Assembly: GCA_025765595.1 (NCBI GenBank)
Contig: JAIVFH010000015.1
Coordinates: 372,001 to 436,000, forward strand
DNA: 64,000 nucleotides
From: Obelidium mucronatum
Taxonomy: Eukaryota > Chytridiomycota > Chytridiomycetes > Chytridiales > Chytriomycetaceae
Direction: 5' to 3'
Shown here: positions 1 to 64,000 of the stretch, in pieces
How the letters are laid out: each line of letters begins with the position of its first letter
Position numbering within the stretch: position 1 is the first letter of the stretch
Notes under the pieces: generated by a model
The model's input: only the letters and a program-made list of their open reading frames with translations
What the model was told of the DNA's origin: nothing
The model's database searches: none
Made by a program: the position numbers and the translations under genes

Positions 1-542
1 TCTAGCAACACAATTCTATAGGAATAATGCAACTACACCTACTACCCTTCATGCGACGCCTGAAGACTTGGAACGCTAGTTCTCATAACTAAAAGGTTTC
101 GGAGATGCGAGCTACGCACAAGAGAAAGGGAGAAAATTGAGAAGCGGATATGATGGCTGGAGCAGTGGTATTTGTCAGAGAATCTGCGTAGGGTCACAGG
201 TGCGTGTAGCACTCATTTTGTAGCGAGAATATTATTCTTTATCAACACTGCGATGTCCTGTATTTATAGAGCATTGCCTCATATCTGAAACACAGGGGTT
301 CGCAAGCAGATACTCTCTAAACTACAACACCACTAATATATGTACATAGCATTTATTTCAATAAAGTATTCTATTACCCCTTTACTTAATCAATCTCCAG
401 CTACATGCGCGACCTGGCGCTATGGCTCTCTTCCAATGTTGTACGCTCCGCATTCTCTACAGATTGCGACCGCATACACATTGGCAATTGAATATAAATA
501 CGTAATATAATACATTGAATAAACCAATTATACATTTATTTA
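1..542. other. No gene recognised
   Basis: AT-rich sequence upstream of the Copia remnant. I see no convincing open frame, tRNA or repeat here. It may be internal Copia sequence that has decayed beyond recognition by eye, since the RNase H remnant starts directly downstream. Confidence 0.4.
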
Positions 543-882
543 GTGTTAATACAATTAAATGACTATTCGATGTTGATTCATCGAACACAGGTTCTGGACC
601 AGCCAGATACTCTGTCAGTATTTTGGTTCTGTAAGAAACAAGGAGTAGTTGCGTTGTCATCTAAGGTATATCTCATTTTCAGAAACCATCAAGGATGGGT
701 TGTGGTATCGTCAGTTCTTGGAGGAACTGGGTTGGCCTGTTAACACACCAACAATGATTTATCAAGACAACAAATCAACTATTGCAGTGGCAATGAATCT
801 GATTTATCATTGTATGACAAAGCATATTGACACAAGAGTTAATTTCTTCAGAGATCATTTGATTATTGTAGAACAGTATGGT
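543..882 (+). pseudogene. Copia retrotransposon RNase H remnant, left half
   Basis: Degraded C-terminal part of a Ty1/Copia polyprotein. Readable pieces in changing frames include a VALSS motif, an ELGWP piece, YQDNKSTIAVA (the RNase H DN motif) and TKHIDTRVNFFRDHL, which is the usual Copia H-I-D block before the C-terminus. Frameshifts and stops interrupt the upstream part, so it is dead. The frame running up to position 882 (VEQYG) continues at 12555 (RTEDM) once the intervening 11.7-kb element and one copy of its target duplication are removed, which shows that both pieces were one gene. Confidence 0.8.
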
Positions 883-909
883 CAGCCGTTTGACCAAATA
901 TTATTTTTT
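883..909 (+). repeat. Left terminal inverted repeat of the 11.7-kb element
   Basis: Begins CAGCCGTTTGACC and pairs with the right end over 27 nt with one mismatch. The preceding ATGGT (878-882) is the left target duplication. Confidence 0.9.
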
Positions 910-919
910 CAAAAGAGGG

Positions 920-1015
920 TCAAAATTCAATATTTTTTTTAACACACAGTCAAAATTCTGTCTTTTTTTGAACACAGAGTGAAAAAGAATTTTTTTTTTC
1001 AACATAGAGTTGTTA
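920..1015 (+). repeat. Left subterminal repeats of the 11.7-kb element
   Basis: Three imperfect copies of a T-tract followed by AACACA(N)AGT or AACATAGAGT, spaced about 35-40 nt. Related T-tract plus CAACATA/CACACAG motifs lie in the opposite orientation near the right end (about 12340-12480). Irregular subterminal repeats are typical transposase or integrase binding arrays; binding here is inferred. Confidence 0.5.
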
Positions 1016-1182
1016 TCAGAAAAAGTAACAAGAGTGACGAAACTAATAAAAACCACTACTGGCAGATTTCTGCACATTTAAATCAACGTTATATGCAATT
1101 TACTCAGATTTCCAACACATTGCAGTTGACGTAGAGAGTTGGGGCAGTTGTGGCAAAAGTTCTGAAAAAAAAGAGAAGAAAA

Positions 1183-4078
1183 ATGACAACAACTGCATGC
1201 GTCAAGTGCAGTTGTTGTAACCAGTTTAAACCTGCTGCAACAGTTCAAATTCTTGATGAGAAGCAGTGGTGCACTGACTGCCTTTCGAATCTGGTGAAGG
1301 ACCGATCGCAAACAAACAGTTCAACATCAGTGGTAACAAATGGGGTTGCATCAAGAATGCCACCATCATCAGCAAACACAAAAACATTGCATGATACAAG
1401 GTACAGATGTCTTTATTGTTCTCGTCACTGACACTAATGGCTCATTCAGGAATGTCACCTCCTTTTTGAGCGTGGTTCAAACTTTCCAATCGCAAGCTGA
1501 CGCAAGTAGCACAAGCACTAGATCTGTAGCCGACGCAGCAAGTGCCGAGAGGCGCAATGTTATGGCACCATACAAGCGTTACCAAGTTCCCAATACGCTG
1601 GTTGCGCCTGGGGCAACAATATTCAAGAATCGAGAAAAGCGCAAAGTTTCTGAGAAGTCCACCGCTGGTTCTAACAAAAGAAGCAACCCTATTCAATCAA
1701 TTATGAAAAACCATTCCAGTGGTTCATTGGGCGTCAACCAAAAAATCCCAGCCGATAACAGAAACGGCGGAATGGGTTACAAGGGCAAAGGTGTGACTAT
1801 TAACATGTATTACGTCCCTCGAACAATGTATTTTGAAGACAAAGGGAATCGTCATGACATTTTTATCTTTCCATTTGATGAAATGTAAGATTTGTCATTT
1901 GTGGGCACCCATACGTGAGCTTATTTCAAATTCACAGGCAAAAAGAACTCAAAACTCTTAAACTGTTTCCGGAAACGATTACAGTCAATTCGGGACTTTT
2001 GAAAAGTGCGTTAGAAACATTTGCGAAAAAAGGGTACCAGATGACTGTCGATTCTCAATGTCCTTTTGACAAGCTTAACTGGGTTCTGATGAGTTACGAA
2101 GGAGGGTATCAAGTTGAAGGAAAGGTGATGTTTCAGCCTGAGTGCTCATCGGAAAGACTTGAAACAATGTGGCAGCAACTTCAATCAGACACGATGCTGA
2201 ATGAGCAAGCCAAAGGACATGGCTATTACCAGCAGATCTGTAGTTATCAGAGCACGTTCCAGCGGAGAACAAAGAGCTATTTCATCCATGCATTTCCTAA
2301 AGATCAACCACTAGTTGGTGAGTAATTTTAAAACATCAATATTAGCTGACGGATACCACCAATCAGGGAATCACAGTATTGTATCTGGCATTGAGGCTCA
2401 CCAGTTAAAGGATGGAATTGCTACGATTGCTAAAACTGAGAGTGACCAACCCAGCGACAGCGATGACCACAATGGGATTGGGACTTGTGCGGCAACTAAA
2501 ACAGTGGAATATCCCATGTTTTCTTCAGTTAATGCGGCGCTTTCAACTGAAAATATTGGTGAAAGCTCGCAACAACCTTCTCGGCGTGCTCGACCAATGA
2601 TCCACTTAGATTGGACACATGACAATCCTCCCAGCGACGACACAACCGTATCTTCAATTTCGACAACCTTGCCGCCAATAGATGATGATATTCTCCAACT
2701 CCTTGAGGCTGACAACAATTTCCATTTGGACTTGGAGATGGCGTACTTTGCATCGCAGGAACTGTCAAACAGTTCGGAAGCTCTTGATCACACTCCTACA
2801 ACCTCATCAGAGGCTCAAACCTCTTCAAATGAACTAGAGCCTACGGTGGAAGAAATACGGAATCGGTCTGCCATGGCTGCTGTCGCAAGAGCTGCTCAAC
2901 CAACGCCAGGATCTCAAACAGAAACTGTGCAACAACTGGGTCAGAACAATCAACAAAACCATGAAAACACAGAATCATCTACTCTTTCAGAAAACACAGA
3001 ATCATCTACTCTTGCAGAAATTACCGATATCTTTGCTGCTTGTGATCGTTTGCGGACGTGGGATTCTGTGCGTCTTGGAATCCCAACAGGGGAAAAATAT
3101 GAAATTAGGCAACCTGCCGGTGGTTTTACAGCGTACAACATTGAAGGCCTTCTTGACGATGAAATGAGTACCCGGTCTTTTGCAAAACTTCCTGTTTTGC
3201 AAGATAATGAAGAATTCCCTGCGTTTGATGCTCGAGGCTCAGTATTGGCACAAACGGCAGTATTTTTTGGTGAAGAGAGACTTAAATCAAATGAGTTTGA
3301 AGGAGAAACTTTGAGACATTTTGGTTTGACGGAGCGAAAGCCAAGTGCACGATTGCGTTTGAGCTACATCAGCTTTGGAAAAGTACCGATTATTCATGTC
3401 TTTTTTGTTATTATTATAAACATGATTTCTTTCATTTAGTATCTGTGTTGGGGCCTTCTTCATCGCGCTGACGCATGTATGTTTCCTTCTCAAATGGCAC
3501 CACAAATGCTATTGAACGTTTTAAATGCGCCTGTAAGTTGGTACACGCGCGCGATGGTTGAAAGAAGTGGAAATGGGAACGTATTCCAGTTTATTGGCCC
3601 TAATCGCAACTACTACTGTGAAAGTGTGAAGGGAAGGATTGTCACCCACAATACTTGGGCTGATGAATTGGAATTGGATCAGTATGTGTGGGGGCCCGAT
3701 GTAAGTTTTGATACACTCAAAATGTATTGCTAATATCTGTCACAGCTTGATAGGGATTGGGAGGCAGCCTTGGATAACGAATGGGAGGCATTTGTTATTC
3801 TGGCAGAATGTGTTCTGAAGTGCTACACTGCTGCAGGACTTGCACGACGAGGTTTTAATCATCATTGGCTCACAGATGATCAAAGTGAGGAAGAAGGACA
3901 TGTCAATGAGCTCCCAGACTTTCAACAGCTTTTTCCCCTTGTCGCGAATCTCTTTCAAGAACCAACAACATTTGATGAGTATCGAAAACAGTTTAAACCA
4001 CTTGCATTGACTGCATCTGATCGTGAGCGCCAGACTTGGATGGCATGGATGGAAATTGCAAGAACTTGGACTTGCTAG
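1183..4078 (+). CDS. Cargo gene 1: unknown 880-aa protein with N-terminal Cys cluster
   Basis: I assembled six exons: 1183-1400, 1450-1884, 1938-2317, 2367-3382, 3440-3700, 3746-4078. All introns are GT-AG and 45-57 nt, and phases agree throughout. The start ATG at 1183 is the first in frame. Residues about 5-35 hold a CxxCxCC...CxxC cluster that looks like a small zinc-binding module. The middle is Ser/Thr/Gln-rich and acidic; the C-terminal third looks globular, with aromatic-rich segments (NWVLMSYEGGY, LDQYVWGPD). I do not recognise the family. It lies next to the integrase on the opposite strand, so it could be an accessory transposition protein, but nothing proves this. The reading frame may continue after a frame break near 4060. 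Confidence 0.7.
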
Positions 4079-4318
4079 CAGTACTGCAGAAGCTTGCGAT
4101 TGAACACAGGACAGTCATTTATCCCTGTACCGAAATTGATTGCTCTTTCATTCACTGCACAGCCAAACTATTGCAAGTACTCCACTTGCTTCAGCAATGT
4201 TAATGTCAGTTTTTACGATGTTTGTGAGGAGGGAGTTGATGGGGTGGCGTCTGGTATGTTTGCTGGTTTGATTGCACCAGATATGTCTGACGAAGCCCTC
4301 AAATTTGGAGCAGTTTAA
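4079..4318 (+). other. Possible out-of-frame C-terminal continuation of cargo gene 1
   Basis: After the stop at 4076-4078 two other frames stay open in succession: one reads NLDLLAVLQKLAIEHRTVIY starting before the stop, another ends VASGMFAGLIAPDMSDEAL at 4318. Both look protein-like. Either an intron was missed, or one or two indels broke the original 3' end. Confidence 0.35.
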
Positions 4319-4359
4319 TAATACATAAATTCATTTATGAAAAATACAACTTTGCGCTC

Positions 4360-6190
4360 TCAATTTTCAGATTCTTCTTCACTTCCTTCATCTTCTGCTA
4401 TGTCACTGTCGCTGTCAAAAACAACGTTCACATCATTCTCTTGTATCATACCGTTGACAACTGCCTTAGCATCTCGAAATATGCGAGCCCCATATTCTTG
4501 GTCATCAGACAGCATCACAGTCTTTGGAAACATATGATGGAAGACTTCAAGCTGAATTGGGGTAAGGGGACACTGAATCTTTCCAACACGAGCTCTTTCG
4601 GCTCTTGGATTTGGCATAAAGTTGCTGAAGTCTCCATCTTCAAATCTCTCACGTCGAGGTCGTCCATGAGGATCGTCTCCATAAATCTCAATTTCACCGT
4701 CATGCAGAGAATCTCCCACTGGGTCATCCAAAACAGATCGGCTTTGAAGAAGTAAACCCACGTTAAACACTAAGTTTGGTGATTTGTAGTGATGCATTCG
4801 CTTTTTATGATTGTTGTGAGCTTCTCGAAACTGATCCAGAACGAGTTGAATTCGTGGCAGAAATACTTGATGCAGAACCCAGAGCTCCCATGTATTATTC
4901 ACATCCAAGCAGTCCCCTTCCATTTCCTGAAATAGTTGCTTGAAATCGTCAATTACTTTCTTCCCCACGTCAAGATTGAATCGTTCAATTCGCTGATTAT
5001 GGACAGATCTCCCAGCAATACAAGACCCCCTTCCTAGGCCATTCTTCTGGATCACATATTCTGCAACAAGGATATTTTCTCCACCTGTTTGTGCAAGATA
5101 TTCAAAACAGTAACAAATCAAAATGCACCAACCTTTATCACATCTTACTCTGGAAGGAGTTCCATACGTGGCGCATCCACTCAAAAAAGCCTGAAGTACA
5201 GTTTCAGGACGGTTATTGGTTGATACTTTGGCATAAGTGCAGAGATGTGAAAAGCCATTGATTCCTAGCAGCCAGGGTTAAGATTGAGAATAGACAAACG
5301 CACATCTTACCTGCGTGAATAACAAACTTCCATTTGACTAATTTGTGGTTTCCATCAATATGTTGAAGTGCATGTGGTCCAATAACTGTATAGCGACGCC
5401 TCACAATTGCATGCACTAACCGATTGAATACGCCAACTGGGTCAGCTTCCTTGACAGCACAACGAACACGTTGCCTTGTTACACGAATACCAAACATTGA
5501 CCATAAGTGAGCTGCAATAAAGTCTGCACCTGATTTTTTGTGGATTCGGAATATATCGCGCACTTTTCCCAGCAAGTCAATGTCGGTAATATCCGACCAT
5601 GAGTATGGATCGACGAACGCTCCATTTGCAATTGCTTTTTGTATGGTGTTCATAAGAGTTGTTTGGCTTATATCTGCACAACTTGCAATCAGTGACCAAG
5701 TGGCGCCATACTGTCTCAGAACATGAACTTGAGCCAAGCTAACTTCCTTTTTTGGTCGGCCGGCACGTCCAGTTCTAGCAATATCTACAGTCAGTCTCCC
5801 AGAGTATTCCTCCTTGATTGTATCATCCACTTTGGTAATCAAATGTAGCAATCGAGCTTCCACATCAGACAAGTTCTCAATTATGGCTTCTGACAGTTTA
5901 GGACCCAAACGGTTCTGCTGATGAACCACAGACTGCAGAAGGGCTTCAATGTAACCAACCATCTGTTTCATTGTATTCCGATCCATTCGATGGCGTTTCT
6001 CAGTTCTGTAAGCCCTGCGTAGAGTCATCAGTGCGTATTCTGAAACATTGCCAATGAAATCTTGATCGTGTTGATTCCTTTCAAGAACCTCGGCCGTTTC
6101 ATTGATATTTGCATCAAAAGCATTATCCATGATCACATCTTCAAGGTCGTCATCCAGCGCATCCAAGTTGAAGGGTTGACCAAGGTCCAT
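4360..6190 (-). CDS. DDE integrase (rve-like core) of the 11.7-kb element
   Basis: Three exons (6190-5311, 5264-5133, 5084-4360; introns 46 and 48 nt) give 578 residues. The N-terminal 280 residues include a helical region and a likely DNA-binding HTH (AGRPKK...ATWSLIASCADISQTTLM). The catalytic core follows: first Asp in HIDGNHKLVKW (residue 279), second Asp in RCDKGGEN (336), Glu in NQRIER (371), so D,D(34)E as in retroviral-type integrases. The GRSVHNQRIER block is typical of the integrase-core proteins scattered in fungal and animal genomes. The C-terminus is acidic (SDSDIAEDEGSEEE). All three catalytic residues and both splice phases are intact. It is the probable mobility enzyme. An alternative start lies 7 codons upstream (6211). 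Confidence 0.88.
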
Positions 6191-6310
6191 TGTTTTTCTT
6201 CTTTGTTTCAAGATGTTTCACTTATTGGGTATTAGACTTTATTGAGATCCCATCACTGGAAATCACCAAAATCCAAGAAACTTGTCCAGTCGATTGCTGT
6301 TATACGTTTA

Positions 6311-6342
6311 GGTGGTGCCGTCAGACGGCGTTAAACCACTAC
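6311..6342. repeat. Palindromic hairpin, shorter copy
   Basis: Core GCCGTC-A-GACGGC followed by GTTAA, with outer GGTGGT/ACCACT arms. It shares the 18-nt core GCCGTCAGACGGCGTTAA with the larger palindrome about 220 bp away. Confidence 0.7.
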
Positions 6343-6527
6343 CAGAGCGTGCAGACTGTGGCGTTGCATGTGGTGGTGGCGTCGGAGATACATCGTAATA
6401 TTTAATTTAATAATGTACAATCTCCGTTTCGGCGGCCAATGAAGCGCCACTGATTCAGTTGCTATGACCTTGGGCCCCAGCTTCCTTGGCCTTGGGATTG
6501 CGGCACTTTGTTGGCATTTTGTGAACA

Positions 6528-6564
6528 AATAAAATTAACGCCGTCAGACGGCGTTAATTTTATT
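6528..6564. repeat. Perfect 18-bp-arm palindrome (cruciform or hairpin)
   Basis: Two 18-nt arms centred on a single A at 6546, running from AATAAAATTAACGCCGTC to its exact complement. It lies between the integrase promoter side and the minisatellite. It could be a cruciform, a protein-binding dyad, or an end of a smaller nested element; nothing in the sequence decides. Confidence 0.85.
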
Positions 6565-6660
6565 GACCATCAACAAACACCAATCACCAAACAAACCCCA
6601 ACCACGTCCGACTTCGAAGCAGTCCGATCTTTGTCAAAACCCATAAACTCAAACCGAACC

Positions 6661-7330
6661 CAATTCCATCCAAGAACGGACAAGAATTCTTTGTCAAAAC
6701 AACCGAACCATCCAAAACAGACGAGTAAACCAATTTTATCCAAGAACGGACAAGAATTCTTTGTCAAAACAACCGAACCATCCAAAACGGACGAGTAAAC
6801 CAATTTTATCCAAGAACGGACAAGAATTCTTTGTCAAAACAACCAAACCATCCAAAACGGACGAGTAAACCAATTTTATCCAAGAACGGACAAGAATTCT
6901 TTGTCAAAACAACCGAACCATCCAAAACGGACGAGTAAACCAATTTTATCCAAGAACGGACAAGAATTCTTTGTCAAAACAACCAAACCATCCAAAACGG
7001 ACGAGTAAACCAATTTTATCCAAGAACGGACAAGAATTCATTGTCAAAACAACCGAACCATCCAAAACAGACGAGTAAACCAATTTTATCCAAGAACGGA
7101 CAAGAATTCTTTGTCAAAACAACCGAACCATCCAAAACGGACGAGTAAACCAATTTTATCCAAGAACGGACAAGAATTCTTTGTCAAAACAACCAAACCA
7201 TCCAAAACGGACGAGTAAACCAATTTTATCCAAGAACGGACAAGAATTCATTGTCAAAACAACCGAACCATCCAAAACGGACGAGTAAACCAATTCCATC
7301 CAAGAACGGACAAGAATTCTTTGTCAAAAC
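6661..7330 (+). repeat. 70-bp minisatellite, about 9.6 copies
   Basis: Copies start at 6661, 6731, 6801, 6871, 6941, 7011, 7081, 7151, 7221 and 7291 (last partial). Each holds CCAAGAACGGACAAGAATTC and TTGTCAAAACAACC. Variation is limited to a few positions (CAATTCC versus CAATTTT, AACCG versus AACCA, ATTCT versus ATTCA). The outermost copies share CAATTCC while the inner ones have CAATTTT, as expected if inner copies expanded recently. Confidence 0.95.
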
Positions 7331-7508
7331 CCAACGGACGAGATTCGCTGCCAAATATTCGAGAATCAGGACAAACTTCACCTTTATTTATAGTATTGAT
7401 TAATAAAGTTATTGTTGCATTGCACACATTCAACAGCATTACAGTTACGGAATCTACACACGGCTGTAGAATGGCCAGGAATGCAGCAGTGAGAACAAGA
7501 CCTGCTCT

Positions 7509-8148
7509 TTAAAACCTTGTCAGCGTCCCTTTCCTTGCACTGCGGCTTTTCACACCCGAGATACCGGCATATTCACGCTGATGTTGAAGCTGCCTATCAA
7601 GTCGCAAGTCGCAGTGCTGGCACTTGAGATTCTTGCCGGCAGATCGAGCTTCTTTTTGTCTTGCCAAGTACACGTGATAACAGTGTAGCATTCGTATTGT
7701 CACATTTTCAGATTCAGTTCGCTGCCGTTCTGGAGGTGACAGTGGCTTTACTTTCAGGCTTTCCTGTAGAAGTATGTCGCCTGCCCAATCTATCAGAAAA
7801 CATAAAGAAACTATGTCAAATCGAAGAAAATGCAGTACCTTCAATGTCAGGTGAGGCCCAAAAATCTTTTTTCAGGCCGGCAGGATTGAACGATTCCGCC
7901 GAATCCATATCAAGCGTGTCCCCCTCCTCAATCTCAGACTCCAGATCCTCACTCAAGCTCTCCACTTCATCAAATTTGACCCCTGCCTGAGGCTAACATT
8001 GTGTGAGAGAAGAATTTCAGCAGAGCCGTTCATTCAATACCTGTAGTTGATTGACAAGGTTGCTCAAAGGAATCCCAACCTCTTCGTAGCTACCGCTCTT
8101 TTCATATCGACAAATTACGGACGCAAGGTGGTACTGAAAACTGCTCAT
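7509..8148 (-). CDS. Cargo gene 2: unknown acidic-to-basic protein
   Basis: Three exons (8148-8041, 7986-7839, 7789-7509; introns 54 and 49 nt, consistent phases) give about 178 residues starting MSSFQYHLASVICRYEK. The middle is very acidic (SLSEDLESEIEEGD). The C-terminal part has CQHCDLRLDRQ, a possible half zinc motif, and a basic tail. No family recognised. It is divergent from the cenH3-like gene, with only 153 bp between the start codons, so the two are probably co-regulated. Confidence 0.65.
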
Positions 8149-8301
8149 TGGTTTTTTTAGTTTGACAGGTTTTTTTTCTGACTTCAAGCTTTGATGAGCA
8201 TTTCTTGGGCGGGACTTTGGGCGGGATTTTCACCAACCTTTTTCAAAGTTAAACTGGAAGCATTATAATTTTTTTTGAAAGAAAGGTTATCTCATTCAAA
8301 C
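8149..8301. promoter_or_regulatory. Shared divergent promoter with two E2F-like sites
   Basis: Two identical TTGGGCGGGA decamers at 8205-8214 and 8217-8226. GGCGGGA is the core of the E2F/DP site known from S-phase genes. A CATTATAATT stretch at 8261-8270 could act as a TATA-like element for the histone gene. Regulation by E2F is inferred from the motif only. Confidence 0.55.
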
Positions 8302-9086
8302 ATGGGCAGAAAGCGGCAGCCACCAAAAAGACTGGATTCAGTTGCTCAATCAAGTCAAACACACTCAATCAACAACCGGAACACCAAAAATCAAAAATTT
8401 ACTCTTGCTGGAGTTCATGGTCCATTTCGGGCTCTTCGCGAGATTCAAAAGTATCAAAAGATGGATGGACGACTGCTTTTAACAGCTTCATTTCGTCGCA
8501 TTGTAAGAGCCTTACATAAACATTTTATGCCTCTCTCATGTTTATTCAACAGACTCGTACTGTTGCAATTGAACTGTTCACTGAGGCTCGCGGAATTCGG
8601 TTTGCTGCTCAAGCTCTGGAGTGCATCCAAGATGCTACCGAGGCATATCTTGTAACACTTATGGAAGATGCCAATCGCGTTGCAATCCATGCAAAACGCG
8701 TAACATTGTTTCCAACTGACATTCGGCTTGTAAACTATCTTTGTCGGCATTCCCTTCCTTCCAACAGCTCTGAAGTGAAATCAGCTGGTACTCCCCACCA
8801 AAATCTGAATGTTGACAAAATGAATGAAAAGCTTCTTCCGAGTACCGCTGTCCATCCAAAAGCAAGGCGTGGACAATTAATTGCAACTGTTCCAGCTTGT
8901 GGGGAATCATCAAACAAGGCTGACAAAGACTTTACTCCAACTGGTCAAAACAAGCGTCAAAGAATTACTGCCGGTGGTGAAAAGGATGGAACTGAGGGAG
9001 AAATGGTGTTGCCACGGAGAAGTCGTCGACGACTGACAGTTGTGCAAGATAGCGATTCAGAGACTGGTCCTGCTTCAGCTGCATGA
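8302..9086 (+). CDS. Histone H3-fold protein, cenH3/CENP-A-like, on a transposon
   Basis: Two exons (8302-8502, 8553-9086; 50-nt intron) give 244 residues. Residues 1-37 are a basic tail (MGRKRQPPKRL...). Residues 38-135 align along the whole H3 fold: FRALREIQKYQK (alpha-N), FRRI then TRTVAIELF (alpha 1), ALECIQDATEAYLV (alpha 2), HAKRVTLFPTDIRL (alpha 3). Loop 1 (FTEARGIRF, residues 76-84) is two residues longer than in canonical H3, and LFP replaces the IMP of H3; both are CENP-A traits. Residues 136-244 are a long low-complexity extension ending in a basic RRSRRR patch and an acidic SDSE, not normal for H3. The start at 8302 is chosen because MGRKR fits a histone tail; an upstream in-frame ATG at 8275 exists. 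Orthology to the host cenH3 cannot be settled here. Confidence 0.85.
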
Positions 9087-9152
9087 TATTGATCCCACAA
9101 ATAAATTGATTTGTGGCCTCATTTGTTTGCTGCCATTTGCAGCATTTTTTCA

Positions 9153-10778
9153 ATGAGAAACATGCGTTACTGGAGGCCTGACCCCAGCCCGATTCCCTAT
9201 CATGGGCCAAAAATTGTGGAGCTGGAATCTACGTACCACACAGATAGAGATGCTGTTCAGGAACAGGACCAGCAGATCATTCAGTGGGGGAGCCAGCAGT
9301 CCGCAAGAAGGAGCGAGAGATCCGCAGGAATGAACAGCACCCATGATTCAGTCCAACGGACCACAGATACTGTGCCATCTGCCAAAGGTGTGGGTTCTGC
9401 CTGTATCGATTATGATATCAGTGAAACAAGCCGCACAGCATCGATCCTACCTTCCCAAGCCAAAAAGACCAAAGAGCACGGTTTCAGCTGGTAACATTTC
9501 CAATTCCTTCCCGGCTTACTGGAGGAGGGCAGCAGCAAAGTTCTTCTATTCATTCCAGCATTCGAATCGTGTTTCCGGCAGTATCTGAGTATCCTTCTAC
9601 CTCTCTTCCTCCCAATATATCGGCAGCTGTTTCAACCTCTCCTCCTCCTAATACATTGGCCGCTGTTTCAACCTCTCCATCGGCCGCTGTTGCAACCTCT
9701 CCATCGGCCGCTGTTTCAACCTCTCCATCGGCCGCTGTTTCAACCTCTGCATCGGCCGCTGTTTCTATTGACGACCATGCTCTGACCCCATCTTCAAGTG
9801 CCCCAAACCCTGTTTTACCTTCCGGAGCTACTACTGCTTCATTTTCTAGAGCTGTTCCAGCTGTTGAAGCACCTGTCACTGGATGGTTGAAGCTATCTGT
9901 TGTTATTCCCCAGAATATCAAAACAGTTAAAGTGAAAGTGCCACACTTCAATTCAGTGATGCAGTTCAAGGACGTTCTCAATGCCGTCAACAAGCTTCCC
10001 ATTCATGTTGCTGGTGGAATTGCCGAAACAGTATGCATCATTGGTGAAGACGGCGTAGAGGACTGGACATTTGAAGGAGAAATCAATCTCCATGAATACC
10101 CAGCAAACTTATTTGCAGTCTACTTAAAGGCGGGAGATCCTTTCAAACCAGTGGAAATCCCACCTGTCTCTGGTTCAAAATCTACAGTGTCTAAACGAGT
10201 ACCAGCCCAGGATTCCACCCCAAAACCAATTCAGCCTTCTGATACTGCCTCCCTGTCTGCCTCTACAGGAATCAAAACCGAAATGAGTAGAGCCAGCAAC
10301 ACAGTGGGACTGTACCTGCGGCAAGTTGAGTTGTTTGCTGCAAAGTACAGTGAAACAAAAGCAACTTCAAAATCAAACACAAAAGGGGACATCGAAGAAT
10401 GCTGTCGCACGAGCGATTATTCAGGAAAACGCTGTAGAATGCTCTACTTGGCCAGCAAGTAAGTTTAAGAAAACGCGTTAAGCATTTCTCACAACTTTCC
10501 TCTGAATAGCTGGGGATATGTACCTGTATAAAGCAGCCATCTTTGAAACATCAGCACGATTAAGCCAAATTTCAGCACTACGTCATGTGTCGTTGAAGGA
10601 TGCATCTCGTGCGTCTGAGCCTTTTGATATCAAGAAAATCACCGTTGAGTTGACTGGGCTGTTGGACAAGGTGAATGTTGGGCATAACATTGACATTAAT
10701 GTTAAGGGAGGAAATACAAAATTGTGGGCAATGTGGGGTACTTTTCATAAGTCAGAGGCTTGGTTACAGTGGAAATAA
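9153..10778 (+). CDS. Cargo gene 3: unknown Ser/Ala-rich protein with a +1 frame break
   Basis: Exons 9153-9490, 9541-10458 and 10510-10778 (introns 50 and 51 nt). The second exon starts with a run of SPSAAVSTS-type repeats, then a likely folded domain (GWLKLSVVIPQNIKTVKVKV... DGVEDWTFEGEINLHEYP). The last segment (AVARAIIQENAVE, then GDMYLYKAAIFETSARL) is in the +1 frame relative to the first, with the switch at an AAAAGGGG run near 10381-10388. One extra base there would explain it. I do not recognise the family. It follows the histone gene by about 70 bp on the same strand. Confidence 0.55.
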
Positions 10779-11581
10779 AGTTTCATATTAATAATCTTTG
10801 CTTTTTATCCCCAATTTAATTCTTTTTGAATGGAGTCGAATGCCCCCAAATCATTTGCCCACTAATGAGCAAGATGCCCACTTTTGCGATTTCAAGTTGC
10901 ATTCTGTTTTCTTCTTTCATTCCTTTGTTGCTTTTTTTTGTTCTTTCTTTCATTGTTCCTTCTTTGCTTTGTACCGTCTTTCCTTTGTTGCTCACAGGAA
11001 AACGAATCTCCCACCCGCCACACCTTGTCCGTTGTTCTGCCTTTGCCCACCACACAACTGCCAGTTGTTGCCTATCATTTCCTCTCACACCTCAACTTGC
11101 GAGGTCACTCTTACCCACAGCTTTCGCAACTTTATCTTTTCTTACACCCCTTTTTGGTCGCTCTAACAAAGACATCGGGGAGGCGCCACAAGTGGGGCCC
11201 CTACCTTTGTAGGCATCCCCACCGGCGTGTCCTTCTTGTCTTCCTGTTGGCTGCACGACTTTAGGGCTGTTGATGCTGTGGGTGTCTCGCCTACACATGT
11301 TCAGTTTCTTTGTGTTGTTAGCCAATAAAGGCCTTTTATCGCGTAACCACATCACTGTGTTGTTCAAGCGTCCAAGACGAAGCGGTTTGCATGGGAAAAA
11401 AAAACATGGAAGGTAGGAGACGTAGGTGCACTTGGCACAATGCACTACATAGCTCTACAGACCGTTCCACATCACACTGCCACCAAAAAATTTAAAACAA
11501 GCTAGTGCCACTGTATGATCAAGTCCTTTTATTAATGTTACAAACAGCAACTGACTCATTACTCGAACAACGCAAAACACA
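10779..11581. other. No gene recognised
   Basis: Contains a CT-rich tract (about 10905-10995) and ordinary sequence with an AATAAAGG poly(A)-like signal near 11325. Open frames here are low-complexity. Part of it could be an LTR remnant but I cannot define ends. Confidence 0.35.
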
Positions 11582-12294
11582 TTATCCTTTGTGCAGAGCA
11601 AAATTACCGCAAAGCACTCCATTAGACTCATTATCAGAATCAGAACCCTCATCAGACGTGGTTTCAAAGTAGTGCGCTAAGTCACCACAACTTTGATCCA
11701 TCATTCCAGCCACCACCGCGGAATCAACATCTGTGATGTATCTTACAACAGCGTCGGTGCAGCTTGGGAATCTCTTCAGCCACAGTATAAGAAAACTTCT
11801 TTATCGCACTTTTCCACTAGCACAAGTTGCGGCTGCAGTTTAATCTTGATCAAGCGCTGAAGCCACTTCTGAAACCCTTGCCCATAACCGCCACCATTCA
11901 TAGGGAACCCAATGCACCACAGAGCTGCCAAATAGTTGTAGTTTAAGCTGTTTACCCAGCTGACAGATACCTGACACCGCACCAACTCTTCATTTCGTTT
12001 TCGATGTCTTTCACGAATAGCACAAGCAGGTCCTGCTTGTGGAACGTCCGAAACAAGTCTTGTCCAATAATGGATGTCTGTTTCAGGTGGATTTTGCGTA
12101 AATCTGTCGGACACCAGGTGCTCCTTAGCAAAGGTGCGGTCGTTGAGGATTGCTGCAAACTGCTTGCTGGCAGCACCAACAACACGGAAGAGATGCCTGC
12201 TGACTGGGAGCTTGATCAGAATCATTTGCACCACTTCAGGAGGAACACCATATCCCCACGGGTATTGTGAAGTCATTTTTTCTTTCCTTCCCAT
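11582..12294 (-). CDS. F-box-like protein with acidic tail
   Basis: The N-terminal exon reads VPPEVVQMILIKLPVSRHLF, then VVGAASKQFAAILNDRTFA: the helix pattern of an F-box (P-E-hydrophobic-LP, later W/C-K-x-F). The frame ends at 11776, but the next frame stays open and reads RFPSCTDAVVRYITDVDSAV, ending with an acidic Ser-rich tail (SDEGSDSDNES) at 11582. A roughly 49-nt intron from a GTGCTA or GTGGAA donor near 11822 to GAAG near 11775 joins them in phase. F-box proteins recruit substrates to SCF ubiquitin ligases; its substrate here is unknown. An alternative start is at 12276. Confidence 0.5.
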
Positions 12295-12334
12295 CAGACT
12301 TATCTGTTTTATACTACATTCAAATGGGGCCAGT

Positions 12335-12485
12335 GTATGACTTTTTTTTCAAACATGCTCTATGTGTTCAATATTTTCTTGTTTGTGAACTCTTGTGTGA
12401 AAAAAAATAATAGTACAAACTGTGTGCAAAAAAAAAATCAGACTTGCTTGATATGTTGCAAAAAAAAATAATAATATGTGCTACT
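12335..12485 (-). repeat. Right subterminal repeats of the 11.7-kb element
   Basis: Read on the minus strand, long T-tracts are each followed by CAACATA, CACACAGTT or CACACAAGAGTT at roughly 40-nt spacing. This mirrors the left side, but copies are too divergent for certainty by eye. Confidence 0.45.
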
Positions 12486-12522
12486 TGTTGCCCAAAAATC
12501 TGGGAAATGACTATATCTTCCA

Positions 12523-12549
12523 AATAAATAATATTTGGTCAAACGGCTG
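12523..12549 (-). repeat. Right terminal inverted repeat of the 11.7-kb element
   Basis: Reads GGTCAAACGGCTG at its outer end, the reverse complement of the left end. It is followed by ACGGT (12550-12554), which differs from the left duplication ATGGT by one base. Confidence 0.9.
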
Positions 12550-12554
12550 ACGGT

Positions 12555-12698
12555 AGAACGGAAGACATGATTGCAGATATCATGACAAAAGCTCTTCCAG
12601 GTCCACAACACATGAAGCTTACTGCAATGTTGCGTTTGCGTTCCTTGGCGGATTTAATTGGTAAAAGTATTATGCAGTTAGTTTCTTTTGATGAGTGA
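12555..12698 (+). pseudogene. Copia retrotransposon C-terminus, right half
   Basis: Reads RTEDMIADIMTKALPGPQHM and then KLTAMLRL to a stop, the standard Copia polyprotein terminus. It continues the frame broken at 882 by the 11.7-kb element. Confidence 0.85.
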
Positions 12699-13308
12699 AT
12701 GAACAAACCTTGCAGTATTTTCTCCTGTATTTAAGGTGTGAATTTAGGTTTTGTTTTATTTGCAATTAGTGCGAGTGCCAAGGGTTTGAGTCCCGGGTTT
12801 TTTATGCTTTTTACAGTCTGGTTGTCCTTGTATTAATAATGTTTATGGAGAATGTGAATGTGTATTTAAGCATTGGGTTTTATTTCGTGAGATTACGGGT
12901 GGAAAAGGGAAATGTGCCCTACATTAGACACTTGTTAAGATGCGATGTTTCACGTCTAAGGTCCTCACATTACTTACTGGCGGAATTGACTCTCTAGAAA
13001 ACATCCTGAACTCCAGTATACATGTATACTAAGTTTTCCTACACAAATAATATGCATATATTTTACTAAGTATAAGTTCAGATTCAGAAAATAAACATAA
13101 CTGGGATATATTCTGATTCAGGGGGTCTGCTGATGCTCCAGTCAAATGCAGCGTGATGACGCAGGGATTTGCTCCTATTGAAGTAGTGAAAATTGATCCC
13201 AAAAGAGAATTCAAAAAAACACTATTATCCTTTGCTGCAAATTAAGGGTTTTGGAGTCTTAAGGAAAACTTCTAAGAAAGGAAAAGTTCTTAAACTTTAC
13301 TCAGAAAA
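12699..13308. other. No gene recognised; probable Copia 3' region
   Basis: Follows the Copia stop, so a polypurine tract and 3' LTR would be expected, but without the 5' LTR I cannot define one. A TTTGAGTCCCGGG stretch near 12787 resembles a tRNA T-arm but has no matching cloverleaf. Confidence 0.35.
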
Positions 13309-15897
13309 TCAACAAAATACAATCTGTTCCTCATTCTCTATCTTCACATGCTTAGATATTTTCTGCACAGCATCCGCGAAGGATTCAATTGATTTAAAAC
13401 CACGCTTTCTTGTAACTAACACATTGGCGACTTTCTGAATATCTTGGCCATCTCCTGTCAACAACATCTTAATGTAAGAAATCGGGTCTTTGTTCACGTT
13501 GACACACGGAGACGCTGCTGGATGAAGCCACAAACCACCGTGGTATTGTTGAAGTTGAGCATACGTGACAACGACGGCACTTCTTGATCCAAGTTCATCG
13601 ACATTTGTTGAGACCAGAGAACTGAATAACAAAGGCACAACCATTACAGGCCCCAATGCTGTAGGAGGAATAGTTGCAGAAGAAAGTAGGGTTTGAATCC
13701 TTCCTACACCAAGATTGCCACCAGCAACTCTTTTCCGCTGGTCCAAACAAATGACATATTCGTTCTTACCCCTTTTCTTTAACCCAAAGAATAAGTCTAC
13801 TCCTTTACCATTTTCCCCATTTATAACAACTAAGCCATCCTTCAGCCAATCATGTTTCTCAGATGAGTTCCCCTTGCGACCAATTTCGTTCCCAATTGTG
13901 CTCCCAAACTTATCATCGTATTCCATAACCGTCATTGGCGACAGCTCTACTTCGACATCACATCCAGAAACCAAAGCTCCTTTAAACAAAGTAGAAAGCT
14001 TCACAACAGGGCTCGCAACTATCAGCATAGCATTGATTCGGAGGGAATGAAAATAGGCTCCAAAAACTTCCCACAATGCCCATGCTGCTTTATCGTAAAT
14101 GAGAGAATCCACTTTCTCAATTAGCCCCTGCACACACTCAATAAAACATCGCTCGGCATTGAAATAATTATTTGGTATCAGTCGTCCAATTCGGTGAAAG
14201 ATAGCATATGGAATCAACACTTCAGAGTTATCAGTCAACAAACACAGTGAGCTGTCGCGAATGCGGGACCATTTCATGCCAGCAATAACTTTACTCGTTT
14301 TTTCAACAGGAATTCCAGACACAGAGTAGGCGGCTAGCTTGATCAAATCAATATCTTCCAATTTTTTTCCCCATTCTTCTACGTATGCGTTTTTGATAGT
14401 CTTAAATGATTCCTCAATTTCTTCGATACTTAATATAACGTGATTGGATGCTTGAATCTTTTCCAGAAGCAGTGAAATGTACTCAAAAGCCCATCTTGGA
14501 ACACCACCCAAATAAAACAAATGTCGCCGTACAGGAGATTGCATCAGCAGGGAAGGACCATGAGTTACGGAAGAGACTGCAGTTTCGACTTCAGCAGGCG
14601 AGAGTAACATCATTGGAAGTCTCAGAATTTCAGTTTTAGACGAGTTGGCGATGGAAATTGCGGAGAAATCAGTACCGGCAAACATCGGATAAATACAGAT
14701 TCCATCGACAGGATCTGACAAAATATCACCAAGAACATTTAGTAACTCCGGCAGCAGCTCTTTCTGCACTTCTACTCGATCCACCACCTTACAGACTCGG
14801 ATACCATTGACTTCTTCAATTGATTGATATTCGTCCACACCCAAGAACATTTGCAATGTTTGTCCTACTTTCAATTCACCACTTTTTACCATTCTTGCGA
14901 CAACTACCTTCAAAGCCACTCTCAGACTCAATTCATCACCATTCGAGGGCAAGAAATCCTCAAACCAATCAGCAAACCCTGGTCCATTCCCCTCCAAAAA
15001 CAATCGATGCAATAGCCGCCAAGAAAAAGACGCCTGGATTTTCATTGACTGTTCGACCTTGTGGGGTTGGTGACCATTATGATAAAGAACCAGCGTCCCG
15101 AGTCGGGGTTGTTGAATACCTGCCAAATCAAATATCTGTTTCCATTCTTCCAGCATTCGAGATTTACCAAGACCCGAAAGCCCGGAGCAAACCGGAATCT
15201 TACGGCTAGCTCTGGACGTTTCGCTTGCAGGTTTCGATAATACTTGCATACACTCAGCCGCCTTTTTCAAAGCTGCTTCCCGACCAGCTAATTTAAACGA
15301 CAGATTTGATGGAGAAAGCAGATGAGGTCTGACATGGAATTTTGAAGAATTTGTTGCAGAAGCTTCAAGAAAGTCTAAAATAGCGGTCGGGGACATCTCA
15401 ATGGTTGGGCCCTTTGGTTTCGACGCCTCCGACGAAGACTTTGAGCCTCTTGGTGCTGTTAAACGTTAAGAGTGTTAAACTACGCAATGACTAGAGAGTA
15501 TTGAACGTTTACATGTCTTCTTCTCATTCTCCAATTGAATTTGCAAAAGTAGGACCTTCTCCTGCTGAAGGGCCGCCTTCTCCTGCTGAAGGGCCGCCTT
15601 CTCCTTGTCAAGGGCCGCCTTCTCCTGCTCAAGAGCCGCTTCCTTCTTCCCCCACCAACTTGAAGCATCGTCTTTGTAGAGACCCTTTTCAAATGGAGAG
15701 AGAGCGCCCCAGAGCTGTTCTGGATTATCGAGCTTAGTTTGCACAATCGAAATCCCCTTCGAAACAGCCTGTTTCAAAACCATCAGATACGAAATCGCCC
15801 ATCCTTTCAAAAACAGACTTACATCAATCTTTGATTGTACCTTCAATTGTTGTTGGTTGAACGATTCTGTCACAGAACAGTCCATAGCGTAATCCAT
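13309..15897 (-). CDS. Crinkler (CRN)-like P-loop NTPase with coiled-coil N-terminus
   Basis: Two exons (15897-15513, 15455-13309; 57-nt intron) give 843 residues. Residues about 90-125 are a coiled coil of repeated KEKAALQQE units. A P-loop NTPase domain follows: Walker A GLSGLGKS, Walker B FLGVDE, then FAGTDFSAIS and YLGGVPRW blocks that are characteristic of the CRN-type NTPases of oomycetes, chytrids and other eukaryotes. The C-terminal third has GKGVDLFFGLKK and VICLDQRK, which could be a degenerate PD-(D/E)xK nuclease-like core, as in CRN systems. No LxLFLAK-type leader or signal peptide is visible, so host-effector secretion is not supported. CRN-like proteins in free-living eukaryotes are proposed to act in conflicts with selfish elements; that role is inferred. 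Confidence 0.8.
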
Positions 15898-16563
15898 TTT
15901 TTTTCTTATAAAAAAATCCCACAACTCCTCATTATTTCACTTACACCATCATTGCAGTGTTAGAAAATTTAATTGCACCGTCGGTGACTTTGTGTTCAAC
16001 TGTCCTTTTAGGGTCGTTTCTAAGCATAGAAAAGAAGCTATCCAAGTGATGGGTCTTACCACTACAAAAGACGTAGTGGAGACACGAGGTTGCTCCGAAA
16101 GGACAGGGGCTTAGCTGACACATTAAAAGCAGATTAATTAGTAAAATTTTGATATTGGGGAGTTGTGTGCTTGTAGTTCAAATAAGATGGTGTTTGAACG
16201 CGTTTACTAGTGGTGGTTGGCAAACACAATTTTGGTGCCATTTGTGGACGTGTCACCATGGAGCCCTTGGTTTCCATGCTCCTTCAAGCAAACAGCATTC
16301 GAATGACTTGTATCTCTGAGTGACAGAATGACAGACACAGTTCTGTCCGCAAGAAAATCAGCCAAGAAAACATTGCATCACAGCCCACTAAAATACTTTT
16401 GTTTCGTGTTTTGCACCTTTGAATAGAGCTACATTTCAATAGCACCAAGAAAAAGTCTTATTCCATCATAGGGGTTTTCGCACAACCAAAAAAAAGAGAT
16501 AAAAGTAAAAGAAAAACAAAGAAGAGCCCCAGAAAAATAATAGCAGTGTTTGGGAAATATTTA
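15898..16563. other. No gene recognised
   Basis: Intergenic between the CRN-like gene and the first M28 gene, with A/T tracts. Only short unconvincing open frames are present. Confidence 0.4.
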
Positions 16564-18028
16564 TCAACATCCTTGGTACCAGACAATCCACTTTCCAGCT
16601 TGGCAGTAGTACATGGTCCCTGCAGAGCACTGTGACACACCTGTGCATGGTTGTCCAACAACTGGACCACCAGAGGACCCAGTAGTTGATGATTTTGCTG
16701 TAGTAGTAGTCTTGGTAGTCGCAACCGTGTTGGCCTTTGTCGTTGTTGTGGTAGTAGTAACAGTAGTACCAGTAGTCGCAGCCTTAGTTGTAGTAGTTGT
16801 AGTAGTAGTTGTCTTTGTCGTAGCCGGACTCGAACCACCCGCCAGTGACAACTCAACAATGAAACCAATAGTACTTCTCGCGAAAGCAGCAACATGTGGC
16901 ACAGACACCACCGACAGAGTATCCAAGAAGGAACCATCCGGATTCACTTTATCATTGTAAGGGAACGCGTATCGGTCCTCGCTTTCAAAAGCCATGGCAG
17001 AGTTGTATCCGGCACTGTACCAGGCTGAGTTGTCGGTACACGCGTACCCGCAGACTTGGTTCCCGACCTGCGGGAGTCCTGCATAGGCGGCTACGGTGGC
17101 GGAAAGAAGAGTTGTGGCCGCCTTGGTTGTGAAATCTTGTTTTTGAGGTGTATTCAGTTTTAAGCATCAAGTGCACTAAATCAGACTAAAAAAAAATGAT
17201 TGAAAACAACTCACCAACGTAGATTCCAATCGATGGAGTCGTTCCGGGCTTAATATACCCACTCTGATCCAAATTCAAATACGAAACAACCTCAATTCCT
17301 TTCGCAGCATACGCTTTCGCAATTTCATTGCTTCCCAAAATCCCCAACTCTTCACCAGCATACCAATGAAACTCAATCGGCCGACCCGGAATGAATCCAC
17401 TCGTCGTCAAGACACGAAGCGCTTCAAACACAGCCACAGAGCCAGACGCACAGTCATCAGCGGCAGGGTTGGGACCTCCTACACCTTGTGGGCCTCCGTA
17501 CGCGGCAGTGTCGAAATGAGAACCCGTGATGACGATTCCCCTGGCAGTTGTGGGAGTTGCGGCTTCGTATCTGGCGATGACGGATGGCTGGATAAAATTG
17601 GAATGCTTGTAGAGGTATACTGAAAGCTTGGCGCCCGATGGAACAGGAAGCGCCTGGACTGTAGACATGATCTATTAATTAACTCATTAGTAAAAACAAG
17701 CGTTCATGTCAGGTGACAGGGTGAGAAAAAATTAATGCAGGCGACGAACCCAATTGGCAGCAGCAACACCGTTCTGGGACTGGTAGTACCTCTCAGGGAA
17801 CTGTGTGAGTCTCGTCATCCAGGTTGTAATCTGGCCTTGGTCGACTCTAGACAAAAGCGGGTTGACTACCGACTGAAAAGCAGGAACCGTTGGGAGAGTG
17901 ATGGGACTCGGTGGCGCCGCAAGTCTTTCCAACAAGGTGGTGTCTCTTAATTCATGGTTGGGTGCAATGTTTGGTCTGAGTGCCAATGACAAGGATGCTA
18001 AGGTGGCTAACACGGTGATAAGTTGCAT
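16564..18028 (-). CDS. Secreted M28 aminopeptidase with Cys-rich C-terminal module (paralogue A)
   Basis: Three exons (18028-17750, 17671-17215, 17135-16564) give 435 residues. A signal peptide (MQLITVLATLASLSLALRP) is followed by a propeptide-like region and the M28 Zn-peptidase core. All five metal ligands are present: SHFD, AADDCASG, AGEELG, NLDQSGY and VPHVAAF. A Thr-rich linker about 75 residues long leads to a Cys-rich end (CTGVSQC...YYCQAGKW...YQGC) that may bind carbohydrate or wall. It is the first of three tandem minus-strand copies. The role is extracellular removal of N-terminal residues from peptides. Confidence 0.92.
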
Positions 18029-18302
18029 TTTTCTTTTCGTTTTTGGCAAATGAAGCCCAGAATTTATAGGCTGGAGGTCACCTGACACCCGTGTGACAAA
18101 AAGTTGGGTGGCGTGTGATTGCCGGGCTGTCTTTCCCGAAAAGACAGCGGACGATCCTAACCCCTCCCAAGGGCGGCAACTTAAAATGCTGTCTTATATT
18201 GAATTCCAAGTATTTATTTGCATTTCATAGCTCACGGAAAAAAATCCGTCAAAAAAAAAATAGAAAGAAAGATAATGCGGATAAGAAAAGTCCCATTCCG
18301 GC

Positions 18303-19737
18303 TCAGCAGCCCTGGTACCAAACGATCCACTTTCCAGCCTGGCAATAGTACATTGTTCCAGCGTAACATTGAGACACTCCGGTACATGGGCCTCCCACAA
18401 CAGGGCCACCACTTGATCCAGTGGTAGTCGCCGCCTTTGTTGTCGTTGCCACCTTGGTAGTAGTCGTAGTAGTTGTTGTAGTTCCAGTTTTGGTAGTAGT
18501 CGCAGCCTTTGTGCTCGTAGTCGCAGCCTTCGAGGTAGTAGTAGTAGTTGTTGTTGTGGTAGTAACTTGCCCCGTAGTTCCAGCAAGAGCAAGCTCAACA
18601 ATGAAACCAATAGTACTCTTTGCGAAAGCAGCGACATGTGGAACAGAAACGACAGACAGGGTATCCAAGGGAGATCCATCAGAGTTCACCTTGTCATTGT
18701 ATGGAAACGCGTTTGCATTGGAACCTTCAAAGGCCATTGCCGAGTTGTACCCGGCATTGTACCAAGCCGAATTATCGGTACATTCGTAACCGCACATTTG
18801 GTTTCCGATTTGTGGGAGGCCGGAGTAGGCGGCGACGGTGGCGGAGAGGAGTGTGGTAGCGGCTTTGGTTGTGTAATCTTTGAAAAGAAACGCATATAAT
18901 TTTAGCATACCGATGTAAAACAAAAAAATATATCCACTCACCAACAAAGATTCCAATCTGTTCAGTAGTTCCAGGTCTAATGTACCCACTCTGATCCAAG
19001 TTCAAATACGAGACAACTTCGATTCCTTTCGCAGCATACGCGTTCGCAATGTCCTTGCTTCCCAAAATTCCCAATTCTTCACCAGCGTACCAGTGGAATT
19101 CAATTGGACGACCGGGAATGAATCCGTTCGTGGTTAAAACGCGAAGAGCTTCAAAGACGGCGACGGAACCGGACGCGCAATCATCCGCGGCTGGGTTGGG
19201 TCCGCCGACACCTTGTGGGTGGCCGTATGCCGCTGTGTCAAAGTGAGACCCGGTGATGACGATTCCTCGGGCGCCTGTTGCGGTTGCCGCTTCATAGCGG
19301 GCAATGACGGAGGGTTGGATGAAGGCGGCGTGCTTGTAAAGGGAGACAGTGAGCTTGGCGCCAGCTGGGACTGGAAGAGCTTGAACAGTGGATTGAATCT
19401 GAGGAAACAAGAGTAATTTATTTTTAGTGAAGAATCAAAAAACGTGTTAATAATAGCAAGTATTTACCCAGTTGGCAGCAGCAACTCCATTCTGGGATTT
19501 GTAGTATCTTTCTGGAAATTGGGTGAGTCTGGTCATCCAAGTGTTAATCTGTGTCTGGTCGACTTTGGCGAGCAGTGGCTTCACAATGGACTGAAAAGCA
19601 GGAGCGCTTGGAAGGGTGATGGGGCTTGGAGGCGCGGCAGCAACTTGCACAATTCTGTGCTCTGGGGCAATTGGCAGGTTTGGACGAAGTGCCAAGGAAA
19701 CAGTTGCTAGTGCCGAGATGATTGTAAGAAGTTGCAT
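18303..19737 (-). CDS. Secreted M28 aminopeptidase with Cys-rich C-terminal module (paralogue B)
   Basis: Three exons (19737-19468, 19398-18942, 18877-18303) give 433 residues. Intron positions and phases and the 457-nt middle exon are identical to paralogue A, so the pair arose by tandem duplication. Signal peptide, five M28 ligands, Thr-rich linker and terminal Cys module are all intact. Proteins A and B differ mainly in the propeptide and the linker. Confidence 0.92.
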
Positions 19738-20155
19738 TTTTGGATTGAAGTCCTTTTGTTTGAAGTGTGGGGAAGAAACGAGTGCGTATTAGGTCGAGTA
19801 TTTATAATGCTTTTTTTCGGGCGGTCACGTGTGAGCTTGAGCACCTGATGGCCGGTCTCGTGAACAACGAGTTGCTTGGTGGCGATCACTAAACGCCACC
19901 AACCCGCCTTTCGCACCACCCTTTCAAGCGCTTGGAAGAAGTTCGTGCCAACAATGAAGTTGTTGTGCTATGCTCTTCGGTTTTTCTTGCGTGATACGCT
20001 TGATGCGGCTTTTAAACGCAGCGCGCCACTCTATGAACCCGGATGTTTGAAACTGTTCGAGGGTTTCCGTTCCGGACCCTTTCAAAAAATGGAATCATGT
20101 CCCATCACAACAACAAATTCTAGTTCCATAGAAAAGTACATTTGTTTCAGTCTAT
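19738..20155. other. Promoter side of paralogue B; no gene
   Basis: A TATTTATAATG stretch near 19800 is a candidate TATA element for paralogue B. Nothing else is recognisable. Confidence 0.4.
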
Positions 20156-21549
20156 CTACACCAACATCAAAGAAATCCCCAAAACCCAAAACAAACAAAC
20201 AAAAGAGCCAGCAGTTGTTTGCAACAACAATCCAAACAATAAATTTGAAGATGACCGTGACGAAGCAGCTGAAGTTGGAACTGTTCCATTATAAGTCCCA
20301 GCCAACGAAAGTTCTACGACGAAACCAATCGTATTCTTTGCAAACACAGCTACATGAGTCATGTTTATAAATTCAAGTGTGTCTAATGGAGAGCCATCGG
20401 GATTGACAACATCAATATCGGGGAATCCGTTCTTGCGCGCTCCTTCAAAGGCGAATGCACTTTCGTACCCTGCACGAAACCAACCAACGTGATCTGAACA
20501 TTCTTGTCCGCATCTTTGATTCTTGACCTGTGGGAGGCCAGTGTCTATAAGAACAAGATGTCAATGTTTTTGTTTCGGAAGAAAGGAATCACGCTTCAAG
20601 TCACTTACAAGCTTCAACGATAAGGGAAAGGAAATTTGTGGCGTTTTCAGTGGTATAATCTGGTTTTTTGATGGTTAACACAAATGCTAAAATGATGCAG
20701 AAAGACAAGCAATATGACAACGTGTTATCCAAAGCTTACCAGAAAAGATTCCAACCTCAGGCCTCGTTCCGGGCATCACATATCCAGTTTGATCGACATT
20801 TAAATAGGCCACAACAGGAATACTCTTATTTGCATACATATTTGCAATTTCCTTGCTTCCTCTGGCACTGATTTCTTCAGCGGCATACCAGTGGAATTCG
20901 ATCGCCCGCCCGGGCACCCAATTATTAGTAGTCAACACACGCAGAGCTTCAAACAGCGAGGCTGATCCAGAGGCACAGTCGTCCGCACCGGGGTTCGGAC
21001 CGCCTTGACCAAGCGGGTGTCGCTGCGCCAGCGTGTCCATGTGGGTGCCTGCAATGACAGTTCCCGTCAGGTTTTTGACGAAGGGGTTTTCGTAGCGCAC
21101 CAGCACGCTGGGCTGGATGAAGTCGGTGTGGTTGAAGAAGGACACGGTCAGCTTTGTGCCCTTGGGCACCGGCAGCGCCCGGACCTGGTCGGCAATCTGG
21201 CGCAGACAAAAGCGTTAGGCGCCCGGGCGAAGCGGCACAGAGCACTCACTCACTCACTCACCCAGTGGGCGGCGGCCGCGCCGTTCTGCGAGCGGTAGTA
21301 GCGCTCGGGGAACAGCGTCAGGCGCGTCAGCCACGGCGCGATCGCCTTCGCGTCGACGGCGGCGGCCAGCGGCGCAACGACGCCGGCGAAGCGCGGCGCC
21401 GCGGGGAACTCAAAGCTGCTCGGCGGCGCCTTCGAGAGCAGCAGGAGCGCCGCGGCGTCCGGCGGCGAGTCGGCGCCGTCGGCGTCGGCGTCAGTGCGGT
21501 GCGTCTGCGCGGCGGCGGCGAGAAGCAGGAGGACGAGGGCGCGCATCAT
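20156..21549 (-). CDS. M28 aminopeptidase, probable GPI-anchored paralogue C
   Basis: Four exons (21549-21262, 21196-20740, 20659-20609, 20544-20156) give 394 residues. The ligands GTHMD, GADDCASG, AAEEIS, NVDQTGY and MTHVAVF are complete. It shares the 457-nt exon with A and B but has an extra intron. It ends in a hydrophobic stretch (LLFGLLLQTTAGSFVCLFW...) instead of the Thr linker and Cys module, as expected of a GPI-anchor signal or membrane tail. The first exon is strikingly GC-rich and alanine-rich, unlike the AT-rich remainder. Confidence 0.88.
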
Positions 21550-21690
21550 AATTGGATCGGCCGTTTGATTAAATAAGAAAAATTTATTATTAGATACGGT
21601 TCAAGCCCAACTAGTTCAGATGTTTAAAAGAAGACGATGACGCCTTCCTCCTCGTCGTCTTCTTCTTCTTCGTCCTCTTCGTCATCTTCT

Positions 21691-22660
21691 TCAGTCATTT
21701 TCTTCATCAATTTCCTCATCTTCATCGCCGTCCTTCACAAACACTTGGTCAAAGTCGACTCCTTCATCATCATTCATCTTCATCATATCATCGTTCTTCT
21801 TCGTCGTCATCTTCTTCTTCTCATCTTCTTCTTCCTCATCTTCCTCAATTTCTACTTCGTCTGCATGCTTCCAAGGCGTCAGCCAACTCTTGGTCGTCAA
21901 TTAAGACAACTTCATCCCCAGCTTCCACATCATCTGAAATGCACGAATGAGCTTCGTTTTTAACAATGAACGAATCAAGAATTACAAACCATTCTCATCC
22001 TCGTCGTCCTCCTCTTCCTCTGCTTCTTCGTCTTCCTCATCATCTACTTCCTCCTCATCTTCCATTTCATTCCTCATCTTCCTCCTCTACAAGAATTTGA
22101 ATGTCAATTATAGTATGGTTACAACCATAAAAAATACAATAGACTGAAATGAGAACCTTCTTCATCCTCTTCATCCATTTGAAAACGACGTTGACCGAAG
22201 CCTGAGAATCTCTTGTTCTTTTGTGCAACAGGATAGAACATCAGTTCAACGTCATCGTCTTCAGAATATTCAATGTCATCATCATTATCAACTTCATTGT
22301 CTTCCTCCATATTCTTGGCGCTAGTGGGCTTGGTTACAGTCCATTGGCCGTTCTTGGAAGTCGGCAAACGAGTCACCGTCCACTTGCCATTTTGTTTGGT
22401 AAGCAAGGCTGAATAGTCCTTTCCTTTAGGGGTTTTTTTAATGGATTCGTGACGCTCAGCGTCTGTCGTATAATTATACCTATACCGTGCTCTTCAAGCT
22501 CATCTCTGTCTTGTTCGGGAGAAGAATACTTGGATGACTTGACTGTATATGGACTGTATTTTGCAGACACGCGATTCTTTAACTTGAGTCCTGCACCACG
22601 ACGAGTGTTTGAACCATATTGGAGAGGGCTTTCTTTCACTAACACAAGCTGATACGCCAT
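21691..22660 (-). CDS. Unknown protein with long acidic C-terminal region
   Basis: Exon 1 begins at 22660 (MAYQLVLVKESPLQYG) and joins through a roughly 66-nt intron to a second exon with paired KWTVTRLP and QWTVTKP motifs, then EDNEVDNDDD. Further acidic exons run to 21691, rich in D/E and K. A single phase-1 donor near 21987 can join to two acceptors (near 21935 or 21874), giving different tails. Acidic stretches resemble histone chaperones or chromatin factors, but I recognise no family. Exon limits are uncertain. Confidence 0.55.
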
Positions 22661-22947
22661 TGTTTTTTTTTTCTTTCAAAAGGAATGAGGCAAACTTATT
22701 TTTGGGAACGAGATATATATCCTTTTTTTTCTTTGGAGCACGTGTTGGTGGTTTGGTTGGATCGATTTTTGCTGACGGATTTTTCCTGGAAGGGGCACGC
22801 CACAGCGAACTGGTTCAGCACGTTTTTCCTTGTTTGATTTCTATCGCCTGATAAAGGGTCTCAATTCGGCTATTTTGGAGGGGAAAAAAACGTGCCTTTA
22901 TTATTTATAATTTTAGAAACAATGTTCCTAAGGAATTTGACGACACC

Positions 22948-23094
22948 ATGAAGTATGAACTGAACAAGAATCGTCAGACGCAGTATTCTTTCTTTTCAGA
23001 TGAAGAGCAGGATGGTTCGACTTTTTATTCCTGTAGGCTCATGGTTAAGCATGGTCCTCGAAAATTGAAATTGAAATTAAAGAAAATGGCCTGA
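22948..23094 (+). CDS. Possible small ORF or gene fragment (48 aa)
   Basis: Reads MKYELNKNRQTQYSFFSDEE and ends in a lysine-rich KLKLKLKKMA. The same frame is open upstream to about 22920. It could be a remnant of a longer gene. It lies about 100 bp before the homoaconitase start. Confidence 0.3.
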   Translation: MKYELNKNRQTQYSFFSDEEQDGSTFYSCRLMVKHGPRKLKLKLKKMA

Positions 23095-23191
23095 GGATCT
23101 TTGGACACTCAAATGAACAGTATTACACTGATAAATATTAATTTTACAAGCGCTTATATACTTTTTTCTTTATTTTCTATCGCAAAAAAAA

Positions 23192-25585
23192 ATGCTCCGA
23201 GTTCGTCCCTTTTCGACAAGCTCTGCCCGCCGTGGACCCCAAAACTTGATTGAGCGAATTGTACAAAAGTACGCACGCGATCTTCCTTCACCTGATTACA
23301 AGGTGAAGCAGGGCGACTTTGTCTCTATCCAGCCACATCATGTAATGACCCACGACAACACTGGAGCGGTCATTGGAAAGTAGGATTTTCCCTTCGAATA
23401 CTGCCAGGTTATAAACTGATTTTGGGAACTTGTGTCATTAGGTTCAAGGCAATCGGTGCCTCTAAATTCAACAACCCCAAGCAGCCTGTGTTCACTCTTG
23501 ACCATGATGTGCAGAACAAGACTGAAAAGGTACTACAGACATTCACTTTAATGTATGATTGAACTTATACAATCTTCTCCGACTTAGAACCTGCAAAAGT
23601 ACAAGAACATTGAAGAGTTTGCAAAGTCCAAAGGTGTCGACTTTTACCCAGCCGAGACTGGAATCGGACATCAAACCATGGTTGAGCAAGGATATGCGTT
23701 TCCATTGACGATGGCTGTGGCCTCGGACTCTCACTCCAACATGTACGGCGGTATTGGGTGTTTGGGAACTCCGATTGTGCGAACGGATGCTGCTGCCATT
23801 TGGGCAACAGGTCGAACTTGGTGGCAGGTGAGAATGTTTTTTCACTTCTTTACAGCGTTATCGCTTTTGGTGTTTATTTGAATTGGTTGTGTTGTTTGGT
23901 GCGCGCGGGACGTGTTATCTGAGTCTTATCAGTTCCTCCATTTTTTGCGAATAACACCATCTCCACGCTTTTTTTTCTAACCCACTCTCAGGTCCCTCCT
24001 GTCGCCAAAGTCGAACTGCTTGGAAAACTTCCGGCTGGATGCACTGGAAAAGATGTGATCGTAGCTCTCTGCGGCCTGTTGAACAAGGACGAAGTCTTGA
24101 ACCACGCCATCGAATTCACCGGCCCCGGCGCCACCTCCCTCTCTATCGACGAAAGATTAACAATCGCAAACATGACAACCGAATGGGGAGCCCTTGCAGG
24201 AGTATTCCCAGTCGATGAAACCACAATCGACTTTGTTGCGAAACGCGTCAAGGTTCTTGGCGGGAACCATTCTCGCATCAATGCTCAGACTTTGGAGCAG
24301 TTGAAGAAGGAAGCACAGCCGATTGATAAGGATGCGAAATATGCCAAGCATATCACTTTTGATTTGTCGTCCATGTCTCCTCACATTAGTGGACCAAATA
24401 GTGTTAAAGTTGCCACCCCGTTGGCTGAGTTGGAGGCGCAGAATATCAAGATTCACAAGGCGTACTTGTTGTCTTGTGTCAACTCTCGTCAGTCGGATAT
24501 TAAGGCTGCTGCTGAAGTTATCAGGGGTCACAAAATTGCACCTCACGTTGAATTCTATATTGCTCCAGCTTCAAAAGAAGTGCAAAGAGATGCGGAAAAT
24601 TCTGGTGATTGGGGTGTCTTGGTGGATGCTGGTGCCAAGGTTCTTCCAGCAGGATGTGGTCCTTGTATTGGATTGGGAACTGGCTTGTTGAAAGATGGCG
24701 AAGTTGGTATTTCTGCTACAAACAGAAACTTTAAGGGACGCATGGGATCTAGATCTGCGTTAGCCTACTTGGCCTCTCCAGGTATTTTTGGTTCTCTCAC
24801 GCATTTTTTCTCAACCTACTCTTTTTCTTTTAGCCGTCGTCGCCGCATCTGCCGTTACGGGAAAGATCTCTTCTCCAGAATCTCTTCTCTCTTCTTCCTC
24901 CGCACCAACCCCCAAACCCTACTCAGCCCCATCTTTCAAAGTCACCATCCCACCCGCTACCCCAGCTGAAAAAGTCAAATCCGTCCAATCCACAATCCCC
25001 GGATTCCCAGCAAGCCACACGGGAGAACTCATCTTCCTCCCCGCCGACAACCTCGACACGGACGGAATCTACCCAGGAGCCTTCACCTACCAAGACGACA
25101 TTCCACCCGCCGAAATGGCCAAAATCGCCATGCGGAACTACGACCCCAACTTCACCTCCCTCCTCCAAAAAAACGATATTGTAGTTTCAGGATTCAACTT
25201 TGGTACCGGTTCCTCCCGTGAGCAAGCAGCCACTTGTCTACTGTACGCAGGAGTTCCCTTGATTCTGGCTGGCTCGTTGAGTGAAACATACAAGAGAAAC
25301 GCAATCAATAATGGATTGCTTTGTTTGGAGGCGCCAGAGCTTGTACGGGATTTGATTGCCGCGTTTGGGAAACCAAAAGACACGCCCACTATTCGAACGG
25401 GTTGGACATGCCAGATTGAGTATGGGGCTGGGTTGTTGAAGATTTCCAAGAATGGTGGCAGTGCTGGTGCTGGTAAAGGGGAAGTGAAGGAGTATGTTGT
25501 TCCTGTGGTTGGCAAGGCGGCGCAGGAGTTGATTGTTTTGGGTGGTTTGGAGAATTGGGTCAAGGCCCGAATTGCTGACCAATAA
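23192..25585 (+). CDS. LYS4: Homoaconitase, mitochondrial
   Basis: Five exons (23192-23379, 23442-23529, 23588-23827, 23992-24781, 24834-25585) give 685 residues with consistent phases. It converts homocitrate to homoisocitrate in the alpha-aminoadipate lysine pathway. The N-terminus [14 protein letters not shown] is a typical mitochondrial presequence. Diagnostic blocks: [23 protein letters not shown], and the [4Fe-4S] cysteines in [11 protein letters not shown] and GCGPCIG; the C-terminal swivel domain has [13 protein letters not shown]. Length and blocks fit Lys4 better than aconitase (the TWWQVPP and [12 protein letters not shown] segments). It supports a fungal source. Confidence 0.95.
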
Positions 25586-26134
25586 AGGAAATATTGTGGA
25601 ACCGAAGGGTTAGTTTCCACGTTGCAAAACCACGTGGAAAGCTTTTGGAATAGGGCTTAGAGCTATGAGAGTACTATTTACATCTGATCACAAAAACTAG
25701 CAGTAAATAACCGTGATGCAATGCACCAAAAAACGCGTCAGTTATGGCATCCAAATCCTCTGTTTTAGGGGGATAGAAAAAGTGCCAGACCCGTACATTC
25801 GCTAGTAGCGAATGTGTGATCAGGGGTGCTTTGGATATTAGATCAATGGATTGCGTTTATTCGATTTCAAACTCCGACGACACAAAATGGCCAGAATCAA
25901 CGCTATCTCACGCCTCAGACGTCCAGGAAAACCAAGACTAGCTGCGATCAAACCGCAGTCCTTTGTTAGGCCTGTTCTGGAAGACTCTCCATGTCGTAGC
26001 TCCGATATTCGCGAACTTGTGGTCACAGCTTTTTTTTTCCTCCTCGTCAAAACAAAGAGAAACTGACAATTCGGACAACAACAACAAAAAAGTACTTAAA
26101 CCCGCCCATTCCCCCCGTTTTCTCCTCCCCTATT
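25586..26134. other. No gene recognised
   Basis: Intergenic, about 550 bp, with an A-rich stretch before the next gene. No repeat or RNA seen. Confidence 0.4.
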
Positions 26135-27330
26135 ATGAACAACTTAAACTTGAACATGATTGCCTTCCGTGCCCCCAGTGAACCCAACGAACCCAACGAA
26201 CAACCAACAACAACATCAAACACAACAGCCGAGTGGATGGGCTTCATCAAACAGCGGCTGGAAGAAGCCTCGACGAAACGGACCTCGCTGCCTTACGTTT
26301 CGTCCTGTGCCAGTCTCCTCTGTCTCAGGTGAGCGTGTTTGGCTGTACTGACGAAGAAGTCTTTGTTCCCCATTTAGTGGCCCGTCGTCAAGCGGCTTCT
26401 ATCTTCGGACCTCTTCGATTCTATCCTCCAATGTCCACCGCTCCCTGGAACCTAAAGTGCCCGAATGTATTCCGAAAGTAGTAATTGCACCAGTAGTCGT
26501 ACCAGTCCCAGTAGTACAAGGCCCTGTGGTCCAGTATTCGGAACAGAATTTCATGGCTATGTGGGCTGCTGCTGCAAATGAAACCTTCATTTGTACCGCC
26601 GCCTGTTGTTTCAAAACCTGATCCCGACTATTCCACCTACATCCACCCGCATGTGGCACGTTTCCAATGCCAACCCGATGGAACCATCGCCATCAACCCA
26701 GACCACGTATCCGCCATCTTGATCAAGGAGCTCAGGACCAGTGACATCCACCGGAAGCGCGCCAGTCTGCGGTTACGGCGCGCAGCAGGTCCAGTCCCAT
26801 CACGCGTCATTAAAGAATTTACTCCCATGTTTGGCTTTGGTGGGAAGGTCAATCCTTTATATGGTTCCTCTGATCCAGAACGTAAGATCCAGCCCAACAA
26901 GTTCCTTCAACGGGTTGTGGATTCAGCTCTCCATCTACGTGGCCTTGCGGGCGCCATCCATCCTCATCACGAAAAATACCAACAACATTACTCCCACTAC
27001 CTCCGTCGTGCCAAACTGATTACCGTGCCTTCTTGTCTATCCATGCTTCACTGTTCTGACTGTCCCGCTGATACCTCCTTGGAGATTATTAAAGTCATTC
27101 CAATTGCAGTGATTGTAAAAGAAGAAGTAGGTAACGGTAGCGCTAACCTCATTTGCCCAGTCACCGCCGCTGCTTGTGTCCCCGTTACTGTGAATGTCGC
27201 TGCTAGTATTCCTGCCGCTGCTGCTGTCCCTAAGCCAGTTGGTAAAGCGCGTAAAGTTCCAGTCCGACGAAGCAAGCGAATTGCCGCAATGAAGGAACCT
27301 CGACGATCTGCTCGATTGGCGGCCAAGTGA
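26135..27330 (+). CDS. Unknown protein with basic C-terminus
   Basis: A first exon starts MNNLNLNMIAFRAP at 26135 and splices at GTGAGC (26329) to TTTAG (about 26379), continuing in a Val/Pro-rich frame to a stop near 26620. A second, longer frame (26578-27330, 250 aa) starts MKPSFVPPP and looks well conserved in composition: IHPHVARFQCQPDGTIAINP, KEFTPMFGFGGKVNPLYG, ending VRRSKRIAAMKEPRRSARL, a strongly basic nuclear-type tail. The two frames overlap, so they are either two genes or one gene with a frame break near 26600. I recognise no family. Confidence 0.5.
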
Positions 27331-28269
27331 ATTCATCAAACGTCACCTACAATAACCCAGCCATCACCATCAAAAAAACTTCAAAAAATACCAAAAAAAA
27401 TTAAAATAAGACAAAAATACCAAAAATATTGAGTGGGGTGTTTGTGTGTGGGTTCAGGGGCATTTACTAACAATCCATTCTTACTGTAACGGTTAAAAGA
27501 ATGGCAGCGATCGCTAACAATGTTGTCCTAATTTAGGTGGCTTTTTTCAGGAACAGGTGGCGATATTCAACAAGTTTTCAGCTAAGTACTCAGGATATGA
27601 TTGTCATATACTGCTACCATGTTTTTCTTTTAGAAGTAACTCGTCTTAATACCACATCCCCAATGGTGAAAGTATTTTATCAAAGGTTGGTGTATCACTG
27701 TAATGTGGGCATTTTCTAAGGATCCATTCTTACTGTCCAAACAGTCGAATGATCACCAAACAAATATCGCCGCGAATTAGATGGCCCGTTGTCGAGTGAA
27801 ACAGTGAGCGATATATTAGTTTAGTATTCCCTTGATGTTTTTGATCGTTCCATTGACGTATTTTTCTTAGCTTCTCTCAAGTCAACTATCGAAGGATCCA
27901 TTCATCTTTCTTTAAGATCGGTCGCGTCAGAATAATATTAATAGGAGCACCGTTTGTTGAAGCAAGTTCCTGGTTCGTAGTTGGTTTTTTTAAGCATACG
28001 GCATTCCAGTTAATTAACTTTCACACATCTGTGCAGGTTGAGAAACAGTACCTGTTATGTTATCGTCTTTTTTTATTTTTTTTGGGTCGGCTTCTTTTTA
28101 CGTCTTTTGGGGTTTTAATGATGGGTTTGGCACTTGGAGGCGTTGCTCGTGGTGTCGTGATCCCTTTTTTTTTTAATAAAACAATACAAGAAAACTTGAC
28201 GAGCGAGTTGCGCTGGTAATTGTGTTCACTTTTCTTGAGTTTGGCCCGTGGGTTTGATTCACATAAACA
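27331..28269. other. No gene; short motif repeated three times
   Basis: AT-rich. ATCCATTCTTACTGT occurs near 27471 and 27722, and a related GGATCCATTCATC near 27894. No coding frame is convincing. Confidence 0.4.
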
Positions 28270-28594
28270 TTGTTGACCACAACTCCAAATCTTCGACTCG
28301 CGAATGATCCTGCTGACGCCACTGCGGCCGTACGCGCCGCTCTCCCACGGCGACGGCGCCGAGGCCGCGGAGCCGGCGACGCCGCAGTTTCGGCGCCGAA
28401 GTACGTCGCCCCTGTTTGCGACGCTTGCGTTTCGCCGGCGCCGTCCGTCGCTTCGACCGACTCGGCGCAGCGCCGGACGCTGCGAATTCCGGCGCGCCGG
28501 AAGCTTAGTCTGCTCTCAGTCTGGCGCACCGTCAAAGACGCCTTTGGCCGCGAAAAAGTTTCGGCAGGCGGCAGGACGATTCCTCTCAACAAGG
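28270..28594 (+). pseudogene. P4-ATPase (Neo1/ATP9-type), 5' exon fragment
   Basis: GC-rich exon ending KDAFGREKVSAGG then RTIPLNK with a phase-1 GTACGA donor at 28595. It joins in phase to the exon at 37076 (DTQRKYPANIVKNQNYN), giving the R-T-I...KYP-N-V-x-NQ-YN junction of Neo1/ATP9 lipid flippases. No in-frame ATG exists before the upstream stop, so the start is lost or on an unseen exon. The intron holds 8.3 kb of transposons. Confidence 0.6.
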
Positions 28595-28680
28595 GTACGA
28601 ATTCTATCAGTCATTCATTGATTGGATGCATCTTTGGGTGTTGTTTGGGTTTGGAGTGGGTGACGTGGAAGTTGAGATGT

Positions 28681-28718
28681 GAGTCGATCTCAGGGAAAAA
28701 ATGGCTTATCCCCCAAAT
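28681..28718 (+). repeat. Left TIR of the Sola-like transposon
   Basis: Core CTCAGGGAAAAAATGGCTTA; interrupted just inside by the Ngaro-like element. Confidence 0.88.
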
Positions 28719-28833
28719 AATATTGTCCCTCGGACATCCCGGGAAGGCATCGGAATGAAGCTCCGAGCCTGAGAGGCGATATCTGACTGGACAAGAGAAA
28801 TGTCAAATTTTTATCTTCTCTTTTTCCATAACG
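28718..28833 (+). repeat. Ngaro-like split repeat A1
   Basis: 116 nt, starting TAATATTGTCCCTCGG, identical to A2 at 34030-34145. Confidence 0.92.
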
Positions 28834-28866
28834 TCCCGCTACAGCTCCGCTACCGCTCCCACGTCA

Positions 28867-30271
28867 ATGGCCGCCATCCCAACCCAAGCAACCACGTGGG
28901 TCTTCGAGACCCAATTTTCGGAACTTCAACAGGTACAGTTAGACCAGTTGAGAGATATTATGTCTCTACCAGCAGGTTCTACTACGGCCGTCATCTTCCA
29001 AACTATTGTGGATGACGCCAGCAACGCGGACCCGGTAGCCGCCTGGGACAACCGTTTCCGCCTCAATGTCCCCCTAGGACCTGAGCCACAGCCGGGCCAC
29101 CCCGACCACGCTGACTACAACGCAATGGCAGCCCTCAATACATCAAACGCGGTGGTTCCAGCCCAACCTCCTCCACCAGGAAGATTTGCAGCCCTCAGAG
29201 GAGTCTTCCCAGCTCGCGCACAACAGCAGCAACAACGCCAGCAGCAACAGCAACCTCGAGCAGACCGCGCGGAGCAAGAGGACCACAGTTCCAACGCCGC
29301 AGCGGAGGACCTCACCGACTCAGACTCAGGACAGGAGGACGACCCGAAGGGTAAGAAGCTGGTCAGGAAGCAACCGCAGCTACAGGTAGGCCTCACACCA
29401 TACACCCCCCTACCCTCCTCCCATTTTTTCCATTTCCTTCTTTTCGTTTCCCTGCCGTGACGCAGCAGCAGCATCACCAGGTTCATTTAGTAACAGCACT
29501 ACCTGCTACCAAACCAGCTCACAATCACCACCTGGCGGGAGATGTGAACGCTACCAACCACCTAGTCCCCTAGCTGCGAAGGGGCGCCGCCGGGGTTTAG
29601 GCACCCGCGGACATGCGTGCGGACCCTCAGCCTCAACTAAGAGGCTTTCCAACATCGCGTTAAGTACACCATACCCACGCCTACCCACCCCCCACCACTC
29701 CCAACAACGCAACGGTCTAACTTGCCCCCCTTAACAGGGACGCTACGACCTCTTATTCGCCAACTTCTCAGCGAACCTGGCCACGGGGGCTTTCCAGTCC
29801 AACCAAGCAGCCGGCACAGCCATCCAAGCGCTCCTAGGAGCGGCTTCCTCGATTGGCGACATGGAGGCATTCAACTCCCTCACCGTTGCAGCCCGCATCA
29901 TTGACACGGCTACAGTAAAACGCCTCCCCGTGGAAGACACCCAGCGCCTGGTGCTCGAGGAGCTCGGGGAGACGCCAGCGGGAAACATCCTGCCAGCTCG
30001 CATCGCGGCGAAAATCGACAAGCTTGCCCTCACCGCCCAAAAGCTGAAGGGACCGGCGGTCCGGGGCATCGGCGGCTCGTCCTCAAACAACCGGGGCTGC
30101 CGCCACTGCAAGCGCCAGGACGTCAGAGGCCACTCCGAGTCCTCCTGCCGCAGCACCTGCAGCGACAGCAGCTGCACGCGCCGCCAGTGCCAACCGGGCT
30201 CCAGCAGCCGCGGATCTGACAGAGGCAACCAACGCTCCTCAGACCGTTCAAAGGACCGCACGGACCGTTGA
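28867..30271 (+). CDS. Gag-like ORF1 of the Ngaro-like element
   Basis: Frame 28867-29385 (MAAIPTQATTWVFETQ..., with a Gln-rich tract and acidic SDSGQEDD) and frame 29738-30271 (GRYDLLFANFSANLATG... ending with CRHCKRQDVRGHSESSC, a zinc-knuckle-like cluster). They join in phase 0 if GTAGGC at 29386 is spliced to TTAACAG ending at 29737 (352 nt). Another frame within the intron is also open, so the splice is uncertain. Confidence 0.6.
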
Positions 30272-30417
30272 AAAACCTCCAGCCACACAACACCACACAA
30301 CAACAACCAACGTCACCCACGACTGACACCAATAACCCCCCTTTATTGCCTCACACCCAATAAAGAAACAACCACACCACCACAAAAAATTTACTTAACC
30401 TGAAACACTAGCGTTCC

Positions 30418-32551
30418 ATGCAACAAGAATGGCCGCTTAGAAACACAGCACGCTACCAGAGGATCTTTGGCGACAACGCCAACTCCGAGAAACCCATACC
30501 GCCAAACCCACCCCTCAAAGACGTGCTGGCAAGGAAAGCCAACGGCGACCCAGGAACCCTGTTCCTGCTGTCCCCAGACTCCTTCGTAGCAGGAAACGTA
30601 AACCTCGAACGCCTGGAAGCATGGAGGAAGGTAGCCGCCTTCTCCCCACACGAACACCTGATATTGAAAATGGTGGAACATGGGGTGGATATCAACGACT
30701 TCTGGAAAACCGAGGAGAGACCCCCTCGACTCCACCAAGACAATCACTCGGGCATGCCCCCCCCACCTCACCTCCTTCCTCAGCGAGGAGCTGGAAAATG
30801 ATCTATGCACAGGCGCATGCTCCCCCCTCGGACCATGCGACTCCACCAACCCGCCCCACGTAGTATACCCGATCGGCGTAGAACCCACAAAACCTCGCCG
30901 GATAGCCGACCTGCGCCGACTAAACGAATACACGAAAGCACCGGACCACCACCCAGAGTCCCTCCGACAACTGTCTAGATGGATCGCCACCCACATGGCG
31001 GTAGTAGACGTCAAGGCGTGCTACTACAATTTTCGCCTAGCCCCATCCTCCCGCCGCTTCTTCGGTTTCCGTTGGAAGCGCAAGGGCACCTGGTACTATT
31101 TCCAATCCAATGTCCTAGTGTTTGGCTGGAACAGCGCTTCGTTCATATGCTTCATCCTGACCGACGCCATAGTACGCTACCTCAGATCACACGAAATCCC
31201 CCTGATGGTATTCTTCGACGATTTTGGCCTCGGCGAGCTACGCGGGGCCTCATCCGCACCGGAAAGGGTAAACAACTCTACCTACGCGCTGCTCTGCCTG
31301 GGAACAGAGCTGGGTCTATTCTTCGGGCGGAAATCGCAAGTCACCCCCTCAACCTTACCCCGATACTTAGGTTTTATCCTAATCCTCCTGGAGCGGCGCC
31401 TGGAGCTACCAGACGACAAGCGAGATCGCTTCCTAAAGCTCCTTCTCTCGTTCATACACAAGAGCCACGTACCCTTCACCTCACTTGAATCGTTTGTGGG
31501 TATGTGCGCCCACCTCTCCTTTGCCCTCCAAGGGGGTCTGGCCTTCACCCGGCAGCAATACCTCGCCCTCGCAGATGCAGGGAGAGGAAATCAGGTCAAA
31601 ATGACTCCAGCCCTGAGGACTGAGCTGGAGGAGTGGCTATGCGTAGACAAAGCGCACCCGGAACACTGGTCGGGCGCCGAATGGCTATCAGCCACCCACG
31701 TTGCAATCGACGCGAGACCCAAACTGAACACGGACGCAAATGACAACAGACACGGCGGTGCCCTGGTCATCAACGGTGGCACAAGACTGGCAGGTGAGGA
31801 GGTACCAGACCACCTCCTGCCAGGCCAAGGGGTCTCCATAAACGTCAGAGAGGCTTTCGCCCTCTTTGCGGCACTATGCCAATTTGCCCCCCAACTGCGA
31901 AACCAATGGGTAGACGTATGGCTAGACAGTATGGTAGTAGTGCACTGCATGAACAAAGGTTCGTCAACAGCCCCGCTCCTGAACGAATACCTCACCCTTA
32001 TCTGGAGGCTATGCCGGCACATCAACTGCAAATTGATAGTCCACCACCTCAGCTCAGAGGAAAACTACGTCCCCGATGGCATCACTAGAGAAGACCCACG
32101 CCACGACTTCCGCCTGTCCGACGAGTCCTTCTCTCGGATAGAAAAGGAAGTCAAGGAACGGTTCCAAAGACCACTCACCTTAGACGCAATGGCCTCTTCA
32201 ATCAACACGAAACTTCCCCGCTTCGTCAGCAGGTACGAAACCCCAGGAGCACTAGGGGCAAACATCTTGTCCATGCACCTAGCCCCGGAAGAGCTGGTCT
32301 ACGTCTTCCCACCCTTTGCAATGGTTGCGTCAACGGTCCAATATCTGCTCCAGACAAGGACCAAAGCCGCGGTGGTGGTCCCCCGCCTCATGGAACCATG
32401 GTGGGTGCTACTGAACCAACAAGCGGCCCACAGCTTTGAGCTGGGAAAGAAAGGCGACCGCGAATGCGTAAGCGGCTACCATGGCCCCACAAAGTTGATA
32501 CAACCACTCCCCCTCCCACACGACATATGGTGCTTCCTCATCTCCGAATAA
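30418..32551 (+). CDS. Reverse transcriptase / RNase H ORF2 of the Ngaro-like element
   Basis: Starts MQQEWPLRNTARYQR in one frame and switches to another at a C8 run (about 30757-30764), so a one-base indel is likely. RT motifs: RRIADLRRLN, VVDVKACYYNF, FGFRWKRKGTWYYF, and MVFFDDFG at the catalytic Asp pair (FFDD instead of YxDD). RNase H follows (HVAIDARP..., REAFALFAAL, WLDSMVVVHCMNKG). The C-terminal LDAMASSINTKLPRF and YVFPPFAMV segments are typical of DIRS/Ngaro pol. Confidence 0.85.
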
Positions 32552-33906
32552 TAATAAAAACAACACAGTGGTCTAAACCGCGTTTATTCCTACCACAGCT
32601 TCACAGGAGCGAACATGAGCAAAGGATAGACAAACCATGCCCCCAATGCAACAGACTCAACCCGAGACACGCCCTCTACTGCAACCAATGCGGCACGCAA
32701 TTCCCAACCTTCGCCGCCCCCTCCAAGATCCGAATAGACGAAGCCTACATAGCGGCACGTCTGAATACCCTCCACGCAAAACCGCCAACTATCCCACAAC
32801 AAGCTCAAGCGGAGCTAGGCCACCTGTCCGCCTTTTTGGCCGCACGAACCACCAAGCCCCGAGTATCAATCCACGCCGCTTGCCCCTTGGACATCGTCGA
32901 GTTCCTCATAAACAAGGAATTAAACGGGCGCACGCAATACCACGCCGAATCATGCCCCAGGCAAGGCACGGCGAAAGTAGGCGGGCGCATCAATGATGCT
33001 TGCAAACCGGAGGTATGCCTGATTAGGTCGGCACCGGGTTCAATCCAGACCACGGCCAGCAGGATCAGGACGGCCCTAGCCGACTTAGGCCTAACAGGCC
33101 CGTGGGACCCCAGAGAGGGGACAGGAAATCCAGCCGATTCTGCCCTGGTTCGCCACCATGTCGAGCAACTGTCCACGGAGGCAGTGAAGTTTGGGGTATC
33201 ATCCCTACAAGCACCACCAATATCCGCCCACACTACTACCGCAATCCTGACCATCCTCAGACCAAAACTTGCCGACGAAAGCCTCACCGCCCTACAGAAA
33301 CTCCGCTGGCGCCAATTCTGGTGCTTCTACATGATCGTCCAAACCAGCGGCAGACGACCGGGCGACCTGGTCCGCCTGCGTACAACCACCGTCCTCTGGC
33401 TGCCTGATCGATCGGGAATCTTGATCACGATGGTAGAAGGAAAAACGGCCTCCGCGAACGAACCAGACATGGTCGTGATAAGGGACGGCCCAACCCTCGA
33501 CGCTCTTCGACTATACACCAGAGACTGCAGACAGCTGGGCATTCCCCTACAGAACGGAAACCCCTACGTCTTCTTCAAGATCGAAAGCGCGCAAGACAAC
33601 CCGCGGCCCCACGCGATCGCACAAAGATTTGTGGACGACTTCCAGAACCTCTTGAAGGAACTAGGCACCTTCCAGGGTGAAACCCTATACGGCTTTCGGG
33701 TAGGAAACTCCATAGAAGCAGCCACAACACCCGAGCCTGACATAGGACAAATCAGGAGATCAGGCGGCTGGAAGACAAACACCTCCGCACTTCACTACAG
33801 CCAATACGCCATAGTTGCAAACTACACAAACGGTGCCCCAGACAAGGTCGGGGCAGTACACGACTGGCGGATCAACGCCTCTAAATTTAAATACTTTCGA
33901 ACCTAA
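32464..33906 (+). CDS. Tyrosine recombinase ORF3 of the Ngaro-like element
   Basis: 480 codons; the start is uncertain because the frame overlaps ORF2 by 88 nt. A zinc ribbon CPQC...YCNQCG lies near residue 60. The catalytic region shows the first Arg in TSGRRPGDLVRLR, the second in YGFRVGNSIEA, then GGWKTNTSALHYSQY with the probable nucleophile Tyr. The usual HxxR is YxxR here. The enzyme would integrate a circular cDNA without duplicating the target. Confidence 0.82.
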   Translation: MRKRLPWPHKVDTTTPPPTRHMVLPHLRIIIKTTQWSKPRLFLPQLHRSEHEQRIDKPCPQCNRLNPRHALYCNQCGTQFPTFAAPSKIRIDEAYIAARLNTLHAKPPTIPQQAQAELGHLSAFLAARTTKPRVSIHAACPLDIVEFLINKELNGRTQYHAESCPRQGTAKVGGRINDACKPEVCLIRSAPGSIQTTASRIRTALADLGLTGPWDPREGTGNPADSALVRHHVEQLSTEAVKFGVSSLQAPPISAHTTTAILTILRPKLADESLTALQKLRWRQFWCFYMIVQTSGRRPGDLVRLRTTTVLWLPDRSGILITMVEGKTASANEPDMVVIRDGPTLDALRLYTRDCRQLGIPLQNGNPYVFFKIESAQDNPRPHAIAQRFVDDFQNLLKELGTFQGETLYGFRVGNSIEAATTPEPDIGQIRRSGGWKTNTSALHYSQYAIVANYTNGAPDKVGAVHDWRINASKFKYFRT

Positions 33907-33985
33907 TGAATGATTAAAAAATAATCTCATCACAACAACACACATCATTTCAGTTAGGGCCCATTACAGTCAGGGCCCCGACCCA

Positions 33986-34145
33986 GAGCGTCGGTTTTGA
34001 CCATAACTGAACTCTGTATTTTATTTGTATAATATTGTCCCTCGGACATCCCGGGAAGGCATCGGAATGAAGCTCCGAGCCTGAGAGGCGATATCTGACT
34101 GGACAAGAGAAATGTCAAATTTTTATCTTCTCTTTTTCCATAACG
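33986..34145 (+). repeat. Ngaro-like internal repeats B1-A2
   Basis: B1 (33986-34029, starting GAGCGTCGGTTTTGACC) is directly followed by A2 (34030-34145). Confidence 0.92.
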
Positions 34146-34299
34146 GACGCTCCGCGAGCGACCCACCCTCCATCCCTTACACCAACCCGGCCTACACTGA
34201 ACCACACACCTGCTTTCCCATTTCACATATATAGACATATAACGTAGAAAAACAAAAACTTTGTAATAAAAAAGCTGGTCTGCGGTTCAGCGCAGGCCG

Positions 34300-34372
34300 C
34301 CGACGCTCCCGCGAGGGACCCCTCCTGGGAGCGTCGGTTTTGACCATAACTGAACTCTGTATTTTATTTGTA
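34300..34372 (+). repeat. Ngaro-like terminal repeat B2 with hairpin
   Basis: B2 is 34329-34372. CCGACGCTCCC (34300-34310) pairs perfectly with GGGAGCGTCGG (34327-34337), an 11-bp stem that overlaps the start of B2. Confidence 0.85.
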
Positions 34373-34506
34373 CAAAAATGTTGAGAAAAACACCTCCAAA
34401 AAAGTGTGAAAACACCCAAAAAATAAAGTTTATTAATTTTGAATCTGCACAGATTGATATGAAGAAGGTTGCTGTACGATACACCATTCAATTGGTGTGG
34501 TGTTAT

Positions 34507-36746
34507 TTAATCACCTCCCCCTTCTTCAACAACTCCTTGTCCCAATTGATTGCTCCAAATAAACTTTGCCTTTTCCTCATTTCTAAGAGAAACTACTGCA
34601 GCTTTAGCGGTGTACTTCTTAGCAGTGATCTTCTCTTGTCGTTTTTTGACAACATCTTGAATTACACGTTCACGATATGCATCAAACTGAGCAGACATGT
34701 GAGGCATAAACTGCTCCTTATCAGAGTGAATTAGCTTCAATTTGATATCATCAAGTTGTGCAAGACGTTCATCACTGATAATGGGACGTGGTAATTGGAA
34801 TGATTCTCCAAAATGATTCACAAATCCATCGACAACATCAGCAGGCGTTATGTCCTTTTTCAGCAGTCGATGACGAGTCCAGTTCTCAGTGTGAACAAAC
34901 TCCTTGACCTCAACAAATCCTTTGAATTCACTCGAGAATCTGAAGCAGTGCATACGTGAAATGGCAGGGATAACACCATCAAAGTACGCTTCAAGAAATT
35001 CAGAGAACTTGTACCACTTGACGTTCTTGTCATGAATGCTTTTTGACCCTTGAGCAGAATTGTTGATAAGGATTCCAAGCTGCCTTGTGTTGGTAGTTTC
35101 AGATCGCATGAATACTTTCTTGAACAGGCCAAAGAATCCATCAACGATAAATTTGGTGTGACCAGCAATCATGAAAGTATACTTGATTTCATCTTCAAGT
35201 TCCAAGATTACACGAAATGTCCAGTACATCATCATCCACCGATTTTTGTTTTGTCCAGCACAGTTATCCGCATAAAAACTTTTCGATTGCTCGGGTTTCG
35301 ACAATAATGCATGATGAATCATGGAGATTACAAGGTCTTTCAATCCAGCTTGAACATGCGGCACTGATCCCTCTTCCATCTGAAAAATCAAGGCCTGATT
35401 CCTAAGAGCATCAGCAAAACCTGAAATCTCAATACGGCAGGTCGTCTTAAAATATTGGCTGTTCTGCTGCTTGTGAAATCGTGGCAAATACACCTTTTCT
35501 GAAAGGTCAAAGCAGTAGACTCCGAGCCGTTTGCGAGAAACATCCTCCAAATATCTGGCAATGTGTCGGAGAATTTCTTGAGGCAAGTCCTGTAGTTTTA
35601 ACTGAAGGAATACACGTGTGCGAGAAGCCACTGCATGTATTTCAAGAACAGAATTCACATCAATGGCATCAATTCCGTGATTGTGGTTGCGGGCTGTAAT
35701 GATGGCATTCTGATGCTCTTCTTTGGCTTGTTTAGCTGCTGTGGAATGAGCGACAAGCAGATGATTCAAAGACGGTTCTTCTGCAAGAATGATACAGGCA
35801 TCACAAAATCCAGATCCTGGTTTTCCAATTTTGAGCCATGAGACTTTGGAGTTCCATAATTGCTTGTACGACAGTGGATTCTCAACTCCAGACGTGTAGA
35901 TAGCATGAATGTTCTTCTTGGTTTCAGAAGGAGACAGAATAACCTCACATTGGTGCCCCAAAGCCGATGATCGGCCAGACGGGTTTTCCAATCCATTCGT
36001 ACGAGCGTATTGGGCAATGAAGTCCTCCACAATTATGGATCGGCTTTTTGACATGCCTTGCGCAAACACATTTCCATGGAACATCCGCGGCAGCTTTAAT
36101 GGATTCTTGGATAGAAGGCGCAGTAAGCTCTCAATAGTTTTTGCAGTTGTGTTTGTAAGATAACAGTATGCGTTCTGGCAAACCACAACACCAAATAAAC
36201 AATAGTTGGAATGGCACCGCTCACGTAACTTAGGGGACTTGTCCGGATTCAGAATTTCAATTGTTTACGTGCAGAATTGGAATTGTATGATCGTTTGGCA
36301 AATCGATGACCTTTTGGCTCAGTGTTGGCAAACAGTCCTCCAACCAGCAATTGCCGCTTCTCGTTCTTTGTTAACCGTGAGAAACGACGGCGAATAGCCT
36401 GTGATTCCGATTGCGTGAATGAAATTGTTGTACAAGACATAGCGCAATGGCAAACCAAGACTGTAGTTGTTTTTGAGTGCCAGGAAAAGTCAACAACATC
36501 AGTCACTTAACACCAACCTGCATCAACATCCTCCCTATCTTCCAAATCTCCATCGGAATCAATTTCGCTATCACTGTAGAGGTAGTCAGAGTCACTGTCA
36601 GAGTCGCCATCAGCAAGGTTGCTGTTGTCTTCTATTTCTTCTCGTGGTTCTACGGCTCCAGATGGCTCGGACAAGACTGAAAAATTGATGCAATCATTTT
36701 CCATGTCAAAGAGTTCAAGTGGATGGGTTGGCAGCGGTGCTGCCAT
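34507..36746 (-). CDS. Transposase-like gene of the Sola-like transposon
   Basis: A first exon at 36746 (MAAPLPTHPLELFDMEN) is acidic (DSDSDSDYLYSDSE). After an intron ending near 36455 comes a region reading LTKNEKRQLLVGGLFA, then the main frame 36186-34507 (559 aa). That contains CDACIIL, FYADNCAGQNKNRWM with the probable catalytic Asp, and MIAGHTKFIVDGFFG. The D-N-C-x-G-Q-N-K-N block marks a transposon-linked family in fungi and animals. The join between 36250 and 36200 is out of phase in my reading, so it may be decayed. Confidence 0.65.
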
Positions 36747-36933
36747 AACGTGTCAGTTTTTTGGTGTTTTCTAGCTCCCGGTTGCCTAAAAAATGTCCGA
36801 AAACAAGAGTCGAAATGTGTGACCTTTGACACGCAATAACTCAATGAATACTAAACGTTTCATGACGATTCTAGATGCAAAAAAGAGCGCATTCAAAGGG
36901 CTTTCGATTTATTTAATAAAATCAAAATTTGTG

Positions 36934-36971
36934 ATTTGGGGGATAAGCCACTTTTTCCCTGAGATTGACTC
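36934..36971 (-). repeat. Right TIR of the Sola-like transposon
   Basis: Reverse complement of the left TIR with two mismatches, followed by the ATGT duplication. Confidence 0.88.
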
Positions 36972-37075
36972 ATGTGTATCATGTTAAATGGAATTCTGTC
37001 ATCTCCTCTCGGCCGTTGCTACTCTCCGTTCAGTTATATATTGCTCTGAATTTGATCCTTTGGTCGTGGTTCTAG

Positions 37076-37980
37076 ATACACAACGGAAATACCCAGCAAA
37101 TATTGTCAAAAATCAGAATTACAACGTTATATCATTCCTCCCGGTGGTTTTATATAAGCAGGTATCGTCTCAAAAGCTTTTCTATTTTTTCTTTGGTGTT
37201 ATGGGCTTGATTCTCATTCTCGCATGTGTTTCAAGTTCAAGTTCTTTTTCAATCTGTACTTCCTCTTGATCGCACTTTCTCAGTTCATACCCGCCTTGAA
37301 AATCGGTCTCTTGTTTTCCTATGTTGCGCCATTAGTTTTTGTTCTGTTGGTCACCTTGGGGAAAAAGGCTGCTGATGATTACGAACGAATGAAACGTGAT
37401 GCGGAAGCGAATTCGGCAATGTATCAGCGGCTCTCATGCCTAAACCGTGATGAAAATCTCGGTGAAAGTGATGCAGAATGGGTCAGAAGTGCAGACCTGA
37501 GTGTTGGTGACTTCGTCATAATCCCCAAAGATCAGAGCGTGAGGAACTTCATTATTTCTCAACGCATTGAAATTCTATGGATTTTTGAGGTACCTGCCGA
37601 TTGCATTCTCTTGAGAACCACCAGTGATGGTGGAGCGTGTTTTATTCGAACCGATCAACTTGATGGGGAAACTGATTGGAAAATGAGATATTTCAAGAAG
37701 ACTATTTACGCTATTGTTAACGGAGAAATGCAGAATTGCCGTACCCTCATGCCAGCGGCTGCCGAGTAACGATTCTATCCTTGATTTAAATGCGGTTCGA
37801 GATTTCCAATTCTTTCACTAAATCCTGACGATCCCCTTTTTTATTGAAAGCCGAAAGGCCAACAAAGGATATTCACACTTTTCTTGGAAACTTCACGACT
37901 CATATAAATGGGGTAGTAAACGCCTTCTTGAATGTACAATGGAGGCTCCACTGAATTATCAAGGTTTCATCTATGGCTTG
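37076..37980 (+). pseudogene. P4-ATPase (Neo1/ATP9-type), truncated 5' third
   Basis: Exons 37076-37159, 37230-37539 and 37589-37763 encode KYPANIVKNQNYNVISFLP, FKFFFNLYFLLIALSQF (first membrane pair), RTDQLDGETDWKMR, then EPTKDIHTFLGNF after an intron ending at 37857. These are the N-terminal part and actuator start of Neo1/ATP9 flippases. The TGES loop, the DKTG phosphorylation site and all later domains are missing; the frame dissolves near 37980 and ankyrin-repeat sequence follows. It cannot be an active flippase. Confidence 0.8.
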
Positions 37981-38058
37981 ATTCTATCCGCGAATAATGC
38001 CTTTGTCAATGAACGAATTGCTCCTCCTGCGTGGTTGCTGGGATCTTTAAAGCTATCA

Positions 38059-38618
38059 GAGTAATGCAGCTGCTGTTTGATGATCCTCACCTTATTCCGT
38101 CATGTCGAGAAGACCGACCACTCCGCTGGGCTGTTTAATAAAATCACGCCAACGTTGTCGAAATGCTTCTTGAATACCCCTTGGTAGATCATTCATTATG
38201 GAACAATGACCCCATTCGGTTTGCATTAGGACGCGGACATGTGGAAATCGCAAAGCTCCTCCTTAAAGACCCACGTGTGGACGCTACAGCCAGCGATAAC
38301 GAAGCCATTTGTAAAGTGTGTGAATACGGGCATTTGAAACTGGCGAAACTTTTCTTGTCCCATTCGAAACAAGTGGGTTCATCAGAACGTATGAATCGGC
38401 CACTGGACATAGCTATTCAGAACGGACGCGCAAAAATTGTGGAACTCTTGCTTAGAGACTCACGCGTGAATCCAGGTATTAAGGGAAACGCTTTGCTGAA
38501 CGCGGCGTCGATTGACTTCCATCGTGAAGATGTTGTTGGGAGATACACTCACTCATCCTCCAAAATGCGCCAATTATTTCAGCGGCGAGTTTTGGGCAAG
38601 CTGATATTATCTGAGTAA
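38059..38618 (+). pseudogene. Ankyrin-repeat protein fragment
   Basis: Three to four ankyrin-like repeats (HANVVEMLLEYPLVD, GHVEIAKLLLKDPRVDA, GHLKLAKLFLSH, GRAKIVELLLRDSRVNP). A TAA at about 38139 breaks the first repeat and there is no clean start, so it is probably a remnant. It continues directly from the P4-ATPase fragment. Confidence 0.6.
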
Positions 38619-38620
38619 AC

Positions 38621-39470
38621 TTATGCACAAACCCGCGCAGGATAAAGGCGCCAAAATAGAAGCATCTTTCTTGCTTCTTTCTTAGCGGATTCAGCAGATG
38701 GAAACATGTGGCAAATCGCATGGCCCAGTTCTGTTTGGTTCAACAGAAAAACACCGTCTGGAAATAACGAACGCTGTTCCGCGAATACTTGCATAAACCG
38801 GAACGGCATTGGATACTGGTTTGCCATTTTCAGATTATTTTTTCGTTAAGCATTTTTCTAGCTTCTTTCCTGGCTGTTGTGGTCGATGAAAACAAATGGC
38901 TGATGGTGCGGGCCAACTTTGTTTGCTCTCAGACAAAGACGCCATCCGGAAATAACGAACGATGTTCCTGGAATACTTGCATGAACCGAAGCGGCATAGT
39001 ATGCTGGTGTTCTTTGAAGTTTGTTGGATTTCCCAAGAGTGTTGCCATTCAATTGTTTTTGGGACCCAGTGTCACGTTTACGCCATCCGGAAATAACGAA
39101 CGATGCTCCTGGAATACTTGCATGAACCGAAACGGCATAGGATTCTGGTGTTCTTTGTTGGATTTCCCAAGATTGTTGCCATTTTCTCCACAATTGTTTT
39201 TGGGACCCACTGGCAGTGTCACGTTTATACGTCCGAGTTTTATCAGGGTCTTTTGTGGCAACATGCAAAACACAAGATTTCCATTCTCTTGCAGTTCAGC
39301 CGTCACGGATGTTCCATTTTCAGTTTTTCTTCGTCCGAGAATTTTAAAGTCATACTTCACAAGTTTGGTAACATTGATTTTTGTCCAAACACAGTTTTTT
39401 GGATTGGGTTTGAATGGATTCGGGTTGCCGCACCAAGGTAGAGACGGAATATGGCCTTTGGAGATATCCG
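38621..39470 (-). pseudogene. Remnant with a triplicated segment
   Basis: Three copies of a segment translating on the minus strand to PMPFRFMQVFQEHRSLFPDG (about 38750-38820, 38940-39010, 39080-39145), each followed by partly matching sequence. The outermost part reads VKYDFKILGRRKTENG and GRINVTLPVGPKNN. Stops separate the copies. It looks like partial tandem duplications of one exon; family unknown. Confidence 0.45.
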
Positions 39471-39682
39471 AGATTTGAAAGTTAATGGTTTTGGGTGTTT
39501 TTTAGTAGCAGGAATATCTTTTTTAGGATTAAAAAAAGAATAAAATAATTAAACATCAATCAATGACATTGTAGACCCTGGTCGCGGCGTGAGCAAGGTA
39601 TGCGAATAACTCCAGCCCCATCGCATTGGGATACCTTTTATTTGCAGAAAATCAGTTTTTATTGCTACTTTTTGACCTTCTA

Positions 39683-40930
39683 TTAAATTGAAATAATGCC
39701 TCCAACATGCTGGTGAGTGAACTCAAATCGAATACCCAAGTCATTCAAGTCCAACAATTGTTGAACAACAGTATCTACAATCACGCTAGAGTAGTCATCG
39801 GTATCTGACAGATCAGTTTCCTAACCGAAAAAAAAATCTTACACACTGATTCTCACACAAACTTGAAAAAATATTTCACCTTGATGTGCTGCACAATCAC
39901 AACCAGCCCTTCCAACGGCCGGGGACCACCACCACAACCCCCATTACCACTCAAGGAAGAAACCAAGCCCTCCAAAACGCGCAACTCTTGAATCAACAAC
40001 GCAGGCGTCAAATGTCCGAAAAGGGCGTTCGAAGGCGTCGAGTTTGGAAAAGAGCATTCAATCATGATTCCCTTCAACGTTTTGGATACAATCAAGGGTG
40101 CGATGGCAGTCCACATTTTTAGATTTTGTGTCGAATGTTCGTTTGAATCACTTCCGAGGTCACCGCATGTGAGAAATGTGGCGGCGTTTGAAGAATCTGC
40201 CGTCAAGACAAAATTGAAAAAAAAAAAGTAGATGTAAATATAGTTCATGGAGGATGTGGTAAGCAAAGAAATACTTACGAAGCAAGAAGCACGTTGAAAC
40301 AATATCGGCATGAGAAACAGGGAAAGCAGTCACATTCAAAGAACCGGGCAATGTATGGGTATAATACGGATCAAGCTCGACATATCGATAAAATCCAAAC
40401 GACGGCAGATTCGGCCATAGGATATTGTTGAACGCGTGCTCACGAAGTGCAGTTAAAGTCGAATTCAAACCATAAATTGGTTTCGACGCTCGGGGTTGAT
40501 CTGCTTGGGAGGCTATAATTAGGCCGGCACAATGATCCAAATGAGGATGGGACACGAAATGGGCAGAAATCAGGTGCTTGTAGATATAGGAAGAGTTAAG
40601 GGGTGTTGAAATCTGCGGGGTAAGAGCTGGAGCAATGATATTCTGGATGGCTGGAACAGCTTTCCGCAAGCCTCCAAGCATGGAGCCAGCATCAAAAGAC
40701 ACAAGTACCGAGCTGCTTGTAACGTGGATCAGGTAGCCAGACACTCGTGACTCGATAGGACCACCCGCAGCACCAAGAACAACAATGTTAAAGTCTTTGG
40801 AAACAGGACCAGCGGCCACGTCACTGACAGACGACCACCGCGACGACAAGAGAGAAAGAAGAAGCGGGACGAACATTGCTAAAAGCACGTTGACAAGGAT
40901 AGTTTTTCGCAGCCATCGGTTTGACAACAT
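39683..40930 (-). CDS. Class II cyclic nucleotide phosphodiesterase
   Basis: Three exons (40930-40279, 40196-39880, 39820-39683) give 368 residues. It is of the metallo-beta-lactamase-fold class II family (yeast Pde1 type) that hydrolyses cAMP/cGMP. The motif SHPHLDHCAG is the family Zn-binding signature; FPVSHAD, FLTCGDLG and KGIMIECSFPN...LFGHLTP are further conserved blocks. An N-terminal hydrophobic segment (ILVNVLLAMFVPLLLSLL) suggests a signal anchor or secretion, unlike yeast Pde1. Its start codon is 17 bp from the divergent gene start at 40948. Confidence 0.9.
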
Positions 40931-40947
40931 TTCTCCAATTTGCGCAA

Positions 40948-41244
40948 ATGACAGTCACGCGCATGCAGACGAGGACGGCGGCGGCGGCGCAGACGCAGAA
41001 GGAAAGAAAAAAGTGCACCGACTGCGCGGCGGCTCTGGGCCCAGCGGCGCGCGCCGAGAGATGTCGCAAGTGCGGCGAGCGGCGCAGAAACGCTAAACGG
41101 CCGGCGACGGGCGGCGCCGGCCATCGGCTCGGGACGCCCGGCGGCGCTGACTCAGCAGGCGGCGTCAGCCGTCTCGTGCGCGAGCATCAGAAAGCGCAGG
41201 AGGCGAAAAAGGACACAGACATCGATAGCAATAAGACGCAATAA
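40948..41244 (+). CDS. Small Ala/Arg-rich zinc-ribbon-like protein
   Basis: 98 codons starting MTVTRMQTRTAAAAQ; CTDC and CRKCGERR form a CxxC...CxxC pair that may bind zinc. The sequence lies in a GC-rich island and the gene is divergent from the phosphodiesterase. An upstream in-frame start at 40921 would overlap the neighbour. Family unknown. Confidence 0.5.
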   Translation: MTVTRMQTRTAAAAQTQKERKKCTDCAAALGPAARAERCRKCGERRRNAKRPATGGAGHRLGTPGGADSAGGVSRLVREHQKAQEAKKDTDIDSNKTQ

Positions 41245-41490
41245 ACCATCTCTCACTCACATCCCACCCATGCCTTTTCCCTCCTTTCTTCATTTGCTTC
41301 CGACACATCAGCTGACGTCGGAACGCCACCCAACTCACTTTGACTCGGAACAAATTGGGAAAACGTTTTTTGGCCAAAAGCAGGGTTCAGAAATCGGGAA
41401 GTGCCGGAAGGGGAAAAATATAAATGCATGTGGCACTTTTACCCCCCAACAAAAAAACATCACATCACGTCAAAACGTCTTTAAACAAAC

Positions 41491-41748
41491 ATGGCTCCAG
41501 CTCTTCTCTCTCCAGTTCCCTCCAGAGTTTCTTCTGTCGTCTCCCTCAAGTCTCTGAACGTGAAGGCCAATGCAATCGCCTCACCAACAACTGTGACACC
41601 ACCAACTTCTGTTGTTCTTGCTGCGGAAGACAGGAAAATGGCCATCGCTAATGCATCCCGCCAAATCAAGACTGAAGTAGAAGCTCTCATTTGCACCACA
41701 TGTGCTCACTCAACGATCCCTCACTTGAGCCACCCAGAACTGCTGTAG
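41491..41748 (+). CDS. Small unknown protein (85 aa)
   Basis: Begins MAPALLSPVPSRVSSVVSLK in a good initiation context (AAACATGGCT), with a TATAAAT at about 41420. Contains CTTCAH near the end. No homologue recognised. Confidence 0.45.
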   Translation: MAPALLSPVPSRVSSVVSLKSLNVKANAIASPTTVTPPTSVVLAAEDRKMAIANASRQIKTEVEALICTTCAHSTIPHLSHPELL

Positions 41749-42303
41749 AAATTTGCAGTTTCGCAGCAAAAATCAAAAACACTTGCCAAAAGCAACTTAT
41801 TAATTGTAAATTCTGATTCAAAATGATAAAATCGAATAAACGCTTCTATTTCAGCAATCTGTTTCTTTTTCTTGCTGTCGGGTTGTTTTCAGCGATATGT
41901 TGCTGTCGGGTTGTTTTCCAACACAATTTTTCTTCTTTTCGTTCTCCTTCCAATTTTGCTTCAAATCATGTCACCTATCCAACAGCTCTTGTAGTCTCCT
42001 TGACCAGCGTCTTTGTATTGCTAGTCAAAGACTCCACTCCCTTTGTCTTACGGTTTACTGTCTGTTTCAAAGCGGCACCGACATCACTCCCGTCACTGTG
42101 ACATGCTTCCCACTTCCCCTGTAGCAACAATTGAATCGCCATTGCTTTCTAATCTCGCAGATTAATGGTTTCATTGCTTCGCAGGAAGAACGATTGTAAT
42201 GAACCCGCTCTTCACTTTGTAAGTTTGTTCTCTCAATAACAATCTTACCATAATGGGCGAGTACAACTTCTCAACTTCTAAATAAAGTGTATGTTATCTT
42301 TTA
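41749..42303. other. No gene recognised
   Basis: AT-rich; TGCTGTCGGGTTGTTTTC occurs twice, 27 bp apart (about 41873 and 41900). Confidence 0.4.
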
Positions 42304-42311
42304 TTATTGCA

Positions 42312-42767
42312 TTATTCTTGGCGCTTTTTGTGATTCAATGTCAATCGGGCTTTTGCTTTGGCATCGCGGACAAGTAAAGACGTGGTTATAAGGGCTGTTA
42401 CAGCATCTTGGATCGCAAACAATACAAAACCAGACGAAATAGTGGAGTCGGCATACACCGCCTTGAAGATGATCGCAAAAAACACGAGTCTCGTAATGAT
42501 CGTTGCCTTTGCGACCAATTGATGCTGTTCTTGGTACGCCAGTGAGAGACCGGTTGCCAGAACATACAGGAGCCCAAAGATCAAGGTGATAATGAAAAGA
42601 AGTTTTGAGTAGTCGCTCTCGATGCCGGCCGTGGGAATGGGGTCCAATGCAAATGGGGTGAGTTGGTTCAGCCAATCCACCAGGGCCTTGAACGACCACG
42701 GATGGTACCGCCGTGAGCTCGAGCCCGACTGCAAGGGCGGACTTTGTTGCCAGCATTTGAAGTACAA
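42312..42767 (-). CDS. Unknown multi-pass membrane protein
   Basis: 151 codons with hydrophobic segments (LLFIITLIFGLLYVLATG, ATIITRLVFFAIIF, GFVLFAIQDAVTALI) and a lysine-rich end. It follows the GC-rich frame 42772-43098 within 5 bp on the same strand; the two may be exons of one gene. Confidence 0.45.
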   Translation of the reverse strand: MYFKCWQQSPPLQSGSSSRRYHPWSFKALVDWLNQLTPFALDPIPTAGIESDYSKLLFIITLIFGLLYVLATGLSLAYQEQHQLVAKATIITRLVFFAIIFKAVYADSTISSGFVLFAIQDAVTALITTSLLVRDAKAKARLTLNHKKRQE

Positions 42768-42771
42768 GTTT

Positions 42772-43098
42772 TTATTCTTCAGGGTTCAGAATCACAAGTG
42801 TGGACAGCGCGACGGCCGACGCGACCAGACTCGCCAGCAGCGCAGCGTGCAGCAGCGAGTGTTGCGCGTCCGGCACGACGGCGTGGCCGCGCACCGGCCG
42901 CAGCACGGTAACGTTGTCTGCGTATTCGTCGGCGAAGCGGGCGGGCGTCAGTTCGCCGACGTGGACGCCGCAGAAGAACGGCAGCCACCACTTGGCGACC
43001 GCCGCGAGCAGCACGAGTGCGAACCACGCCGTGGAATCTAGTCGAAGAATGCAATCATGGCGCCAGTCAGCCCGATAATGATGCTGGCTGCTGTGCAT
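42772..43098 (-). CDS. Unknown membrane protein or 5' exon, GC-rich
   Basis: 108 codons with two hydrophobic segments (WFALVLLAAVAKWWLPFFCG and LLHAALLASLVASAVAL). An alternative frame at the start (SIIIGLTGAMIAFFD) is also membrane-like, suggesting a mis-set first exon. The stop overlaps AATAAAA. Confidence 0.4.
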   Translation of the reverse strand: MHSSQHHYRADWRHDCILRLDSTAWFALVLLAAVAKWWLPFFCGVHVGELTPARFADEYADNVTVLRPVRGHAVVPDAQHSLLHAALLASLVASAVALSTLVILNPEE

Positions 43099-43234
43099 GC
43101 TAACTCATGGTCTGGAAAGGTTAACAGGGTTTAACTATTATTTCCTCCTCCAACGCAATATGCCGCTCGCGTTTATGCTGGCGTTTATATCGTTTTGGCT
43201 GACGTTCCAAAAAAAAATCTGAAAAATTGTGGGT

Positions 43235-43659
43235 CTATGTCAATTGCGCGATATCATATTCCAAGTTTTTGATGTCCCTCGTGATTCTTGAATACAATGC
43301 AAGCAAGTTCTCAAAATCTTGTCCAGCACCGCGATATGTAGATAGTTTTTGGTCCAGCCCAGCGATTTGCTTGGTAGTTTCGAGCTTGACACTTTCAAGA
43401 GATTCTCTAATATTTAACAGTCGTTTGTTCGTTAAGAGTGGAAGTCACTTTGAGATTGATGTGGTTTGTACCGCTCAGCTGCCAGCATTTGGCCGAAGGA
43501 ACCCGAACAAACATGATGCAATAGCTCCAGTTCTAAGCACTTTAACTTTCTATAAATATTCTGGACAACGGTTGCAAAGTAGTCGAAAAAGACTTGGTGG
43601 TGTCGATACAAAGTTGAGTGTCGCGTTATTTCCAGTCTGGACGAGAGAGCATCCAGCAA
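43235..43659 (-). CDS. Coiled-coil protein, possibly augmin subunit (HAUS4-like) C-terminus
   Basis: The last segment reads RESLESVKLETTKQIAGLDQ then KLSTYRGAGQDFENLLALYS, resembling the C-terminal helix of HAUS4, and ends at 43235. The upstream frame 43659-43432 (MLDALSSRLEITRHS...) is helical too but needs an intron or frame change near 43430. Augmin branches spindle microtubules; assignment is tentative. Confidence 0.35.
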
Positions 43660-43699
43660 ACTGACAAGAGTCTATTTAATTTTGAATATATTCGTCAGC

Positions 43700-44016
43700 C
43701 TATTGTTTCAAATTGGGGATTCGCATTACTTTGAGGTAGTCATCCATCTCGACAGCAATAGCTTCCTTCAATGCTCTGTCTTCAGCTTTTAAGCAAGCCA
43801 AATCGTTGAGCTTCTGAGCATTTAGGGCAGGAAGAGAGGCTGCTTTTGCTTCCTCAAAAGCCGCTGAAAGGATAGGGGAATCATTGAGAGTCACAATCAA
43901 ATGGTGTGAAATTGCTTGGCCTTACACTTTTCCTCCTCAACGTTCCTTCCCTGGCTAGATGCGTGAATGGATGATGCAAAACTCCAGCAGTTACTTTTAC
44001 TCTGAGACGTGAGCAT
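43700..44016 (-). CDS. Small unknown protein (84 aa), divergent from HEM3
   Basis: Two exons (44016-43926, 43863-43700; 62-nt intron, phase 1). Starts MLTSQSKSNCWSFASSIHAS; the rest is helical and Ala/Glu-rich (AFEEAKAASLPALNAQKLND). The N-terminus could be a mitochondrial presequence. Family not recognised. Confidence 0.6.
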
Positions 44017-44076
44017 AATAATAATAGTTATTCTATATTTATTGAATAATTATTTTACCAGGAAAAAAACAGAGAA
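44017..44076. promoter_or_regulatory. Compact bidirectional promoter
   Basis: Only 60 bp separate the divergent start codons; the spacer is AT-rich and includes TATATTTATT, so transcription start regions must overlap. Confidence 0.5.
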
Positions 44077-45306
44077 ATGAGCAACCAGGGACCATCAACT
44101 GAACTTGTCATCGGTTTGCCGCCTTTGCCCCAACCCATGCTGCTTGAACTCTCTCACTTACCCGCCAAATCACTCGAAATCAACTTAGGCTCACGGAAGT
44201 CTCAACTGGCAATGATCCAAACAATGCACGTCAAAGCCATTCTCGAAGAACGCCACCCATCTACAACCTTTTCCGTCGTTGGCATGACAACTACAGGCGA
44301 TGAAGTCTTGAATGTGGCTCTGTCAAAGATTGGCTCAAAGTCTCTCTTCACAAAAGGTTACCTGCAACACATCATTAAAAGTCATAACGAAAAAAATCAC
44401 AACACTCAAAAAAAAAAACAACGCATTAGAACTCGAAGTTGCTCTCTACGATAAAACTGTCGATTTGGTGGTTCACTCGTTAAAGGATTTGCCGACGCAG
44501 TTACCTGAAGGAATGGTGATTGGTGCAATCATGAAACGTGAAGATCCAAGAGATGCTGTTGTCATGAAATTGGGACTTCATGAAAAGGGTGTCAAGTTGG
44601 AAGATCTTCCTGTGGGATCTGTGATTGGGACCAGCTCTGTACGGAGAATTGCTCAATTGAAGAGGCGGTTTCCGGGGCTTGTCTTTCAAGATGTGGTGAG
44701 TAGTTGAAAAGAATAATTGTTTTTTTTGGAAGCTCTGGCATTTATCTTTTTTTTTTCGTTCGGCAGCGGGGAAACTTGAACACTCGATTGGCAAAGTTGG
44801 ATGCTGCTGACGGTCCTTATTCTGCATTGCTTTTGGCGCATGCGGGTCTCGTTCGCATGAATTGGCATTCTAGAATCTCCCAAACTCTGGATCCAGACAC
44901 GATTCTTCACGCCGTGGGTCAAGGGGCGCTTGGTATCGAAATCAGAGGATCCGATGCAGTCGTTCAGCAAGTTGTTGGGGTATTGGAAGATTTGGAGACT
45001 GCTTTGAGGTGTATTGCTGAGCGCGGTTTCATGAGAGGTCTTGAAGGGGGTTGTTCTGTACCGTTGGGAGTCTGGACTGAGCTGACTCCCATTTCCGCGT
45101 CTTCTTCAACTGCATATCGTCTTTTATTGAAGGGTGGAGTTTGTAGTGTGGATGGAAGTCGAGAGATTAGGGACGAGGCATTTGTTGATGTTGATTTGTC
45201 CCAGGTGGCGGAGAGTAAAGCACGCGCCAGCCAGCTTGGACTTGACCTAAGTGTCAAATTTATTGAACTTGGTGCGCGTGATATTTTAGTAGAGATCCGC
45301 AAATAA
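44077..45306 (+). CDS. HEM3: Porphobilinogen deaminase (hydroxymethylbilane synthase)
   Basis: Three exons (44077-44356, 44430-44695, 44767-45306) give 361 residues. It polymerises four porphobilinogens in heme synthesis, in the cytosol. Seen: [13 protein letters not shown] at the N-terminus, [12 protein letters not shown] (with catalytic Asp region), [28 protein letters not shown], and the dipyrromethane cofactor Cys in [10 protein letters not shown]. All residues expected for activity are present. Confidence 0.96.
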
Positions 45307-45454
45307 AAGAAAAAGCGCTTAAAAAACCATTTATTTTTTTTTCTTTTCTCTTTTTTTTTCATATTTAAATTATTTTTTCAAGAGTGAGACACGGAGTTCG
45401 AGTCACGCCTTCGCCAACAGGACAAACAGCAAAGGTCAAAAACATCCTTTTACC

Positions 45455-48400
45455 ATGGACGATTTTATTGCTGGTTGCGTCGATGAAGTTGCTCTCGAAG
45501 GCTCATCTGGTGAGGTTATATTTAGACAATGTCGTCATTGGCTTTCCTCCAACGCTAAAGAGTGCTTGGGTTCAAGGCTGCTCGCTTGAACGTTTATGGA
45601 GTATGATTGCAACAAAGTGGCAAGCTGACGGGCCCTTGGATATCGAGCGCTTAGCTTCTGGGTCAGACGCTGCTCCTTGCACTGGTAGATTGTTTTTACT
45701 TCTACCCTCGCGAAAGTCTGACCAAAAAACACCCGAAACCAAACAAAACAAAAAGACCTGGACGAATCTCTGCGTAACTATGTCTGGCCTTCTATTGTTG
45801 CTGAGCCCCAGCTGTCTATTGTTTTTGGAGGAGCAGAGGAAGTAAGACCGCACCGCAGCGCGCGAAGGTTGTTGTTAATCTCAGAATCAACTCGCAGATT
45901 TCGAAAGAAGAATTATCTCAAATGACTCAAGACGAAGTGAATGCTCAGTTTCCCCGTTTAAGAATAATTGCCTCGGAATCAGCGCGTCAGTTTGCACTTG
46001 GGATATCAAATGTAAAAAAAACCCTCCATTTAATCCACAACATCACTAAATTTTTTTGGTCTTCGTTGTTTTAGATCAAGCTTATTAGTGAAATTAATGT
46101 CAAAACACTCGTCATAATCGCCCGCTCAAGATCTGTCGGAGTCACCCAGTTCGAGTTATCTAAACTCATCAACATGGATCCGCGTAATCTGTTTCACCAA
46201 ATCAAAGTGTTGATTTCATTGAAATTAATGTGAGGTTTTTTTGTGTCCGAAGTTTGGCGCTCTCTGGTTTTTTTTGTCGTCTTTCTCTGACTCTTGATAA
46301 CACAGCGTGAAAGCCCCTGTTACTATCCGTGGTGCGCATTCCAACTTGTGTCTTCACAAGCGTTTTGCAAGACAAAATACACACTATTCCACCTTTCTCA
46401 ATAGTCAGAAAGTGAATCACGCCGAAGAGGTGGATCAAATCGATGAAGCCATGATTAAAGAACAGATTCAGCTGATTATGGAGCAAAGAAAAGTGGAACA
46501 ATCGAATCCAAAATCGCAATATGGAACAGGCTATTTTCAATGTGAACTTGTCAGACATCGTGTAACAGTTTTGTTGGCGGGTACTGCTAATCGAGTTATG
46601 GTTGCTCAGGACGTGATGGATATTTTGGTAAAAGACCTACTATCATTTTTTTCTTTCTTTGGTTTGGTCGTTTTTAAAAACTTGTACCACCTCCAGATTG
46701 GTCCGAAAATTGAAAAGATGGAACGTAAAATGTTCAACAAAGTTCTCGGATCTCTCCAAGAAAAGGGTTTCATCGAAATCTTTGAAACCGGGATCCCACG
46801 GGCAAATGGTGGTGACCTTTCATACACGCGGTGTTTGCGGCTTCTGCGGCTCTACAACACTTCATACAAGAACAGAGCGTCTGAAGTCAAGTCAATCTAT
46901 TACAGTTCTGCTGAATATCAAGAAAAAGTTCAATCTGAACCTGAAAAGCATCTGGTTATTGGAGATGGGGCTGTTTGTGTGGATCTGCCTGTGGAATACC
47001 AGGTGTATAATGTTATTTGTCTCGCCGGTCTCGAAGGGACAACTGCAGCAGTAATTCGCAGATCACTTAGTAATCTGGCTGTCAGAATTCTGGAGCGGAT
47101 TTTGAAGCGGATGCAGAAGCCTCTGGCCCCGAACGCAGATCCCTTAATCATGGGCGAGATTGAATTCCAGGGTCGGGAACGCCGATATCGATACTACTCG
47201 ACAGAGAATTATTATTCGATCAAGGGAGATGGTAGCGGGTCGTCTGGAACTTTTACAACGTTGATGGCAAGTGCAGTGGACGCTCTTGCACCAGGCACTG
47301 TTCGGAAATCGGTTTCCATCACGCCTTCCAGCGCAAAATCAATCTCACGATCTGTTACGCGTCCTTCTTCGAAAGCTATTTCCTCGAGAAAGAGAAAAGC
47401 GGGTGATGAAACTGAGGAAGAAGAAGGAGGGTTGGATAGTGAGGCCGATGAAGATGTTGTGGATCCAACGGTGAATGTGGATTCTCCAAGGACTTTGAGA
47501 ACACGAACCAAACCTATAAGCTTTGTTATCCCGGATATTGAAGAGACAGGTTAGTGATAATTTCTTCTTATTTTTCGGCTCCTAAAAGAAATCTTTTGGT
47601 TTTGAAGATATTGGAGAAAGCGAGGTAAAAAATTTTCGTCTGTACTCCCAACTTTGCGTTAATTTTTTTTCTAGGCTGAACATATACAATGTGTGAAATG
47701 CAAGATTGACAAGGACGACGATAAAATTCTTCTCTGTGACCATTGTGATGACGGAGTTCATACCTACTGCGCTAATCCTCCATTAGAAGTCGTCCCGGAA
47801 GATGATTGGGTACTTATTTTTCGATTTACTCTATGATGTTACTGACTATTTTGGTAGTTCTGTAGCGAAGGCTGTAAATCCAAGGGGAAAAAGTTAGTGC
47901 CCGAACTGGCTGCAGCAACAACTGATCAAGTGTCGCCAACCAAATCAAAACGACCCCGCCTCAAACTTGGTTCAGATGATGAAGAGTCTGACTTCGAGTT
48001 GAATGAGTCGTCGTCCGAAGATGACCCACTTGATGAGGAAGACGATATCGCCCCACCAGAAGCGCCCGCATTAGCTGGTGGTAGTTTAGAAAGCTATGGT
48101 GGTGGTTCATTTTATGAAAATTCTGTGCTGGGCGAGTCAGCCGAATCATCTGGGGCCTTGAATTTCACTGGTTCGGCGGGGGCTTTCGGTTGGGATAATC
48201 CCGATATTACTGCGAACTCCATACCCACTGCCGATCTTGGATCCGAAATTTTGAATGGGTCGCCTTTTGTCAACTCTTCGGTTGATCCAAACAGTCCAGG
48301 GCGGATTGTCAATCAAATACTGACTGGGTTTGCCTCTGACACTGCGCTTTCCGGTGGCATTCTTTATCCCCCTCCAGTTGCTACACCGACTCCCCGGGCT

Positions 48401-51400
48401 TCGATTGAATCATCGGCGACACATGCACTCAATGCTCCGTCGCCTATGCCGGCATTAACATCGGCACGGCGAAAGTTGGCGCTTCCTAGTTCATCTCAAT
48501 TATCAACGCGATCATCTACTCCTCGCCAAGTGTCCTTTCACGATACTGTTGGTCCATCTTCATCATCGGCCACAGCGTCTTCTCCGATCCCAATGGAGGT
48601 TGACGAAGGAATGTCAACTCCAACTGGTTTGACAAGATCGCGAGCTCTCAGAACTGATCAAAAAGTATCTGTAAATGCAAAGAAAAGGCAGCGGATTCTT
48701 TTGGAGCTTTTGGAGAAAAAGTCGGTGGTTGAAGTCAATATGCATCTTGCTGATATTGTTTGCGACTTGCTCAATGCGGACAATGCAGGTGCTCGCTTTA
48801 GTATTGACAAGAAAACCCTATCAAGGGATTGTGAATTGATGGAAAGAACTGGGTTACTGAAGACTGCAGTTGTGCAAGTTCCAAAACTCAATGGAAAAGC
48901 AGTTGTGAAGCACTTGATGATTCATCCCTCCCTTTCTACGACGGGGCCCGAGGTGTCCCAGTATGTAACAAACTTGAGTGAGATGACTATGAACATCAAT
49001 CCTCCAAAGGGTGTACCACTTGTGCGCGAGACTTTGGAGAGTTTGGAAAGGCTGGGCGATTTGCAAAAGAAGTTCCCCAACGGGTTGAACTTTGATGAAT
49101 ACTTGAATCCTCAAGGATTGGAGGCAGACGTGGGCCTCGATGATGCAAGTAATAATAGTGAGACTCAAGAAGCTGCGCAACTTGAATTGGTTTCCAAAGC
49201 TGATCCTTTCCGGTTTTGGCTGAATTTTGCTAAAAAATATGGATACATGATGGCAAAAGTTATTCGAGTTAAAACTCTTCACGAGTGGTTGTTTGGATAT
49301 TTTGTTGTGGGTTATGTTCCCGGTAGAACTAGGGAAAAGGGCGTGTTCACTACGTTGGATGTTTACAATTATGTATGGTACTTTGATAATTTGATTATTT
49401 CAACTCAACCATCCTGTTTTTTTTTGTAGTTATCCTTAGATGTCTATCTGAAGGCCGTAGGCGTCACCCATGAGTCTGCGGAACTGAATGAGTACTTAAG
49501 CAACGGCGGTGATACTGAATGCTCTCTCAAGGATCTGCCAGAGGCTTTGAAATTGAACATTCTCTCGAAAACCTATAAACTGAAGGCGGCGATTCTTTCT
49601 TACTTGGATTATTTGATGGCGCTTCATATTGTATCTTTCAAAGAGGAGCCTGCCGAAAACGCCGATCCAACCATTTTGGTCAACGAAGAACTTGTATTGA
49701 ATGAAACAGTGCCCATTCACGATTACAGAAAATCTGTGGCTACTTTTGTCAAGAACTGCGTGATTCAATCCCGTTAGTATTCCTTTGGCTATACTTCTAA
49801 AGCTAACCGTTCAACTGTAGAGGAGAACCTGAGGCAGTACTGGTTGCAAATTGAGTACTTGTATCGGAAGATACTTCCTGATCAAGATGAACAGCCTTTG
49901 CACCTCGCGAATTCAAACCAAGAAGAAGGGGGGCCTCCAGCTCCAAAAAAGAAGAAACTCTTGAAGCACAAGATACATGCAAACACCCCGACTAGTGTTG
50001 CAAAGCTTTTGACATTATTACAACCACGCAACTGGCAATCAAGCTACTTGTTCAGTTCTGAGGAGGTGGCTGTTTTGGAGACGCACATTGATCGTGGAAG
50101 GGGAGTGTTTCCGACTGATGACAATCTCAAAATTCAAGAAGTTGGAAGACAACTTGGAATTGCTCCAGCCCATGTCAAGTACTATTTTTACAGAGTACAG
50201 CAAAATTATGAGCGTCGCTTGTTGATTATGCGGGATAAGATGTTGGCGGAACAGGCCAAGCGGGCTGAATCTGAAAAAGATGGCGCCGTATTGGAGAAAA
50301 ATAGGCGGAAAGTTCAAGAAGTTCTGAAGAGGAATAAGGGTTCACAAAAGCAGTCTATCCCTCCCGTCAATGCAAAAGGCGAAAAATCCGCTGCAACCAC
50401 AGATGCTGCAGATCCCAGTGCTCCCAAAAAACGGAATCGAACTATTTGGTCAAGTGAGGATGAATTCCTGTTGATGCACGCGTACGCCATTGTACGGTAT
50501 CTGAGTACATCAAGAGAAATAAGATTCAGTTGGGTTCCCATTGCAGGTGTTTTTGGCATAGAGCGAGAACTCTGTCGAAGGAGAATGACTATCTTATTGA
50601 AGACAAAGATTAATGTGGAGAAAATCAACTTTCTGGTCGCCGAATGGCCCAACTATTATGAAAATGGAGTGAGAAATGGACTCTTTGAAGCGATTCCTAT
50701 CGCAGAGCTTTTGACGTTGGATTTGAAGGCGCACATTCAAAGCTATTGCGCGAATTCCATCGCACTTGAAAGTGAAGATGCTTCATCTCTATTAGTATTG
50801 CCGGCTCCCGTTGTCTTCATTCCATTACCTAGCACATTGGAACAAGTTGAAGATAGCTTTAACGTATACCCGTTCCATGGCGCACCAAGTAAAGGCCACG
50901 TAAAGAACAGTTGGATAACATGTTTGTAAGTTATCATCCGGAGGACGTCTATAGAATTTCATACTTATCTTTTCCCAATCAGACTATTCGCTCAAAGATG
51001 TCGGTTCTCTACAGTAGAGCCATTCTCTCTGATATTGGAAATCAGGCGCTTCTTGACAGCTCGAGTAAGAATCCCGCTTATGCGGAACTTGACATGAATA
51101 TCATCAAAGCCATGTCTTGCGTGAAGGTTGGTTTTTGTTTTGTATGGATACTATTGCGTAATTTCAACTTTTAAATATACTTCATTAGTCTGTCATGTGC
51201 ACACCAGAGACCAAGTACAGCTCAAATCTCGCATTCCGCCTACTCTATCAGTTTACCACTCCTGTAGTTCATGAAGGTCTTGAGAAACTACTGGAGGAAG
51301 GAGCCATTGTGAAAAACAGACATGGATATCGCGATCGAACTGTGCCCGGAAAATCCATGACTCTATCCGACAAGTAATTTCCGGCTTGTTTTTCCAAAAT

Positions 51401-52604
51401 GCTTATCAGTAATTACAGGTTTTTGACAACCATATCCGGCGCCCTGCCCTCGGGATTGATACCCCAAATCTTGGCAGCAAATACCAGGCTATTCGAAAAT
51501 ACCAGCGATTTAAGAATGCTTCCCGAATTGGATAACGGTCTCGTGTGCGTTCTTCTTGGGTCCCTTTCCCAAGGTGCCATTAAACTCACCCCACAATTGT
51601 CAGATGACACAAGTAAGTTCATTGTCTGAAGTTTTTTTTCTCATATCTTTTCGCAGACAATATTCAATCATTGCTCAGCTTTTCGCATGTTCCACCAAAG
51701 TTGGAGCTTCCTGAGTTTGAAACAAACTTTGATTCATTTGACGCTCTAACCGGTGATATTGATGTACTTGTCGCGTCTGCAATGTCGTCATTACAGGGCT
51801 CCCTTGGGGATGTGGCGCGTCTCGTAAATATTGTTGTCGTCGCCGCCGGTGTGAATGGTATTTCCTTGTTGGAAGCCAAGGTAAAGGAGCACGGTTGATG
51901 CTTTGCATATTAACATCGTTTTTGAAAGGCCAAAATCTCGCTTCTGAACAACCAAGTAACCGATGCAGACATATTTGCTGCCATTTCGTGTCTGTTGAAA
52001 CTTAGGCTGGATAGCTACGATATTTTCGTTATATCAAAAGTCGGAAAAAGCCATCCTGTGTTTGTGGCGGCGAATTTCATGGCCAATTGGCTTGTCCGTG
52101 CCGTTGCAGAAGAAGAGGCACCAATTACAAGCACCAAGAGTTTCCCATTGCGACTTTGGTATGATATCAGCGGAGACTTGATTCCTAGCGCTTTCAGAGC
52201 CTGCATTGAGTGTGTTTTGAGTCATATTGTGGAGAGCCCAGGAGTGACAGAGAGCTCTTTGGCGTCGGCCGTATCACCTGTTATGAACGCTATTGAATTG
52301 AGCGATATTTTGGATATTCTTTTGGAGAGGAAGGCATGCAGAAAAGTTTGCGTGTTGAAGCCAAAAGCATTTACTGGCCTCCGTGATGCGATGGCTCGTG
52401 GATCGTCACAACCGATTCCTTGTGGTAAGTCATATTGATCAAGCCGATGAGCATGGTTTACTGATAAAACTATATTGTCGCACACGGGTACAAAAAAAAA
52501 ACCAACAAATAGCGATCGATACCATCAACGAAAACAAAGTGACTTGTTACTTCCCCCTTCCCCAATGGTATAATGCGTCCAACATTGCCATTTCAAACAT
52601 TTGA
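45455..52604 (+). CDS. TFC3: TFIIIC largest (B-block binding) subunit with an embedded PHD finger
   Basis: About 17 exons, roughly 2,000 residues. It starts MDDFIAGCVDEVALEG. Exon 2 gives CSLERLWSMIATKW; RSRSVGVTQFELSKLINMDP with LFHQIKVL is the B-block winged helix of GTF3C1/Tfc3. A short linker exon (ATATTGGAGAAAGCGAG) leads to a C4HC3 PHD finger: CVKCKID...LLCDHCDDGVHTYC...WFCSEGC (about 47690-47890). Then come a Ser-rich acidic linker, further winged helices (48640-49430), a homeobox/SANT-like region (WSSEDEFLLMHAYAIVRYL) and a C-terminus ending YNASNIAISNI. The protein binds tRNA gene B boxes for Pol III. Phases agree through the exons I checked, except a 26-nt GTAAGA...GAAG gap at about 45841-45866. 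Confidence 0.88.
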
Positions 52605-52644
52605 AAACAATAAGTTAAGAAATAAAAAATGATGTTTCGCGCTA

Positions 52645-54382
52645 CTATATTTTGTGTACTTTGTTTCCACCGACTTTTGGGTTCTCCTTCATCAACATTG
52701 CTCTTCCTGCCTCCTTATAATTAAATTTGCAGTCATGTCTGTCAGAGTACCGGTGTGAGGAGCAATAATAGTGGGAGCATTTGCACTTGAACACTGCCAC
52801 AGGTCCCAACTTTTTGTTGCATTGAAAGCAATTTGTTGGCTTTTGCACCGCAACTACTGGCGGTGGTGGTGGCTTTTGTTCGTTGGACTTTTTGCCAGAA
52901 GCTGATGTTCCAACACTTCGCGATACCAACGCTTCTCTCTTTGGAGGAGAGTATCTTGCAGATTTTTTCCGTAATGTGAGCGGAGGTAAAGATGCAACAA
53001 GTGGCGTAGAAGATCGAGCTGTTTTTAGAGGGGTTTTGGTTGGGTTTGTTGGGGGTTTTTCATGGCTGCTGCTGTTGTTGATATTTGCTGGAGAAAATCT
53101 GACAGATTTACTTTGAGATTCAGATCTAGAAATGGATTTCCGTTGCGTTTCTTCAATCGCTTCTATTTCTATAATGGTGCCGACGCTTTCTGCTCTGTCC
53201 ATGTTTTGAGGACTGGTTGTTCCAGAATATGGCAGTTGTGGCAATTTGCACAAAGATGGTAAAGAAGCCGGAGGTGACGGTTTCAAGTTTTCAGACTGTA
53301 TGATATGAGAGGCCGTTGATGGTCTCGATTTGACGACAGTGATACCTGGTGCAGACGATTTGGAGAGTCCTCATAATACTGATTGCAGTTGCCGGTCTAA
53401 TTTTCTTTTTAATAATGCAAGTAGACATGGAGCTAGTGCTTGGTGGTGAGGCGACTGCTTTTCGAGGATTTAGCAAGTTATTGATATTTGCTTGGTCGCG
53501 TCGTTTCACTTCCAATGTTTTGCTTAATGACCGAGCCGAAGATGAAAACTCGAGAGGAGATTGAGTTTGCAATATATTTTGCGGTGGACTTGCGGAGAAC
53601 TCTTCCGTGACTGTTCCGATTGGTTGACGTTTCTCGTATCGGGAGAAAATGTCTCTTGTGTGTTCAACATTGACAGAAATGTAGTGGTAGACAGCGATGA
53701 ATAAGAAGACGTTGAACGAGAGATATCAGATTCAGGAATTATTTCCTGTTGCTACTGATGATTCTTCTTCTTCCAAAAAGTCTTCAATATCATCCGATGT
53801 TTCTGAGTCGTCAGTCAGTCGTCGTCCAAGTCGTTTTCATCATATTCATCTTCATCGAGTCCGTTGTTGCCTGTCAATTCAGAGAGAAGAAAAGGCGGAA
53901 GTCCTTGGGCCAACCTAAACAACTGATTTGCAGCGTCCTTTTTGTCAAGAATGTTGGATGATTCTCCCTTCTTTCATATGGAACTCGAGCATATAAAGCC
54001 CATCGCTTTGCTTACAAAGAACGACAACAACAGAATCATCTTTCTTTGGTTTTCTGACTCTTGTGATTGGTCCAGGGCCTTTGTTGTGTTTTTTATTGTC
54101 ACATCCCATCATTAAAGAACACGCGACAGCAATACCTGCAGTCATATGTACAGCTAACTGAAGCCTCGATCCACCTCTGATCCCCAAGTCGCGTATAGCC
54201 GCTGTATCTTTGAGCGGCTTCTCCTTGAACATCAGCACCTGAGTTTCCAGAGGAATAGCTTCCTCCTCCTCGATTCGTATTTTCACGTCTCTCACAGTAT
54301 CTGTAGGCTGGATTGAAACCGTGAACTGTTTTCCCGTGATGGTTCCCACGGTAACTTGCTGTTGCTGAAGCGGCTGTGACAT
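52645..54382 (-). pseudogene. Ubiquitin-like / AN1 zinc finger protein (ZFAND4-like) with frame breaks
   Basis: The N-terminus (from 54382) is a ubiquitin-like fold: VGTITGKQFTVSIQPTDTV, VRDVKIRIEEEE, LGIRGGSRLQL. The C-terminus (to 52645) is an AN1 zinc finger: CFQCNKKLGPVAVFKCKCSH, HRYSDRHDC. This order matches ZFAND4. The long Ser-rich linker changes frame at least four times (for example at TCTTGAC near 53958, where dropping one T joins RIIQHS to DKKDAANQLFRLAQG). Either assembly indels or decay. Its start is 36 bp from that of the divergent NAD synthetase. Confidence 0.7.
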
Positions 54383-54418
54383 TGTGGGACAGATTTTTTT
54401 TTTTTTAAGATCGGAAAC

Positions 54419-57142
54419 ATGGAGACTGCAACTCTCGCTGTCTGTTCACTGGTGCGCGGCTTTCGGGACAGATACCCTCATTTTTTGACTGAATTATTTA
54501 TGGATCTTTCCTTTTTTTTTTGAAACTGGGGCAGAACCAATGGGCTCTTGACTTTAAAGGCAACTTGGAACGCATCAAACAATCGATCGTGAAGGCGAAA
54601 GAGGCTGGCGCGTCGTACCGTCTGGGTCCTGAACTTGAAATTACCGGATATGGATGCAATGACCATTTTTATGAGAGTTGAGTGGGGGTAGAGGTCTGTT
54701 GGGTGTGTTGATGATTTTGGCTAAAAGGAAAAAAAACGGCCTCTCTCTCTCAGATGACACATTTATCCATTCATGGGAAGTTCTCGCGGATCTGTTGGAA
54801 AGCGAAGAATGCAAGGATATAATCTGTGATGTTGGAATGTAAGTTTTGCCACACGCTGAATGCCAGGCACCCACCCTAACAAAATTCTTACCAAAAAGGC
54901 CTGTCATGTTCAAAAACGTCAGATACAACTGCCGTGTGATTTTCCAAAACTCCAAGATCCTTTTGATCAGACCTAAAATGTGTCTTGCGAATGATGGAAA
55001 CTATCGTGAAATGCGGTGGTTTACGGCTTGGACGAAAACACGCGAACACGAAATTTTGACTCTACCAGACATTATTACTTCAATTATTGGGCAAGAGGAG
55101 TGCCCATTCGGAGATTGCGTGATCGCAACAAAAGAGTATGTTGACAAACAAGAGTATATGAACAGCTGACTGAACAGTCTTGACAGCACGGTGATTGGAA
55201 CTGAAACTTGCGAAGAACTTTGGACATCTCAGAGTCCACATATTGCGATGGCTTTAGATGGTGTTGAGATTTTCACAAACGGAAGTGGCAGTCATCACGA
55301 GTTTGGAAAGCTCCATGTCAGAGTCGATCTGATGAAGAACGCCACTGCCAAATGCGGCGGTGTCTACCTTTACTCTAATCAGCATGGGTGTGATGGGGAA
55401 CGTGTCTATTATGATGGTTCGGCTTTGATTGTTGTTAACGGCGAAGTTGTTGCACAAGGTCGCCAGTTTTTCTTGGAAGAAGTGGTTGGTATCAAACTTC
55501 ACCAAAAAATTGAGCATAATTATTGATATGTAGCGTTGTTGTAGGAAGTTATCACGGCTACAATCGATCTTGGCCGTGTCCGCTCTTTTCGATCACTCGC
55601 AAGTCGAGGAATTCAAGCTTCATCTGCCCCAAGTTACCACCGAGTCAAATTGAACACGAAATTATCGTCATATAGTCTGTCTTGCTTTGAAACACCATCT
55701 CTGACAAGTGTTCGTTATCATTCACCTTCAGAGGAGATTCGCTTTGGGCCTGCATGCTGGCTCTGGGATTACTTGCGTCGCTCAAAAACAAATGGGTACT
55801 TTTTGCCATTGAGTGGAGGGATTGACAGCTGTTCTACGGCGTTGATTGTGTTTTCAATGTGCAAGATTGTGTGTGAAACTATTCAAGCCTGGAGGTACTG
55901 TGATTACTGATTTGGGAGGGTTTTCTCCGTTTCTGATACCTTTGTTTAATCAGATGCCCAAGTATTGAAGGATGTTCAAGGAGTCGTTGGAGAGGCCAGA
56001 TTACATCCCCAAAGATGCCAATGATCTGTGTAACAGAATCCTCCATACATCTTACATGGGTACAGTGAACTCGTCCGACGAAACACGTAATCGAGCTGCA
56101 AGATTGGCAAAAGACATTGGAAGCTACCATGTCAATTTGAACATGGATTCAGTTGTCTCCTGCCATTATTGGCGTCTTCCAAACAGTGACAGGAAAGAGT
56201 CCTCGATTTAAATTGAATGGAGGGACCGTCGCAGAAAACTTGGCCTTGCAGAATATTCAGGTAAAGGAATCACAGGCTGACAGATTTTCCTCAAAATTCA
56301 TTTGGAAAAATAGGCGCGTTCTCGAATGGTACTGTCCTACCTCTTTGCCCAACTTCTCCCATGGTGCAGATCCAAGCAAGGTGCTCTTTTGGTTCTTGGA
56401 TCGGCCAACGTGGATGAAACTCTCCGTGGTTATTTTACCAAGTACGATTGTGCTTCCGCTGACGTGAACCCAATTGGTGGTATATCCAAAAAGGATTTGA
56501 AAGGATTTGTACAACATTCGCGTCAGGCCTTTGATTTGCCGATTCTGGACGAGTGAGTTTTTTGGTTTATTATTAAAATTACTGATTGTCCTTCAGATTC
56601 TTGACAGCTACGCCAACCGCCGAGCTAGAACCCATTACTGCAGACTACGTACAATCCGATGAGGTTTGTTGCGATTTTGGAATCAGACAGAAATTTCCCT
56701 CATGCAAGAAATTTCAACTTTAGGCTGACATGGGAATGACTTATGACGATCTTTCGGTCTACGGCACACTTCGTAAAATTGCCAAATGCGGGCCATACCA
56801 AATGTTTACAACTCTCGTGAACACGTGGTCGTCAATGACACCAACGCTGGTAGGCCCATGTTGCTGTTTTATGAAAAAAAGAAGGAAGAAGATTCTCACG
56901 CAATTAATTCTTGGTTTTTCTCCATGCTATAGGTTGCGGAAAAGGTCAAGCGATTCTTCAGGTTTTACGCAATCAACCGACACAAGACAACCATCCTACC
57001 GCCATCGTACCACATGAGTCCGTACAGCCCCGATGACAACCGGTTCGATCTCCGGCCCATTTTGTACAATGCGTCGTGGGGATGGCAGTTTCAAAAGGTG
57101 GACGCAACCGCCAAGAAAATGGAAGAACAAAAGACTCTCTAA
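54419..57142 (+). CDS. QNS1: Glutamine-dependent NAD+ synthetase (with local frame breaks)
   Basis: The first exons are 54419-54451, 54535-54676, 54754-54838, 54899-55135, 55178-55481 and 55545-55894. They encode the nitrilase-type glutaminase domain ([14 protein letters not shown] with its Glu, TCEELW in place of the ICEELW block) followed by [11 protein letters not shown], the ATP-binding loop of the synthetase. The later part ([46 protein letters not shown]) is complete to 57142. It makes NAD from deamido-NAD and glutamine. Between 55894 and 56170 the correct frame needs three single extra bases removed (exon junction, GAGGCC near 56001, TCCTGCC near 56160). As the enzyme is essential, assembly error is likely unless another copy exists. 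Confidence 0.88.
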
Positions 57143-57161
57143 CAAAATAATAAAAATAAAA

Positions 57162-59281
57162 ATGAAGGAAGCTTTTGGTGGCACCCCGACTCCCGCGTTT
57201 GCCGGCAGCCTCAGTGCGCAGCAGCGTAGCGAGCGCGTGCGGCTCATTGGACAGATGCTGCTGGACCTCGGCCTCCTGTGTGTGTGTTTTTTTCCCTGCC
57301 TTGGCGCTAACGCGCACTTACTTAGGACGACGCGCGCGGCGCTCGAGGCGGAGGCGGGCGTTGCGCTCGAGAGCGCCGCGGCGGCGGCGCTGCGGGAGCG
57401 CGTGCTTGGCGGCGCGTGGGCGCAGCTGCCGCCGAGCGGCGCCGTCGCCGAGCAGAAGTTTCTCGAGCTGCTCGAGCTGCGCCGCGCGAAGGACGCGCTG
57501 CGCGTGCTGCGCGCTGAGATTGCGCCGCGCTGCAGCGACCACGCGCGCCTCAGCAGCCTGGCGAGGTACGGCGGCGCTAGTGCAACACAGTCGCTGACCC
57601 CACTCCACTCCCACCATGCAGTCTGATCATGTGCACGTCAGTCGAGGATCTGAAACGGAAGGCGGACTGGGACGGCGCCCTGGGGCAATCTCGGTCTCGT
57701 TTGCTGGCGAAACTGCAAAGTACATTGATCAACCATTCCACTTGCCTTCAATAACGAACGAACGAAACGAATTATAGAAACAATGCAGATTGATTCAGAT
57801 TCTGCAATCATTCCGGAACATCGTCTCGAATCCATCTTCAGTCAAGCTATCGAGTATCAGCAACAACACTGTCTTTATCATAATGTCCCCAATTCGAATA
57901 TTTCGTTACTCTCGGACCATTCGTGTGACAGGTGTGCCCAGGCCATACCTTTTCTGTAATATTAAATTGGAGGGCCCAGATCGTCGTTTCCAACCAAAAC
58001 GCAGTATATCCTCGACGGACACTCGGACGAAGTCTGGTTCGTAGCATTCTCTGCAAACGGAAAGTTTCTCGCTTCAGCCTCAAAAGACCGCACATGTATC
58101 ATATGGGACACGGAAGTGAGGATCCATTTTATGCACCGCCACACTCCATTGACAATTGGAGAAATAGTCATATAAACCTATACACGTTCTTCGCGGCCAT
58201 TCTGACCATGTTTCTGTTGTTGCATGGAGTCCCGACTCTTTGTTTATTCTTACTGGATCCAACGATAATTCAATTAAGCTCTGGGATGTCCACGTAAAGA
58301 TTCTATTCAACTCATACTTTTGGCCTCCTCATGATTGACTCAAATCCAAAACAAACCCAGACTGGAGCCAATGTCAGAACATTCTCACTGCATTCTGAGA
58401 CCATTACATCGCTAGCATTCCTCCCAACTATTCCCGCCTCTTCTTTTGTATCGAGTTCTGTGGATAAAAATGTTTTTCTTTGGTCTGTCGAAGGACATGT
58501 CCTGCACAAATGGAATGGTGTGCGAGTGACTGATTTGAACGTAACTGCCGATGGATCCCGTATGGTCACGATTTCAGACAAGAGAATCAGAGTTTTTGAT
58601 TTGGCAACAAAGGACGAAATCTTGTGAGTTTTTGTTTTTTTCCCTCTCGAATTTTTAACGCAAGTTCTCGCATTTCGCAAAAAAGGACATTGCAGGAACA
58701 AGACGCCATCACATCCATTAACACTGCCTCTGATTGCCGTTACACCTTGGTTAATGTTGCTGCGAGCCAGGTTTGGTTTTTAATTTTTTTTATTTTCCAT
58801 GGCTTTGTTGACTTTGTCTCCTCTTCTTCCAAGGAAATTCATTTATGGGACATGCAAGAAAAGAGAGTAGCCAAGACATTTGTAGGACACAAGCAAGGCC
58901 GATTTGTGATTCGTTCCTGCTTTGGTGGGCTGTTTCAAAGTTTTGTTCTGAGTGGAAGTGAAGGTCAGTATCGGTTTTTTTTTACCGAAGCCACAAAAGA
59001 AATATTGCATCAAGTAATGCGATTGTCTCGTGTTGGAAATAGATTCGAAAATATATGTCTGGAATCGGGAACAAAGTGTCTTGTTGGAGTCACTTGAAGG
59101 GCACCGAGGTCTGTCAATTTATTTTTCGTTTTCCCCCCTTAAGTCAAAATCTTTGTTGATGTTGTGTGCCAACCAACTAGCTACTGTTAACTCTATTTCA
59201 TGGAGTCCAAATCAGAATATTTTTGCAAGTGCATCTGATGACTGTACCATCCGAATTTGGGCTGCAGATTCTCATGAATAA
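57162..59281 (+). CDS. WDR26/Gid7 homologue (CTLH plus WD40), GID/CTLH ubiquitin ligase subunit
   Basis: Eleven exons (57162-57277, 57326-57565, 57622-57719, 57778-57931, 57980-58115, 58168-58293, 58361-58623, 58686-58770, 58834-58963, 59043-59108, 59181-59281), all in phase, give 504 residues. The LisH-like start (RVRLIGQMLLDLGL) is followed by a CTLH region (KFLELLELRRAKDALRVLR, MCTSVEDLKRKADWDG), EYQQQHCLYHN, then WD repeats (GHSDEVWFVAFSANGKFLAS, KPIHVLRGHSDHVSVVAWS, ASDDCTIRIW). Order and motifs match WDR26, a substrate-side subunit of the GID/CTLH E3 that degrades gluconeogenic enzymes in yeast. The first exons are extremely GC-rich. The start is only 19 nt after the NAD synthetase stop. 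The stop lies in an AATAAA. Confidence 0.93.
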
Positions 59282-59325
59282 ATATGGTCATGCTCTGAAT
59301 CAATTTTTTTCAATGTGGCATGATG

Positions 59326-59406
59326 CCAGAATGGCCTCTGGAAGCATGCTGCAAGGAGACTTGAGGATACAGGGCACATGTGAAGGACACCCTTGCTTTT
59401 TCTACC
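59326..59406 (-). repeat. Inverted, diverged satellite fragment at the array edge
   Basis: CCAGAATGGCCTCTGGA and the sequence to CACCCTTGCTTTTT match the reverse complement of the satellite unit, with several differences. Confidence 0.75.
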
Positions 59407-59439
59407 GGTCCAAGCTTTTGATTTTCAAAGCTGCAAAAA

Positions 59440-62400
59440 ACATGTCTTTCAAAACATGCATTCCATGTAGGGTGCAAGTTTGAGGGCTTGTCACACTGGC
59501 CATCACTTGGCGTGTGCAACAACAAAACTACTGGTTCCGCTACAGAAAATGCACAGAAACACACGCCCAGCAGCTCAAATTGAAGCCTGCAGGCAGACAA
59601 AGCCAATGGCGTAAAAAGCAAGGGTGCCTGACACATGGTGCACTGTTTGGGGAGACTTGAGGAGAACTCCTCATGTCTCCTTGCAGCTTGGCTCCAGAGG
59701 CCATTCTGGCTTCTGGGATTGCCAATGTCTTGCAAAACACGCATTCCATATATGGTCCAAGTTTGAGGGCTGGCGGCTGAGATGGTCACACTGGCCATCA
59801 CTTGGCGTGTGCAACAACAAAACTACTGGTTCCGCTACAGAAAATGCACAGAAACACACGCCCAGCAGCTCAAATTGAAGCCTGCAGGCAGACAAAGCCA
59901 ATGGCGTAAAAAGCAAGGGTGCCTGACACATGGTGCACTGTTTGGGGAGACTTGAGGAGAACTCCTCATGTCTCCTTGGAGCTTGGCTCCAGAGGCCATT
60001 CTGGCTTCTGGGATTGCCAATGTCTTGCAAAACACGCATTCCATATATGGTCCAAGTTTGAGGGCTGGCGGCTGAGATGGTCACACTGGCCATCACTTGG
60101 CGTGTGCAACAACAAAACTACTGGTTCCGCTACAGAAAATGCACAGAAACACACGCCCAGCAGCTCAAATTGAAGCCTGCAGGCAGACAAAGCCAATGGC
60201 GTAAAAAGCAAGGGTGCCTGACACATGGTGCACTGTTTGGGGAGACTTGAGGAGAACTCCTCATGTCTCCTTGCAGCTTGGCTCCAGAGGCCATTCTGGC
60301 TTCTGGGATTGCCAATGTCTTGCAAAACACGCATTCCATATATGGTCCAAGTTTGAGGGCTGGCGGCTGAGATGGTCACACTGGCCATCACTTGGCGTGT
60401 GCAACAACAAAACTACTGGTTCCGCTACAGAAAATGCACAGAAACACACGCCCAGCAGCTCAAATTGAAGCCTGCAGGCAGACAAAGCCAATGGCGTAAA
60501 AAGCAAGGGTGCCTGACACATGGTGCACTGTTTGGGGAGACTTGAGGAGAACTCCTCATGTCTCCTTGCAGCTTGGCTCCAGAGGCCATTCTGGCTTCTG
60601 GGATTGCCAATGTCTTGCAAAACACGCATTCCATATATGGTCCAAGTTTGAGGGCTGGCGGCTGAGATGGTCACACTGGCCATCACTTGGCGTGTGCAAC
60701 AACAAAACTACTGGTTCCGCTACAGAAAATGCACAGAAACACACGCCCAGCAGCTCAAATTGAAGCCTGCAGGCAGACAAAGCCAATGGCGTAAAAAGCA
60801 AGGGTGCCTGACACATGGTGCACTGTTTGGGGAGACTTGAGGAGAACTCCTCATGTCTCCTTGCAGCTTGGCTCCAGAGGCCATTCTGGCTTCTGGGATT
60901 GCCAATGTCTTGCAAAACACGCATTCCATATATGGTCCAAGTTTGAGGGCTGGCGGCTGAGATGGTCACACTGGCCATCACTTGGCGTGTGCAACAACAA
61001 AACTACTGGTTCCGCTACAGAAAATGCACAGAAACACACGCCCAGCAGCTCAAATTGAAGCCTGCAGGCAGACAAAGCCAATGGCGTAAAAAGCAAGGGT
61101 GCCTGACACATGGTGCACTGTTTGGGGAGACTTGAGGAGAACTCCTCATGTCTCCTTGCAGCTTGGCTCCAGAGGCCATTCTGGCTTCTGGGATTGCCAA
61201 TGTCTTGCAAAACACGCATTCCATATATGGTCCAAGTTTGAGGGCTGGCGGCTGAGATGGTCACACTGGCCATCACTTGGCGTGTGCAACAACAAAACTA
61301 CTGGTTCCGCTACAGAAAATGCACAGAAACACACGCCCAGCAGCTCAAATTGAAGCCTGCAGGCAGACAAAGCCAATGGCGTAAAAAGCAAGGGTGCCTG
61401 ACACATGGTGCACTGTTTGGGGAGACTTGAGGAGAACTCCTCATGTCTCCTTGCAGCTTGGCTCCAGAGGCCATTCTGGCTTCTGGGATTGCCAATGTCT
61501 TGCAAAACACGCATTCCATATATGGTCCAAGTTTGAGGGCTGGCGGCTGAGATGGTCACACTGGCCATCACTTGGCGTGTGCAACAACAAAACTACTGGT
61601 TCCGCTACAGAAAATGCACAGAAACACACGCCCAGCAGCTCAAATTGAAGCCTGCAGGCAGACAAAGCCAATGGCGTAAAAAGCAAGGGTGCCTGACACA
61701 TGGTGCACTGTTTGGGGAGACTTGAGGAGAACTCCTCATGTCTCCTTGCAGCTTGGCTCCAGAGGCCATTCTGGCTTCTGGGATTGCCAATGTCTTGCAA
61801 AACACGCATTCCATATATGGTCCAAGTTTGAGGGCTGGCGGCTGAGATGGTCACACTGGCCATCACTTGGCGTGTGCAACAACAAAACTACTGGTTCCGC
61901 TACAGAAAATGCACAGAAACACACGCCCAGCAGCTCAAATTGAAGCCTGCAGGCAGACAAAGCCAATGGCGTAAAAAGCAAGGGTGCCTGACACATGGTG
62001 CACTGTTTGGGGAGACTTGAGGAGAACTCCTCATGTCTCCTTGCAGCTTGGCTCCAGAGGCCATTCTGGCTTCTGGGATTGCCAATGTCTTGCAAAACAC
62101 GCATTCCATATATGGTCCAAGTTTGAGGGCTGGCGGCTGAGATGGTCACACTGGCCATCACTTGGCGTGTGCAACAACAAAACTACTGGTTCCGCTACAG
62201 AAAATGCACAGAAACACACGCCCAGCAGCTCAAATTGAAGCCTGCAGGCAGACAAAGCCAATGGCGTAAAAAGCAAGGGTGCCTGACACATGGTGCACTG
62301 TTTGGGGAGACTTGAGGAGAACTCCTCATGTCTCCTTGCAGCTTGGCTCCAGAGGCCATTCTGGCTTCTGGGATTGCCAATGTCTTGCAAAACACGCATT

Positions 62401-64000
62401 CCATATATGGTCCAAGTTTGAGGGCTGGCGGCTGAGATGGTCACACTGGCCATCACTTGGCGTGTGCAACAACAAAACTACTGGTTCCGCTACAGAAAAT
62501 GCACAGAAACACACGCCCAGCAGCTCAAATTGAAGCCTGCAGGCAGACAAAGCCAATGGCGTAAAAAGCAAGGGTGCCTGACACATGGTGCACTGTTTGG
62601 GGAGACTTGAGGAGAACTCCTCATGTCTCCTTGCAGCTTGGCTCCAGAGGCCATTCTGGCTTCTGGGATTGCCAATGTCTTGCAAAACACGCATTCCATA
62701 TATGGTCCAAGTTTGAGGGCTGGCGGCTGAGATGGTCACACTGGCCATCACTTGGCGTGTGCAACAACAAAACTACTGGTTCCGCTACAGAAAATGCACA
62801 GAAACACACGCCCAGCAGCTCAAATTGAAGCCTGCAGGCAGACAAAGCCAATGGCGTAAAAAGCAAGGGTGCCTGACACATGGTGCACTGTTTGGGGAGA
62901 CTTGAGGAGAACTCCTCATGTCTCCTTGCAGCTTGGCTCCAGAGGCCATTCTGGCTTCTGGGATTGCCAATGTCTTGCAAAACACGCATTCCATATATGG
63001 TCCAAGTTTGAGGGCTGGCGGCTGAGATGGTCACACTGGCCATCACTTGGCGTGTGCAACAACAAAACTACTGGTTCCGCTACAGAAAATGCACAGAAAC
63101 ACACGCCCAGCAGCTCAAATTGAAGCCTGCAGGCAGACAAAGCCAATGGCGTAAAAAGCAAGGGTGCCTGACACATGGTGCACTGTTTGGGGAGACTTGA
63201 GGAGAACTCCTCATGTCTCCTTGCAGCTTGGCTCCAGAGGCCATTCTGGCTTCTGGGATTGCCAATGTCTTGCAAAACACGCATTCCATATATGGTCCAA
63301 GTTTGAGGGCTGGCGGCTGAGATGGTCACACTGGCCATCACTTGGCGTGTGCAACAACAAAACTACTGGTTCCGCTACAGAAAATGCACAGAAACACACG
63401 CCCAGCAGCTCAAATTGAAGCCTGCAGGCAGACAAAGCCAATGGCGTAAAAAGCAAGGGTGCCTGACACATGGTGCACTGTTTGGGGAGACTTGAGGAGA
63501 ACTCCTCATGTCTCCTTGCAGCTTGGCTCCAGAGGCCATTCTGGCTTCTGGGATTGCCAATGTCTTGCAAAACACGCATTCCATATATGGTCCAAGTTTG
63601 AGGGCTGGCGGCTGAGATGGTCACACTGGCCATCACTTGGCGTGTGCAACAACAAAACTACTGGTTCCGCTACAGAAAATGCACAGAAACACACGCCCAG
63701 CAGCTCAAATTGAAGCCTGCAGGCAGACAAAGCCAATGGCGTAAAAAGCAAGGGTGCCTGACACATGGTGCACTGTTTGGGGAGACTTGAGGAGAACTCC
63801 TCATGTCTCCTTGCAGCTTGGCTCCAGAGGCCATTCTGGCTTCTGGGATTGCCAATGTCTTGCAAAACACGCATTCCATATATGGTCCAAGTTTGAGGGC
63901 TGGCGGCTGAGATGGTCACACTGGCCATCACTTGGCGTGTGCAACAACAAAACTACTGGTTCCGCTACAGAAAATGCACAGAAACACACGCCCAGCAGCT
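59440..64000 (+). repeat. 295-bp satellite array, about 15 copies, running off the window
   Basis: The unit containing CACTGGCCATCACTTGGCGT recurs every 295 bp from about 59491 to the window end. Copies after the first diverged one are almost identical; one difference is TTGGAGCTTGG near 59978 where others have TTGCAGCTTGG. 295 is not a multiple of three, and open frames of 69-141 codons on both strands repeat only because the unit does, so I do not call genes. It starts directly after the WDR26-like gene. A satellite at this homogeneity could be centromeric, subtelomeric or interspersed. Confidence 0.97.

Follow-up and report, generated by a model that had tools for sequence, protein, structure and literature searches.

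Why should a DNA transposon of the chytrid Obelidium mucronatum carry a gene for a divergent histone H3, and is this histone centromeric, as the preliminary description of the locus proposed? The window, i.e. the whole stretch of 64,000 nucleotides analysed here (C15:372001-436000 in an assembly of 48.3 Mb and 694 contigs, C denoting contigs), encodes on its plus strand a spliced histone H3 variant of 244 amino acids plus stop. The first exon (8302-8502) and the second (8553-9086, with loop 1, alpha 2, alpha 3 and a C-terminal extension) are separated by a single phase-0 intron (8503-8552, GTAAGA..CAG) that is supported by its splice signals and by a second copy of the locus on C45, where the counterpart is 51 nt long. 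The open frame matches the Pfam Histone family over residues 36-130 (E=2.7e-22), in keeping with the earlier claim that the protein spans the whole H3 fold. The reported VTLFP in place of VTIMP is also present, and a long C-terminal extension, put at 109 residues, does reach about 110 residues beyond the fold. Loop 1 is longer than that of H3 as described, although by three residues rather than two (24 versus 21 by direct count). The N-terminal tail is unlike that of H3, and direct reading finds that the ARKS surroundings of K9 and K27 are absent from it.

Where might such a gene have come from? Its intron lies between L and V of RLVRE, in phase 0, in the C15, C45, C2 and C20 genes (placed by script), and by eye the same position is found in the host's own cenH3 on C209 and in a host H3 variant on C35. 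In contrast, eight canonical H3 places (on C215, C5 twice, C184, C2 three times and C465) match query residues 43/44-130/131 in one open frame, and three more (L025, L028, L030) are split at other points. Since the RLVRE intron is common to the variants whereas canonical H3 is uninterrupted there, the window gene sides with the genome's non-canonical H3 genes, which rules out that it was recently copied from canonical H3. Close relatives of the full-length protein outside this genome were also sought, without success (106 proteins returned, 7993 candidates scored): the best two protein relatives are Obelidium copies (P0002 and P0131), and the third (P0132, E=5e-21) covers only 34% of the query. 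A viral origin was dropped as well, as viral contigs scanned with two peptide patterns from a 4-row alignment gave 58 pattern matches and no confirmed one.

The histone gene resides in a DNA transposon of 11,679 bp (877-12555) with the ends TATGG...CCGTA, delimited by comparison with C45, C313 and C295. Its terminal inverted repeats (TIRs; 877-916 on the plus and 12516-12555 on the minus strand) comprise 36-nt arms (881-916/12516-12551) that are 89% complementary, with a local alignment score of 53 against a maximum of 33 in 200 shuffles, plus four outer bases. A TIR starting at 881 with a duplication of 0-1 bp was considered and dropped, because the C45 copy, whose outer bases are identical, puts the ends at 877 and 12555. 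The element interrupts a copia-type element within its degraded coding end and is flanked on the plus strand by GAACAG (871-876) and GAACGG (12556-12561), which agree at five of six bases; uninterrupted relatives of the insertion site on C43 and C270 read TTGTAGAACGGAAGACATG, and this fixes the duplication at 6 bp. Two end searches recovered the second full-length copy at C45:207263-218942, with a perfect TCCAAC/TCCAAC duplication and flanks unrelated to those of the window. Four main blocks that are 96.3, 93.4, 94.4 and 92.2% identical span the two copies from end to end, and the differences include a divergent tandem array and an indel near the right end. In the C45 copy the histone frame is open, as is the first transposase exon (96%). 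C313 holds the left part of the element, about 98% identical up to the array and 83-87% from there to the contig end, and C295 holds the right end (88-89%). That these two are one split copy is ruled out by their differing flanks. Indeed, the flanks of the window, C45, C313 and C295 copies are all distinct, so that at least four insertions must have occurred.

The placement of the histone between TIRs and target duplications together with an integrase, as first proposed, is thus borne out by the ends, the duplications, the second copy and an intact DDE transposase. The latter is a 578-residue protein encoded on the minus strand in three exons, in which all three catalytic acids are visible: the first D in exon 1 (5311-6190, HIDGNHK), the second D in exon 2 (5133-5264, RCDKGGEN, spanning the junction with exon 3) and the E in exon 3 (4360-5084, HNQRIERFN). 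It matches Pfam rva_4 (E=1.3e-60) and, weakly and below cut-off, HTH_21; protein relatives occur in two other chytrids, Rhizoclosmatium sp. JEL0117 and Podochytrium sp. JEL0797 (53% and 46%, respectively). IS3EU elements of rust fungi have TIRs of more than 30 bp ending in TAYGG..CCRTA and 6-bp duplications (PMC12730594), and IS3EU elements in general have TA..TA ends and duplications that are usually 6 bp long (PMC10045372). The ends and TIR length of the window element fit this pattern, as do the 6-bp duplications of the window and C45 copies, and it is this match of ends and duplications with published descriptions that points to the IS3EU superfamily. The divergent H3 variant is therefore a standing gene of an autonomous-looking IS3EU-type transposon and no chance fragment, an identity of which we are highly confident. 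Three further regions appear to hold passenger genes: 1188-4318 on the plus strand, with several open stretches, and 9425-10775 on the plus strand, with at least two, neither yielding a Pfam family above cut-off in the stretches scanned, and 11776-12294 on the minus strand, with a weak F-box-like match below cut-off (E=0.05). A second group of related transposases (40% identical) is present on C101, C124 and C182 (L034-L036), with about 96-97% DNA identity among its members; a genome search with the window histone gave no match on these three contigs.

The histone is not confined to this element. Genes on C2, C202, C10 and C678 are 89-97% alike in aligned DNA blocks, and the C2 and C202 proteins share about 51% identity with the window protein across the alignment, which includes the C-terminal extension. 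The C2 and C10 copies belong to a second TIR element, with CATCGCAG ends and 21-bp perfect inverted ends (CATCGCAGAAATCTACCCAGC). With up to 2 mismatches allowed, the 21-base end pattern matches the genome 7 times and its reversed control 0 times; a left end of this kind is also present on C202 and on C33, C72 has one end, and the right end of the C202 element was not found in the stretch examined. An empty site on C292 reveals a 2-bp duplication, AT, at the C10 insertion, with one base difference, and the duplication of the C2 copy is TA. None of 8 open stretches of at least 90 residues on C10 and C2 belongs to a Pfam family above cut-off, and a genome search found no match to the window transposase near the C2-type copies. 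Given its 21-bp ends, its 2-bp duplications and the lack of a recognised transposase, the C2-type element is not IS3EU. A third carrier, on C20 and C62, is likely a Plavaka element, judging from a Plavaka transposase stretch upstream of the C20 gene pair (PF18759, E=1.6e-8, above cut-off) and from the two copies ending at the same base next to unrelated sequence, with a right end (...CTGATG) to be compared with the CA..TG ends of Plavaka. The H3-like genes of C20 and C62 (L026/L027), like those on C36, C10 (at 197 kb) and C221, are very divergent and paired with zinc-knuckle genes. Finally, at C143:9521-12685 (L024) a hAT transposase stretch (Dimer_Tnp_hAT, E=4.6e-13) adjoins a divergent H3-like fragment that contains a stop, which recalls the hAT-carried H3L genes of Pyrenophora discussed below. 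The module to which the histone belongs, or at least the histone, therefore accompanies two transposon types for which this is proven and at most two others.

This module consists of the histone gene, a head-to-head partner gene on the minus strand (7387-8147) and a tandem array directly past the 3' end of the partner (6668-7330, plus strand; 9.5 units of 70 bp according to TRF), an arrangement common to the window and C2-type elements. The partner protein has the motif CX2CX4HX4C, which we read as a zinc knuckle, plus further conserved Cys and His residues; no Pfam family above cut-off was found for it in the stretches scanned. Relative to C45, where the frame is open, the window copy of this gene has a frame break at 7387-7600, and yet the window histone and transposase are open, so that the zinc-knuckle and histone genes need not both be required in each copy. 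A genome search with the zinc-knuckle protein returned 19 matches at 14 loci, 11 of which have an H3-like gene head-to-head with it at a distance of 0.5-1.5 kb (C15, C45, C2, C202, C10 at 146 kb, C20, C62, C36, C35, C10 at 197 kb and C221); some of these, such as C20/C62 and C10 at 197 kb/C221, may be alleles or recent duplicates. Of the three unpaired loci, two lie at the end of their contigs (C313 and C118), and at the third (C33) no H3-like gene was detected. Conversely, the search gave no zinc-gene match near the H3-like genes on C73, C143, C6, C678, C28, C528 and C85. An array lies past the 3' end of the zinc-knuckle gene at all nine loci read (C15, C45, C2, C10, C202, C20, C62, C313 and C35). 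Besides the 70-bp units of the window, there are arrays of 81 bp x 3.8, 71 bp x 3.1 and 5.1, 72 bp x 3.1 and 46 bp x 3.9 and 6.1, the 46-bp unit being that of the likely Plavaka element; C313, whose zinc-knuckle gene is broken, has 81 bp x 3.5, and C35 has two 106-bp copies only, 139 bp apart. The C15-type unit is related to the 71-bp unit of the C2 type (74%, E=4e-16), and the C20 and C35 repeats differ in sequence from both. Searching the genome with the window-type unit gave 14 matches on 7 contigs (C15, C45, C313, C10, C295, C2 and C202), all of which hold an element copy. A minus-strand fragment of the 70-bp array also occurs at C295:15585-15717, some 475 bp beyond where the IS3EU copy on that contig ends on the right. 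The apparent novelty of the system is this module, a histone gene head-to-head with a zinc-knuckle gene that is followed by a tandem array.

The C35 locus deserves separate mention. It contains the H3 variant nearest to the mobile histones (C35:34920-38108, L019, and C35:33400-34919, L091), with a frame that is interrupted before the fold, and this variant lies between a zinc-knuckle gene and a SET-domain gene (Pfam SET, E=2.1e-8). Perhaps the pair of H3 variant and zinc-knuckle protein is a chromatin system of the host, serving for example a life stage, that transposons have repeatedly taken up. The C35 fold is indeed near canonical H3 (73%), the adjacent SET-domain gene would suit such a system and no transposase was seen in the stretch of about 4.7 kb read there. 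However, the interrupted frame of C35 argues against it, and most of the pairs are multi-copy, several of them in proven or likely elements, which makes an origin as a host system quite improbable.

Is the mobile histone a centromeric one? Loop 1 exceeds canonical H3 by three residues in the window protein, by two in the C35 variant and by seven in the host cenH3. VTLFP also occurs in seal CENP-A (P0151), but a sister mobile histone reads VTLFKED, so that the full mark is unconserved. The preliminary description was to be given up if this histone were the only cenH3 in the genome, and on this count it survives: the host has its own cenH3 in two similar copies on C209 and C55, perhaps alleles, with fission-yeast cnp1 as best PDB match (153.1 bits versus 147.5 for H3). 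By the same token, the window histone is not the centromeric H3 of this genome. The best 60 of its own 176 PDB matches are H3 or histone-domain entries, and none of these 60 bears a centromeric label. The mobile histones form one clade (100/100) in a 30-row tree, beside the host variants on C35 and C143 (90/82), and in a 20-row tree from which most long rows were omitted the clade again lies beside C35 (92/75), not beside cenH3. Constrained trees that group it with fungal cenH3, with all cenH3 rows or with canonical H3 have p-AU values of 0.27, 0.30 and 0.29, respectively, so that none of the three groupings is rejected. The mobile proteins thus resemble fungal cenH3 (cnp1 and the C209/C55 proteins) in the H3 fold, the longer loop 1 and, for the host cenH3, by eye, the place of the intron, and differ in grouping better with C35, in the C-terminal extension and in an N-terminal tail unlike that of H3. 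The CENP-A label is not supported by these data, and a CENP-A identity of the window histone is not established. It could still be imagined that a relative of cenH3 builds kinetochore-like chromatin on the array and thereby aids segregation or drive of the element, as the length of loop 1, the VTLFP mark, the neighbouring array of repeats and the p-AU values of 0.27-0.30 for a cenH3 grouping would permit. Yet the genome has its own cenH3 and the best placement of the clade is with C35. Moreover, a transposon that is part of a chromosome has no use for a centromere of its own, and a second centromere would break chromosomes. We consider a centromeric role very improbable.

A different concern is that host H3-variant loci were simply captured and copied along without function, in the manner of the RIP-inactivated H3 copies of Pseudocercospora. 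Such passive transduplication has precedents in hAT elements, and decay is evident here too, the C10 histone being broken and that of C202 having a deletion in the fold. Within element types there is no clear constraint on the histone: dN/dS is 0.65 for C15/C45 (6 and 12 changes) and 0.67 for C2/C202. Between types the picture differs. Comparing C15 or C45 with C2 or C202 gives dN/dS values of 0.08-0.13 for the fold and 0.27-0.46 for the C-terminal tail, values that are rough because dS is near saturation, and the zinc-knuckle proteins of C45 and C2 differ by 46 synonymous differences over 58.7 sites and 37 non-synonymous ones over 232.3. Judged by these ratios (dN/dS of about 0.1), purifying selection has acted on the histone fold between element types, a constraint that could also date back to the host genes from before their capture. 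Together with the recurrence of the two genes in one and the same arrangement at 11 of 14 loci and the open histone frame in both full IS3EU copies, this argues against mere copying, which strikes us as distinctly unlikely.

What, then, could a transposon gain from a histone of its own? An appealing scenario is that the zinc-knuckle protein binds the tandem array and guides deposition of the variant H3 on the element, in nucleosomes that, without the usual H3 tail, cannot take silencing marks, and that the element would thereby escape silencing. The ARKS surroundings of K9 and K27 of H3 have a role in silencing marks, and it is because the variant is without these motifs that its nucleosomes should be refractory. 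We favour self-targeted, silencing-resistant chromatin because of the missing ARKS tail, the array beside a gene that likely encodes a nucleic-acid-binding protein and the presence of the pair in several element types, although any divergent tail would likewise be expected to lose the tail marks. To the reading as a whole, a transposon-borne H3 variant in a recurrent module that provides self-targeted variant chromatin escaping silencing, we assign a probability of about 0.45. Its anti-silencing part is tentative, with the balance leaning slightly against it. That several unrelated chytrid transposon types share a portable module of H3 variant, zinc-knuckle targeting protein and binding-site array for self-packaging nucleosomes is an attractive generalization that we hold to be rather doubtful. 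It is also conceivable that the histone aids transposition, by packaging or bending donor or target DNA or by directing the transposase towards chromatin of a particular class, in a complex that would include the zinc-knuckle protein. The histone does adjoin the transposase in the IS3EU element and a Plavaka transposase elsewhere, and the constraint on the fold between element types would be expected. However, a specific contact with one transposase is unlikely since the same module is found with unrelated transposases, and the C2-type element has no recognised transposase; we regard an aid to transposition as unlikely.

Silencing-resistant chromatin would have parallels among other transposons. 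VANC of the Arabidopsis VANDAL elements binds to motif arrays, and the anti-silencing of VANDAL is similar in that a transposon-encoded protein is thought to recognise motifs of its own element, but differs in having no histone. IS3EU elements of rust fungi and Tuber carry TET/JBP genes, which have been read as a means of silencing escape and are also found in other superfamilies including Plavaka (Kojima, 2025, PMC12730594). The module described here might be a counterpart of these demethylases of fungal IS3EU and Plavaka elements, and it is partly by this analogy that escape from silencing through a mobile histone is proposed. Both kinds of IS3EU element combine 6-bp duplications with an epigenetic-type passenger gene. 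The rust and Tuber passenger is a TET/JBP dioxygenase encoded between the transposase and an alpha-kinase gene, whereas in Obelidium it is a histone with a zinc-knuckle protein; no alpha-kinase was detected among the stretches of the window element scanned with Pfam.

The initial statement that no described cargo transposon carries such a histone holds for the centromeric label only, since H3-like genes in hAT transposons of Dothideomycetes were described in 2013 and 2019 (PMC3538342; PMC6710886). The H3L hAT of Pyrenophora tritici-repentis, of about 5.6 kb, is associated with 26 very similar H3L genes, and H3L is by the authors' alignment neither H3 nor CenH3 (Manning et al., 2013, PMC3538342). 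Similar to the window element, it is a TIR element with a transposase, an unassigned ORF and an H3-like gene, and it exists in a longer, likely autonomous form and a shorter one. It differs in being an ascomycete hAT, and the available text mentions neither a zinc-knuckle partner nor an array. The Obelidium element is set apart by its IS3EU type and 6-bp duplications, its retained intron, the related histones in other element types and the constraint across these types. In Pseudocercospora and relatives, hAT elements with 8-bp duplications captured a housekeeping H3 in intronless form that was inactivated by RIP (Dhillon et al., 2019, PMC6710886). There too an H3 sequence was taken up by a DNA transposon and then copied, but the Obelidium gene has kept its intron and copies with open frames exist. 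With an rva_4 transposase and 6-bp rather than 8-bp duplications, the window element itself is unlike hAT. Searches of the open-access literature brought up no description of an IS3EU- or Plavaka-borne H3 gene or of its pairing with a zinc-knuckle gene, and the four places found of a review (PMC8616336) hold nothing on transposon-borne H3. In the literature examined, reports of H3-carrying transposons came from a single fungal class and demonstrated no function. The Obelidium case, from a distant phylum, adds constraint on the histone fold between element types and the retention of a partner gene and an array, raising the testable question of whether mobile elements change silencing by means of their own nucleosome parts. 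The surplus of divergent H3 genes in some fungal genomes could be explained by such elements.

Two further features of the window are of note. An inverted pair of 39 nt that is 95% complementary (28680-28718/36934-36972) possibly delimits another large TIR element, the interior of which is partly G+C-rich (0.52-0.60 at 28-34 kb and about 0.42 at 34-37 kb). Towards the end of the window (59322-64000), repeat arms recur at intervals of 295 bp between about 59.7 and 63.8 kb, forming a long tandem array.
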